Assembly: GCA_014382375.1 (NCBI GenBank)
Contig: JACNJU010000078.1
Span: 1-50,991, forward strand
DNA from: Rhodospirillaceae bacterium
GTDB lineage: Bacteria; Pseudomonadota; Alphaproteobacteria; Rhodospirillales; JABHCV01
DNA length: 50,991 nt
Direction of reading: 5' to 3'
Shown: piece by piece, positions 1 through 50,991 of the stretch
Position numbering within the stretch: position 1 is the first letter of the stretch
Layout: the number at the start of each line of letters is the position of its first letter
The notes under the pieces: model-generated
Seen by the model: the letters and a program-made list of their open reading frames with translations, nothing else
The model's database searches: none
Told to the model about the DNA's origin: nothing
Made by a program: the position numbers and the translations under genes

Positions 1-2
1 AC

Positions 3-434
3 GACGCTAGTCAAGGCATGCTTCCGGGCGGTGTGGTGGCCAAGCGACGGGAAAAAGGGGAAATCGAGGTGGCGCCGCTCGCCTTCATGCGGGGCCGCAC
101 ACTCAGCAACGCCTTCGTTATTCTGGACGAGGCCCAGAATACGACGGCGGTGCAGATGAAGATGATCCTGACCCGGCTGGGCGAAAACTCGCGCATGGTG
201 GTCACCGGCGATCTGACCCAGGTCGATCTTCCTCGCGGTATCCGTTCCGGTCTTCGAGATGCCTCTGATATCCTCAGTCAGACCAGGGGTATCGGCTTTA
301 CCCGTTTTGGCAAGGACGATGTGGTTCGCCATCATCTGGTGACCAGAATTGTCGGTGCATATGACGAGGCGGAAATGCGGCGCAAGGCAGCGGCCAGGTA
401 CGAGAAGGGTAACGGCGCAAAAAGCGATGACTGA
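3..434 (+). CDS. phoH: PhoH family ATPase, C-terminal part (5' end outside window)
   Basis: The reading frame is open from the first bases, so the gene starts upstream and only about 143 C-terminal residues are present. The Walker B segment VILDEAQN and the following [12 protein letters not shown] are typical of the PhoH/YbeZ P-loop ATPases; the Walker A loop must lie outside the window. YbeZ is a cytoplasmic NTPase linked to RNA and ribosome metabolism and works with YbeY. The stop overlaps the ybeY start by 8 bp, and the order phoH-ybeY-corC-lnt matches the well known ybeZ-ybeY-ybeX-lnt cluster, which makes the call firm. The internal ATG at 18 is not the true start, because conserved sequence continues upstream of it. 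Confidence 0.95.
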
Positions 435-915
435 CCTGGACATTGATGTTTCAATTTCCGAGCCCAAGTGGACGATGGCCCTGGGGGACGTCCGGGAATT
501 GTGTCGCGCCGCCATAAAAGCCTGCCCGCTTCCGCAGGTCGGGCCATGTGAAGTCAGCATTCTGCTCAGTGATGATGATCAGGTTCGCCAACTCAACCGA
601 GACTATCGCCATCAGGACAAGGCAACAAACGTTCTGTCATTTGCAAACAGTGAAGATACGGAATCTTTAGAATTTGGGCCTAGGCTACTGGGTGACATTG
701 TCATCGCATACGGGGTGGCAAGCGTTGAGGCAGAAAATGAAGGCAAAACACTGGCCGATCATCTAACTCATCTGGTCATCCATGGTATGTTGCATTTGCT
801 TGGCTACGATCATCAGGACGAGGTTGAGGCGGGGCATATGGAGGCACTCGAAATCAGCACCCTGGACGGTCTTGGCATTAGCAACCCATACTGCGAGCAA
901 GCGGATCTGAAATGA
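427..915 (+). CDS. ybeY: Endoribonuclease YbeY (rRNA maturation factor)
   Basis: A 162-residue protein of the UPF0054/YbeY family. The metal-binding signature [11 protein letters not shown] (three His in the H-x3-H-x5-H pattern) sits near the C-terminus, as expected for the zinc-dependent single-strand endoribonuclease involved in 16S rRNA 3'-end processing and ribosome quality control. I chose ATG 427 because it overlaps the phoH stop and gives the usual family length; the same frame is open further upstream, but that part is phoH sequence in another frame. The stop shares ATGA with the next gene, so translation is probably coupled along phoH-ybeY-corC. Confidence 0.95.
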
Positions 916-1832
916 ACGACCCGGCGCTACTGAAGCCTTTAAACAACAATGGAAACGATGAAGGCACTGCGCCGTCTGGGGGACTGCTCGACTGGCTAAA
1001 ATCCTTGTTCGGGATAAAAGCCGCCGAAGGGTCGGCCCGCGACGTGCTTGAAGAACTTATTGAAGAACGCGAAGAAGCCGAAGTTCCCATTGACGCCGAA
1101 GAACGTCTGTTGATGGCTAATATTCTTGAGCTTAAAGGCAGGACCATCCATGACGTTATGGTACCAAGGGCCGACATCGTCGCGATCGAATGCGAGACCG
1201 GCCTATCGGATCTGATTGATTTATTGACCCGCGAAGGCCATTCCCGGCTGCCGGTTTTCAACGAAAATCTCGACGACTCCATCGGCATGATTCATATCAA
1301 GGACGTGCTCGCCTGGCGTGGCAAGGACAAAGATTTTGCCCTGCGCCAGATCGTTCGCAAGGTTTTGTTCGTTCCGCCCTCCATGCAGGTGTTGGAGTTG
1401 TTGCTGCAAATGCGCGCCACCCGGTGTCATATGTCCCTTGTGGTTGATGAATTTGGCGGCATTGATGGTCTGGTGACAATTGAAGATCTGGTCGAGGAAA
1501 TTGTCGGCGAGATCGAAGACGAACACGACCGTACGGACGAGCCGGTCATGGTTGACGGACCCAACGCCACCATCGTTGCCGATGCGCGGGTGACAATTGA
1601 AATGCTGGAACAACGTCTCGGCGGTATCGTTAGCGACGAAGAGCGCGAAGATATTGACACCCTGGGCGGGCTCGTCTTTTTTCTTGCCGGGCGGGTGCCG
1701 GTGCGCGGCGAATTGATCAGCCATTCCTCGGGACTTGAATTTGAAATCCTTGATGCCGATCCCCGGCGAATCAAAACAGTGCGCCTGCGTGGCGCCAAAT
1801 TCCATACACCGCTCGCCCTGGACAAAGGTTAA
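912..1832 (+). CDS. corC: CorC/HlyC-type CBS-domain protein (YbeX-like)
   Basis: A 306-residue cytosolic protein. An acidic N-terminal region is followed by two CBS domains at roughly residues 75-135 and 145-205 (MVPRADIVAIE, then LVVDEFGGIDGLVTIEDLVE) and a C-terminal CorC_HlyC domain. It lacks the membrane DUF21 domain of the larger TlyC/YfjD proteins, so it matches E. coli YbeX/CorC, which has been linked to Mg/Co efflux and more recently to ribosome metabolism. Its place between ybeY and lnt is the conserved one. The start ATG overlaps the ybeY stop (ATGA). The often used label 'hemolysin' is historical and is not supported by anything visible here. Confidence 0.93.
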   Translation: MNDPALLKPLNNNGNDEGTAPSGGLLDWLKSLFGIKAAEGSARDVLEELIEEREEAEVPIDAEERLLMANILELKGRTIHDVMVPRADIVAIECETGLSDLIDLLTREGHSRLPVFNENLDDSIGMIHIKDVLAWRGKDKDFALRQIVRKVLFVPPSMQVLELLLQMRATRCHMSLVVDEFGGIDGLVTIEDLVEEIVGEIEDEHDRTDEPVMVDGPNATIVADARVTIEMLEQRLGGIVSDEEREDIDTLGGLVFFLAGRVPVRGELISHSSGLEFEILDADPRRIKTVRLRGAKFHTPLALDKG

Positions 1833-1836
1833 TTTT

Positions 1837-3408
1837 GTGACGGGCAGGCTTTATCTCAGGGTCATCGCACTGGTCGGATGGCGGTGCTGGGCGTTGGCTT
1901 TTCTGTTGGGAGTTCTGGGTGCCGGGGCTATGGCTCCCTTGCACGGGGTGTTTTTGCTTGTTCCGGCGCTTAGCGGATTATTATGGCTGGTGTTTTCCCG
2001 GTTCACGGCGCGCGCCGCCTTTGGCGTTGGCTGGTGGTTTGGTTTTGGCCATTTTACAGCCGGGCTGTACTGGGTCGCCAATGCCTTGCTGACCTATCCG
2101 GATCGTTTCGGCTGGCTGGCCCCGTTTGCGGTGTTTGGTCTGGCCGGGGTGCTGGCCCTGTTTCCCGCCGGCGTTACCATATTGACCAGAATGTCCGCCC
2201 GCCAGTGTTCGGGTATCGGGCGGGTCCTTGTCTTTGCCGCCCTGTGGACGACTTTCGAATGGGTGCGAAGCTGGGCCTTTACCGGCTTTCCCTGGAATTT
2301 GATTGGTAGCGTCTGGACGTTTTCCGATCCGATGATCCAATTTGCGGCACTTGCCGGTGTTTACGGCCTTGGCTTGCTCACGGTCATTGTTGCGGCGATG
2401 CCTGCGCTACTGGCCGGTGGCGAGGATTGGACATCCAGGGGAAGTCCCGCGCGAGCATTGACAGTGACCGCCCTCGTCCTTGTTGTTGTCTGGGCCGGTG
2501 GGGCGGGGCGGTTGTCGGGCGCGTCGGTGGACCGTGTGCCTGATGTTCGTTTGCGACTGGTACAGCCCAACGTTGATCAAAAACTGAAATGGGATCGCCA
2601 ACACCGATCAAGTAATTTTAATGATCAATTGACCATGAGCGTGGCCCCGCCATCGCCCGGCGCGAACATGCCGACCCATGTGATTTGGGCTGAAACGGCG
2701 GCAACCTATTTCATCGCCAAGGACGGAAATGTCCGCAAAGCGCTAGCCGGGGCAACACCCAGGGGTGGCCTTCTGATGACCGGCGCACCACGCACCAGCA
2801 CGCAAAGTGAAGCCGTCTATCGGGTCTGGAACAGCTTTCAGGTGATTGACGAGGAGGCGCGCATTGTCGGCACTTATGATAAATCCCATCTTGTTCCCTT
2901 CGGCGAGTATATGCCTTTTCGAAGGATTTTGAATTTTGCCAAAATAACTGATGGGGCAACGGATTTCTCGCCAGGGACAGGCCCTAGAACCCTGCGCCTT
3001 AAAGGATTGCCGCCAGTTTCACCGCTGATTTGCTACGAGGTCATTTTTCCAGGCGAGGTCGTCGATTCGCGGGATCGCCCAGGATGGTTGCTCAACCTGA
3101 CCAACGATGGCTGGTACGGGGTCAGTTCCGGTCCCTATCAGCATTTCGCCGCTGCTCGCCTTAGGGCGGTGGAACAGGGCCTGCCCCTTGTTCGTGTCGC
3201 CAACACAGGGATATCCGGCGTCGTTGACGGCTACGGACGTGTCGTTGCCAAACTGGGTCTGGCCAAAAAGGGTGTTCTTGACAGCGCCTTGCCATCCGCA
3301 CTTGGGGCGCCGCTCTATAGCCGGGTGGGGGACTGGATTGTTCTTTTGCTGGTGTTGCTGGTCGCTGGCACCGGTTTTTTGATGGAATCTGCACGACGTG
3401 GAAGTTGA
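1837..3408 (+). CDS. lnt: Apolipoprotein N-acyltransferase
   Basis: Inner-membrane enzyme that adds the third acyl chain to the N-terminal Cys of lipoproteins, using phospholipid as donor. The N-terminal half holds several hydrophobic helices and the second half is a nitrilase-fold domain. The catalytic triad is visible as E286 (IWAETAA), K349 (YDKSHLVPFGEYMPF) and C399 (LICYEV), close to E267/K335/C387 of E. coli. A C-terminal hydrophobic helix ends the protein. I chose GTG 1837 (523 aa): AAAGG lies about 8 bases upstream, and the frame upstream of it is corC coding sequence. It follows corC by four bases, so it is likely in the same operon. Confidence 0.94.
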   Translation: MTGRLYLRVIALVGWRCWALAFLLGVLGAGAMAPLHGVFLLVPALSGLLWLVFSRFTARAAFGVGWWFGFGHFTAGLYWVANALLTYPDRFGWLAPFAVFGLAGVLALFPAGVTILTRMSARQCSGIGRVLVFAALWTTFEWVRSWAFTGFPWNLIGSVWTFSDPMIQFAALAGVYGLGLLTVIVAAMPALLAGGEDWTSRGSPARALTVTALVLVVVWAGGAGRLSGASVDRVPDVRLRLVQPNVDQKLKWDRQHRSSNFNDQLTMSVAPPSPGANMPTHVIWAETAATYFIAKDGNVRKALAGATPRGGLLMTGAPRTSTQSEAVYRVWNSFQVIDEEARIVGTYDKSHLVPFGEYMPFRRILNFAKITDGATDFSPGTGPRTLRLKGLPPVSPLICYEVIFPGEVVDSRDRPGWLLNLTNDGWYGVSSGPYQHFAAARLRAVEQGLPLVRVANTGISGVVDGYGRVVAKLGLAKKGVLDSALPSALGAPLYSRVGDWIVLLLVLLVAGTGFLMESARRGS

Positions 3409-3449
3409 GCGCCATGGTTATAAATATTACTGAAAATATCTAAATATTC

Positions 3450-3478
3450 TTGAATAACATTGTGTGGGAGATCATATT
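3450..3478 (+). promoter_or_regulatory. Candidate promoter for the XRE regulator gene
   Basis: In the AT-rich 209-bp gap after lnt there is TTGAAT (3450-3455), a 17-bp spacer and CATATT (3473-3478). Each hexamer matches the sigma-70 consensus at four of six positions. It is the best pair I see before the regulator gene, but the match is modest and AT-rich sequence yields such pairs by chance. Confidence 0.3.
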
Positions 3479-3617
3479 AGAAGCTGGTTGGGTGAGAATA
3501 ATCCGGTTGCATGAATTCTGCTGGCAAGCGACCTTTTTAAGGGCTGAAAATGTGCCTTGAAGTGTTTGTCGCCAGCATGTGTTCCTGAATCCACATAATA
3601 AAGGGTAGAAAATTAAG

Positions 3618-4100
3618 ATGAGTAAAGCAGCAGTTAAACGTAAACCCCGTGCCCCCAAACCCGATGACGCCCTTCTCGGCGTTCCTCGTGCCGTAGACAT
3701 GCATGTCGGCGCCCGCTTGAGGTTGCGCCGAACCTTGCTAGGCATCAGTCAGGAAAAACTTGGCGAGTCCGTTGGTTTGACCTTTCAGCAAATTCAGAAG
3801 TACGAACGCGGTGCCAACCGGGTTGGTGCATCCAGAATTTATGAATTCTCTCGCGTCCTTGATGTTCCAGTATCGTATTTCTTTGACGAAATGAACGACG
3901 TCACGAAGGCAACCCGGGGTCGCCGTATTGACCTTAAGGGTCTGACCGATAGCGAGCAGGTGGAGCTGGAATCTGATCCGCTGGCCCGCCGCGAAACCCT
4001 GGAGCTGGTCCGCGCATATCACAAGATCAACGATCCAAAAATTCGCAAACGTTTGTTTGAATTGACAAAAACTCTGGCCAATAGCCAGGTCGATTCCTGA
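3618..4100 (+). CDS. XRE-family helix-turn-helix transcriptional regulator
   Basis: A 160-residue cytoplasmic regulator. A basic N-terminal tail is followed by a Cro/CI-type helix-turn-helix at about residues 32-90 (RLRLRRTLLGISQEKL, then LTFQQIQKYERGANRV). The C-terminal half is a charged helical region without a recognisable ligand domain. Small XRE proteins of this type commonly sit between lnt and metK in alphaproteobacteria (PhrR-like); targets are unknown to me. Start ATG 3618 has an AGGGT stretch about 11 bases upstream. It stands alone between two non-coding gaps, so it probably has its own promoter. Confidence 0.88.
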   Translation: MSKAAVKRKPRAPKPDDALLGVPRAVDMHVGARLRLRRTLLGISQEKLGESVGLTFQQIQKYERGANRVGASRIYEFSRVLDVPVSYFFDEMNDVTKATRGRRIDLKGLTDSEQVELESDPLARRETLELVRAYHKINDPKIRKRLFELTKTLANSQVDS

Positions 4101-4237
4101 AAAAAGCATACAACGGTAAAACCCCCTGTTTAGGCATGGAATTTTGGCTGTCCGGCGGGCATTGAAAATGCTTGACCGGCCTTCAAAATATTGACAAAAG
4201 AACGACTTGGACGAGCCTGTGAGGGTTTGTTTGAATG

Positions 4238-4292
4238 CTCGTGGATGGATTTGGACTACTTGCCGCCACGTTAAATATTGCGCTAAGTGGGC
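4238..4292 (+). promoter_or_regulatory. SAM-II (metA-type) riboswitch before metK
   Basis: The sequence carries the conserved landmarks of the alphaproteobacterial SAM-II aptamer in order: CGTGG (4240-4244), GATTTG (4248-4253), CTTGC (4259-4263), GCCACGTTAAA (4265-4275) and GCTAA (4282-4286). Helix P1 pairs CGTGG 4240-4244 with CCACG 4266-4270. The pseudoknot pairs CUACUU 4256-4261 with AAGUGG 4285-4290, six pairs including one G-U. The next gene is SAM synthetase, the logical target for feedback by S-adenosylmethionine. Assignment is from remembered consensus and hand pairing; a covariance-model search would settle it. Confidence 0.85.
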
Positions 4293-4315
4293 TACATGTT
4301 AAACGGCAAGACCGT

Positions 4316-4366
4316 TTCGGCCCTTGGTCCAGTTGGACAAATAATGCAATGATCGAAGGGATCGAA
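4316..4366 (+). promoter_or_regulatory. Putative ribosome-site-sequestering helix (metK expression platform)
   Basis: The metK ribosome-binding site AAGGG (4356-4360) can pair with CCCTT at 4321-4325, extended by TTCG 4316-4319 with CGAA 4363-4366 across a small internal loop. This would hide the ribosome site. A competing upstream hairpin, AAACGG 4301-4306 with CCGTTT 4312-4317, shares bases 4316-4317 with it. The arrangement fits translational control by the aptamer upstream, but how the two are linked is inference. Confidence 0.45.
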
Positions 4367-4367
4367 C

Positions 4368-5555
4368 ATGTCAAGAGCCGACTATTTATTTACCAGTGAA
4401 TCAGTATCCGAAGGCCATCCCGATAAAGTCAGCGACCGGGTATCAGACGCCGTCGTTGACGCTTTTCTTGCAGCTGATCCGTATTCCAGGGTCGCCTGCG
4501 AAACACTTTGCACAACCAACAGGGTCGTCCTTGCCGGTGAAGTACGTGGCCCGGACTCGCTGGTTGATTCAAAAGGCAATGTTAATAAGACCCGGATGGA
4601 AGAAATTGCCCGCCAGTCGGTGAAAGACATTGGCTACGAGCAGGAAGGCTTCCATTGGCAACATACCGATGTTGAGGTTCACCTGCATGGTCAGTCCGTC
4701 GATATTGCCATGGGTGTTGACGCCACTGGTAACAAGGACGAAGGTGCCGGTGATCAGGGCATCATGTTCGGCTATGCCTGTAACGAAACTGCAAGCCTGA
4801 TGCCGGCCCCCATTCATCTTTCCCATGCCATATTACGCTCGCTCGCCGATGTCAGGCATTCAGGCGCGGAACCGGGCCTGCTGCCGGATTCGAAAAGCCA
4901 GGTAACCTTGCGTTATGTTGACGGCAAGCCAGTCGGGGCGACGTCCGTCGTGGTCTCGACCCAGCATACCGAGAACCTGAGCCAAGACGATGTCCGTGAA
5001 ATTGTTCGGCCCCATGTCGAGACCATTTTGAAAAATGGCTGGATGTGTCCCGAAGATGAATTCTATGTCAATCCGACGGGCCGTTTTGTCATTGGCGGAC
5101 CCGATGGAGATGCCGGTCTGACTGGACGTAAAATCATCGTCGATACTTATGGTGGTGCGGCACCCCACGGTGGTGGCGCATTTTCGGGCAAAGACCCCAC
5201 GAAAGTTGATCGCTCGGCAGCTTACGCGGCGCGCTATCTTGCGAAAAATGTCGTTGCCTCGGGCATTGCCGAACGGTGCACGCTGCAACTCGCTTACGCC
5301 ATCGGCGTTTCCAAACCGCTGTCTGTCTACATTGACACCCACGGGACTGGTGAAGTCGATGAAGACAAGCTTGTCACGACGCTTTGCGAGATGGTTGATC
5401 TGAGCCCCCGCGGTATTCGCGAACACCTCAAGCTGAGCCGGCCAATCTATGCCCGCACTGCCGCTTATGGCCACTTTGGCCGTGAGGCTGATCCCGACGG
5501 CGGCTTCTCGTGGGAGAAAATCGATCTCGCCGATGCCCTCAAATCGGCGTTCTGA
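4368..5555 (+). CDS. metK: S-adenosylmethionine synthetase
   Basis: A 395-residue cytosolic enzyme that makes SAM from methionine and ATP. Family landmarks are present: [10 protein letters not shown] at the N-terminus, the central hexapeptide-like [12 protein letters not shown] and the glycine-rich [16 protein letters not shown] that contacts phosphate. The length is that of typical bacterial MetK. Start ATG 4368 has AAGGG eight bases upstream. The gene lies behind a SAM-II-like riboswitch, so its translation is probably lowered when SAM is abundant. The 3' end overlaps trmB by 23 bp, coupling a SAM producer to a SAM-consuming methyltransferase. Confidence 0.98.
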
Positions 5556-6231
5556 CAAACCGGACTGGCATGGGCGCAGGCACGGAAAAAAACTGCGCCC
5601 CGGCCACAGGAAGCTTGTTGAAAAGCGCCTGCCGACCTTAAGGGTGACGGCTCAGGATCCCGATCCTGATTTTGCCGGGACCATGACAGATGCCCCGGCC
5701 CAGATATGGCTGGAGATCGGTTTTGGTGGCGGCGAACATCTGGCCGCTCAGGCCAGGGCCCATCCCGAGATCGGTTTTATTGGCGCGGAACCGTTTGTCA
5801 ACGGGGTCGCCAAGCTGCTCAGCGCAATTGATGGCGGGGACTTGAAAAATATTCGTATTTGCGATGACGACGCCAGGCCCCTGCTTGACGCCATGCCTGA
5901 ACGTTCTGTCGACAGGGCGTTTGTTTTGTTTTCCGATCCGTGGCCGAAAAGGCGCCAGAACAAGCGCCGCTTCATTGTCAGGGAAAATCTTGATCGTCTC
6001 GCCCGGGTCATGAAAGACGGTGCCCAATTACGCTTTGCCAGCGACCATATGGACTTTGTTTCGTGGTCTCTTGAGCGCCTGATTGCGCACCCTTGCTTCA
6101 CCTGGCAGGCGCGAACGGCCCGCGACTGGCGCTCACCACCACCAGATTGGCAGCCAACCCGCTATGAGGAAAAAGCCCTGGCTCGAGGAGAGCGCCCGGC
6201 TTACCTGCTTTTCAACCGCCTTGCCCGGTAG
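5533..6231 (+). CDS. trmB: tRNA (guanine-N7)-methyltransferase
   Basis: A 232-residue SAM-dependent enzyme that methylates G46 in the variable loop of tRNA. The SAM-binding motif GFGGGEHL and the diagnostic [13 protein letters not shown] segment with basic tRNA-contacting residues are present, and the C-terminal [11 protein letters not shown] segment is typical. I chose ATG 5533, inside the end of metK, because it gives the family length with the usual basic N-terminus; a longer in-frame start would run deep into metK. There is no clear ribosome site, so translation probably depends on reinitiation from metK. Confidence 0.95.
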
Positions 6232-6292
6232 CACCAAAGACCAAAAAAACCTTGTATTTTAAATGTCATCGGGTGTATATGTGCGCCTCAAT

Positions 6293-6376
6293 CACGTAGG
6301 AATTATTACGTGTCTCGTTAGGTTCGGCATTGATCGGAATTGATGGGGTGGGCCTTGCGGCCCGCCTTTTGTTTTT
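6293..6376 (+). terminator. Structured leader with intrinsic terminator ahead of rimP (candidate attenuator)
   Basis: Between trmB and rimP, CACGTA 6293-6298 pairs with TACGTG 6307-6312. Then a strong hairpin forms from GGTGGGCC 6347-6354 and GGCCCGCC 6359-6366 (eight pairs, one T-G, loop TTGC), followed at once by TTTTGTTTTT 6367-6376. This is a textbook intrinsic terminator 30 bases before the rimP start. It may end metK-trmB transcription, end a small RNA, or act as an attenuator for the rimP-nusA-infB operon. No recognisable gene lies between trmB and the hairpin. Confidence 0.85.
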
Positions 6377-6406
6377 GTGGAACATGTTGTAAGGCTCTTT
6401 AATCGT

Positions 6407-6898
6407 ATGGAACTTGTCCATCGTATCGAAGAAATGATCTCGCCTACCGTTGAAGCCATGGGCTTTAGAGTGGTCAAGGTGGATTTCACCGGCGGCCGCA
6501 AGCCATGCCTTCAAATCATGGCCGAAGAGGCGGAAACGGGCCGAATGAATGTGGAGGATTGTGCCTCCATCAGTCGTGCCGTTTCGGCGATACTGGATGT
6601 GGAAGACCCGCTTGCAGGAACATACGCGCTTGAGGTCTCCTCGCCGGGTATCGACAGACCACTGACAAGGCCCGAGGATTTCGGGAAATTTGTCGGCTTT
6701 GAAGCAAAAATTGAGACCAGCCGTGCCATTGACGGGCGCAAACGCTTCAAGGGACGACTGGCGCAAGCAAATAACGAAGAAGTCAGGATCGAGACCAAAG
6801 AGAGGGCTTACGATCTTGCCTACCAGGACATACATAGTGCGAAACTGCTGCTCAGCGACGATTTGATCGCGGCAGCCCAGGGACAGCGAAAACAATGA
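6407..6898 (+). CDS. rimP: Ribosome maturation factor RimP
   Basis: A 163-residue cytoplasmic protein needed for 30S subunit assembly. The N-terminal alpha/beta domain with ISPTVEAMGF and the conserved VEDCASISRAVSAILD and LEVSSPGIDRPL segments identify it, followed by the SH3-like C-terminal domain. I prefer ATG 6407 (MELVHRIEEM) because family members begin this way; an in-frame GTG at 6377 directly abuts the terminator T-tract and is unlikely. AAGG sits about 12 bases upstream. It is the first gene of the nusA operon and overlaps nusA by ATGA. Confidence 0.94.
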   Translation: MELVHRIEEMISPTVEAMGFRVVKVDFTGGRKPCLQIMAEEAETGRMNVEDCASISRAVSAILDVEDPLAGTYALEVSSPGIDRPLTRPEDFGKFVGFEAKIETSRAIDGRKRFKGRLAQANNEEVRIETKERAYDLAYQDIHSAKLLLSDDLIAAAQGQRKQ

Positions 6899-8499
6899 AT
6901 GAGACAATGAGCGAAACTGATGCAGTCCATGCCCGCCCGGAACTTCTACAAGTTGCCGAAACCGTAGCGCGCGACAAGGGGATCGAGCAGGACGAAGTTC
7001 TTGAGGCGATGGAACAGGCCATTCAAAAGGCCGGGCGTTCCAAGTATGGCCACGAGCACGACATTCGCGCCACCATTGACCGCAAGTCAGGTGAAATCAC
7101 CCTGGCCCGGTTCGTCGAGGTTGCCGAGGAAATCGAAAACGAGGTCACCCAGACAACCCTCGAAGAGGCCCGCAAAACCAAGGCCGACGCAGAGATTGGG
7201 GAATTTTTGGTTGATCCCTTGCCGCCCATCGATTTTGGCCGCATCGCCGCCCAGACCGCCAAGCAGGTGATTGTTCAGAAAGTCCGTGACGCAGAACGCA
7301 AACGCCAGTTCGAGGAATACAAGGAACGCGCTGGCGAAGTCGTCAACGGGCTGGTCAAGCGCGTCGAATTTGGCAATATCATTGTTGATCTTGGCCGCGC
7401 CGAAGCCCTGTTGCGTCGTGACGAGGCCATTCCACGGGAACACTTTAACAATGGTGACCGGATCAGGGCGTATATCGTAGATGTCCGCGAAGAAATGCGT
7501 GGACCGCAGATTTTCCTGTCCAGAACGCATCCCAAGTTCATGGCCATGCTGTTTGCCCAGGAAGTGCCGGAAATTTATGATGGTATTATCGAGATTAAAT
7601 CCGTTGCCCGAGACCCCGGCTCGCGCGCTAAAATCGCCGTGCTGTCCAACGATTCCAGCATCGACCCGGTAGGCCCGTGTATTGGTATGCGCGGTTCGCG
7701 CGTTCAGGCCGTTGTCGGCGAATTGCAGGGTGAAAAAATTGATATCATCCAGTGGTCCGTGGATCCGGCCACCTTCATCGTTAACGCCCTTGCTCCGGCA
7801 GAAGTCGCCAAGGTCGTTCTTGATGAGGATAACAATAAAATCGAAGTCGTCGTTCCCGACGAACAGCTTAGCCTGGCCATTGGCCGGCGTGGCCAGAACG
7901 TTCGTCTGGCTTCACAGCTTTCGGGTTGGGATATCGATATTTTGACCGAAGCCGAGGAATCCGAACGCCGCCAGCAAGAATTTGTCATACGCTCGCAGAT
8001 GTTTGTCGAAGCCCTTGATGTGGACGAAGTTATCGCTCACCTGTTGGTTACTGAGGGATTTTCTTCGATCGAACAGGTTGCCTTTGTTCCCGTTGATGAT
8101 CTGGTTGAAATCGAAGGTTTTGACGAGGATGTCGCCGAAGAACTGCGCGAACGGGCCCGCGGCTTCCTTGAGGCCCGTGATCAGGAACTGGCGAAGCGTC
8201 GAAGCGAACTGGGTGTCAGCGATGACATTGCCGCTATTGCGGGGATTACCCCCGTGATCATGGTGGCCCTTGGTGAAGGTGGGATAAAATCACTTGATGA
8301 CCTTGCTGATCTTGCCGGTGACGAATTGCTCGAGTTGCTGCCTGCTGATGTTTCCATGAGCCAAAACCAGGCCAATGAAATAATTATGGCGGCCCGCGCC
8401 CACTGGTTCCCCGATGAAGATCTCGGAGCAAGCGAAACGGCTGAAAATGAAGAAGCGGCAGCAGACGATGCCACCGCTGAAGAGGTGAAGGAAGAGTAG
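6895..8499 (+). CDS. nusA: Transcription termination/antitermination factor NusA
   Basis: A 534-residue RNA polymerase-binding factor controlling pausing, termination and antitermination. In order: N-terminal polymerase-binding domain (about 1-130), S1 domain ([20 protein letters not shown], about 140-200), KH1 and KH2 ([17 protein letters not shown] and [15 protein letters not shown]), then a C-terminal region with helix-hairpin-helix-like repeats and an acidic tail. ATG 6895 overlaps the rimP stop; an in-frame ATG at 6907 is an alternative. The length is slightly above E. coli NusA (495 aa), due mostly to the acidic tail. Confidence 0.97.
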
Positions 8500-8514
8500 A
8501 GGACTGGCGAAAAC

Positions 8515-9156
8515 ATGGCCGGGCGAAAAACCCCCCGCATGAGGCAGAAAGGGGAAACATCGCTGCGACGCTGCATTGTTAGCGGCGCTGAAATGTCGAA
8601 AGACAGGATGGTGCGCTTTGTTATTGGCCCGGACGATGAGATCGTCGCCGATGTTGAAGCCCGGCTGCCGGGTCGGGGTTTTTGGTTGAGCGCCGAGCGT
8701 GATATGATACACACAGCGTGCGCTAAAAACCTGTTTGCCAAGGCGGCGCGCGCAAACGTCACGATCCCCGCCGATCTGGCTGATCGGGTAGAGGGCTTGT
8801 TGGCCAAAAGGTGTCTGAACCATGTTGGTTTGGCGCGCCGCGCCGGAGAGGCGGTTTCGGGTTTCGCCAAGGTCGAAGCCTGGTTAAAGACCGGCAAACC
8901 CGCCGGGGTGCTGCTAGCCGCAGCAGACGGGGCCGAAGACGGTCTGGCGAAAGTTCGGGCATGGGCTCAAGTGACGCCGGTTATTGCCGCCCTTGACGCC
9001 AACGAGTTGGGCCAGGCGTTTGCCCGCGAGAGGGCGGTCCATGTGATCGTCGCGCCGGGGCGATTGGCCAAGAACCTGCTGGTTGATGCCGGCAGGCTGG
9101 AAGGTTTAAGAAAGACCGGGGCTAAGACTCCCCGAGGCGATGCAAGACGTAGCTGA
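8515..9156 (+). CDS. ylxR: YlxR-type RNA-binding protein with L7Ae-like C-terminal domain
   Basis: A 213-residue protein between nusA and infB. The N-terminal half (about residues 15-90) is a YlxR/DUF448 domain with RRCIVSGAEMSKDRMVRF and LPGRGFWL. The second half (about 100-190) resembles an L7Ae-like fold (VGLARRAGEAVSGF followed by a GVLLAAADGAEDG strand), a two-domain form common in alphaproteobacteria. Firmicute YlxR homologues are described as nucleoid-associated or RNA-binding; the alphaproteobacterial role is not well defined. It starts 15 bp after nusA and is surely cotranscribed. A basic tail ends the protein. Confidence 0.9.
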   Translation: MAGRKTPRMRQKGETSLRRCIVSGAEMSKDRMVRFVIGPDDEIVADVEARLPGRGFWLSAERDMIHTACAKNLFAKAARANVTIPADLADRVEGLLAKRCLNHVGLARRAGEAVSGFAKVEAWLKTGKPAGVLLAAADGAEDGLAKVRAWAQVTPVIAALDANELGQAFARERAVHVIVAPGRLAKNLLVDAGRLEGLRKTGAKTPRGDARRS

Positions 9157-9176
9157 CTAAGAATTGATAAAACAGG

Positions 9177-9193
9177 CCGCCCGTAAGGGGCGG
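9177..9193 (+). promoter_or_regulatory. Hairpin enclosing the infB ribosome-binding site
   Basis: CCGCCC (9177-9182) pairs with GGGCGG (9188-9193) across a five-base loop. The ribosome-binding site AAGGGG (9185-9190) lies inside this hairpin, seven bases before the infB ATG. No T-tract follows, so it is not a terminator. It may moderate infB translation or make it depend on ribosomes arriving from ylxR. The role is inferred. Confidence 0.5.
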
Positions 9194-9197
9194 AAAA

Positions 9198-11771
9198 ATG
9201 AACGGAATACCGATGAGCGAGACCAAAGACAAAGACAAGAAAAAGAAGCCTCTGGGCCTTTCGCGTCCGGGCACGCTGGAATTGAACAAGACCATTGAAT
9301 CCGGTCAGGTTCGCCAGAGTTTTTCCCATGGCCGCTCGAAAATGGTTCAGGTCGAGGTTCGCAAGAAACGGACCTTTGCCCAGAATGACGCAGGCCGCAT
9401 GTCCGAGGTCAAGAATGATCCGGAACTGGTCATGGAGCCGGTTGAGAAAGTCGAAGAAGTTGAAGAGAGCAAGCCCGTCGTTGAGGCGACACCCACTCCC
9501 GGTGCATCCCTGACAGGCGAGGAAAAGGCGGCCCGCGCCCGCGCCCTGCAGGACGCCAAGGTTGCCGACGAAAAAGCTGCCACGCTTGCTGCAATGGCTC
9601 CCCCCGAACCGGAGCCCGACCCTGAACCTGAATCCGAGCCGTCAGCCGAGGAAGAAGCCGTCGCTGCTGAAAAAACCCGTGCCGATGAGGAGGCGGAGCA
9701 GCGCAAGAAAGAACAGGACGCCGCAAGCATCTCTGCTGCAGCCCAACAACTGGAAGCCGCGCAAAGTGGCGAAGGGGACGCCGTTAAGCCCCGGCTAAAA
9801 CATACTGCCCCACGCGAAGAGGAAGCCAAACGCCCGACCCCCAAACAACGGGGCGAGAAACGTCGGCGTTCGGGCAAGTTGACCATCGCCGAAGCCCTGG
9901 TTGACGGTGAAGAGCGGACTCGCTCGCTGGCCTCTGTCAAGCGCGCCCGCGAGAAGGAAAAGCAGAAACAGAAAAAAGTCCTCTCCGAAGGCAAGAAGAT
10001 TATTCGTGACGTCGTTATCCCTGAAACGATCACCGTTCAGGAACTGGCTAACCGCATGGCCGAACGCGCCCACGATGTTATCAAAACGTTGATGAAGATG
10101 GACGTCATGGCGACGGTCAACCAGCTCATCGATGCCGATACGGCTGAACTTGTGGTTAGTGAATTTGGTCATAACCTGAAACGGGTCAGTGACAGCGATG
10201 TTGAAATCGGCCTTAAGGACGGCGGCGATGATGATTCTCTTGAAAGCATGGAGCCGCGGGCGCCTGTCGTTACCGTCATGGGCCATGTTGATCATGGTAA
10301 AACGTCACTTCTGGACGCCCTGCGCGAAACCGATATTGCAGCCCGTGAAGCTGGCGGCATTACCCAGCATATTGGTGCCTATCAGGTGACCCATGCTAGT
10401 GGCGAAAAAATCACTTTTGTTGATACCCCAGGTCACGCGGCCTTTTCGGATATGCGCGCCCGCGGTGCCAAGGTGACCGATATTGTGGTGCTGGTTGTCG
10501 CCGCCGATGATGGTATCATGCCGCAAACGGTCGAGGCGATCAGCCATGCCAAGGCAGCCGCTGTGCCGATCATTGTTGCCATTAACAAAATGGACGTGGC
10601 GGGGGCAGATGCCAGCCGGGTGCGTCAGGACCTTTTGCAACACGATCTGGTGGTTGAGGAAATGGGCGGCGAGGTGATCACCGTCGAGGTGTCGGCCAAG
10701 GATAGAACCAATCTCGACAAACTCCAGGAAATGATCCTCCTGCAAGCCGAACTTCTTGACTTGAAGGCCAACCCGAACCGTCCGGCGGAAGGGGTGATTA
10801 TCGAGTCAAAAATGGAATCTGGCCGTGGATCAGTGGCAACCATTCTTGTCCAGCGCGGTACTTTGAAGACCGGCGATATTATTGTTGCCGGCGGCGAATG
10901 GGGACGGGTCCGCGCTTTGATAGATGATCACGGTAAGCAGATCGAGCAAGCCGGGCCTTCCATGCCGATTGAGGTTCTCGGCCTTAACGGTGCACCCGAC
11001 GCTGGCGATGAATTGTCTGTGGTTGAAAACGAGGCCCGCGCCCGCGAGGTTTCCGAATTCCGCCAGCGCCGAGTAAAAGATGCCAGACACGTCGCCGGTG
11101 CGCGTGGCACCCTGGAAGAAATGTTCGAGAAAATCGGCCAGGACGAGATACAAACCCTGCCGGTGGTTCTCAAGGCCGATGCCCATGGTTCGGTCGAGGC
11201 AATTTCTGCGGCCCTGGACAAGATGGCGACCGACGAAGTTAAGGTGCAGATGCTGCATTCGGGCGTTGGCGGAATTAATGAAGCTGATATCACGCTGGCC
11301 AACGCCAGCGGCGGTTTTGTCATCGGTTTCAACGTTCGCGCCAATCCTCAAGCCCGTGATATGGCCAAGCAGGACGGCGTCGAAATTCGCTATTACTCGA
11401 TCATCTATAATGTCATTGATGATTTGCGCAATGCCCTGTCAGGCATGTTGGCCCCGACCTTGCGTGAGAAATTGCTTGGATACGCTGAAATTCTTGAAGT
11501 CTTCGGCGTATCAAAGGTTGGCAAGGTTGCCGGTTGTCTGGTTAGTGAAGGCATGGTCAAACGCGGCTCGAGCGTCCGCCTGCTGCGCGATGACGTGGTT
11601 ATCCATGAAGGCGAACTCAGCCAGCTCAAGCGTTTCAAGGATGATGTCAAAGAAGTCAAGGAAGGCATTGAATGCGGAATGGCCTTCGCCAATTATGAAG
11701 ACCTGAAGATCGGCGACCGGATCGAATGTTTCGATGTTGAGGAGATCGCCCGCGAGCTTGAAGCGTCTTAA
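9198..11771 (+). CDS. infB: Translation initiation factor IF-2
   Basis: An 857-residue GTPase that places initiator tRNA on the 30S subunit. A long, charged, low-complexity N-terminal region (about 1-260, rich in E, P, A and K) precedes the IF2_N domain, then the G domain with G1 [10 protein letters not shown]3 DTPGHAAF and G4 NKMD, and the C-terminal beta-barrel domains that bind fMet-tRNA. I chose ATG 9198 because AAGGGG is seven bases upstream; ATG 9213 (MSETKDKD) has no such site. It is in the nusA operon between ylxR and rbfA. Confidence 0.97.
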
Positions 11772-11803
11772 GAATTAGCTTCACGTCAGCCGGTTAAGTA
11801 GCC

Positions 11804-12211
11804 ATGAACAAGCGTAATGCCCGGGCGCCATCACAGCGCCAACTTCGTGTCGGCGAAGAAATTCGTCACGCCATTGCCCACGTTCTCGAGCGCGGCGAAA
11901 TCCGTGATCCCGATCTCGCTGGGGTCGCCATTACGGTGACCGAAGTACGCGTCAGTCCCGATCTCAAAAACGCCACAGCCTATGTGGTTCCGCTGGGCGG
12001 TCTTGGCGATATGGCCCAGCTCGTCGAGGCCCTGAACCGTATCAGTTCGTTCCTGCGTTACCGGGTCGTTCAGGATGTCAAGTTACGCAGCGCTCCCAGG
12101 TTGTCATTCCTGGCCGATACCTCGTTTGATGAAGCCGGCCATATCAACGATCTACTGCATTTGCCTGAAGTCGTCCGCGATTTGAAAGGCGAAGACGACA
12201 ATGGGGCGTAA
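11804..12211 (+). CDS. rbfA: Ribosome-binding factor A
   Basis: A 135-residue cold-shock-related 30S maturation factor with a KH-like fold. The N-terminal QRQLRVGEEIRHAIAHVL and the central ITVTEVRVSPDLKNATAYV are characteristic, as is APRLSFLADTSFDEA near the C-terminus. It acts late in 16S rRNA 5' helix maturation, in functional partnership with RimP, IF-2 and S15, which are encoded alongside. The stop overlaps the truB start by 11 bp, indicating coupled translation. Confidence 0.96.
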   Translation: MNKRNARAPSQRQLRVGEEIRHAIAHVLERGEIRDPDLAGVAITVTEVRVSPDLKNATAYVVPLGGLGDMAQLVEALNRISSFLRYRVVQDVKLRSAPRLSFLADTSFDEAGHINDLLHLPEVVRDLKGEDDNGA

Positions 12212-13127
12212 GCGCAAGGGCGATCCAGTTCATGGCTGGTTGATCGTCGACAAGCCTTTGGGGCTCACTTCGAGCACTGTTGTTGGAATGGTCAAGCGGT
12301 TGTTCAATGCCGCCAAGGCCGGTCACGGCGGCACCCTGGACCCCATGGCAAGCGGCGTTCTGCCCATTGCCTTTGGCGAGGCGACGAAGACGGTCTCCTA
12401 TGTCATGGACGGCATCAAGGTTTATCAGTTTACTGTCCGCTGGGGCGAAGGCCGAACCACCGATGATGGTGAAGGCGAGATTTCCGCGACCAGCGACGTG
12501 CGCCCCAATGAAGCGGCGATCAAGGAAGCGTTAAAATTCTTCGTCGGTGATATCGAGCAAGTGCCGCCGGCTTATTCGGCGATCAAGGTTGATGGCCAGC
12601 GCGCTTATGATCTGGCCAGGAAAGACATCGCCGTTGAATTAAAGCCGAGAACCATCCATATCGAACGCTTTGAGCTGATTGATATCCCCGACAACGACCA
12701 CGGGACCTTCGAAGTGGTCGCCGGAAAGGGCTCGTATATGCGCGGCCTTGCCCGGGATTTGGCTTTAAAATTAGGCACTTATGGACATATTTCGGCACTT
12801 AGGCGCCTTAAGGTCGGTCCTTTCGATGAAAAGATGGCGATTTCACTGGATATACTGGAGACCCTGGGGCATAGTGCGCCGCTCGCGGACCAATTGCTTG
12901 CTGTTGAGACCGCGCTGGACGACATCCCGGCGCTGGCCCTGACAGAAGAAGAGGCCTGCAACCTGCGGCACGGAAGGGCGATTTCCATCCTTCCCGTCGC
13001 AAACCGGTCATCCCTTGAAAAAGTCGACCCTGACGCAGTTTATTGCGCCCTGGCCGATGGGAAACTGGTTGCTTTAACAAAGATCGTGGGTGGCGAAATT
13101 CGCCCTCTGCGGGTCCTGAACTTTTAA
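12201..13127 (+). CDS. truB: tRNA pseudouridine(55) synthase
   Basis: A 308-residue enzyme that converts U55 in the T-loop of tRNA to pseudouridine. The N-terminal [14 protein letters not shown] and the catalytic-loop motif [15 protein letters not shown], with the catalytic aspartate at D47, are intact, as is the later [12 protein letters not shown] segment. A C-terminal PUA-like region follows from about residue 240. The start lies within the end of rbfA (11-bp overlap) and rpsO follows after 20 bp, the conserved order of the operon. Confidence 0.97.
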
Positions 13128-13147
13128 CTTTGGATATGGAGTACACG

Positions 13148-13417
13148 ATGTCGATTACCGCTGACAAGAAGTCAGAGCTCATTGGTGAGTTCGCGACAGC
13201 TAAAGGCGACACAGGTTCGCCAGAAGTCCAGGTAGCGATCCTGACCGAACGGATCAACAACCTGACTGATCACCTGAAAACCCACAGAAAAGATCACCAC
13301 TCCCGCCGCGGCCTGCTGATGATGGTTGGCCAGCGTCGGCGTTTGCTTGATTACCTCAAGAGCAAAAAAACAGTTCGTTATGAGGATCTGATCAAGCGTC
13401 TCGGGCTCCGTCGCTAA
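13148..13417 (+). CDS. rpsO: 30S ribosomal protein S15
   Basis: An 89-residue primary rRNA-binding protein of the platform of the small subunit. Its sequence is fully typical: [29 protein letters not shown], then the basic C-terminal [13 protein letters not shown] chose ATG 13148, with GGAG eight bases upstream, which gives exactly the usual length; the same frame is open into truB but without similarity. It lies between truB and pnp, as in most proteobacteria, and is separated from pnp by a probable terminator and a second hairpin. Confidence 0.98.
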
Positions 13418-13439
13418 AGGCGCCAGTCCCGTGGCCGCC

Positions 13440-13483
13440 CCGCGCGCGCTTGTCATTTTATAAAAGCAGCGCGGTGATTTTTT
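13440..13483 (+). terminator. Probable intrinsic terminator between rpsO and pnp
   Basis: CCGCGC (13440-13445) pairs with GCGCGG (13469-13474), with an inner GCTT/AAGC stem, and a run of six T follows at 13478-13483. The internal loop makes it weaker than the terminator after pnp, so partial read-through into pnp is likely, as known for the E. coli rpsO-pnp gap. Confidence 0.55.
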
Positions 13484-13517
13484 ATCAATCCGGATGAAGT
13501 GGCCCCGAAAGACAACC

Positions 13518-13542
13518 CCGCCTAAAGGAAGGCCTTTGGCGG
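13518..13542 (+). promoter_or_regulatory. Stable hairpin in the pnp leader
   Basis: CCGCC (13518-13522) pairs with GGCGG (13538-13542) and AAAGG with CCTTT inside it, with one bulged T and a four-base loop. It has no T-tract and lies about 27 bases before the pnp start. PNPase controls its own mRNA through a leader stem-loop in enteric bacteria; a similar role here is inference. Confidence 0.5.
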
Positions 13543-13569
13543 ACTTGAAAGATGAAGGATAAAGAGAAA

Positions 13570-15690
13570 ATGTTTAAAGAATTCAGAAAAGAAATTGAAT
13601 GGGGCGGACGCACCCTGATTTTCGAGACCGGAAAGGTCGCTCGTCAGGCCGATGGTGCCGTCATGGTCACATATGGTGACACAAAGGTTCTGTGTACGGT
13701 TGTTGGCGAAACAACGCCGAAGCCGGGACTGGATTTTTTCCCGCTGGGTGTCCACTACCTGGAAAAAGCCTACGCCGCCGGTAAAATTCCGGGCGGTTAC
13801 CTGAAACGCGAAGGGCGTCCCAGTGACGCCGAAACACTGACCTCCAGGCTTATTGACAGGCCGATCCGTCCGTTGTTCCCGAAGGATTTCAAATGCGAAA
13901 CCCAGATCATTCTGACATGCGTTTCCCACGATATGGAAAACCAGCCTGATATCGTTGCCATGATTGGCACCTCTGCCGCGCTGACCATTTCGGGCTTGCC
14001 GTTCATGGGCCCCATTGGCGGTTGCCGCGTTGGTTACATTAATGGCGAATACGTGCTCAACCCGCAAGTGGATGACCTGGAAACCTCGGACCTGGATCTG
14101 ATCGTCGCCGGTACCACCGAAGGTGTGCTGATGGTTGAATCAGAAGCCTCCGAGCTTTCTGAAGAGATCATGCTGGGCGCTGTTGCTTTTGGTCATGCGG
14201 CATTCCAGCCGGTTATCGAAGCCATTATCGAAATGGCCGAAGCCTGCGCCAAGGAGCCTCGCCCCCTGCCCGAACCGGTAGAAGGTGCGGCTGAAATGGT
14301 CGCCATGGTCGGCGAAAAAGCGGAAGCCGGTTTGCGCGACGCTTACGCCGAAACCGATAAAATGGAACGTCAGGCAAAAGTCTCTGCGGCCAAGGACGCC
14401 GTCAAGGAAGAACTGCGCGCAGATGAAAGCGTCAATCAGGAATTGCTCGAACAAGTCATGGGCGACGCCTTCAAGAAGATCGAAAAGCACATCGTGCGCC
14501 GTGATGTTTTGAAGACCGGCCTGCGTATCGATGGTCGCGACACCAAGACCGTGCGGCCGATTGCCGCCGAAGTTGGTATCCTGCCACGGGCCCATGGCTC
14601 AGCCCTGTTCACCCGCGGCGAAACCCAGGCGATTGTCGTCGCCACCTTGGGTACCGGCCAGGACGAGCAGCGTGTAGATGCGCTGGCTGGTGAGTACTTT
14701 GAAAACTTCATGCTGCACTATAACTTCCCGCCGTATTCGGTTGGTGAAGCTGGCCGTTTCGGCTTTACCGGACGACGTGAAATTGGTCATGGCAAACTTG
14801 CCTGGCGGGCTATCCATCCGGTAATGCCTTCCAAGGAAGACTTCCCTTACACCATTCGGGTGGTTTCCGAAATTACCGAATCCAACGGCTCATCGTCGAT
14901 GGCTTCGGTTTGCGGCACCTCCCTTGCGATGATGGACGCAGGTGTGCCCATGGAACGCCCTGTCGCCGGTATCGCCATGGGCCTGATCAAGGAAGACGAC
15001 GGTCACGCTGTGCTGTCTGACATTCTTGGTGATGAAGATCACCTGGGCGACATGGACTTTAAGGTCGCCGGTACTGATCAGGGCATTACTTCGCTGCAGA
15101 TGGACATCAAGATTACCTCGATCACTCAGGACATCATGAAGGACGCCCTGGCCCAGGCCCGTGACGGTCGTTTGCATATCCTGGCGGAGATGGCAAAATC
15201 CATCGATACGTCGCGCACCGAAGTTAGTTCAAACGCACCGCGGATTACCGCTTTCAAGATCAACAAAGACAAGATCCGCGAAGTGATTGGACCGGGTGGC
15301 AAAATGATTCGCGAAATTTGCGAAGTCACTGGTGCCAAGATCGACCTTGAAGACGATGGCACGGTCAAGGTTGCCGCCGTCGATGAAAAGGCCGCTGAAG
15401 CCGCTATCAAGTGGATCAAAGACCTGACCCAGGAGCCTGAAGTTGGTGCCATTTACACCGGCAAGGTTGTCAAGACCGTCGATTTCGGTGCGTTCGTCAA
15501 CTTCATGGGCGCTAAGGACGGCCTCGTTCATATCAGTGAACTGGCCCCCGAAAGGGTCGGCAAGACCACCGATATCGTCAACGAAGGCGATATGGTCAAA
15601 GTCAAGCTGATTGGCATCGATGATCGCGGCAAAGTCAAGCTGTCCATGAAATCCGTCGATCAGGAGACTGGCGAGGAAATCGCTAAATAA
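13570..15690 (+). CDS. pnp: Polyribonucleotide nucleotidyltransferase (PNPase)
   Basis: A phosphorolytic 3'-5' exoribonuclease of the RNA degradosome, 706 residues from ATG 13570. Two RNase PH-like domains flank an all-helical domain; the second holds [10 protein letters not shown] and, further on, the conserved core with [13 protein letters not shown]. The KH domain ([16 protein letters not shown]) and S1 domain ([15 protein letters not shown]) end the protein. I favour 13570 ([13 protein letters not shown]), the usual N-terminus, with AAGGA about 10 bases upstream; an in-frame ATG at 13552 has a poorer site. It is the last gene of the operon and is closed by a strong terminator. Confidence 0.97.
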
Positions 15691-15712
15691 GGCGTTTTCT
15701 GGAGATAAAGTG

Positions 15713-15748
15713 AAAAGGGCGGGTGAAGTTATTGCACCCGCCCTTTTT
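15713..15748 (+). terminator. Strong intrinsic terminator after pnp
   Basis: GGGCGGGTG (15717-15725) pairs perfectly with CACCCGCCC (15735-15743) across a nine-base loop. It is preceded by AAAA and followed by TTTTT (15744-15748). It closes the rimP-to-pnp operon. Confidence 0.95.
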
Positions 15749-15763
15749 ACTGTCCCGGTGGCA

Positions 15764-15794
15764 TTGAATTCTATATTGTGCCCAATCATATATT
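15764..15794 (+). promoter_or_regulatory. Candidate promoter for the flavoprotein gene
   Basis: TTGAAT (15764-15769) is followed after 17 bp by CATATA (15787-15792), or after 19 bp by TATATT (15789-15794). It lies just behind the pnp terminator and ahead of the only gene downstream, so a promoter is expected here. The match is moderate. Confidence 0.35.
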
Positions 15795-15849
15795 TGAGTC
15801 AGTCGACGGACCCTGTCTGCGACGATGAAGCTTTATTTTAGGAGCCCCG

Positions 15850-17247
15850 TTGAAGTCTCTCGAACCTGTTCTGATTTCCGGTCGCGAAGTTCTCCCGATT
15901 ATTGAAGGCGGCAAGGGTGTCGCCGTGTCAAATGGCCTGAGCGCCGGTGCTTTTGCCGCAGCTGGTTGTGTCGGTACGGTGTCTGGCGTCAATGCGGATT
16001 CCTATGATCAGAATGGCGAGGTTATTCGGCAAGTTTATCACGCCACAACAAGGCGTGAGCGCTGGCATGAACTGATTGCCTACGCCATCGATGGCGGCAT
16101 CGCCCAGCTTAAGATCGCGCACGAGAAAGCTGGTGGCCAGGGGCGCATCCACGTCAATGTATTGTGGGAAGCTGGCGGTACGCCGCAAGTCCTTGAGGGG
16201 ATTCTGACGGGCGCAAAAGGATTGGTTCACGGCGTCACCTGCGGCGCCGGAATGCCCTACAAGGTCGCCGAGATTGTTTCAGGTTTTGGCGTTTATTACC
16301 ACCCGATCATTTCTTCGGCCAGAGCCTTTAAGGCGTTGTGGAAGCGGGCCTACCACAAATATGCCGAATTTCTTGGCTCCGTTGTCTATGAAGATCCCTG
16401 GCTGGCCGGGGGGCATAATGGCCTGAGCAACGTTGAAGATCCCGAAAAACCACAAGACCCCTACCCGCGGATCGTCGAATTGCGCAAGGCGATGCGCGAA
16501 TTCGGCCTCGACAACACACCCATCGTTATGGCGGGTGGGGTCTGGTATTTGCGTGAATGGCAGGACTGGATTGGCAATCCCGAATTAGGGCCCATCGCCT
16601 TTCAATTTGGCACCCGTCCCTTGCTAACCAGGGAAAGCCCTGTCTCCAAAGCCTGGCAGGACAGGCTGCTGACTTTGCAAGAAGGCGATATATTCCTCAA
16701 CAAATTCAGCCCCACCGGCTTTTATTCTTCGGCCGTGCGCAACAATCTGCTAAATGAACTTGAAGGCCGGAGCCTGCGCCAGGTGCCCTACAGTCGTGCC
16801 GCCGAAGCCGACATGAGCGAAGCCTTGCCTGTCGGTGTGCGTGGTCGCCCCATATATTTAAAGGCTGAGGACAAGGCCCGGGCAGAAGCCTGGATCGCCG
16901 AAGGTTACAGCGAAGCCATGAAAACGCCGGATAACAGTGTTGTTTTCGTAACGCCGGAGAAATCCCGTGAGATTGTTACCGATCAACAGAATTGCATGGG
17001 GTGTCTATCCCAGTGCCGCTTCTCAAACTGGGCCGAAGGGGAAGCCGGGACGACCGGGAAGCGGGCCGATCCGCGCTCGTTCTGTATCCAGAAAACCCTG
17101 CAAGATATTGCCCACGGTGGCTCGATTGAGGATAACTTGATGTTTTCGGGTCACAACGCTTTTAAATTCGGCAGTGACCCATTTTATAAAAACGGCTTCG
17201 TCCCCAGTGTGCAACAGCTTGTTAATCGCCTTGTCAGCGGCGATTGA
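15850..17247 (+). CDS. Nitronate monooxygenase-like flavoprotein with C-terminal Cys cluster
   Basis: A 465-residue protein of the nitronate monooxygenase/2-nitropropane dioxygenase-like TIM-barrel FMN family (AVSNGLSAGAFAAAGCVGTVSG, the GITCGAGMP-like VTCGAGMP and the VMAGGVW strand). It is longer than the usual 320-380 residues. The extra C-terminal part carries Cys382, Cys385, Cys389 and Cys412 in a CMGCLSQC...FC pattern that could hold an Fe-S cluster or zinc. I chose TTG 15850 because AGGAG lies seven bases upstream; no better ATG fits. Substrate unknown. It stands between the pnp terminator and irr, and may read into irr. Confidence 0.8.
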   Translation: MKSLEPVLISGREVLPIIEGGKGVAVSNGLSAGAFAAAGCVGTVSGVNADSYDQNGEVIRQVYHATTRRERWHELIAYAIDGGIAQLKIAHEKAGGQGRIHVNVLWEAGGTPQVLEGILTGAKGLVHGVTCGAGMPYKVAEIVSGFGVYYHPIISSARAFKALWKRAYHKYAEFLGSVVYEDPWLAGGHNGLSNVEDPEKPQDPYPRIVELRKAMREFGLDNTPIVMAGGVWYLREWQDWIGNPELGPIAFQFGTRPLLTRESPVSKAWQDRLLTLQEGDIFLNKFSPTGFYSSAVRNNLLNELEGRSLRQVPYSRAAEADMSEALPVGVRGRPIYLKAEDKARAEAWIAEGYSEAMKTPDNSVVFVTPEKSREIVTDQQNCMGCLSQCRFSNWAEGEAGTTGKRADPRSFCIQKTLQDIAHGGSIEDNLMFSGHNAFKFGSDPFYKNGFVPSVQQLVNRLVSGD

Positions 17248-17380
17248 GGGGGTGGAAAATGCTTTCTTTTCAAACCCATAAAAAAAATACGGTTAACAGA
17301 CGCTTTCAAAGTTGGATTATTCCAAACTAATTGCTAAAGTCATGGAATTAAATGGAAACACCCCACTCATTAGGGTGGGT

Positions 17381-17818
17381 ATGACGGAATTATGGAAACA
17401 ACACATGCGCCCTTATAGTCATTTTCTCGATCAAATCAGATTAGCTGGTTTGCGCCCGACACGGCAAAGACTGGCCCTGGCCAAATTATTGTTCAGCGGT
17501 GAGAACCGACATGTAACCGCCGAATCCCTGCACGGGGAAGCACAAGCGGAAAAAATGCGTGTTTCTTTGGCAACCGTCTATAACACCTTGCACCAGTTCA
17601 CCAGTACCGGCCTGCTGCGCGAAATTGTGGTCGATGCCCAGCGTTCGTACTTCGACACCAACACCGGCGACCACCATCATTTCTATTTCGAAGAAAATGG
17701 CATGTTGACCGATATCTCTGACGACATGATGTCGCTTACCAAGGTTCCCGCCGCCCCCGAAGGCATGGCGATCAAAAGCGTTGACATCGTCGTACGGGTT
17801 GTGGAAAAAACTCAATAA
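17381..17818 (+). CDS. irr: Iron response regulator Irr (Fur family)
   Basis: A 145-residue Fur-superfamily regulator. The winged-helix region has GLRPTRQRLALAKLLF and VSLATVYNTLHQF, and the dimer domain has the HHHFYFE motif that marks Irr and contributes to haem-dependent control. Irr regulates haem synthesis and iron storage/uptake genes in alphaproteobacteria. I chose ATG 17381, six bases after AGGG; ATG 17342 and a TTG at 17312 are longer in-frame options. The N-terminal Cys-Pro haem regulatory motif of Bradyrhizobium Irr is absent. Rubrerythrin follows and is a plausible target. Confidence 0.9.
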   Translation: MTELWKQHMRPYSHFLDQIRLAGLRPTRQRLALAKLLFSGENRHVTAESLHGEAQAEKMRVSLATVYNTLHQFTSTGLLREIVVDAQRSYFDTNTGDHHHFYFEENGMLTDISDDMMSLTKVPAAPEGMAIKSVDIVVRVVEKTQ

Positions 17819-17841
17819 AGCGTTTATTTACAAACAATTAT

Positions 17842-17890
17842 GGGAAAGTTTAGAATCGATTGACTTTCCCGGCACTTAACGACATATTAT
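17842..17890 (+). promoter_or_regulatory. Dyad overlapping a candidate rubrerythrin promoter
   Basis: GGGAAAGT (17842-17849) and ACTTTCCC (17863-17870) form a perfect eight-base dyad with a 13-base centre. The right arm overlaps TTGACT (17860-17865), a candidate -35; CATATT (17883-17888) follows at 17 bp. No T-tract follows, so an operator fits better than a terminator. TTTAGAA (17849-17855) inside it resembles one half of the Irr box, but the other half is missing. Confidence 0.4.
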
Positions 17891-17959
17891 TGCCTAGAAA
17901 TCGTTGCTGCTGGCGGCGTAGGCCACAGACAGAAATCATCTTAATAAAGGAAGAATTAG

Positions 17960-18376
17960 ATGCCCGCATTGAAAGATTCACAGACTGAACAAAACCTCAA
18001 GGACGCATTTGCCGGTGAATCCCAGGCTAACCGTCGTTATTTGTATTTCGCCCAAAAGGCTGACATTGAAGGCTACAACGATGTCGCTACGGTTTTCCGT
18101 TCGACCGCCGAAGGCGAGACCGGCCATGCTCACGGCCATTTGGAATTCCTGGAAGAAACAGGCGATCCGGCAACCGGACTGCCGATTGGCGCCACGGGTG
18201 ATAACCTGAAGGCCTCCGTCGCTGGTGAAACCCACGAATACACCGACATGTATCCGGGTATGGCCAAGACGGCTCGCGATGAAGGCTTTGATGAAATTGC
18301 CGACTGGTTTGAAACCCTGGCCAAGGCTGAAAAGTCTCATGCCGGGCGCTTCCAGAAAGCCCTCGATACCCTCTAA
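17960..18376 (+). CDS. Rubrerythrin, ferritin-like domain only
   Basis: A 138-residue di-iron four-helix protein. The full ligand set is visible: E20, E53, H56, E90, E93, E124 and H127, matching the spacing of Desulfovibrio rubrerythrin (E20, E53, H56, E94, E97, E127, H130). The C-terminal rubredoxin domain is absent, so an external electron donor would be needed for peroxide reduction. AAGGAAG gives a strong ribosome site. It lies between irr and a Fe-S oxidoreductase/DUF3501 pair, followed by a strong terminator, so it is probably a separate transcript tuned to iron or peroxide. Confidence 0.93.
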
Positions 18377-18403
18377 TCGGGCTTTCGCCGCAAGGTTAAA
18401 GGC

Positions 18404-18438
18404 GGGGAGCCCAGCAGTGGGCTCCCCGTTTTCGTTTT
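18404..18438 (+). terminator. Intrinsic terminator after rubrerythrin
   Basis: GGGGAGCCCA (18404-18413) pairs perfectly with TGGGCTCCCC (18418-18427) across a four-base loop, followed by GTTTTCGTTTT. It separates rubrerythrin from the Fe-S gene, so that gene needs read-through or a promoter in the short remaining gap. Confidence 0.92.
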
Positions 18439-18474
18439 GGGATTTATCGAGACACAATATAGTAGGAGCCAATC

Positions 18475-19815
18475 ATGGGCGAAGGCAGCCTGGAAGCACC
18501 GACACGTTACGCTATTGACTGGCGCAGTGCGGATTTCACCGACCCTGAAAAGCTTGACGCGGAACTCAGGCGCGCCTTTGACATCTGTCATGGCTGTCGC
18601 CGGTGTTTTAATCTGTGTGACAGTTTTCCCAGGTTGTTCGATCTCGTAGACGATTCAGAAACCGGCGAGCTCGACAGTGTTTCCAGTGCCGATTTCAAAC
18701 CGGTTATTGACGCCTGCACCCTTTGTGACATGTGCTTCATGGTCAAGTGCCCGTACGTGCCGCCCCATGAATTCGATCTCGATTTCCCGCATTTGATGCT
18801 GCGCGCCCGGGCGGCACAGTTCAAAAATAATGACATCCCCAAAATTCAGCAGCGGATTGGCGAGACCGACAAGAACGGCAAGCTCGGCTGTTCGGTTTCA
18901 GGCCTTGCCAATTGGGCCAGCAGTTGCTCCAATAGCCTGACCCGGTCGCTTATGCAATCTGTTACCGGCATCGACAAGAACGCCGCCCTGCCGCGCTTTA
19001 ATAAAGAACCATTGGCCGTGCAGGATCACACCTTCAACGTCAATACTGATGCCCCGGCTTACGGGCACCGCAAGGCGCTTATCTACACGACCTGCACGGG
19101 CCAATATCACAACGATGAGCTGGCTTTGTCGACGGCGCGGGTGCTGGCTAAAAACGGCGTCGAGACTCAGTTGATCTATCCCGGATGTTGCGGGATGCCG
19201 CAACTGGAACACGGTGATATCGCCCGGGTCGCCGAAAATGCCAAAAAAATCGCCGCTGATCTTGGAGCCTGGATCGACAAGGGTTACGACATCGTAAGCC
19301 CGGTCGCGTCGTGCTCATTGATGCTGAAGTTCGAGTGGCCGCTGATCGAGCCTGAGGACGAAAACGTAAAAAAATTATCACAGGCAACCTTTGACGCCAG
19401 TGAATATATGGTGGGAATTTCCACCAGGGAAGGCCTGGCGAGTGGCCTGAAACCGCTTGCCGGGGGGGTTACGCTTCATATCGCCTGCCATGCGCGGGCC
19501 CAGAACATGGGTCGCAAGGGGGCCGAACTGTTAAACCTGATCCCCGATACGAACATCAAGGTGATCGAACGCTGCTCCGGCCACGGCGGATCGTGGGGGA
19601 TTTATAAAGATAATTTTGATGTTGCCCTGAAAATTGGAAAACCGGTCGCCCGCGACACCGCCAAGGAAGCCTCGGCTTACGTGGTTTCGGAATGTCCGCT
19701 GGCCCGTGAACATATATTGCAGGGTGTGGAAAAGCTGGACGCCGACAAGCCGGCAGCGGCCCGCGATCAACTTCAGCATCCGATCCAACTGCTGGCACTT
19801 TCTTACCGGGATTAA
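18475..19815 (+). CDS. GlpC/heterodisulfide-reductase-like Fe-S protein
   Basis: A 446-residue protein. Two 4Fe-4S motifs lie near the N-terminus: Cys38, 41, 44 and 48, then Cys81, 84, 87 and 92. The C-terminal half has CCG-domain features (YPGCCGMPQLEHGD at about 236-250, then HIACHARAQNMG and ERCSGHGGSWG), as in GlpC and the HdrB-like subunits of membrane-linked dehydrogenases. It probably passes electrons; no flavin or transmembrane segment is visible. AGGAG precedes the ATG. Proteins like this are often encoded next to rubrerythrin and DUF3501 genes, as here, so it may be the electron donor of the rubrerythrin; that is inference. Confidence 0.85.
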   Translation: MGEGSLEAPTRYAIDWRSADFTDPEKLDAELRRAFDICHGCRRCFNLCDSFPRLFDLVDDSETGELDSVSSADFKPVIDACTLCDMCFMVKCPYVPPHEFDLDFPHLMLRARAAQFKNNDIPKIQQRIGETDKNGKLGCSVSGLANWASSCSNSLTRSLMQSVTGIDKNAALPRFNKEPLAVQDHTFNVNTDAPAYGHRKALIYTTCTGQYHNDELALSTARVLAKNGVETQLIYPGCCGMPQLEHGDIARVAENAKKIAADLGAWIDKGYDIVSPVASCSLMLKFEWPLIEPEDENVKKLSQATFDASEYMVGISTREGLASGLKPLAGGVTLHIACHARAQNMGRKGAELLNLIPDTNIKVIERCSGHGGSWGIYKDNFDVALKIGKPVARDTAKEASAYVVSECPLAREHILQGVEKLDADKPAAARDQLQHPIQLLALSYRD

Positions 19816-19821
19816 TTGACA

Positions 19822-20406
19822 ATGGCCAAAATACTAAGCCGCGACGATATTATGGATATGGACGCTTACACCATGGAACGCGCAGGGCGGCGCAGCGCCA
19901 TCACGGCACTGAAAAAAAATCGCCGTATCGGCGTCGGCCCGGACGCCACATGTTATTTTGAAAGCTACGACACCATGTGGCATCAAATTCATGAAATGCT
20001 GTACATCGAAAAAGGCGGCGAGGCGCAGATAGAAGACGAACTCAGCGCCTACGCACCGATGGTACCGAACGGTCGCGAGCTTGTCGTCACCCTGATGTTT
20101 GAAGTCGATGACCCGGACCGCCGTGCGACCTTGCTGAACGGGCTTGGCGGGGTCGAGGAAACGGTCAGCATTGAGGTTGGCGGGGACGTCATCAAGGGCG
20201 TCGCCGAAGACGACATCGACCGCACCACTGCTGATGGCAAGGCCTCGGCCATCCAGTTCCTGCATTTTCCCTTTACCGACGAGCAGGTGGCAGGGTTCAA
20301 AAATCCCGAAAACCGCGTCGTCATCGTCATCGATCACGAAAAATATGGTCATATGGCGGTCATGCCAACGGCCATGCGCGAGGCGCTGGCGCAGGATTTC
20401 GATTAG
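19822..20406 (+). CDS. DUF3501 family protein
   Basis: A 194-residue soluble protein of unknown function that I recognise as DUF3501 (RDDIMDMDAYTMERAGRR at the start, later FESYDTMWHQIHEMLYIE). There is no signal peptide, membrane segment or cysteine-rich motif. I prefer ATG 19822 over a TTG at 19816. It starts six bases after the Fe-S gene and is surely cotranscribed. Its constant partnership with rubrerythrin and the GlpC-like protein points to the same pathway, perhaps peroxide or iron handling. The conserved His/Glu/Tyr stretch could bind metal or haem, but I cannot show that. Confidence 0.85.
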   Translation: MAKILSRDDIMDMDAYTMERAGRRSAITALKKNRRIGVGPDATCYFESYDTMWHQIHEMLYIEKGGEAQIEDELSAYAPMVPNGRELVVTLMFEVDDPDRRATLLNGLGGVEETVSIEVGGDVIKGVAEDDIDRTTADGKASAIQFLHFPFTDEQVAGFKNPENRVVIVIDHEKYGHMAVMPTAMREALAQDFD

Positions 20407-20409
20407 GTA

Positions 20410-20928
20410 TTACTTCAGCACTTCATCCCGGTAAGCACCCCAGAATTCTACCTTTCTGAGCCAGCCCTTGATGTTGTCCGCCTCGACCCGGCACCAGCCG
20501 CCACCGGTTGGGCATTGCTTCAGGGTGGCGATGGCGCTGGATTCGATCAGCGCTACGGGGGGGCTTTTGGTGTCGGCACTGCTGCGCAGTGAGCGTCGCT
20601 TGCCGGTGATGATCACCGTGCGTTTACCGGACAACATGGACTGATGAACCCAGCCCTGGGTACTCTGCCAGTCCCGAATTTTGCGCCAAGTGCGATATTC
20701 GGCGATAATTTCAACGGGCAGGTCCTGGCGTTGGTAAATCCATTCAACCGGATACTGGACGCCGGGGCCGGTGCGTAGGTTGACCTGATCGGCGCGCAAG
20801 CTAACGAAGCGAGGTAGCGGCAGACCGGTTTCTTCGGCGATGGCCTGTCCGGAAAGGCTAAAAATTCCGGATAAAACGATCAGGGAAAGGCCAAAAGCGC
20901 GCAAAAAGGAGATTAATTTGAATGTCAT
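20410..20928 (-). CDS. Secreted protein with bacterial SH3-type domains
   Basis: A 172-residue protein with an N-terminal signal peptide (hydrophobic core about residues 8-27, likely cleavage after AIA near residue 31). The mature part has two SH3-like segments, about 40-105 (ADQVNLRTGPGVQYPVEW, GWVHQSMLSG) and about 108-165 (GWLRKVEFWG). Such SH3b proteins usually bind peptidoglycan or act as envelope adaptors; this type is common and uncharacterised in alphaproteobacteria. It converges on the DUF3501 gene with three bases between stops, and is divergent from the dehydrogenase gene downstream. Confidence 0.85.
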   Translation of the reverse strand: MTFKLISFLRAFGLSLIVLSGIFSLSGQAIAEETGLPLPRFVSLRADQVNLRTGPGVQYPVEWIYQRQDLPVEIIAEYRTWRKIRDWQSTQGWVHQSMLSGKRTVIITGKRRSLRSSADTKSPPVALIESSAIATLKQCPTGGGWCRVEADNIKGWLRKVEFWGAYRDEVLK

Positions 20929-21045
20929 AGGAGCATTAGTAGGCGTCCTTGCGGGTTGCGGTCAAGAGGCGGGATCGTGATACCGGTTGCAGGGGTCAGG
21001 GGTTGCCGGGTAAGTTCATAAAATAAGATCGAGAGAGGATATTCC

Positions 21046-22032
21046 ATGCCACCAAAAAAACCGGTCGTTGTCGTTACCCGCAAACTTCCAGATAGCATTG
21101 AAACACGCATGATGGAGCTGTTCGACGTTCATCTTAATCTGGATGACACGCCGATGGCCAAGGCTGATCTGATTGAGGCGGTCAAGAAGGCCGACGTCCT
21201 GGTTCCCACCGTTACGGATCGGATTGATGCAAAAATTTTGTCTCACGCCGGGGATAATCTGCGCCTGATCGCCAACTACGGCACCGGCGTTGATCATATT
21301 GATCTGGCCAGCACCCGTCAGCGTGGCATTACCGTCACCAACACCCCTGACGTTCTGACCGAAGACACCGCCGACATGACCATGGCCCTTATGCTGGCTG
21401 TGCCAAGGCGACTGGCTGAAGGGGCGCGGGCGCTGCATTCGGGGGACTGGCAGGGTTGGTCGCCGACATGGATGCTAGGCCACAGAATTTATGGGAAAAG
21501 GCTGGGTATCATCGGTATGGGCCGGATTGGCAGCGCCGTCGCCAGGCGGGCCAGGGGCTTTGGCCTTTCAGTGCATTACCACAACCGGCGCCGTGTCCAT
21601 ACGGAGGTAGAAGAAAGCCTGGAGGCCACCTACTGGGAAAGCCTCGACCAGATGCTGGCCCGGGTCGATATTGTTTCGGTCAATTGCCCCCATACCCCGG
21701 CGACATTTCATTTACTGTCAGCCCGGCGTTTAAAGTTGATGCAACCCCACGCCTACATCGTCAACACCTCGCGCGGCGAGGTCATTGACGAAAACGCCCT
21801 GACCCGCATGCTCATTGCCGGGGATATTGCCGGGGCCGGCCTTGACGTGTTCGAGCATGAACCGGCGGTCAATCCGAAACTGCTTAAGCTCGACAATGTT
21901 CTGTTGTTGCCGCACATGGGCTCTGCCACCATCGAAGGGCGTATCGACATGGGCGAGAAAGTGCTTGTTAATATCAAGACCTTTGCCGATGGCCACAAGC
22001 CGCCGGATCGGGTTTTAGGCGACGCCTTTTAG
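21046..22032 (+). CDS. D-2-hydroxyacid dehydrogenase (glyoxylate/hydroxypyruvate reductase-like)
   Basis: A 328-residue NAD(P)-dependent enzyme. The Rossmann loop GIIGMGRIGSAVA, the catalytic Arg in NTSRGEVID, the Glu in DVFEHEP and the His in LPHMGSAT are all present. It is close in layout to GyaR-type glyoxylate reductases, which reduce glyoxylate or hydroxypyruvate, but the exact substrate cannot be read from sequence. AGAGAGGA precedes the ATG at normal spacing. It is followed after eight bases by a GNAT gene, likely in the same transcript. Confidence 0.9.
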   Translation: MPPKKPVVVVTRKLPDSIETRMMELFDVHLNLDDTPMAKADLIEAVKKADVLVPTVTDRIDAKILSHAGDNLRLIANYGTGVDHIDLASTRQRGITVTNTPDVLTEDTADMTMALMLAVPRRLAEGARALHSGDWQGWSPTWMLGHRIYGKRLGIIGMGRIGSAVARRARGFGLSVHYHNRRRVHTEVEESLEATYWESLDQMLARVDIVSVNCPHTPATFHLLSARRLKLMQPHAYIVNTSRGEVIDENALTRMLIAGDIAGAGLDVFEHEPAVNPKLLKLDNVLLLPHMGSATIEGRIDMGEKVLVNIKTFADGHKPPDRVLGDAF

Positions 22033-22040
22033 CAGACTAT

Positions 22041-22508
22041 ATGGAACCCGCTAATCTCACTTTCAGACAGGCTGTCGAGGAAGATCTGCCGGCAATTGTC
22101 GCCTTGCTTGCCGATGATGAGATGGGCCAGCAACGCGAAGACCCAAGCTTGCCATTGGCAGCGCCGTATTTGAAAGTCTTTGAGACGATCAAATCAGACC
22201 CCAACCAGAATCTCATCGTTGCCACCAATGAAGAAGGGGCCGTGATCGGTACGTTACAGCTTTTTTTTCTGGCAGGGTTCGCGCGCCTGGGTTCTTGGCG
22301 CGGCGAGATTGAGGCGGTCCGAATTGCCAAACAGCACCGTGGTTCAGGACTTGGCAAGCAGATGATTGAGTGGGCAATATCCCAATGCCGGGAGCGAGAC
22401 TGCAAGCTCGTCCAGTTGACCATGGACAAGAACCGAACGAACACCCGCCATTTTTATGAAAAGCTTGGTTTTGAAGCCAGCCATGAAGGTTTCAAGCTAA
22501 AACTTTAG
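22041..22508 (+). CDS. GNAT family N-acetyltransferase
   Basis: A 155-residue acetyltransferase. The acetyl-CoA pyrophosphate loop is QHRGSGLGKQM, preceded by the beta-strand EAVRIAK, and the C-terminal HFYEKLGFEASHEGF is typical of the fold. Substrate unknown. It appears to be translationally close to the upstream dehydrogenase. Its stop overlaps that of the convergent dsrE-like gene by four bases, so there is no room for a terminator between the two. Confidence 0.9.
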   Translation: MEPANLTFRQAVEEDLPAIVALLADDEMGQQREDPSLPLAAPYLKVFETIKSDPNQNLIVATNEEGAVIGTLQLFFLAGFARLGSWRGEIEAVRIAKQHRGSGLGKQMIEWAISQCRERDCKLVQLTMDKNRTNTRHFYEKLGFEASHEGFKLKL

Positions 22509-22948
22509 ATAAAAACCATTTGGCCGCGGGCTTTTGCATCGCTCAGGAATGTGACCATGCCACCGGTTTGAATGGGGATGTCCTGGCGCAGAATGGCACC
22601 TTCCAAATCCATCGCCCTTAGTCCCATGTCACAGACCATGAATTTGACGCCAAGGCTCGTGCAGGCCTGTAGCAGATCCTCGAAATCGGCGACGGTGCGT
22701 TTCTTGAACCCATCGTCAACGTCACCCGCTGTTTCGCCCTCACTGCCAATTTCACCGGCCGGAAGGCTGCGCCATGATGGTTCGGCAAGAAGCGCGCGAC
22801 TGGCCCCCATGGTGAAGAAAAGCGTCGCCGGGATATCGATGGCGGCTGCCGCACTGGCCATCACCAGGGCGTAGTGGATTTTATCGAACTCACCGGAAAA
22901 AACGACGATCGACAGTTTATCCGGGCTCTCCCTGGTGTCCGTGGTCAT
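22505..22948 (-). CDS. DsrE/DsrF-like family protein
   Basis: A 147-residue protein of the DsrE/F/H-like superfamily (LSIVVFSGEFDKIHYALVMASAAAA at the N-terminus; LGVKFMVCDMGLRAM and FLSDAKARGQMVFI at the C-terminus). Relatives carry sulfur on a conserved Cys or act as peroxiredoxin-like partners; the candidate is the Cys in MVCDMG, and one more sits in LLQACTSLG. It is the last gene of the minus-strand run and overlaps the moeB stop by ATGA, which points to a shared sulfur-related job. A specific partner cannot be named. Confidence 0.82.
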   Translation of the reverse strand: MTTDTRESPDKLSIVVFSGEFDKIHYALVMASAAAAIDIPATLFFTMGASRALLAEPSWRSLPAGEIGSEGETAGDVDDGFKKRTVADFEDLLQACTSLGVKFMVCDMGLRAMDLEGAILRQDIPIQTGGMVTFLSDAKARGQMVFI

Positions 22949-23751
22949 GACCCGTGGCCCGACAAATCAATAATGCTTGGGTTTTCGCCACAAAGTGGAC
23001 AACCGGGATCGGCCTTGACGCTGATTTTCCTGAACTCCGAAGACAGGCCCTCATAAATCATCAGGCTGCCTGCCAGGCTGTCGCCGATGCCCAGAAGCTC
23101 CTTGATAATTTCAGTTGCCTGCAGGGAGCCGATGGTGCCGCATAATGCGCCAAGCACCCCGGCTTCGGCGCAGCTGGGAATTTGTCCAGGCGGCGGGGCC
23201 TCGGGGAACAGGCAGCGGTAACAGGGAAGAGCATTTCCATGGTCGTCTTTTTGGTGCGGCTTGAAGGTATAAACCTGACCATCGAAACGCAGGATGGCGG
23301 CCGATACCAGGGTTTTTTGTGTAAAGTAACAGGCATCGTTAACAAGGAAACGGGTAGGAAAATTGTCGCTGCCGTCGGCGACCAGATCATAGTCGCCAAT
23401 CAGGTCCAGGGCGTTATCAACGGTGATGCGCTCGTTGAGTGCGACGATGTTGACCTCTGGATTGATCGCGGCGATTGTTTTTTTGGCGCTTTCAACCTTG
23501 GCCATCCCGACACTGTCTGTTGAGTGAACGATTTGCCGCTGCAAATTGGACAGGTCGACCCGGTCATCGTCGATGACGCCAATGGTGCCTACCCCGGCGG
23601 CGGCCAGGTACAACAATACCGGTGAACCCAGGCCCCCGGCGCCGACAACAAGGACTTTTGCCTGCAGGAGTTTGGATTGGCCGGTGCCGCCCACATGATC
23701 AAGCAGAATGTGGCGGGCGTAGCGCTGAATTTGTTGTTCGTTAAAGTTCAA
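22945..23751 (-). CDS. moeB: MoeB/ThiF-type adenylyltransferase (E1-like)
   Basis: A 268-residue E1-like enzyme that adenylates the C-terminal Gly of a small sulfur-carrier protein, in MoeB the MoaD subunit of molybdopterin synthase. The nucleotide-binding loop GAGGLGSPVLLYLAAAGVG, the DLSNLQRQIVH segment and two zinc Cys pairs (CYRC and CPLC) are intact. There is no C-terminal rhodanese domain. No MoaD- or ThiS-like carrier is visible nearby, so the carrier served (molybdopterin, thiamine or cysteine synthesis) is open. It sits 22 bp after cysK in the same run. Confidence 0.88.
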   Translation of the reverse strand: MNFNEQQIQRYARHILLDHVGGTGQSKLLQAKVLVVGAGGLGSPVLLYLAAAGVGTIGVIDDDRVDLSNLQRQIVHSTDSVGMAKVESAKKTIAAINPEVNIVALNERITVDNALDLIGDYDLVADGSDNFPTRFLVNDACYFTQKTLVSAAILRFDGQVYTFKPHQKDDHGNALPCYRCLFPEAPPPGQIPSCAEAGVLGALCGTIGSLQATEIIKELLGIGDSLAGSLMIYEGLSSEFRKISVKADPGCPLCGENPSIIDLSGHGS

Positions 23752-23773
23752 AGGGGGGCGCCTTCACTGATGG

Positions 23774-24757
23774 TTATTCCTGACCAAGACCGTCAAACAG
23801 GGCCGTCGACAAGTAACGTTCAGCGAATGAGGGCAGGACAACGACGATCATCTTGCCTTCCATTTCCGGCCGTGCACCAATTTCAAGGGCGGCCGCCAGC
23901 ACGGCCCCAGATGAGATGCCAACGGGAAGGCCCTCGCTGCGGGCGACAAGCCGGGCCGTTGCCATGGATGTTTCATTGCCGATTTTGATAACTTCGTCGA
24001 TCATTTCCCGGTTCAGGTTGGACGGTATGAATCCGGGGCCAATGCCTTGAATCTTATGGGGACCGGGAACGCCGCCGGATAACACCGCGCTGTCTTCGGG
24101 TTCGACGGCGACGACTCTAATAGCAGGATTGCGCACCTTCAGGACCTCGGCGATGCCGGTCAGGGTGCCGCCGGTGCCGACCCCGCAGATCACCATATCG
24201 ACCTTGCCGCCGCTGTCCTTCCAGATTTCTTCGGCGGTGGTATTGCGGTGGATTTCCGGATTGGCAGGATTGTCAAACTGCTGCAGCATAATGGCGCCGG
24301 GAATGTCACGGATTAGCTGTTCGGCCCGCTCGATAGCGCCCTGCATGCCCTTGCCGGCAGGGGTCAAATCGACTTCCGCACCAAGCAAATAGAGCATCTT
24401 GCGGCGTTCAACGGACATGCTGTCGGGCATGGTCAGGATCAAACGATAGCCCTTGGCGGCGCAGACAAAAGCAAGGGCGATACCGGTATTACCTGATGTT
24501 GGCTCGACCAGTACCGCGCCGGGACCAATGCGACCATCGGCTTCGGCGGCGTTAATCATCGCCAGGCCGATGCGATCCTTGACCGAGGCCAGCGGATTAA
24601 AAAATTCGCATTTGCCGACGATTTCAGCCTTGCAGCCGCTACCCGCAGCAAAACGCGACAGGCGAACAAGCGGTGTCGCACCAATGGTATCGGTAAGACT
24701 GTTATAGATGTGCCCCCTAAAGGCGATCTTATCAGGCGTCGGTGTTGGATCGTTCAT
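23774..24757 (-). CDS. cysK: Cysteine synthase A (O-acetylserine sulfhydrylase)
   Basis: A 327-residue PLP enzyme that makes cysteine from O-acetylserine and sulfide. The PLP lysine lies in NPLASVKDR, the phosphate-binding segment [12 protein letters not shown] and the [10 protein letters not shown] loop are intact, and the length is usual. Its direct partner upstream is an Rrf2 regulator, nine bases away, and downstream lie moeB and a dsrE-like gene, a context of sulfur handling. No serine acetyltransferase is encoded in the window. Confidence 0.95.
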
Positions 24758-24766
24758 GGGGCTGCC

Positions 24767-25222
24767 CTAAATTGAAAAATCAAGGTTTTTGCGGCCTTCG
24801 CTGACGATGTCTGTCTCAGCCGCATTGTCGCACAAATCATCGATGGATACGTTATCCAATTCGTTCATGACGCCTTCTTGCAGGCGTATCCACATGGGCC
24901 TGACAACCTTGACGCCCAGTTCCGAGCCACCGGCGTCGAGGATGGGATCATCGCTGGTTTCAAGATCGCGGACCACCCGGACTATATCGCCGACCGATAT
25001 ACGGCGTCGCTCGCGGGCCAGCCTGTAGCCGCCGCGCGGACCGCGCACGCCGATCAGAATGTTCGAGCGGACCAGTTGCTGCAATGCCTGTTCCAGATAA
25101 CGACGGGGAATTTCCTGACGGCGGGTAATCTCGCGGCTCTGCACCGGCTCACTGGCGGCGTGGTAGGCGATGTCGAGAACCGCCTCAATCGCATAAAGCA
25201 TTTTTTTTGATAGCCGTAACAT
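24767..25222 (-). CDS. Rrf2-family regulator without Fe-S cysteines (CymR-like)
   Basis: A 151-residue winged-helix regulator. The N-terminal [19 protein letters not shown], recognition region and the wing GVRGPRGGYRLAR are typical of Rrf2. The three clustered cysteines that bind the cluster in IscR (around 92-106) are missing; the only Cys is in DDLCDN near the C-terminus. This and the adjacent cysK recall CymR of Bacillus, which senses cysteine status by binding CysK. That parallel is inference. It overlaps dut by one base and is cotranscribed with dut and cysK. Confidence 0.87.
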   Translation of the reverse strand: MLRLSKKMLYAIEAVLDIAYHAASEPVQSREITRRQEIPRRYLEQALQQLVRSNILIGVRGPRGGYRLARERRRISVGDIVRVVRDLETSDDPILDAGGSELGVKVVRPMWIRLQEGVMNELDNVSIDDLCDNAAETDIVSEGRKNLDFSI

Positions 25223-25674
25223 CAGCTCCCCCCCGTAGAACCAAATCCACCCTCTCCGCGGTCGCTTTGCCTCAGGTCGGAAACCTCTTCCCAGGCAGTC
25301 TGGCTGAAGGGCGCTATGACCATCTGGGCGATCCGCATACCCCGTTCAACGATAAATGTTTCGGTTCCATGATTAATCAGGATTACGGCAATTTCGCCGC
25401 GGTAATCGGCGTCAATGGTTCCGGGGCTGTTAAGTACCGTTATCCCATGTTTAAGGGCTAGTCCCGAACGCGGTCTGATTTGCGCCTCGAAGCCAGGCGG
25501 CAGGGCGATGGCGATGCCGGTGCTGACCATACCGCGCTCGCCGGGGCTTAAAGATTGCGGGCCATCGTTTGCGGCAAGCAAGTCCATTCCGGCGCTGTCA
25601 TTGGTCGCATATGCGGGTAAATCAAGGCCATCACAGTTGCGCAGCCGTTTAACCTGAACACTAAGCAGACTCAC
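25222..25674 (-). CDS. dut: dUTP diphosphatase
   Basis: A 150-residue trimeric enzyme hydrolysing dUTP to dUMP. All five family motifs can be followed: [24 protein letters not shown] with the catalytic Asp, the RIAQMV strand and the C-terminal GFGSTG arm. The start overlaps coaBC by four bases (ATGA) and the stop meets the Rrf2 start. The coaBC-dut pair is widely conserved in bacteria. Confidence 0.97.
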
Positions 25675-26891
25675 GATTGTGCACCTTCCAGGGTGTCGGC
25701 AATGCGCTCGGCAAGTTTATCGGCGACGGCCTGTTTGGACATTTTTGGCCAATCCTCGACGCCCTGATCTGAAATCAGATGAACCGTATTGTCCTGGCCG
25801 CCAAAGGTCCCTTTATCAGCCGAGACATCATTGGCGAGTATCCAGTCACAGCCCTTGGTCAGCCGCTTTTGCGTCGCGTGTTCAATAAGATCATTCGTTT
25901 CGGCAGCGAAACCGACGACGAGGGCTGGCCGTTTGTTGCCAGCTGCAGAAAGCGTGGCAAGGATATCGGGATTGAGGGCAAGCTCCAGCGGAGGCGGCGC
26001 GGAACCGTTTTTCTTTAGTTTGGATGGTGCCGCATCGGCGCTGCGCCAGTCTGAAACGGCGGCGGCGCAGACGGCGATGTCGGCGGGCAGGGCACCCTCA
26101 CAGGCGGCCAGCATCTCGCGGGCGCTTTGCACATGAATGACCGAAACACCGCGTGGTTCAGGCTCGTTGCTGGGTCCCGATACCAGTGTCGTATCCGCAC
26201 CCAACCCGGCCAGGGCGGCGGCGATGGCGTGGCCTTGCTTGCCCGAAGAACGATTGGCGATGTAGCGGACCGGATCGATGGCCTCGAACGTCGGGCCGCT
26301 GGTTACCAGGGCGCGCTTGCCGTCAAGGCGCTTTCCGGATTTAAAAAATTTTTCTATTGTGCCCGCGATGTCTTCGGGTTCGCTCATCCGGCCCAGTCCA
26401 AATTCTCCGCACGCCATTTCGCCTTGTTCGGGGCCGATGATGGTGATGCCCCGGTCACGCAGGGTTTGCAGGTTTTGCCGGGTTGCCGGGTGCTCCCACA
26501 TGCGCACGTTCATGGCCGGGGCAACCATGACCGGTTTGTCGGTGGCGAGCAGGGCTGTGCTTGCCAGATCGTCGGCCAGTCCTGCGGCCATGCGGGCAAG
26601 AATATGGGCGGTGGCCGGGGCGACGACGACCAGGTCGGCACTGCGCGAAAGCTCGATATGGCCCATCTCGCTCTCGTCGGTCAGGGAAAACAGATCCTCA
26701 TAGACTTTCTCACCACTGAGGGCGGCGAGCGACAGGGGGGTCACAAACTGCGCCCCGCCACGGGTCAGAATGCAGCGGGTGGTGATGCCTTTTTTAACTA
26801 AATTCCGGATCAGCTGCGGACACTTGACCGCGGCGATTCCGCCCGAAACGATTAGTAAAACACTATTTTCCACAGTCCTGTGAGCTTTCAA
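25671..26891 (-). CDS. coaBC: Bifunctional phosphopantothenoylcysteine decarboxylase/synthase
   Basis: A 406-residue two-domain enzyme of CoA synthesis. The N-terminal flavin decarboxylase (about 1-190) shows [30 protein letters not shown], the [12 protein letters not shown] loop and the [10 protein letters not shown] segment with its catalytic Cys. The C-terminal CTP-dependent ligase (about 195-400) shows [18 protein letters not shown] and the KLKKN lysines. It consumes cysteine, made by CysK four genes along. It heads the tight run coaBC-dut-rrf2-cysK-moeB-dsrE; an 84-bp gap separates it from ubiB. Confidence 0.96.
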
Positions 26892-26975
26892 AATATTTAA
26901 CGGGAAATTGGTGTGGTTAATGTAAGACTCAACCAGCCGATTGGCAAGAGGCGAATACTTTTACGATGAGCGCCC

Positions 26976-28511
26976 TTAGCTTAGGGCCAGGGCGACAAGG
27001 GCGGCCAATACAACTGCTGCAATGACCAGGGTTATGGGGCCAACACTGAAACGATTGCCGCCTTTTAGGGCGCGGATGGTTTCCGGATGCAGCCGAATGC
27101 GGCCGTTGGCGAGTTCGGCAGCACCCCGGTCAAGGTTCTCAAGCAGACGAGGCAGACGGGCCAGCCCATCGCGCAGGTCCCCGGCGGCTTCAACCAGCCG
27201 GGCCTCGGGACCCAGATGGGTGATCACCCATTGTTCGATCAAGGGCTTGGCCATCAACCACATATTGGCATCAGGGTTCAGCTTGCGACCGGTGCCTTCG
27301 GCGGTCAGCATGGTTTTTTGCAGCAACAGCAGCTGCGGTTGGGTCTCCATGTTGAAGGTCTTGGTGATCGAGAACAGTTGCCCCAACAGTTTGGCAATGG
27401 AAATTTCGTTCTGTGGTAAATCCAGAATCGGCTCGGCGATGGAACGGCAGGCCTGGGTGAAGGTATCGACGGATTGGTCGGCCGGTATCCAGCCCGCTTC
27501 GAAATGAATTTCAGCGGTGCGCCGGTAGTTGCGGGTCAGGAACGACATCAACAATTCGCCCAGATGGCGGCGGGTCTTAGCGTCAAGCCGTCCCATAATG
27601 CCGAAATCGACGGCAGCCAAACCACCGTCCGCGCGTACAAACATATTGCCCGGATGCATGTCGGCATGGAAAAAACCGTCACGGAAAACTTGCAGGAAAA
27701 AGGCGCTGGCGGATTTTTGCAACAAGTCGTTGGTATCGTGTCCGGCAGCTTTCAGGGCGGTGATATCATCTATGGGAATGCCATGAACCCGCTCAGTGAC
27801 CAGAACTTTCTGGCCAGTCAGCCGCCAATCAACTGCGGGTACGGCAAAGCTGTCATCGCCTTCGAAATTTTCATGCAGCTCGGCGGCGGCGGCAGCTTCG
27901 AAGCGCAGGTCCATTTCCATCTCGATGGACTTGGCCAGGGTACGCACGGTTTCGACCGGCCGCAGACGCCGGTATTCTGGCCTTGCCGCCTCAACAAGTT
28001 CGGCGATCCAGAACATCAGGTCGACATCACGCTGGAAGGCTTCTTCAATATTGGGGCGCAACACCTTGACGGCGACCTCCCGCCCGTCGTGGGTGATGGC
28101 AAAATGAACCTGGGCGATGGACGCGGCGGCAATCGGTTGTTCGTCGAAGTCCTTAAACAGGTCGGCCATGGGCTTGCCGAATTCAGTCTCGATAATGGCC
28201 CGCGCCTGAACGCCCGGGAATGGCGGCAGGCTGTCCTGCAGTTCGGACAGGTCAGCGGAAAACTCTTCACCCAGCAGGTCTGAGCGGGTCGACAGGGCTT
28301 GTCCCAGTTTGATGAAACTTGGCCCCGCCTGTTGCAGGGCCAGGGCCAGGCGTTGCCCTGCCCTGCCACTGCCACGGCGCGAGAACAGGCGGGCCAGGGC
28401 AATGGCCGGGCCGCCGATTTCCAGTTTCTCAAGCACCATTAACGCATCATGGCGGGCCAGGATGCGGGCAATGGAAAACAACCGGGTAATGTTTCTAAAT
28501 GAGCGGTTCAT
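26976..28511 (-). CDS. ubiB: UbiB, ABC1/ADCK-type kinase-like protein for ubiquinone synthesis
   Basis: A 511-residue member of the UbiB/ADCK atypical kinases, required for the hydroxylation steps or lipid access in ubiquinone synthesis. The KxGQ signature is IKLGQALSTRSDL, the A-rich nucleotide loop AAASIAQVH, the lysine strand EVAVKVLRP, the HADMHPGNMF catalytic loop and the VDFGIMGRL metal motif are present. A hydrophobic C-terminal helix (ITLVIAAVVLAALVALA) anchors it in the membrane. It overlaps ubiE by one base (TAATG). Confidence 0.95.
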   Translation of the reverse strand: MNRSFRNITRLFSIARILARHDALMVLEKLEIGGPAIALARLFSRRGSGRAGQRLALALQQAGPSFIKLGQALSTRSDLLGEEFSADLSELQDSLPPFPGVQARAIIETEFGKPMADLFKDFDEQPIAAASIAQVHFAITHDGREVAVKVLRPNIEEAFQRDVDLMFWIAELVEAARPEYRRLRPVETVRTLAKSIEMEMDLRFEAAAAAELHENFEGDDSFAVPAVDWRLTGQKVLVTERVHGIPIDDITALKAAGHDTNDLLQKSASAFFLQVFRDGFFHADMHPGNMFVRADGGLAAVDFGIMGRLDAKTRRHLGELLMSFLTRNYRRTAEIHFEAGWIPADQSVDTFTQACRSIAEPILDLPQNEISIAKLLGQLFSITKTFNMETQPQLLLLQKTMLTAEGTGRKLNPDANMWLMAKPLIEQWVITHLGPEARLVEAAGDLRDGLARLPRLLENLDRGAAELANGRIRLHPETIRALKGGNRFSVGPITLVIAAVVLAALVALALS

Positions 28512-29287
28512 TAAATTCGCCAGGCGGAATGAATGGCGGCAATGCCGCCGCTGAGGTTGTCGTAGGTGACCTGCTCCAGTCCGGCCTCGTCGATCATCGC
28601 GGCAAAGGTTTCCTGATCCGGAAACTGGCGAATGCTTTCGGCAAGATAACGATAGGAGTCTTCATCCTGGGCGACCACCTTGCCCAACCAGGGCAATAGC
28701 TTGAAGGAATAGCCGTCATACAGGTTTTCCAGAAGCGGCAGGACAACGTGACTGAATTCAAGGCACAGGAAATGGCCGCCGGGCTTAAGCACCCTGTGTG
28801 CTTCCTTCAGGGCCTTTTCAATATGGGTGACGTTGCGAATACAAAAAGCGGTTGTGTAGGCGTCGAAGGAATTGTCGGGAACGGGCAGATTTTCGGCGTC
28901 GCCGTTCATCCATTTAATGCCTTTGAGGATGCCCTGATCGATGGAGCGGTCGCGTCCAACGTTGAGCATTTCATCATTGATATCGCACACACAAACTTCA
29001 CCGCCGCCACTTTTGAGAAATTTGAAGGCGATATCGCCGGTGCCGCCGCCCACATCGATCAATTTCATGCCGGGCTGCGGGTTCAGGCGCTTGATAAAGA
29101 CAGATTTCCACAACCGGTGAACGCCCATACTCATCAGGTCGTTCATCAGATCATAGCGCGAGGCGACGTTATCAAAAACGCCCCTGACCATGGCCGCTTT
29201 GTCCTCTGCATTGACGGTGGCAAAGCCAAAATGAGTGGTCTGTTCAGCGTCCGCCGGTTTTGATTTTTTATTTGTTCCAGTGCCCAT
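28511..29287 (-). CDS. ubiE: Ubiquinone/menaquinone C-methyltransferase
   Basis: A 258-residue SAM-dependent methyltransferase acting on the benzoquinol ring. Motif I DVGGGTGDIAFKFL, the DLMNDLMSMGVHRLWK segment and AFCIRNVTHIEKALKEAHRV are characteristic. I chose ATG at 29287 (start MGTGTNKKSK): the longer frame upstream has no family similarity and would run across the divergent mutM start. It is the promoter-proximal gene of the minus-strand run and is divergent from mutM with 70 bp between starts. Confidence 0.95.
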   Translation of the reverse strand: MGTGTNKKSKPADAEQTTHFGFATVNAEDKAAMVRGVFDNVASRYDLMNDLMSMGVHRLWKSVFIKRLNPQPGMKLIDVGGGTGDIAFKFLKSGGGEVCVCDINDEMLNVGRDRSIDQGILKGIKWMNGDAENLPVPDNSFDAYTTAFCIRNVTHIEKALKEAHRVLKPGGHFLCLEFSHVVLPLLENLYDGYSFKLLPWLGKVVAQDEDSYRYLAESIRQFPDQETFAAMIDEAGLEQVTYDNLSGGIAAIHSAWRI

Positions 29288-29357
29288 ATCGGCACCATAG
29301 CCGAAGCCGAAGAAAGGCGCTAGGTTGGCGTCACCGCAAAAGATAAAAGAAATATTG

Positions 29358-30200
29358 ATGCCCGAATTACCCGAAGTTGAAACGGTCAGGCGCGGCCTGG
29401 CCCCGGTCCTTGAAGGATGTCGCATTGCCCGCGCCGTCGCCCGCAGGCCCGACCTGCGCTTTCCCCTGCCTGAAGGTTTCGGTCAGCGCCTGACCGGGCG
29501 CACGGTCAGGCGGGTTGGCAGGCGCGCCAAGTTCCTGCTGATCGAGTTGGATGACGGATCGACGCTGATTTCCCATCTGGGCATGTCGGGCAGTTTTCGT
29601 ATTTATACAGAGACCCCACCGGAACTTGCCAGGCATGATCATGTCATCCTGACCACCGATCAGGGGGTCGAGATTCGTTATAACGATCCGCGTCGCTTCG
29701 GTTTTATGGTTATCGCCGAAGCGGACCAGCTTGATAACCATCCCATGCTCAAAGACATCGGCCCGGAACCGCTGGACAGTGGTTTTACACCCCGGGTCCT
29801 GGCCCGTTCCCTGCGCGGCCGCAAGGCACCCATCAAGGCCGCCCTGCTTGACCAGTCTGTGGTTGCGGGTCTCGGCAATATCTATGTGGCCGAAGCGCTT
29901 TTTCTGGCCGGGATTTCGCCAAAACGCAAAGCCACCACCGTTGCAGGTGCCAGGGCTGAAAAGTTGTACCGGGCGATTGTCGATGTCCTGGGCAGGGCGA
30001 TCGAGGCCGGTGGCTCATCAATCAGCGATCATCGCCAGACCGATGGCGAACTTGGCTACTTCCAGTATGCCTTCGCCGTTTACGGGCGGGCCGGGCAAGC
30101 GTGCCCGGGATGTGATTGTGACATTGACAAAACCGGGGGCATTGCCCGCATTCAACAGTCGGGTCGCTCGACATTCTATTGTACGAAACGTCAAAGGTAG
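29358..30200 (+). CDS. mutM: Formamidopyrimidine-DNA glycosylase with altered zinc finger
   Basis: A 280-residue bifunctional glycosylase/AP lyase that removes 8-oxoguanine. The N-terminal PELPEVETV with catalytic Pro2 and Glu3, Lys58, and the H2TH region GLGNIYVAEALF are intact. In the C-terminal zinc finger, Cys249, Cys252, an extra Cys254 and Cys275 are present, but the usual fourth Cys (FYCPxCQR) is Arg278 (FYCTKRQR). I chose ATG 29358, since Pro must follow the start Met. It begins the run mutM - small secreted protein - enoyl-CoA hydratase. Confidence 0.95.
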   Translation: MPELPEVETVRRGLAPVLEGCRIARAVARRPDLRFPLPEGFGQRLTGRTVRRVGRRAKFLLIELDDGSTLISHLGMSGSFRIYTETPPELARHDHVILTTDQGVEIRYNDPRRFGFMVIAEADQLDNHPMLKDIGPEPLDSGFTPRVLARSLRGRKAPIKAALLDQSVVAGLGNIYVAEALFLAGISPKRKATTVAGARAEKLYRAIVDVLGRAIEAGGSSISDHRQTDGELGYFQYAFAVYGRAGQACPGCDCDIDKTGGIARIQQSGRSTFYCTKRQR

Positions 30201-30204
30201 TGGT

Positions 30205-30612
30205 ATGACGGGAGCCATGAAATTTAGATGTCATTTTTTTACAACCCTGCTGCTCCTGATCTTCGCCCTTGGGCCGCAAAGCGCCATGGCCGAAAACCAG
30301 TTCCTTAGTGCTATTGATGACTTGCCGCTGATGGATGGATTGAACGAGGTCGATGGCGGGGTGATGGCTTTTGACAGCCCGTCAGGCCGCATCGTTGAGG
30401 TCCTGACCATGGGCAAAGTTGAAAAAGACGATGTCTCCGATTTTTACAGTCAAACACTACCCCAACTGGGCTGGACGGAAACCGGGCCGGGTCAGTTCAG
30501 CCGCGAGGGTGAATTATTAATTCTGGAATTTCCACACACGTTGGCTATATCAGGCGCATCATCAGCGCCGCTTAGCGTCCGCTTCATGCTTTCACCTGCC
30601 CTTAAGGAGTAG
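30205..30612 (+). CDS. Small secreted protein of unknown function
   Basis: A 135-residue protein, not recognised. It has a clear signal peptide (hydrophobic core about residues 10-25, likely cleavage after AMA before ENQ). The mature part, about 105 residues, has the pattern DLPLMDGLNEVDGG, later EVLTMGKVEKDDVSDFYSQT and LGWTETGPGQFSREGE, which looks like a small alpha/beta domain. The DVSDFYSQTLPQLGW stretch resembles domains in other periplasmic proteins, but I cannot name it. ATG 30205 follows AAAGG; ATG 30217 is an option. It is five bases after mutM and five before the hydratase gene. Confidence 0.8.
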   Translation: MTGAMKFRCHFFTTLLLLIFALGPQSAMAENQFLSAIDDLPLMDGLNEVDGGVMAFDSPSGRIVEVLTMGKVEKDDVSDFYSQTLPQLGWTETGPGQFSREGELLILEFPHTLAISGASSAPLSVRFMLSPALKE

Positions 30613-30616
30613 TCAC

Positions 30617-31393
30617 ATGGCTTACAAAAATATCATTGTCGAAACCAGGAGCCGGGTCGGCCTGATTACTCTTAATCGTCCTAAAGCCATGAACGCCCTT
30701 AACGCCGCCCTGATTGACGAGCTGGCGCAGGCCCTGGATGGCTTTGAATCTGATGCGGCAATCGGCGCCATTGTCCTGACCGGCTCGGAAAAGGCTTTTG
30801 CAGCCGGGGCTGATATTCTTGAGATGAAGGACAATACCTACGCCGAAAATTACCTGAACAATTTCATCACCGATGGCTGGGAGAGGATCACCACATGCCG
30901 CAAGCCGGTGATCGCGGCCGTTGCCGGCTATGCCTTGGGCGGTGGTTGCGAGGTCGCCATGATGTGTGACTTCATTCTTGCCGCCGAAAATGCCAAGTTC
31001 GGCCAGCCGGAAGTCACCATTGGTACGATTCCGGGAGCCGGCGGCACCCAGCGCCTGACTCGTGTGGTGGGTAAGTCGAAAGCCATGGAAATGTGCTTAA
31101 GCGGCCGCATGATGGACGCCGAAGAGGCCGAGCGTTCGGGCTTGGTCAGCCGTATCGTCGATGTCGACAGCCTGGTCGAGGAAGCCGTCAAGACGGCTGA
31201 GGCCATCGCCAAACTGTCCCAACCCATTGTTTTAATGGCAAAGGAAGCGGTTAACAACGCCTACGAGACGACCCTTACGCAAGGAGTTCATTTTGAGCGG
31301 CGGCTGTTTCACGCAACCTTTTCCACCGAAGACCAAAAGGAAGGAATGGCCGCTTTCGCAGAAAAGCGCCAACCGGCATTCAAGAACAGGTAG
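30617..31393 (+). CDS. Enoyl-CoA hydratase
   Basis: A 258-residue crotonase-family enzyme that hydrates 2-enoyl-CoA in fatty-acid oxidation. Both catalytic glutamates are in place, in GGGCEVAMMCDF and GQPEVTIGTIPGAGGTQRL, and the oxyanion-hole segment AAGADILEM and ALGGG are present. The strong similarity to short-chain crotonases suggests short acyl chains. AAGGAG lies seven bases before the ATG. It belongs with mutM and the small secreted protein by spacing, a linkage seen in other alphaproteobacteria, though the functional reason is unclear. Confidence 0.93.
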   Translation: MAYKNIIVETRSRVGLITLNRPKAMNALNAALIDELAQALDGFESDAAIGAIVLTGSEKAFAAGADILEMKDNTYAENYLNNFITDGWERITTCRKPVIAAVAGYALGGGCEVAMMCDFILAAENAKFGQPEVTIGTIPGAGGTQRLTRVVGKSKAMEMCLSGRMMDAEEAERSGLVSRIVDVDSLVEEAVKTAEAIAKLSQPIVLMAKEAVNNAYETTLTQGVHFERRLFHATFSTEDQKEGMAAFAEKRQPAFKNR

Positions 31394-31425
31394 CAAGAAC
31401 TGCCTGACAGGGCGGAGAAGCAGGC

Positions 31426-31454
31426 TTGACGACGTCCGCGAGGGTCTATATAAG
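31426..31454 (+). promoter_or_regulatory. Promoter of rpsT inside an inverted repeat
   Basis: TTGACG (31426-31431), 17 bp, TATAAG (31449-31454): each hexamer matches consensus at five of six positions. An eight-base inverted repeat, GCAGGCTT (31420-31427) and AAGCCTGC (31452-31459), spans both elements. Transcription would begin near 31461, giving a leader of about 43 bases. Confidence 0.65.
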
Positions 31455-31503
31455 CCTGCCTTCACTTGTATAAACACAGTTAGAATTACGGATCCACAAG
31501 ACA

Positions 31504-31770
31504 ATGGCAAATCACGTACAGGCAAAAAAGCGCATTCGCCAGATTGAACGCCGCACCGGTGTTAACAATGAACGCCGCACCCGCACCCGCACCTTCATCC
31601 GCAAGGTCGAGGAAGCGATTGATGCTGGCAATCAGGCTGACGCTCAGGCCGCTTTTAAAGAAGCCCAACCGGTGATGATGCGCAGTGCCCAGAAGGGGAT
31701 CTTTCACAAGAACACAGTGTCGCGAAAGTTGTCACGCCTGTCGGCCCGTATCAAGGCCATGGCTGCCTGA
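31504..31770 (+). CDS. rpsT: 30S ribosomal protein S20
   Basis: An 88-residue basic helical protein that binds 16S rRNA at the bottom of the small subunit. [18 protein letters not shown] and [16 protein letters not shown] are typical and the length is exact. The ribosome site is weak, as is common for rpsT, which in enteric bacteria is regulated at translation. It has its own promoter and terminator and lies upstream of dnaA, an order common in alphaproteobacteria. Confidence 0.97.
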
Positions 31771-31810
31771 ACAAGCCCCCTCGCTGGCGTCTGGCTGGCT
31801 TCTAAAATTC

Positions 31811-31843
31811 AAAAGGCCGCTACCCATCGGGAGCGGCCTTTTT
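31811..31843 (+). terminator. Intrinsic terminator after rpsT
   Basis: AAGGCCGCT (31813-31821) pairs with AGCGGCCTT (31832-31840) across a ten-base loop, with AAAA before it and TTTTT at its end. It is a strong terminator closing the rpsT transcript. Confidence 0.93.
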
Positions 31844-32623
31844 CATGGCCGCTGTTCAAGTCCCTTTATTGGGGCGGGGACTCGAAGACCGGGTCCATGT
31901 CAAGGCAATTATTTTCAACGTTCCCCTTACGATCACGTTGCATGTGAGCGCGTGGCTCTGTAGTTTGTAAATCAGGCGGGGGGCAACCCTCGCGGTGTCT
32001 GATAGTTAATTCAAAGTATTCGGCTCTCTTTTATCAGGTATAGTTTTTTCTAATGTTTAGGCATTTCTAGAATACTTGGTTTGATAAGTTAAGGCCCAAA
32101 GTATTTTGAAGAAAACATACGGCCAAGAGGGAATATTAAAGAACAATAAATCCTGTCAGGATTTTATCTATTGGGGAGATTTTTTTCGTAATGTTCTAAA
32201 CTCAAGACATGTATTTCTCGATAGTCCTGATTCAATTGATCGGGAGTGGAATTTTATCTTGGTTTAATCAAGTGAAAACAGTTTCCGGGTGGCGAATTGT
32301 CTGGTTGATTAGAGGGACAATTCAGGTAAAAAATAATCTAGTGTTCGTGACGGCTCTGCGATTATTCAAAAGACCGGACGAATAAAAAATAACAGAGGGG
32401 ATTTTTCAGCATCCGACCGTTTTGATATGAAACGGTCATCAAGAAATAATTAAAACAGATTTTATCCCGGCGCCTGACTGGCGGGATGAACACCACGAGG
32501 TTGGAGATGTGCCAACCCATGCAGGGTGTTCTTTCAAAACACGGGACAAAAATTCAAGTGGCAAATGTTTTGCCGATGATTGTTTCTTCCTAAGGATGTT
32601 GATGCCCAGGGGCGTAGACGTAA
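31844..32623 (+). other. Long AT-rich non-coding region upstream of dnaA
   Basis: No convincing gene in 780 bp. Structures seen: an imperfect inverted repeat TTCAAGTCCC/GGGACTCGAA (31855-31886); a GC-rich hairpin around 31971-32001; a dyad AAATCC/GGATTT (32148-32164); GACCGTTT/AAACGGTC (32415-32437); ATCCCG with CGGGAT (32465-32488); and GGCAAA/TTTGCC (32560-32574). The dnaA promoter must lie here, but I cannot fix it. No TTATCCACA-like DnaA box with fewer than two mismatches was found, so I do not call an origin. A small RNA is possible. Confidence 0.6.
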
Positions 32624-34042
32624 ATGACGAACGAAGCAATTGATGGTCCGCACGAAGACAATTGGCGGCAGGTCTGTGAAAATCTAAGATCTGAAATAGG
32701 TGAGGCCGCTTATCAAAGCTGGATCAAACCGATGACCATCCGCAGCATCGCAGATGGCGCTGCCCGCATTTCCGTGCCCACCCGTTTCATGCGCGACTGG
32801 GTTATCGCCCATTATGTTGATCGCCTTGGTGCCTTATGGAACGCCATTGATCAGAGCATTGATGGCGTTGACATCTCAATACAACCCGAACGCTCCCTTA
32901 AGGCTTCCGGGGAAGAGGCTAGTGCAAGCATCCCCGCTGCCGCTGCTGCTGCGACCACAGCCGCCATTGATATGGCCCAGGGGGATACCCGCCGTGCCTC
33001 AGATATTGGCAAGGTCGGGATCAGCGGACCGCTTGATACACGCTATACCTTTGATAATTTTGTCGTCGGCAAACCCAATGAGTTCGCCTACGCCGCCGCC
33101 CGCCGTGTTGCAGAGGCAAGCTCCGTTCCGTTTAATCCGCTATTCCTCTATGGCGGCGTCGGTCTTGGCAAAACCCATTTGATGCACGCTATCGCCCAGC
33201 ATATTTGCCAACAGGATCCCAAACGAACAGTGATTTATCTGTCGGCTGAGAAGTTCATGTATCGCTTTATTCGGGCGCTTAAAGAGCAAAATACCGTCGA
33301 TTTCAAGGATATGTTCCGCAATGTTGACGTGTTGATGATTGATGACGTCCAGTTTATTGGCGGTAAGGGCGCAACCCAGGAAGAATTTTTCCACACCTTT
33401 AACGCGCTGGTCGATCAGGGCCGCCAGATTGTCATCTCCTCCGACAAGTCACCTTCTGACCTGGAAGGTATGGAAGAACGTCTTCAATCCAGGCTTAATT
33501 GCGGCCTGGTAGCCGATATTCACGCCACCACCTACGAATTGCGTCTGGGTATTCTCGAATCCAAGGCCGATCAGTTGAAGGTCGACGTGCCTCGTAAGAT
33601 GATGGAATTCCTGGCTCACAAGATCACTGCCAATGTGCGTGAACTTGAAGGGGCCTTGAACCGGGTTGTCGCCCATGCCCAGCTCGTCGGCCGGGAAATC
33701 ACGCTGGAGACAGCCCAGGAAGTCTTGCATGACCTTTTGCGTGCCAATGATCGCCGCGTCACCATCGAGGAAATCCAGAAACAGGTCGCATCCCACTTCA
33801 ACATTCGCGGCTCTGACATGCATTCGGCAAGGCGCGCTCGCTCCGTCGCCCGACCCCGCCAGGTCGCCATGTATTTAGCCAAACAACTGACATCGCGCTC
33901 GCTGCCTGAAATCGGCCGCAAGTTCGGTGGCCGTGATCATACCACCGTCATGCACGCGGTGAAGAAGGTTGAAGAGCTGCGCGAGTGTGATTCCTCGTTC
34001 GCCGAAGATGTCGAGCTTTTAAGGCGCATGCTGGAAGGCTGA
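32624..34042 (+). CDS. dnaA: Chromosomal replication initiator protein DnaA
   Basis: A 472-residue AAA+ initiator. Domain I (about 1-90) with WRQVCENLRSEIGEAAYQSW, a short alanine-rich linker (domain II, about 95-130), the ATPase with Walker A GGVGLGKTHL and Walker B LMIDDVQF, and the DNA-binding domain IV with FGGRDHTTVMHAVKKVE. ATG 32624 has AGGGG about 11 bases upstream. It leads the dnaA-dnaN-recF-gyrB block, but a 198-bp gap before dnaN, with TATACT at 34115-34120, may hold a second promoter. Confidence 0.98.
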   Translation: MTNEAIDGPHEDNWRQVCENLRSEIGEAAYQSWIKPMTIRSIADGAARISVPTRFMRDWVIAHYVDRLGALWNAIDQSIDGVDISIQPERSLKASGEEASASIPAAAAAATTAAIDMAQGDTRRASDIGKVGISGPLDTRYTFDNFVVGKPNEFAYAAARRVAEASSVPFNPLFLYGGVGLGKTHLMHAIAQHICQQDPKRTVIYLSAEKFMYRFIRALKEQNTVDFKDMFRNVDVLMIDDVQFIGGKGATQEEFFHTFNALVDQGRQIVISSDKSPSDLEGMEERLQSRLNCGLVADIHATTYELRLGILESKADQLKVDVPRKMMEFLAHKITANVRELEGALNRVVAHAQLVGREITLETAQEVLHDLLRANDRRVTIEEIQKQVASHFNIRGSDMHSARRARSVARPRQVAMYLAKQLTSRSLPEIGRKFGGRDHTTVMHAVKKVEELRECDSSFAEDVELLRRMLEG

Positions 34043-34240
34043 TTGCCTTTCCAGGCGGCCAGAAACTCCTTTATTTTCAGAGCGGAAAAGACTTCTGATT
34101 TGAGGCCTGTTTGCTATACTGTAGGGGTCCTCATAGGGGGGGCAGGATTCGGTTCGTTGTCGACCTTTCAGGCAAGATTTTCGGCCAGTGAACGGATTCT
34201 TAAAAATCAAATTTGAACGCTAATATTTAAAGACTTGAAC

Positions 34241-35355
34241 ATGAAATTTACCATCGAAAGAGCGGCGTTGTTGAAATCTCTGGGACATGTCCAGAGCGTT
34301 GTAGAACGCCGCAACACCATTCCCATTTTGTCAAATGTCAGGATCGAAGCTGGCGAAGGCCATCTTAGCCTCAATGCTACCGATATGGACCTGGACATTA
34401 TCGATCAGGTTGCCGCTGATGTTGGCCAGCCGGGGGCGACCACGGCGCCTGCCCACACCCTTTACGAAATCGTCCGCAAGCTTCCCGAAGGATCGCAGGT
34501 TAAATTTGACAGCGATGGTGAAGGTCAGCTGACGATCAAGTCCGGGCGTTCGCGCTTTACCCTGACCTGTTTGCCGACGGATGACTTTCCGGTTATGTCC
34601 GGTGGTGAGATGGGGCACACGTTTGCGCTGCCGGCAGCTGAAATCCGCGGCCTGATCGATCGCACCCGTTTCGCCATTTCGACGGAGGAAACCCGTTATT
34701 ACCTGAACGGTATCTACCTGCACGCCGCCGAACGTGATGGGGCCAAGGTGTTGCGCGCGGTGGCCACGGATGGTCACCGGCTGGCCAGCGTTGAAGGACC
34801 ATTGCCGTCTACTGCCGAGGGGATGCCCGGTATTATTATTCCGCGCAAGACGGTTGGCGAATTGCGCAAACTAATTGAAGATACCGTCGATGAGGTCGCC
34901 GTTGAGCTTTCGGAAACCAAAATCCGCTTCACTTTTGACGGTGTTATTCTGACCTCGAAGCTGATCGATGGAACTTTCCCCGATTATGAACGGGTGATCC
35001 CGGCTGGCAATGACAAGGAAATGATCGTCAGTTGTAAAACGTTTGCCGAAGCCGTTGACCGCGTTTCGGCTATTTCGTCTGAAAAATCCCGCGCCATCAA
35101 ACTGGCCTTGAGCAGCGGCATGCTGGTGCTTTCCGCTTCCAGCCCTGAATCGGGCACGGCGACGGAAGAGCTTGAGGTCGATTATCAGGGCGATAATGTG
35201 GAAATTGGCTTTAATTCGCGCTATCTGCTCGACATTACTCATCAGATCGAAGGTGACAGCGCCCGTTTCACTTTGGCCGACGCTGCCTCGCCAACGATTT
35301 TAAGCGAAACCGATGACACCAGCGCGCTTTATGTGCTGATGCCCATGCGAGTGTA

Positions 35356-35356
<1 letters not shown>
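34241..35356 (+). CDS. dnaN: DNA polymerase III beta subunit (sliding clamp)
   Basis: A 371-residue clamp protein of three repeated domains that tethers polymerase III to DNA. MKFTIERAALLKSLGHVQ, the central TRFAISTEETRYYLNGIYLH and the C-terminal PMRV ending are typical. I chose ATG 34241; a TTG six bases upstream is in frame but unlikely. The stop shares a base with the recF start (TAATG), so the two are coupled. Confidence 0.98.
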
Positions 35357-39055
<3,699 letters not shown>

Positions 39056-39069
39056 TCTTAGGACTCAGT

Positions 39070-40068
39070 ATGGAAACTGAAAATTCCGAAGCGCCGGAGA
39101 CGACGATCTCTTTCGAGAAAGCTTTCTTTGGATCGGTCGAGGGTAGCTATTTCAAGCTTCTGGAAGATACCGGCGACGCTGTCATGATCATGCCCCTCGA
39201 AGGGGGTGATGTGTCGCTTAAGCTGGGTGGTATCAAGCATGAACTTGAACTGGGTCCGGGCGATCACGACTGCAAAACTCTCGATACCGTTGCCGAAGCC
39301 CTGAAATATGTGCGCGGTATCCGCGTCGGCGACCCGGTGCCCAGTGAATTGTTAAGCGGACAGGCATCATGGGAAGTTTCCGATAAGGATCGGGCGACGG
39401 CCCATAACAGGGTGACCATGCAACTGGTGTCCTGGATGTCCGGCGATGAAACTCTGGTCACCGAACCTGAGCAGTTGGCGCAAATCGTTGAGGATCCCAA
39501 AACCCGCGAGAAAATCAACGCGGCCTTTGTCGAGGCTGCCGAAAGCCTGGGGCTGGGCAAGGATAGAACCGAAGACGTGGTGTCGCTGGTCGGCAACCTG
39601 GCCGAAGAGCTTTCCTATATCGAAACCCTGCGTGGCAAACTTCACAAGGTTGAAGCGATCCATAAGAACGTGTTGGAGCTTGAACAAAAATATAAAACCG
39701 AATTAAGCGTTATGGAAACCATCATGCCGGTTAAGCGGCTGTTCAAGATCGCCCTTGAGGGCCTGCAGGAAAGTTTTCAGGAAATCGACGCCCAGACAGG
39801 CGAAATCCTCGCCGTTTTGAAAAATATTGCGGCCCAGACCAAGTTTATTCGGACCACCCGTGATGACTTGCACCGTAGGCTATGGGCCTGGGAAGGGTTG
39901 ATTGAAGCCTGGAGCATGGCGGTCGTCAAACGCTCGCCGCAAAACGAACATCTTCTTGCCGAGCTTTACCGCTTTTTGGCCCAACGATTCCTGCCGACCC
40001 AGGAATGGGAATTGTTTACCAAGGCGCTGGACAAGACGGAAAAATTCTCGACCCAGAAATTGTGGTGA
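39070..40068 (+). CDS. Unrecognised coiled-coil protein between gyrB and a penicillin-binding protein
   Basis: A 332-residue soluble protein with no motif I recognise, no signal peptide and no membrane segment. The N-terminal third (about 15-100) looks like an alpha/beta domain with SVEGSYFKLLED and GGDVSLKLGGIKHELELG. The remainder is strongly helical, with coiled-coil-like heptads around 180-260 (ETLRGKLHKVEAIHKNVLEL, then LQESFQEIDAQTGEI). AGGA precedes the ATG. Its stop overlaps the start of the downstream cell-wall synthase (TGATG), so the two are translated together. A structural or scaffold role is possible; I cannot assign a function. Confidence 0.82.
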   Translation: METENSEAPETTISFEKAFFGSVEGSYFKLLEDTGDAVMIMPLEGGDVSLKLGGIKHELELGPGDHDCKTLDTVAEALKYVRGIRVGDPVPSELLSGQASWEVSDKDRATAHNRVTMQLVSWMSGDETLVTEPEQLAQIVEDPKTREKINAAFVEAAESLGLGKDRTEDVVSLVGNLAEELSYIETLRGKLHKVEAIHKNVLELEQKYKTELSVMETIMPVKRLFKIALEGLQESFQEIDAQTGEILAVLKNIAAQTKFIRTTRDDLHRRLWAWEGLIEAWSMAVVKRSPQNEHLLAELYRFLAQRFLPTQEWELFTKALDKTEKFSTQKLW

Positions 40069-41978
40069 TGGCAAAAAGCAAGGTCACTTCCGAAAAAAGC
40101 CTGCTTCGCGGACTTGTTATGAAGCTGGCCACCCTGATGGTTTGGGGGATCATTGGGCTAAGCGGGCTCATTGCTTTCTATGCCTATGATCTGCCCGATG
40201 TTGACAAGGCCCTGGCCGCAACCCGCCGCCCGACCATCACTATAAGGGCCGGGGACGACAGCCATCTTATGACTCTGGGTGATATTCACGGGTTGCCCGT
40301 TGGCCTGAATGAATTACCACCGTCCCTTTCCCAGGCGGTGCTGGCGACGGAAGATCGGCGGTTTTATTCTCATTTTGGAATCGATCTGATTGGATTGGCG
40401 CGGGCTACCTACGCCAATATAAATGCCGGACGTATCGTTCAGGGCGGTTCGACCCTGACCCAGCAGGTGGCAAAAAACCTGTTTTTAACACCGGATCGAA
40501 CCATAAAAAGAAAAGTACAGGAACTGCTTTTGGCATTGTGGTTGGAGCAGAATTTTTCAAAAGATCAAATTTTGACGGTTTATCTGAACCGGGTTTATCT
40601 GGGGGCTGGAACCTATGGGGTCGAGGCGGCGGCAAGGCGTTACTTTCGCAAATCGGCGCGCACTTTAAACACCTATGAAGCGGCGATGCTGGCCGGATTA
40701 TTAAAGGCTCCCACGCGCTACAATCCGGCGACAAGTCCAAAAAAGGCCCGCGAGCGCACCGCCCAGGTTCTCGCCAACATGGTCGCCGCAGGCTACTTGA
40801 CGGAAAAGGACAGGGCATCCCTGAAGGCCGGGGCGGGCACGGTCAGGCCCGAAAAAACATCCAGGAAATCCCGTTATTTCAGCGATTGGGTGTTGTCCCG
40901 GGTATCTGATTACGTGTCACCGGGCGATACCGATATTATCGTGCGTACGACCCTTGACCGGGCGCTTCAGGCAGACGCGGAAAAGGCCATAGCACAGGGC
41001 CTTAAAAGCGGAAAATCCCTTAATGTCAGTCAGGCGGCGTTGGTCGCCATGAGCACTGACGGGGCGGTTCGGGCGATGGTGGGTGGCGCTGATTATGGAT
41101 TGTCCCAATTCAACCGGGCGACACAGGCAAAGCGGCAACCCGGTTCGGCTTTCAAGTCCGTTGTCTTTCTCGCCGGTCTTGAAGGTGGCCTCGGGCAAGG
41201 CAGCCGTCTGGTCGATGAGCCGGTGAGTATTGATGACTGGAGCCCAAGAAATTTTTCCCGAAAATATCTGGGGACCGTCAGCATGGCCGAGGCACTGGCC
41301 AAGTCGATCAATACGGTGGCCGTTAAAATTTCCGAAAAAGCCGGTCGCAAGACGGTTATCAATGCCGCCCGCAGGCTCGGCATTACATCTGATTTGATGG
41401 CAGCGCCCAGCCTTGCTCTTGGCGCCAGCAGCGTCTCATTGATTGAAATGACTGCCGCTTACGGGGTTTTTGCCAATGGTGGTTACGGACTTTGGCCTTA
41501 CGGAATTGAGGAAATTACTGACGGCGAAGGGCGGATTCTCTACCGGCGGCAGGGATCGGGACCGGGTCGCGTGATCGCTGCGGCGGACGCCGGGGCGATG
41601 AACGATATGCTCGCCGGGGTTCTGAAAACCGGAACCGGCAAGGCGGCGAATTTTAAACGTCCCCTGGCCGGCAAGACCGGCACCAGTCAGAATTTCCGCG
41701 ATGCCTGGTTTATCGGCTACAGCGCCGATCTGGTTGCCGGTGTGTGGATGGGCAATGACAACCAGGCAGCCATGAAGAATGTTACCGGTGGCGGTATTCC
41801 GGCGCGAACATGGCGTCAGTTTATGATCGCGGCTCACGCCAGCACCCCTGCTCGCCCCTTACCCGGAATCGATAAACAGCTTCCCGCAAAAGACAGGAAA
41901 CAAGCACCGCCACTTAAAGACAAAAAGAAGGGTTTCTGGGACAAGCTGCTGGGCGTTTTTACGGGCGATAAAAACTAG
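40068..41978 (+). CDS. Class A penicillin-binding protein (PBP1-type)
   Basis: A 636-residue bifunctional peptidoglycan synthase. A short cytoplasmic tail and one membrane anchor (about 20-42) lead to a GT51 transglycosylase (ATEDRRFYSHFGID, QGGSTLTQQVAKNLF, LNRVYLGAGTYGVEAA) and a transpeptidase with the SAFK active-site serine (QPGSAFKS), SIN and KTGTS motifs. A basic KDKKKGFWDKLLG tail ends it. I chose ATG 40068, overlapping the upstream stop. It converges with hldE so tightly that both stop codons share the palindrome CTAG. Confidence 0.95.
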   Translation: MAKSKVTSEKSLLRGLVMKLATLMVWGIIGLSGLIAFYAYDLPDVDKALAATRRPTITIRAGDDSHLMTLGDIHGLPVGLNELPPSLSQAVLATEDRRFYSHFGIDLIGLARATYANINAGRIVQGGSTLTQQVAKNLFLTPDRTIKRKVQELLLALWLEQNFSKDQILTVYLNRVYLGAGTYGVEAAARRYFRKSARTLNTYEAAMLAGLLKAPTRYNPATSPKKARERTAQVLANMVAAGYLTEKDRASLKAGAGTVRPEKTSRKSRYFSDWVLSRVSDYVSPGDTDIIVRTTLDRALQADAEKAIAQGLKSGKSLNVSQAALVAMSTDGAVRAMVGGADYGLSQFNRATQAKRQPGSAFKSVVFLAGLEGGLGQGSRLVDEPVSIDDWSPRNFSRKYLGTVSMAEALAKSINTVAVKISEKAGRKTVINAARRLGITSDLMAAPSLALGASSVSLIEMTAAYGVFANGGYGLWPYGIEEITDGEGRILYRRQGSGPGRVIAAADAGAMNDMLAGVLKTGTGKAANFKRPLAGKTGTSQNFRDAWFIGYSADLVAGVWMGNDNQAAMKNVTGGGIPARTWRQFMIAAHASTPARPLPGIDKQLPAKDRKQAPPLKDKKKGFWDKLLGVFTGDKN

Positions 41979-43447
41979 GTTTTGTCAGCGGTCAGTTTGG
42001 CAATTGTATTTGTGGTTGAATGCCCGGGGGCCAGTTCGGCCAGCACAATACGGCCGCCGTAGGATTTGACAATGTCGGCCCCAACAACCTTATCGACGGA
42101 ATAATCCGCACCCTTGATCAGGACATCGGGGCGCAGTTCCTCGATCAGCTTAAGCGGCGTTTGTTCGGAGAAAATAATCACCAGATCGACTGACGCCAGC
42201 GACGCCAGCACGGCGGCGCGGGCGGCCTCGGTCTGTATCGGGCGGCCCTCGCCTTTCAGCAATTTGACCGAGGTATCGCTGTTGAGGCCGACAATCAGCT
42301 TGCCTGAGGCTTCGCGGGCCTGACTCAAAAGCGAAATGTGGCCCGGGTGAAGCAAGTCAAAACAACCGTTGGTGAAACCGACGGTCAGGCCACTGCGCCG
42401 CCATCTGTCGATCTGCTCGAGGGCCGGTTTCAGGGCCATAACCTTGGCTTCGGCGTTATCACGATCCTGATGGTGCAGGCCCGCTATGACGTCAGCTGCG
42501 AAAGCCACAGCGGTGCCGACCTTACCAACAACGATACCGGCGGCGATGTTGGCAAGGGTGGCGGCATCTTCAAGTTCACCGCCAGCGCCAAGGGCCGCGC
42601 TCAGGGTGGCGACGACTGTATCGCCGGCACCGGAGACATCGAAAACATCCCGCGCCTCGGTTTTCAGGTGGTACAGGGAACCATCCCGGCAGAGCAGGGC
42701 CATGCCGTCTTTCGAGCGTGTGGCCAACACTGCGCCGAAATCGTATTGATCGATCAGTGATTGTGCAGCCAGGGTTACCTCCTCATCGCTGCCCGTGGCC
42801 ATCGATGTCGCCTCAGCCAATTCGTGCTGGTTGGGGGTGATCACGTCGGCACCCCGGTAGCGACTGTAATCCGTTCCTTTTGGATCAACGATAACGGTTT
42901 TGGTGTCCTCCTTGGCCGCCTTGATAAGTTGCTGGGTAGCGTTTTCTGTGAGCACACCCTTGGCGTAATCCGATAAGATAACGGCGTCACAATCGCTCAG
43001 CGCCTGCTTGGCGGCGGCAAGCAGTTTGGCTTCCATTTCGTCGCTTAAGGGAAACACGGTTTCCTGATCGGTGCGCAGCATTTGTTGGGTGCCTGCCAGA
43101 TAGCGCGATTTTGCCGATGTTCGCCTGCCGCCGTCGTCGACCAGGGGCAGGTCGGTGATGCCTTCCTCGGCGATTAATCTTTCGACTTCGCCGCCGTTGT
43201 TGTCCCTGCCGATAACAGTGATAAAACGAACACTTGCACCCAGACCAACCAGATTGCGGACAACGTTACCGGCACCACCAAGCATGGTCGCCTCGCGCTC
43301 CAGCTTTAAGACAGGAATCGGCGCTTCGGGTGAAATCCGGCCAACCGAACCATAGTGGAAATGATCAAGAATAACATCGCCGACGCAAAGGATTTTCGCG
43401 GATCCTAAAGATTCAACAAGCGAGATGAGGTTGGCGCGGGGGCTCAT
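41975..43447 (-). CDS. hldE: Bifunctional heptose-7-phosphate kinase / heptose-1-phosphate adenylyltransferase
   Basis: A 490-residue enzyme of ADP-heptose synthesis for the lipopolysaccharide core. The N-terminal ribokinase-fold domain (about 1-330) has GGAGNVVRNLVGLGA and the catalytic DVSGAGDTVVA; the C-terminal nucleotidyltransferase (about 350-490) has GFTNGCFDLLHPGH. I chose ATG at 43447, overlapping the gmhA stop by ATGA; a longer frame upstream has no support. gmhA supplies the preceding isomerase step. Neither gmhB nor hldD is in the window. Confidence 0.96.
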   Translation of the reverse strand: MSPRANLISLVESLGSAKILCVGDVILDHFHYGSVGRISPEAPIPVLKLEREATMLGGAGNVVRNLVGLGASVRFITVIGRDNNGGEVERLIAEEGITDLPLVDDGGRRTSAKSRYLAGTQQMLRTDQETVFPLSDEMEAKLLAAAKQALSDCDAVILSDYAKGVLTENATQQLIKAAKEDTKTVIVDPKGTDYSRYRGADVITPNQHELAEATSMATGSDEEVTLAAQSLIDQYDFGAVLATRSKDGMALLCRDGSLYHLKTEARDVFDVSGAGDTVVATLSAALGAGGELEDAATLANIAAGIVVGKVGTAVAFAADVIAGLHHQDRDNAEAKVMALKPALEQIDRWRRSGLTVGFTNGCFDLLHPGHISLLSQAREASGKLIVGLNSDTSVKLLKGEGRPIQTEAARAAVLASLASVDLVIIFSEQTPLKLIEELRPDVLIKGADYSVDKVVGADIVKSYGGRIVLAELAPGHSTTNTIAKLTADKT

Positions 43448-44022
43448 AACAGACCAAGTTCCTTCTCCAGTGCGCCGCACAGCATATGGCCGATGAGAAT
43501 ATGCATTTCCTGAATGCGCGCAGTTTCAGCGCAGGGCACAGTGATCAGGGGTGCTGCCAGGCCGGTCATGCGGCCCCCGTCACGACCGGAAAAACCGGCA
43601 GCAACAGCGCCCTTGTTCTTTGCCATGTTCAGTGCGCGAATGACGTTTTCGCTGTTTCCCGATGTGGAAATGGCGATCACCACGTCATCCTTGCCGACCA
43701 AAGCCTCGACCTGGCGGGCGAACAGATCATCAAAACCGAAATCATTGCCGATGGCGGTTAAGGATGACGTGTCGGTGGCAAGCGAGATGGCCGGGATGGG
43801 CGCACGATCCTTGATGTAACGGACGGTCAGTTCGGTGGCCAGATGCTGGGCATCCGCGGCGCTGCCGCCATTGCCAAAGAAGACAATCTTGCCACCCTTG
43901 CTATGGGCGCTCACACAAGCCCCAAGCAACTGCGCGAAAGGTTCTGCGATCATCTCGCGGGTTAGCGCAAAGGCCTCCGCGTGGGCATCCATCTCAGCTT
44001 GCAGGTAGGCATTTAGGTCCAT
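43444..44022 (-). CDS. gmhA: Sedoheptulose-7-phosphate isomerase
   Basis: A 192-residue SIS-fold enzyme making D-glycero-D-manno-heptose 7-phosphate from sedoheptulose 7-phosphate, the first step to the LPS core heptose. FFGNGGSAADAQHLATELT and AISTSGNSENVIRAL are typical sugar-isomerase motifs, and HILIGHMLCGALEKELG carries metal-binding residues. It overlaps hldE (ATGA), and starts 12 bp after the two-domain oxidoreductase gene, forming one three-gene run. Confidence 0.96.
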   Translation of the reverse strand: MDLNAYLQAEMDAHAEAFALTREMIAEPFAQLLGACVSAHSKGGKIVFFGNGGSAADAQHLATELTVRYIKDRAPIPAISLATDTSSLTAIGNDFGFDDLFARQVEALVGKDDVVIAISTSGNSENVIRALNMAKNKGAVAAGFSGRDGGRMTGLAAPLITVPCAETARIQEMHILIGHMLCGALEKELGLL

Positions 44023-44034
44023 GTTGCTTCCTTC

Positions 44035-46191
44035 TTAAGAAAGATCAATCCGCCGTCCATTGCGAAGGGATTCCATGATGGCGACGGTCGCCAGCGACGT
44101 TTCAATGAGTTCAGCCTCGTCAATAGGGGCCGGGCCCCCACTGGCGACGGCGCTGACAAAACTCGCCAAAGCCGACTTGAAGCCCTTGTCCTGGGTGCGG
44201 GCGCACGGTTTATTGAGCTTGCCGTGTTCGGCAATGGTATAGGACTGGAAATTATCAATAGTGACGACGCTGCCACCGGCGTAGGCCTCGATCAGTTCCT
44301 TGGAATAGACGCTGTCACCAAGGCCCGTATAGGCGATGGTGGCAAGTGAGCCATCGGCGAATCGCAGGCCGACGTTAAGATCATCGCAGCCTCCGCCTGT
44401 AACCTGGCCTGCGTCGGCCTGAACCGAGACAATTGGCGCACCGATGAAATACCGTGCCAGATCGACAAAATGACAAACCTCACCAAGAATGCGCCCGCCC
44501 CCTTCGTCGGCGGCGTGAATCCAGCTTTCGGGCGGGATGTGGCCGGCGTTGATTCTGAGCAGCAGATACTTTGTGCCCTGATGGCGAGCCAGTCGTCCGC
44601 GAACCATTTCGGCCATTGGTGCGAAACGACGGTTAAAGCCGATCTGGAAAAATCCGGCGCTGCTGTTTCGTGCTTCAATGACGGCGTTGATGCCTTCACG
44701 GCTTAAGGCCAGCGGTTTTTCAACCAGCACCGACTTGCCCGCTTGCAAGGCGCGGGCGGTCAGTTCGGCATGGCTGTCGTGGCGGGTGGCGATCAGGACG
44801 GCGTTGATATCGGGATTATCCAGGACTGCCTGGCTGTCGGCTGTGGCGTTAAGAAAGCCAAAGGTGTCACCGGTTTTTTCAGCCGATGCGCCGCGCTGGG
44901 TGGCCACCGTATGCAAAATGACGGCGGGCATCTTTTTTAATTCCGGCAGCAATACCGATCTGGCAAAACCGCCAGCCCCGATGACGCCCAGGACGCACTT
45001 GTTTTGCGTATTGGTCAGTTTGGGGGCGGGGAAGGTGGCTGGCCGTTCGCGGATATCGTCCCGGTAGGTCAGAACGACGCCAAGATGTGGCACCGCCCCG
45101 CTGGTTACCAGATCGTAGGCCTTCTCCGCATCCTCTAATTTAAAGGTATGGCTGGTCAGGGCGTCTACGTTGAGCCGACGCTCAAGGGAAGGTGACATCA
45201 GACGCAGACATTCGCCGAGATTTTCAGTTTCCGTCCAGCGCACCCAGCCTTCCGGGTACTTGACGCCGCGACCTTCAAAATCAGGGTCATAGCGGCCCGG
45301 CCCGTAAGAGCGCGAGACCACCAGGCTCAGTTCCTTTTGCATGAATTCCCGGTAGGGGAACTCGGTGCCCGTCAGGCCAACCATACAGACCCGGGCACGG
45401 TCCCGGGCGATAACGCCGGCAACCTTGAACGGCTCGCTGGATTCGGTCGCCGCCGAAATGATGATGCCATCCATGCCGCGCCCCGCGGTTAAGTCCTGCA
45501 CCGTTGCTTCAACATCATCGCCACCCAGATCATAAGTTGCCTCGGCTCCCGTGCGTCGGGCCAGGTCGAGGCGCGGCACATTGTAATCAAGGGCCAGGAC
45601 CCGAACGCCCGAAAGGCATAACAGGCGAATGACCAACTGGCCCAGGAGACCTGCACCAATGACCGCGACGCTTTCTCCGAAAGACGCACCCAGGTTTCGG
45701 ACCGCGTGCATGGCGATGGAGGACAGGGTGCCAAAACAAGCTTCTTCATAGGACACATCGTCGGGGACCGGGGCTGCCAGATTTGCTGGAATGACGTTCA
45801 GTTCGGCGTGGTTGGCAAGACCGGCACCTGCGACGGCGACACGCTGGCCGACGCGGAAGCGCCCCTCAAGTCCCTCGCCAACGGCAACCACTTCACCGGC
45901 GGCTGAATATCCCAGCGGCAGGGGTTCGTCGAGGCGGGCGAGGACGGAGCGGATGGTCGCTGCGACGCCGTCGCGTTTTGCCTTACTCAAAACTTTCTTG
46001 ACCAGATCGGGCCTCTCGCGAGCTTTGCCGGCAAGACTTTTGCGGGCGAATTCGACGACCATGCGTTCGGTACCGGCTGATATGAGCGAGGCGCGGGTGC
46101 TGACAAGAATGTTGCCGGCCTTGACAGTCGGTTCGGGAACCTCTGTCAGTTGAAGTTTGCCAGTCCGTGTGCTTTGAATAACTTGTTTCAT
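44035..46191 (-). CDS. Two-domain oxidoreductase: alcohol-dehydrogenase-like plus Gfo/Idh/MocA
   Basis: A 718-residue fusion. Residues about 1-350 form a medium-chain dehydrogenase (LGYSAAGEVVAVGEG, Rossmann VIGAGLLGQL), but the usual catalytic zinc segment is replaced by ASLISAGTERM, with no Cys or His, so the zinc is probably lost. Residues about 375-718 form a Gfo/Idh/MocA domain (VIGAGGFARSV, LVEKPLALS with the conserved Lys-Pro). Such bi-domain proteins occur in polysaccharide and glycan clusters; the substrate is unknown. It is the first gene of the run with gmhA and hldE, so a nucleotide-sugar role fits. Confidence 0.85.
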   Translation of the reverse strand: MKQVIQSTRTGKLQLTEVPEPTVKAGNILVSTRASLISAGTERMVVEFARKSLAGKARERPDLVKKVLSKAKRDGVAATIRSVLARLDEPLPLGYSAAGEVVAVGEGLEGRFRVGQRVAVAGAGLANHAELNVIPANLAAPVPDDVSYEEACFGTLSSIAMHAVRNLGASFGESVAVIGAGLLGQLVIRLLCLSGVRVLALDYNVPRLDLARRTGAEATYDLGGDDVEATVQDLTAGRGMDGIIISAATESSEPFKVAGVIARDRARVCMVGLTGTEFPYREFMQKELSLVVSRSYGPGRYDPDFEGRGVKYPEGWVRWTETENLGECLRLMSPSLERRLNVDALTSHTFKLEDAEKAYDLVTSGAVPHLGVVLTYRDDIRERPATFPAPKLTNTQNKCVLGVIGAGGFARSVLLPELKKMPAVILHTVATQRGASAEKTGDTFGFLNATADSQAVLDNPDINAVLIATRHDSHAELTARALQAGKSVLVEKPLALSREGINAVIEARNSSAGFFQIGFNRRFAPMAEMVRGRLARHQGTKYLLLRINAGHIPPESWIHAADEGGGRILGEVCHFVDLARYFIGAPIVSVQADAGQVTGGGCDDLNVGLRFADGSLATIAYTGLGDSVYSKELIEAYAGGSVVTIDNFQSYTIAEHGKLNKPCARTQDKGFKSALASFVSAVASGGPAPIDEAELIETSLATVAIMESLRNGRRIDLS

Positions 46192-46365
46192 TACAGTGTT
46201 TTACTCTGATTTCATGGGCAGATGCAAAGACAGCTTTATTGTTTCCGGTGTGGGCAGATGAAAAAAATTGCGAAATCGGACTTTGTCACGCCCGGTTAAG
46301 GAATCTAGACTGTTGGTTACCAATGATTCGAATATTAAATCTGGTACAGCAGGGGCAGATAAAAA

Positions 46366-46770
46366 ATGAACATTGTATGGTTGCCGTCTTTTGAAACAGG
46401 CATCGTCGATATCGACGATGATCACCGGGAATTGGTTGAGGTGGCCCAGAAAATAGAAAAAACCCTTGCGAGGGGCGATGTTAGCATGTGTTTGACCCTG
46501 TTTCATGAATTTATGGAGCAGGCGGCACGTCATTTTGAAAAAGAAGAAATTTTTCTTAAATCAGTTGATTTTCCCCGCCTTGAATCTCACCGTGCTGCCC
46601 ATTTACGACTTCTTGAGATGGGCAAGGAAGCCCTGAAGACTGTCGAGGCCGACCACGGCCACGAAGCAGCAAGAAAATGCCTTGAGGAAATAATCTTTTT
46701 TCTGCTTGAAGATGTCATCAAGGCCGATGCCGAGTTTAAATCCTACGCCCAGAAAAAGGGCCTTATCTGA
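46366..46770 (+). CDS. Bacteriohemerythrin with a His-to-Asp ligand change
   Basis: A 134-residue single-domain hemerythrin, a four-helix di-iron oxygen-binding fold (WLPSFETGIVDIDDDH at the N-terminus). Ligands H20, H56, E60, H75, H79 and D121 are present. In the last helix, where the family has H-x4-D, the sequence is DVIKAD, so Asp116 stands in for His. This may alter iron or oxygen binding. AGGGG lies about 11 bases upstream. It starts a transcript with asnB 12 bp downstream and is divergent from the oxidoreductase gene. Confidence 0.9.
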   Translation: MNIVWLPSFETGIVDIDDDHRELVEVAQKIEKTLARGDVSMCLTLFHEFMEQAARHFEKEEIFLKSVDFPRLESHRAAHLRLLEMGKEALKTVEADHGHEAARKCLEEIIFFLLEDVIKADAEFKSYAQKKGLI

Positions 46771-46782
46771 TAAGTCCATCAC

Positions 46783-48573
46783 ATGTGTGGTTTTGCTGCC
46801 CTTTATTCCTATGCCGCTGATGCACCGCCCGCCTCTCAGGATGTGCTTGGCGCGATCAATCAGGCGATGGTCCGCCGTGGCCCCGATGGCGAGGGCTTGT
46901 GGATGTCAGGCGACAGGCGCGTCGGGCTTGCCCATAAAAGACTGGCGATCATCGACTTAAGTGCCGATGGGGCACAGCCCATGATGGTCGAAACCCCGCA
47001 AGGCCGCCTGCATATTTCCTTTAACGGCGAGATTTACAATTTCAGGGAATTACGCCAGCAACTTGAAGCCGATGGGGTGCGTTTTGTCAGTAACTCCGAT
47101 ACGGAAGTCCTGCTGCACCTGTACCAGCGTGATGGCCGGGCAATGGTGAAAAGCTTGCGCGGCATGTTCGCTTTTGCCATCTGGGACGAGCATCGCCGGG
47201 GAATGCTGCTGGCGCGGGATGGTTTTGGCATCAAGCCACTGTATTATATGGACGATGGCAAAACCCTGAGCGCCGCCTCGCAGGTTAAGGCCCTGCTGGC
47301 GGGCCTGAGAGCCCTCAAGCGGCCACGCCCGGATTTCGATGCAGCCGGGCATGTTGGCTTTTTTCTGTTTGGATCAATTCCCGACCCGCACACTTTATAT
47401 AAAGACATTCGCGCCCTGCCTGCGGGCACGACACTGTGGATTGATGACAAAGGACCGGGGCAGCCAGAGACCTTCTTCGATATTACCGGCACCCTGGCCA
47501 CCGCTGATAAGGATGCCAGCGCCGTCGATCTGGCTGAGGCCTTGCGTGACAGTGTCAGGCATCATTTCGTGGCCGATGTTCCGGTTGGGGTGTTTTTATC
47601 ATCAGGCCTGGATTCAACGACCCTGGTCGGCCTGTCATCGGAATTACAGGGTGCGGGGCTGGATACACTGACTTTGGGTTTTGAGGAATTCAACGGAACC
47701 GCCAATGACGAAGTGCCACTGGCCGAAACCGTCGCCGCGAGTTACGCCACCCGCCATCATACGGTACGCGTGGCGGGCAAGGATTTTGCCGCTGATCTGG
47801 ATGATCTTCTGGACGCCATGGACCAGCCAAGTATCGACGGGGTGAATACTTACTTTGTCGCCAAAGCGGCGGCCGGGGCAGGGCTAAAGGTGGCGATTTC
47901 TGGCCTTGGCGGCGATGAACTGTTTGCCGGATATAACAGTTTTACACAAATTCCGGCCCTTGTTGGCTCCCTGGGCGCGGTTCCTGGTATTGGCGGCATC
48001 GGCCGAATTTTGCGAACCTTGACGGCCCCACTGGGGGGCTCGATCGTCGGTCCGAAAACTCCCGGGCTGCTGGAATATTGCAGTGGCTACGGTGATGCTT
48101 ATTTGTTGCGTCGCGGCCTTTTCATGCCCTGGGAGTTACCGGCAGTGATGGATGGTGATATGGCCCGCGAAGGATTGGCGACATTAAACGCCCGCCAACG
48201 CCTGAAAGAATGCCAGGCACCACTTCGCGCCCCCAAGGCAAAAGTCGCGGCCCTCGAGATGGCCTGGTACATGCGCAACCAGCTGCTGCGGGACGCGGAC
48301 TGGGCGGGCATGGCGCACGGTTTGGAAATCAGGGTACCGTTGGTCGATGTGCAGCTGTTCTCACAGCTTGCCGGGGCGATCGCCCGTGGCCAGGGACCGG
48401 ATAAACAGGCGATGGCGTCAACCCCGGCCAAACCCTTGCCTGAGCAGATTTTAAGGAAGCCGAAAAGCGGTTTTTTTGTCCCCGTGCGTGACTGGCTAGC
48501 AGGAGACGAGGTTCAGGAAAGGGGCCTTCGCGGCTGGGCGAAAAAAGTCTATCAGGCGCAAATTTCCGTTTAA
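46783..48573 (+). CDS. asnB: Asparagine synthase (glutamine-hydrolysing) family amidotransferase
   Basis: A 596-residue two-domain amidotransferase. The glutaminase domain starts with the nucleophile Cys2 (MCGF) and has RRGPDGEG and SFNGEIYNFRELR; the synthetase domain has the ATP PP-loop SSGLDSTTL, ISGLGGDELFAGY and the FVPVRDWL tail. Members with this layout make asparagine or amidate sugar acids or other carboxylates during glycan synthesis. Next to heptose and UDP-xylose-type genes, a glycan role is as likely as asparagine supply. The stop of asnB lies 13 bp from the convergent decarboxylase gene. Confidence 0.9.
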   Translation: MCGFAALYSYAADAPPASQDVLGAINQAMVRRGPDGEGLWMSGDRRVGLAHKRLAIIDLSADGAQPMMVETPQGRLHISFNGEIYNFRELRQQLEADGVRFVSNSDTEVLLHLYQRDGRAMVKSLRGMFAFAIWDEHRRGMLLARDGFGIKPLYYMDDGKTLSAASQVKALLAGLRALKRPRPDFDAAGHVGFFLFGSIPDPHTLYKDIRALPAGTTLWIDDKGPGQPETFFDITGTLATADKDASAVDLAEALRDSVRHHFVADVPVGVFLSSGLDSTTLVGLSSELQGAGLDTLTLGFEEFNGTANDEVPLAETVAASYATRHHTVRVAGKDFAADLDDLLDAMDQPSIDGVNTYFVAKAAAGAGLKVAISGLGGDELFAGYNSFTQIPALVGSLGAVPGIGGIGRILRTLTAPLGGSIVGPKTPGLLEYCSGYGDAYLLRRGLFMPWELPAVMDGDMAREGLATLNARQRLKECQAPLRAPKAKVAALEMAWYMRNQLLRDADWAGMAHGLEIRVPLVDVQLFSQLAGAIARGQGPDKQAMASTPAKPLPEQILRKPKSGFFVPVRDWLAGDEVQERGLRGWAKKVYQAQISV

Positions 48574-48586
48574 GAAAAGGCTTCGC

Positions 48587-49528
48587 CTATAAAGTTTCCC
48601 TGAAGTAGGCGATCGTGCGTTTCAAGCCTTCCTCAAGTTCAATCCCCGGCTGCCAGCCCAGGGATTCTTTAGCCAGCGAAATATCTGGACAGCGTTGGGT
48701 CGGGTCATCTTCGGGTAACGGTTTATCAATCAGGGTCGAGGATGAAGCGGTTAGTCGCAAAACGGTTTCGGCAAGTTGGCGAATGGTGAATTCGTTTGGA
48801 TTACCCAGATTGACCGGCCCGGTAAAAGGATCATCGGCGGCCATAAGACTGATGAAACCCGCGATCAGATCATCCACATAACAAAAGGAACGGGTCTGTT
48901 TGCCATCACCGTAAATGGTAATGGGATCGCCTTTTAATGCCTGGACGATAAAGTTGGAAACCACACGGCCGTCATCGGGCAGCATTCGCGGACCATATGT
49001 GTTGAAGATGCGGGCGACGCGGATACTTAAGGCATGCTGACGATAATAATCAAAAAACAGGGTTTCGGCACAACGCTTGCCTTCGTCGTAACAGGCCCTT
49101 GGGCCGGTGGTTGAGACCGAGCCCCGGTAGCTTTCACTTTGCGGATGGACTTCCGGATCACCGTAAACTTCGCTGGTCGAGGCCTGAAAGATTCTGGCCC
49201 CGGTCCTGTTGGCGAGGTCAAGCATATTGATGGCCCCGTGGACCGATGTTTTCGTCGTTTGCACAGGGTTGTTCTGGTAATGGATCGGGGAGGCAGGGCA
49301 GGCCAGATTGTAAATTTCATCGACCTCAATATTAAGAGGAACAGTTACATCATGGCGCTGCATCTCAAAATATGGATTGCCCAAAAGGGCGACGATATTG
49401 TCGCGGGTGCCTGTATAAAAATTATCGATGCACAGGACATCGTGGCCATCGGCCAGCAACCGCTGGCATAGGTGGGACCCTAAAAATCCGGCCCCGCCGG
49501 TCACCAGAACTCTTTTTCTATTACTCAC
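48587..49528 (-). CDS. UDP-glucuronate decarboxylase (extended SDR)
   Basis: A 313-residue NAD-dependent enzyme that turns UDP-glucuronate into UDP-xylose. The Rossmann loop [12 protein letters not shown], the [11 protein letters not shown] segment, [14 protein letters not shown] and the RACYDEGKR motif, with the YxxxK pair (Tyr-Asp-Glu-Gly-Lys), are hallmark residues of the Uxs type. Downstream [18 protein letters not shown] and [15 protein letters not shown] are also typical. No UDP-glucose dehydrogenase is in the window. It points to xylose- or derivative-containing surface glycans. Confidence 0.92.
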
Positions 49529-49618
49529 ACCGAACTCTCTTGAACATTACAGGCGAATTTAAACTTCGAGAACCTATCACCGCAGGGACGTAATACCAAG
49601 CCACCTTGAATACCCGGC

Positions 49619-50380
49619 TCAGGTATGGAGAAACCGCCGCTCCTGACCCTCAAGGGCAAGGCAGGTCAGCACATCAGTGCGCCAGGCACCGGTGTCGATG
49701 CCAATGCGGTTGGCTTTGATCGAGGGCAGACTGGTGACCGAATGACCGTGAATAATCACTTTACCGAAATCGGCGTCGGACTTAAGGAATTCATCCCTGA
49801 TCCAGATCAGGTCGAGCTCTTTCTGTGTGGCCAGGCTGACGCCGGGTTTGATTCCGGCGTGAGCGAACGCAAAGTCCCCTTCCAGGTGGATCAAATCGAG
49901 AGAACATAAAAATTCAAGGTGTGAGCCTGGTATGGCGGCGCGCAATTCACGGCGTGCATTTTCTACGATCTCGTCGGTGACCCGGGACACGGCAAGGTTT
50001 TTCACATTCAAGCCATAACTTTTCAGGGTTTCCCGACCACCATTTTTCAGCCATGACATCATCGCCCCCTCGCCGTCGAGAAACTGCAGCAGCATGTCTT
50101 CATGGTTGCCTTTTAGGCAAATCATAGTGAATCCCGCTGGCGGCGGCCCGCTCAGGTGCTCCAGAACGCGTTTTGAGTCGGCGCCCCGATCAACATAGTC
50201 ACCAAGAAAAATCAGGACTTTTTCAAAACCTGCGGGCGCGGTCCCGGCATCGATCCTGATCATTTCGAGTAATTGTTTCAGCAGATCATAGCGTCCATGG
50301 ATATCGCCAATGGCGTAAAGGCGTTTTCCCGGCGGAACGGCGCAATATGTTGGTATGATGTCTTGTTGTATCATGGTCAT
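49619..50380 (-). CDS. Serine/threonine-type metallophosphatase (PPP/ApaH-like)
   Basis: A 253-residue calcineurin-fold phosphatase. The metal motifs are complete: GDIHGRYDLL, GDYVDRG, GNHEDML and, near the C-terminus, IIHGHSVTSLP. Such proteins hydrolyse phosphoserine/threonine or dinucleoside polyphosphates; the substrate is unclear. Start at 50380 (MTMIQQ) is uncertain: there is no clear ribosome site, and both a downstream ATG at 50374 and an upstream one at 50416 exist. It is divergent from the last gene, with about 140 bp between starts. Confidence 0.87.
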   Translation of the reverse strand: MTMIQQDIIPTYCAVPPGKRLYAIGDIHGRYDLLKQLLEMIRIDAGTAPAGFEKVLIFLGDYVDRGADSKRVLEHLSGPPPAGFTMICLKGNHEDMLLQFLDGEGAMMSWLKNGGRETLKSYGLNVKNLAVSRVTDEIVENARRELRAAIPGSHLEFLCSLDLIHLEGDFAFAHAGIKPGVSLATQKELDLIWIRDEFLKSDADFGKVIIHGHSVTSLPSIKANRIGIDTGAWRTDVLTCLALEGQERRFLHT

Positions 50381-50521
50381 AGGGGAATATATGATGGCAC
50401 GGGGCGAAAATCGCAATATTTAGCTAAAAGGCAAACAAAGCCTTTTGATAAGTGACTATTAACGCTTTTCCCGTAACGTCATTTTTTTATATGTGCGGCT
50501 TTCTAGGATTTTAGAATAAAG

Positions 50522-50991
50522 ATGGTTCAGACGGGCACCGTCATGACGTTTCCTGGCTCAGAAGCGACGAGCGAGGAAACACAGCTTCTTACCCGGTTAC
50601 GGTTTATCGAAGATGACCGTTCGGGACACTACGTCGTGCACATTCATCTTTCGGGGCTTCGCGCCTCAAACCGCAAGCCGCACTTTATTAATATTGCCGC
50701 CAAAACATTTGATGATCTTCTCAGCAATTTTGATGTCACCCTTTACAAGATGAGCAATGCCGATCTGGTGTTGTTGTGCAAGGACGTGCCGGTCGAGGAA
50801 ATTGACCCACCCATGCACAAGGCGCGTCAGTTGTTTAGTGAAGATCCATTGACTGATAGCGAAGACGGTTCAATCGATGATCGTTTTTCAACCTGGTACG
50901 ACCTTGTCCAACAGGGTGACTTTGCTGCGTTTGTTGAAAGCATCGAGCTGCTTTCCGAACAGGCGATTGAACGCTTGCGCAAGGCCAGCGA
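50522..50991 (+). CDS. Unidentified protein, N-terminal part (runs off the window)
   Basis: A frame open from ATG 50522 to the window end (156 residues, no stop). The N-terminal third is polar; then RLRFIEDDRSGHYVVHIHLS and HFINIAAKTFDDLLSNFD, and later ADLVLLCKDVPVEEIDPPMHKARQLF. The pattern looks like a PAS- or GGDEF-like alpha/beta domain and reminds me of the N-terminal region of EAL-domain proteins in Rhodospirillales, but no EAL or GGDEF motif is visible here. It is 5' complete. Codon use resembles its neighbours. The identity depends on sequence to the right. Confidence 0.65.
   Translation, partial: MVQTGTVMTFPGSEATSEETQLLTRLRFIEDDRSGHYVVHIHLSGLRASNRKPHFINIAAKTFDDLLSNFDVTLYKMSNADLVLLCKDVPVEEIDPPMHKARQLFSEDPLTDSEDGSIDDRFSTWYDLVQQGDFAAFVESIELLSEQAIERLRKAS

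Follow-up and report, generated by a model that had tools for sequence, protein, structure and literature searches.

The window analyzed here, meaning the whole stretch of DNA under study, is a contig of 50,991 nucleotides (JACNJU010000078.1, assembly GCA_014382375.1) of a Rhodospirillaceae bacterium in the order Rhodospirillales. It contains a metK gene encoding SAM synthetase, and a SAM-II-type pseudoknot is located upstream at positions 4240–4290, with metK 77 bases further on. The features of the metK leader are as follows.

4240–4244, + strand: P1 5′ strand (CGTGG), partner of 4266–4270
4248–4263, + strand: loop L1, conserved GATTT...CTTGC, SAM-II positions U10–U12 and U20–C23 (letters and leader alignment)
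4252–4257, + strand: helix A 5′ strand (TGGACT), part of L1, can pair with 4326–4331
4256–4261, + strand: pseudoknot P2 5′ strand (CTACTT), partner of 4285–4290
4266–4270, + strand: P1 3′ strand (CCACG), partner of 4240–4244
4285–4290, + strand: pseudoknot P2 3′ strand (AAGTGG; pair counts, RNAalifold and letters)
4287, + strand: G at SAM-II position 47, directly after CUAA; canonical copies have A
4289–4293, + strand: P3 5′ strand (GGGCT), two-base overlap with P2, can pair with 4319–4323
4319–4323, + strand: P3 3′ strand (GGCCC; pair counts and letters)
4321–4325, + strand: anti-ribosome-site strand (CCCTT), CCC shared with P3, can pair with 4356–4360
4326–4331, + strand: helix A 3′ strand (GGTCCA), can pair with the loop letters UGGACY (4252–4257)
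4356–4360, + strand: metK ribosome-binding site (AAGGG), 7 bases before the ATG at 4368
4368–5555, + strand: metK, SAM synthetase, 395 amino acids (TIGR01034, 484.9 bits, cut-off 309.4)

An XRE-type helix-turn-helix gene (3618–4100), which gave one weak match below the cut-off against NCBIfam, lies directly 5′ of the leader, and the same C-terminal letters of this gene are visible upstream of metK in many relatives. Ahead of P1, a TTGAC block, a spacer and an A-rich block (4160–4200 in the window) were observed in those aligned leaders that extend far enough upstream; these blocks are possibly the metK promoter.

Anatomy of the Aptamer

A sequence-only reading of the window had described P1, a six-pair pseudoknot and the SAM-II landmarks in front of metK, and each of them was recovered from the letters. 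The GAUUU, UUGC and CUAA blocks are present in the window; the same blocks served to find the relatives, so that block counts among relatives are circular. The structure was followed through 91 unique leaders from 113 parsed, of which 75 named ones had been retrieved with a pattern requiring G after CUAA. P1 is paired in 454 out of 455 cells, with compensatory changes from C-G to U-A (15) and from G-C to A-U (3), and covariation supports this helix. P2 consists of six pairs in the window, five Watson–Crick and one U-G, and is paired in 545 out of 546 cells among the 91 leaders. Shuffles give no discrimination for P2 since most of its pairs are invariant. RNAalifold applied to alignment A2, which holds 30 of 37 leaders (L064, L067, L071, L081, L082, L087 and L090 were left out), returned the six P2 pairs and one G-U pair, and did not return P1, helix A or P3.

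The register of L1 is that of SAM-II, as fixed by the base triples U11-U21-A45 and U12-U20-A46 of the 2QWY structure in the accessible portion of PMC3764141. All ligand-facing bases other than position 47 are kept (U10–U12, U20, U21, U44 and A45).

Among the 136 matches of a wider scan described below, about seven carry one broken P2 pair when judged by eye (G047, G407, G510, G515 twice, G492 and G507), and G370 has a U-A pair at P2 pair 17-49. G407, G510 and G515 represent a sub-lineage with CTAAGAGG and the loop CNCCTR, in which the outer pseudoknot may pair out of register around a single bulged base, as canonical SAM-II does.

Relationship to Known SAM Riboswitches

An Rfam scan of the whole window at gathering thresholds gave no match. 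At a relaxed threshold, where alone these matches surface, the SAM_alpha model (RF00521) was covered completely at 4231–4307 with 25.9 bits and E = 4.7e-4 (search space 301 bases and 4227 families), short of the gathering score of 36, and the SAM-II long loop model (RF01726) scored 19.8 bits, below its gathering score of 44. The covariance-model check proposed with the sequence-only reading returned a whole-model match that falls short of the Rfam cut-off. The models for SAM/SAH (RF01727) and SAM-V gave no match up to E = 10 within 4100–4400. The SAM_alpha match is taken as more than chance because the motif recurs in the metK leaders of other genomes of the order. In relatives, 13 out of 20 examined loci with weak RF00521 matches precede metK, and a single metK-type copy out of 37 passes the RF00521 gathering score (G002, 39.1 bits). 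Weak RF00521 matches at seven loci that lack the motif (L039, L042, L044, L048, L052, L055 and L057) were regarded as chance.

P1, P2 and the conserved blocks are thus present, and the adenine after CUAA and a score at gathering are absent. Because it lacks the aminoacyl-contacting A and stays under the Rfam cut-off, the element was filed as a SAM-II-derived variant: it resembles a SAM-II riboswitch in anatomy, yet lies outside strict SAM-II membership. The original proposal of a SAM-II riboswitch before metK holds in so far as the aptamer is of SAM-II type; that it is a plain SAM-II copy does not hold.

The element shares with SAM-II the P1 hairpin, the loop-to-downstream P2 and the GAUUU, CUUGC and CUAA blocks in the same register, and differs in G47, the metK target and the anti-ribosome-site platform. 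The number of bases between UUU and UUGC is presumably seven in the Sargasso Sea metX SAM-II riboswitch, as in the metK element. The metX riboswitch is of translational type, as is proposed for the metK element, but the ribosome site lies inside P2 in the metX riboswitch (2QWY) and 65 bases past the last pseudoknot base (4290) in the window, behind a separate strand; this long distance had been noticed before and was confirmed. The Sinorhizobium meliloti metA SAM-II riboswitch likewise has a predicted translational platform with an off-standard distance to the start codon, but it belongs to the canonical aptamer class, has its ribosome site near the aptamer and a start codon 74 bases further on (PMC9373788, accessible portion). 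SAM-V shares the pseudoknot and the ligand pocket of the SAM-II family (PMC6061858), but its ribosome site is joined to P2. The SAM/SAH riboswitch is another small pseudoknot that precedes metK in a different alphaproteobacterial order; its conserved letters, we presume, differ from those of the metK element. The accessible parts of the sources place SAM/SAH riboswitches before metK in Rhodobacterales and describe them as making few contacts with the methionine chain (PMC7367207).

As far as the accessible part of a regulon study extends, SAM-II targets are metA, metX, metY/metZ, metC and hom, and SAM_alpha is confined to Rhizobiales and Rhodobacterales, metY being the core target (PMC4239095); the metK element would add metK control in a group outside that range. 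The main text of the SAM-II discovery paper, as far as it was accessible, does not mention metK. The open-licence literature yielded no report of metK with SAM-II in Rhodospirillales, Magnetospirillum or Thalassospira, nor of an altered SAM-II specificity, and a paywalled or supplementary report may exist for either.

Distribution of the metK Element

A sample of 60 genomes, spanning the window's own genus to its order and including the window's genome, was screened. All 60 genomes contain metK, and 37 carry the motif in a metK leader (L123, which shares its genome with L061, was dropped before this count). One family (f8) has two metK leaders with damaged copies: L088 retains the half with the P1 hairpin and lacks the downstream strand, and L096 has lost P1. 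The same family also has intact copies (L103). Other Rfam riboswitches scoring above gathering were absent from 20 of the 28 metK-like loci without the motif. A second metK-like gene with 39–55% identity to the MetK of the window was observed in G035, G039, G042, G051 and G028, and the second copy in G039 has an in-frame TGA.

A pattern scan of a named public genome collection returned 106 stretches, for 80 of which a name was listed, and metK follows on the same strand in 104 of these at a distance of 56–198 bases (median 74); the remaining two stretches end 45 and 47 bases past the motif. The named carriers are Thalassospira, Magnetospirillum, Paramagnetospirillum, Phaeospirillum, Terasakiella, Magnetovibrio, Telmatospirillum and Tistrella mobilis, alongside many metagenome-assembled Rhodospirillales. 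Within the order, the metK-type pattern with G gave 136 matches in 133 out of 297 genomes, with metK adjacency checked for the 37 matches that belong to the initial 60 genomes. When 240 genomes across the class were scanned with a metK-type model (R1), seven genomes scored at least 42 bits, the next score being 31.3 bits. Four loci from outside the order among these seven (L234–L237; G220 was left out) have metK directly after the motif. One of them (L236, in G124) has different P1 letters (GCGG/CCGC), a G-C pair at P2 pair 17-49 and a mismatch at 18-48.

G Replaces A at Position 47

Canonical SAM-II copies coexist with the metK element. On a different contig, the window genome has a single strong canonical copy scoring 58.4 bits, and at least one canonical match above the cut-off was also counted by hand in 28 of the 37 metK-type genomes. 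A MetZ-type protein is encoded on the same strand after all 30 of the best canonical copies of the order, and six of these 30 proteins pass the model for O-succinylhomoserine sulfhydrylase (TIGR01325). L1 of the metK type is four bases shorter than L1 of these metZ copies.

The two types are further separated by the base after CUAA. It is A in all 30 canonical copies and G in all 37 metK leaders that had not been selected for this base (as well as in 91 out of 91 unique leaders, most named ones of which had been selected for G). A search of the 297 genomes for the metK-type pattern with a base other than G gave two matches, both judged spurious because neither retrieved stretch contains metK and neither shows a P1 partner by eye. 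In SAM-V the equivalent base is A50, which forms bonds with the carboxyl and amine groups of SAM; substitution by purine weakens binding and inosine severely reduces it (PMC6061858). The equivalent A is also listed among the ligand sites of SAM-II in the accessible part of PMC11508383, the mapping of the numbering being our own. The change from A to G probably weakens or alters the hold on the aminoacyl end of the ligand and argues against SAM being held as it is in SAM-II.

A Conserved Downstream Strand with Two Possible Partners

Downstream of the aptamer, nearly all of the 91 leaders contain a strand consisting of GCCC, zero to four bases and GGTCCA. Its copy in the window (4320–4331), which the sequence-only reading had missed, can pair back into the aptamer. 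Helix A, formed by loop and GGTCCA, is paired in 488 out of 546 cells among the 91 leaders and in 225 out of 258 cells among 43 representatives. The pair of C16 is C-G in 80 leaders, U-A in four, U-G in three and unpaired in four; its count was reached by 0 of 2000 shuffles with all leaders and by 107 of 2000 with the 43 representatives. An A at position 2 of the downstream strand is not confined to leaders with U16, as one of the five cases has C16. The helix is mismatched in several lineages, and Magnetospirillum keeps only the four inner pairs. P3 is paired in 411 out of 454 cells, mostly invariant, and its outermost pair exceeds the shuffles (1 of 2000). Neither a longer P3 stem (589 of 5000 shuffles) nor a conserved small hairpin after GGUCC (GGUCC..GGAYC, 1091 of 5000 shuffles) was supported.

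The pairing of the ribosome site with 4316–4325, taken in the sequence-only reading to suggest a separate expression platform, was verified by direct reading as TTCG/CGAA plus CCCTT/AAGGG, nine pairs around an internal loop (4316–4325 with 4356–4366). Among the 43 representatives, GCCCYY pairs with its own ribosome site at −9.89 kcal/mol versus −8.88 kcal/mol for shuffled sites, and the own site beats the median of the others' sites in 28 of 43. The comparison of relatives thus favors the ribosome-site helix for the group, but not for the window alone, where the pairing (−8.9 kcal/mol) is no better than with the sites of others (median −9.1). Both pairings were also compared with shuffled combinations in successively thinned sets, where thinning removes relatedness only partly and the figures are not clean probabilities. 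Shuffled helix A duplexes beat the own duplex in 0 of 5000 cases with 43 representatives, 7 with 27, 25 with 16 and 322 with 9, and the corresponding numbers for the anti-ribosome-site pairing are 1, 14, 81 and 797 of 5000. The tests weaken with thinning, and at nine representatives they are not significant. The conserved strand nevertheless fits its own loop and its own ribosome site better than those of others, which agrees with the separate downstream expression platform suggested from the sequence, and it can, by its letters, pair with either the aptamer loop or the ribosome site.

Proposed Switching Mechanism and Alternatives

The reading that we favor, with somewhat more confidence than doubt, is that the metK leader is a SAM-II-derived aptamer acting as a translational OFF switch through an exchange of pairings, with SAM as the most likely ligand. 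Bases 16–17 and 49–50 each have two possible partners, in P2 or in the downstream strand (helix A or P3). Without ligand, the loop UGGACU (4252–4257) would pair with GGUCCA (4326–4331) in helix A and GGGCU (4289–4293) with GGCCC (4319–4323) in P3, which would occupy the CCC of the anti-ribosome-site strand, leave the ribosome site free and allow MetK to be made. With ligand bound, most likely SAM, the loop would complete P2 with AAGUGG (4285–4290), so that helix A and P3 would lose two bases each; the released CCCUU (4321–4325) could then pair with AAGGG (4356–4360) and block translation. Helix A is assigned to the ligand-free state because the triplex, if formed, would place U11–U12 along P2, from where G13 could not reach the far end of helix A; we infer from this that helix A and the ligand-bound fold are mutually exclusive, and the direction of the switch and its ligand are inferred likewise. 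When the aptamer strands were blocked in ViennaRNA, the cost of opening the ribosome site increased in 32 out of 43 representatives, with a mean rise of 0.87 kcal/mol compared with 0.23 kcal/mol for random blocks (Wilcoxon p = 1.5e-4, uncorrected for kinship). In the window itself the block lowers the opening cost (−1.53 kcal/mol), and since this points the opposite way the OFF-switch model for the window draws on its relatives. The element is probably SAM-responsive with a retuned recognition.

A tentative extension, on balance unlikely, is that the metK element has become a separate class. It would have arisen from a SAM-II duplicate that moved to metK, fixed the change from A to G and thereby shifted either the preferred ligand or, by orders of magnitude, the set point; the duplicate would also have acquired a translational platform based on pseudoknot exchange. 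If so, two sister RNAs in one cell would read the same pathway at two settings. Also unlikely is a variant that no longer recognizes SAM and instead binds a relative such as decarboxylated SAM, SAH or another adenosyl compound. The fixed G47, with no credible exception in 297 genomes, the inosine effect at SAM-V A50 and the precedent of spermidine-sensing SAM-I variants (PMC10853860, accessible portion) speak for such a change, which would be a further case of a SAM aptamer evolving a new specificity. It is countered by the position of the element before metK, whose product makes SAM, and by the lack of change in the bases contacting adenine and sulfonium, and the carboxylate could be held by G in another way.

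Two further readings appear improbable. Helix A and P3 could instead belong to the ligand-bound state, forming a three-way junction with a four-pair P2, so that the ligand would free the ribosome site and turn metK ON. Such a junction is suggested by the downstream strand, which pairs with both strands beside P2, leaves no base unpaired on two sides and gains four pairs of G-C type in exchange for two; it conflicts with the SAM-II triplex geometry as deduced from the register (PMC3764141, accessible portion) and with the in silico blocking, which had the opposite effect in 32 of 43 representatives, and it would imply positive feedback on the enzyme that makes the ligand. The case for a canonical SAM-II riboswitch that has merely diverged and recognizes its ligand as before is similarly poor: P1, P2, the other conserved bases and the RF00521 E-value agree with it, but the fixed G47, the shorter loop, the different platform and the gap between the R1 scores do not.

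That transcription termination, the mode of most SAM-II elements, is the main form of control is highly implausible and was rejected, as terminator-like hairpins follow 8 of the 91 metK-type leaders, a number that does not exceed the mean of 10.8 after shuffling, and none was found in the leader of the window. By the same single script criterion, terminator-like hairpins follow 28 of the 30 metZ copies (shuffled mean 2.6). The metZ copies with A and mostly a terminator and the metK copies with G and an anti-ribosome-site strand represent a natural paired experiment, which could show how a single ligand-contact base and a single platform are fitted to a particular gene. In the window genome, a terminator-like hairpin was found after the metZ copy by the scan tool.
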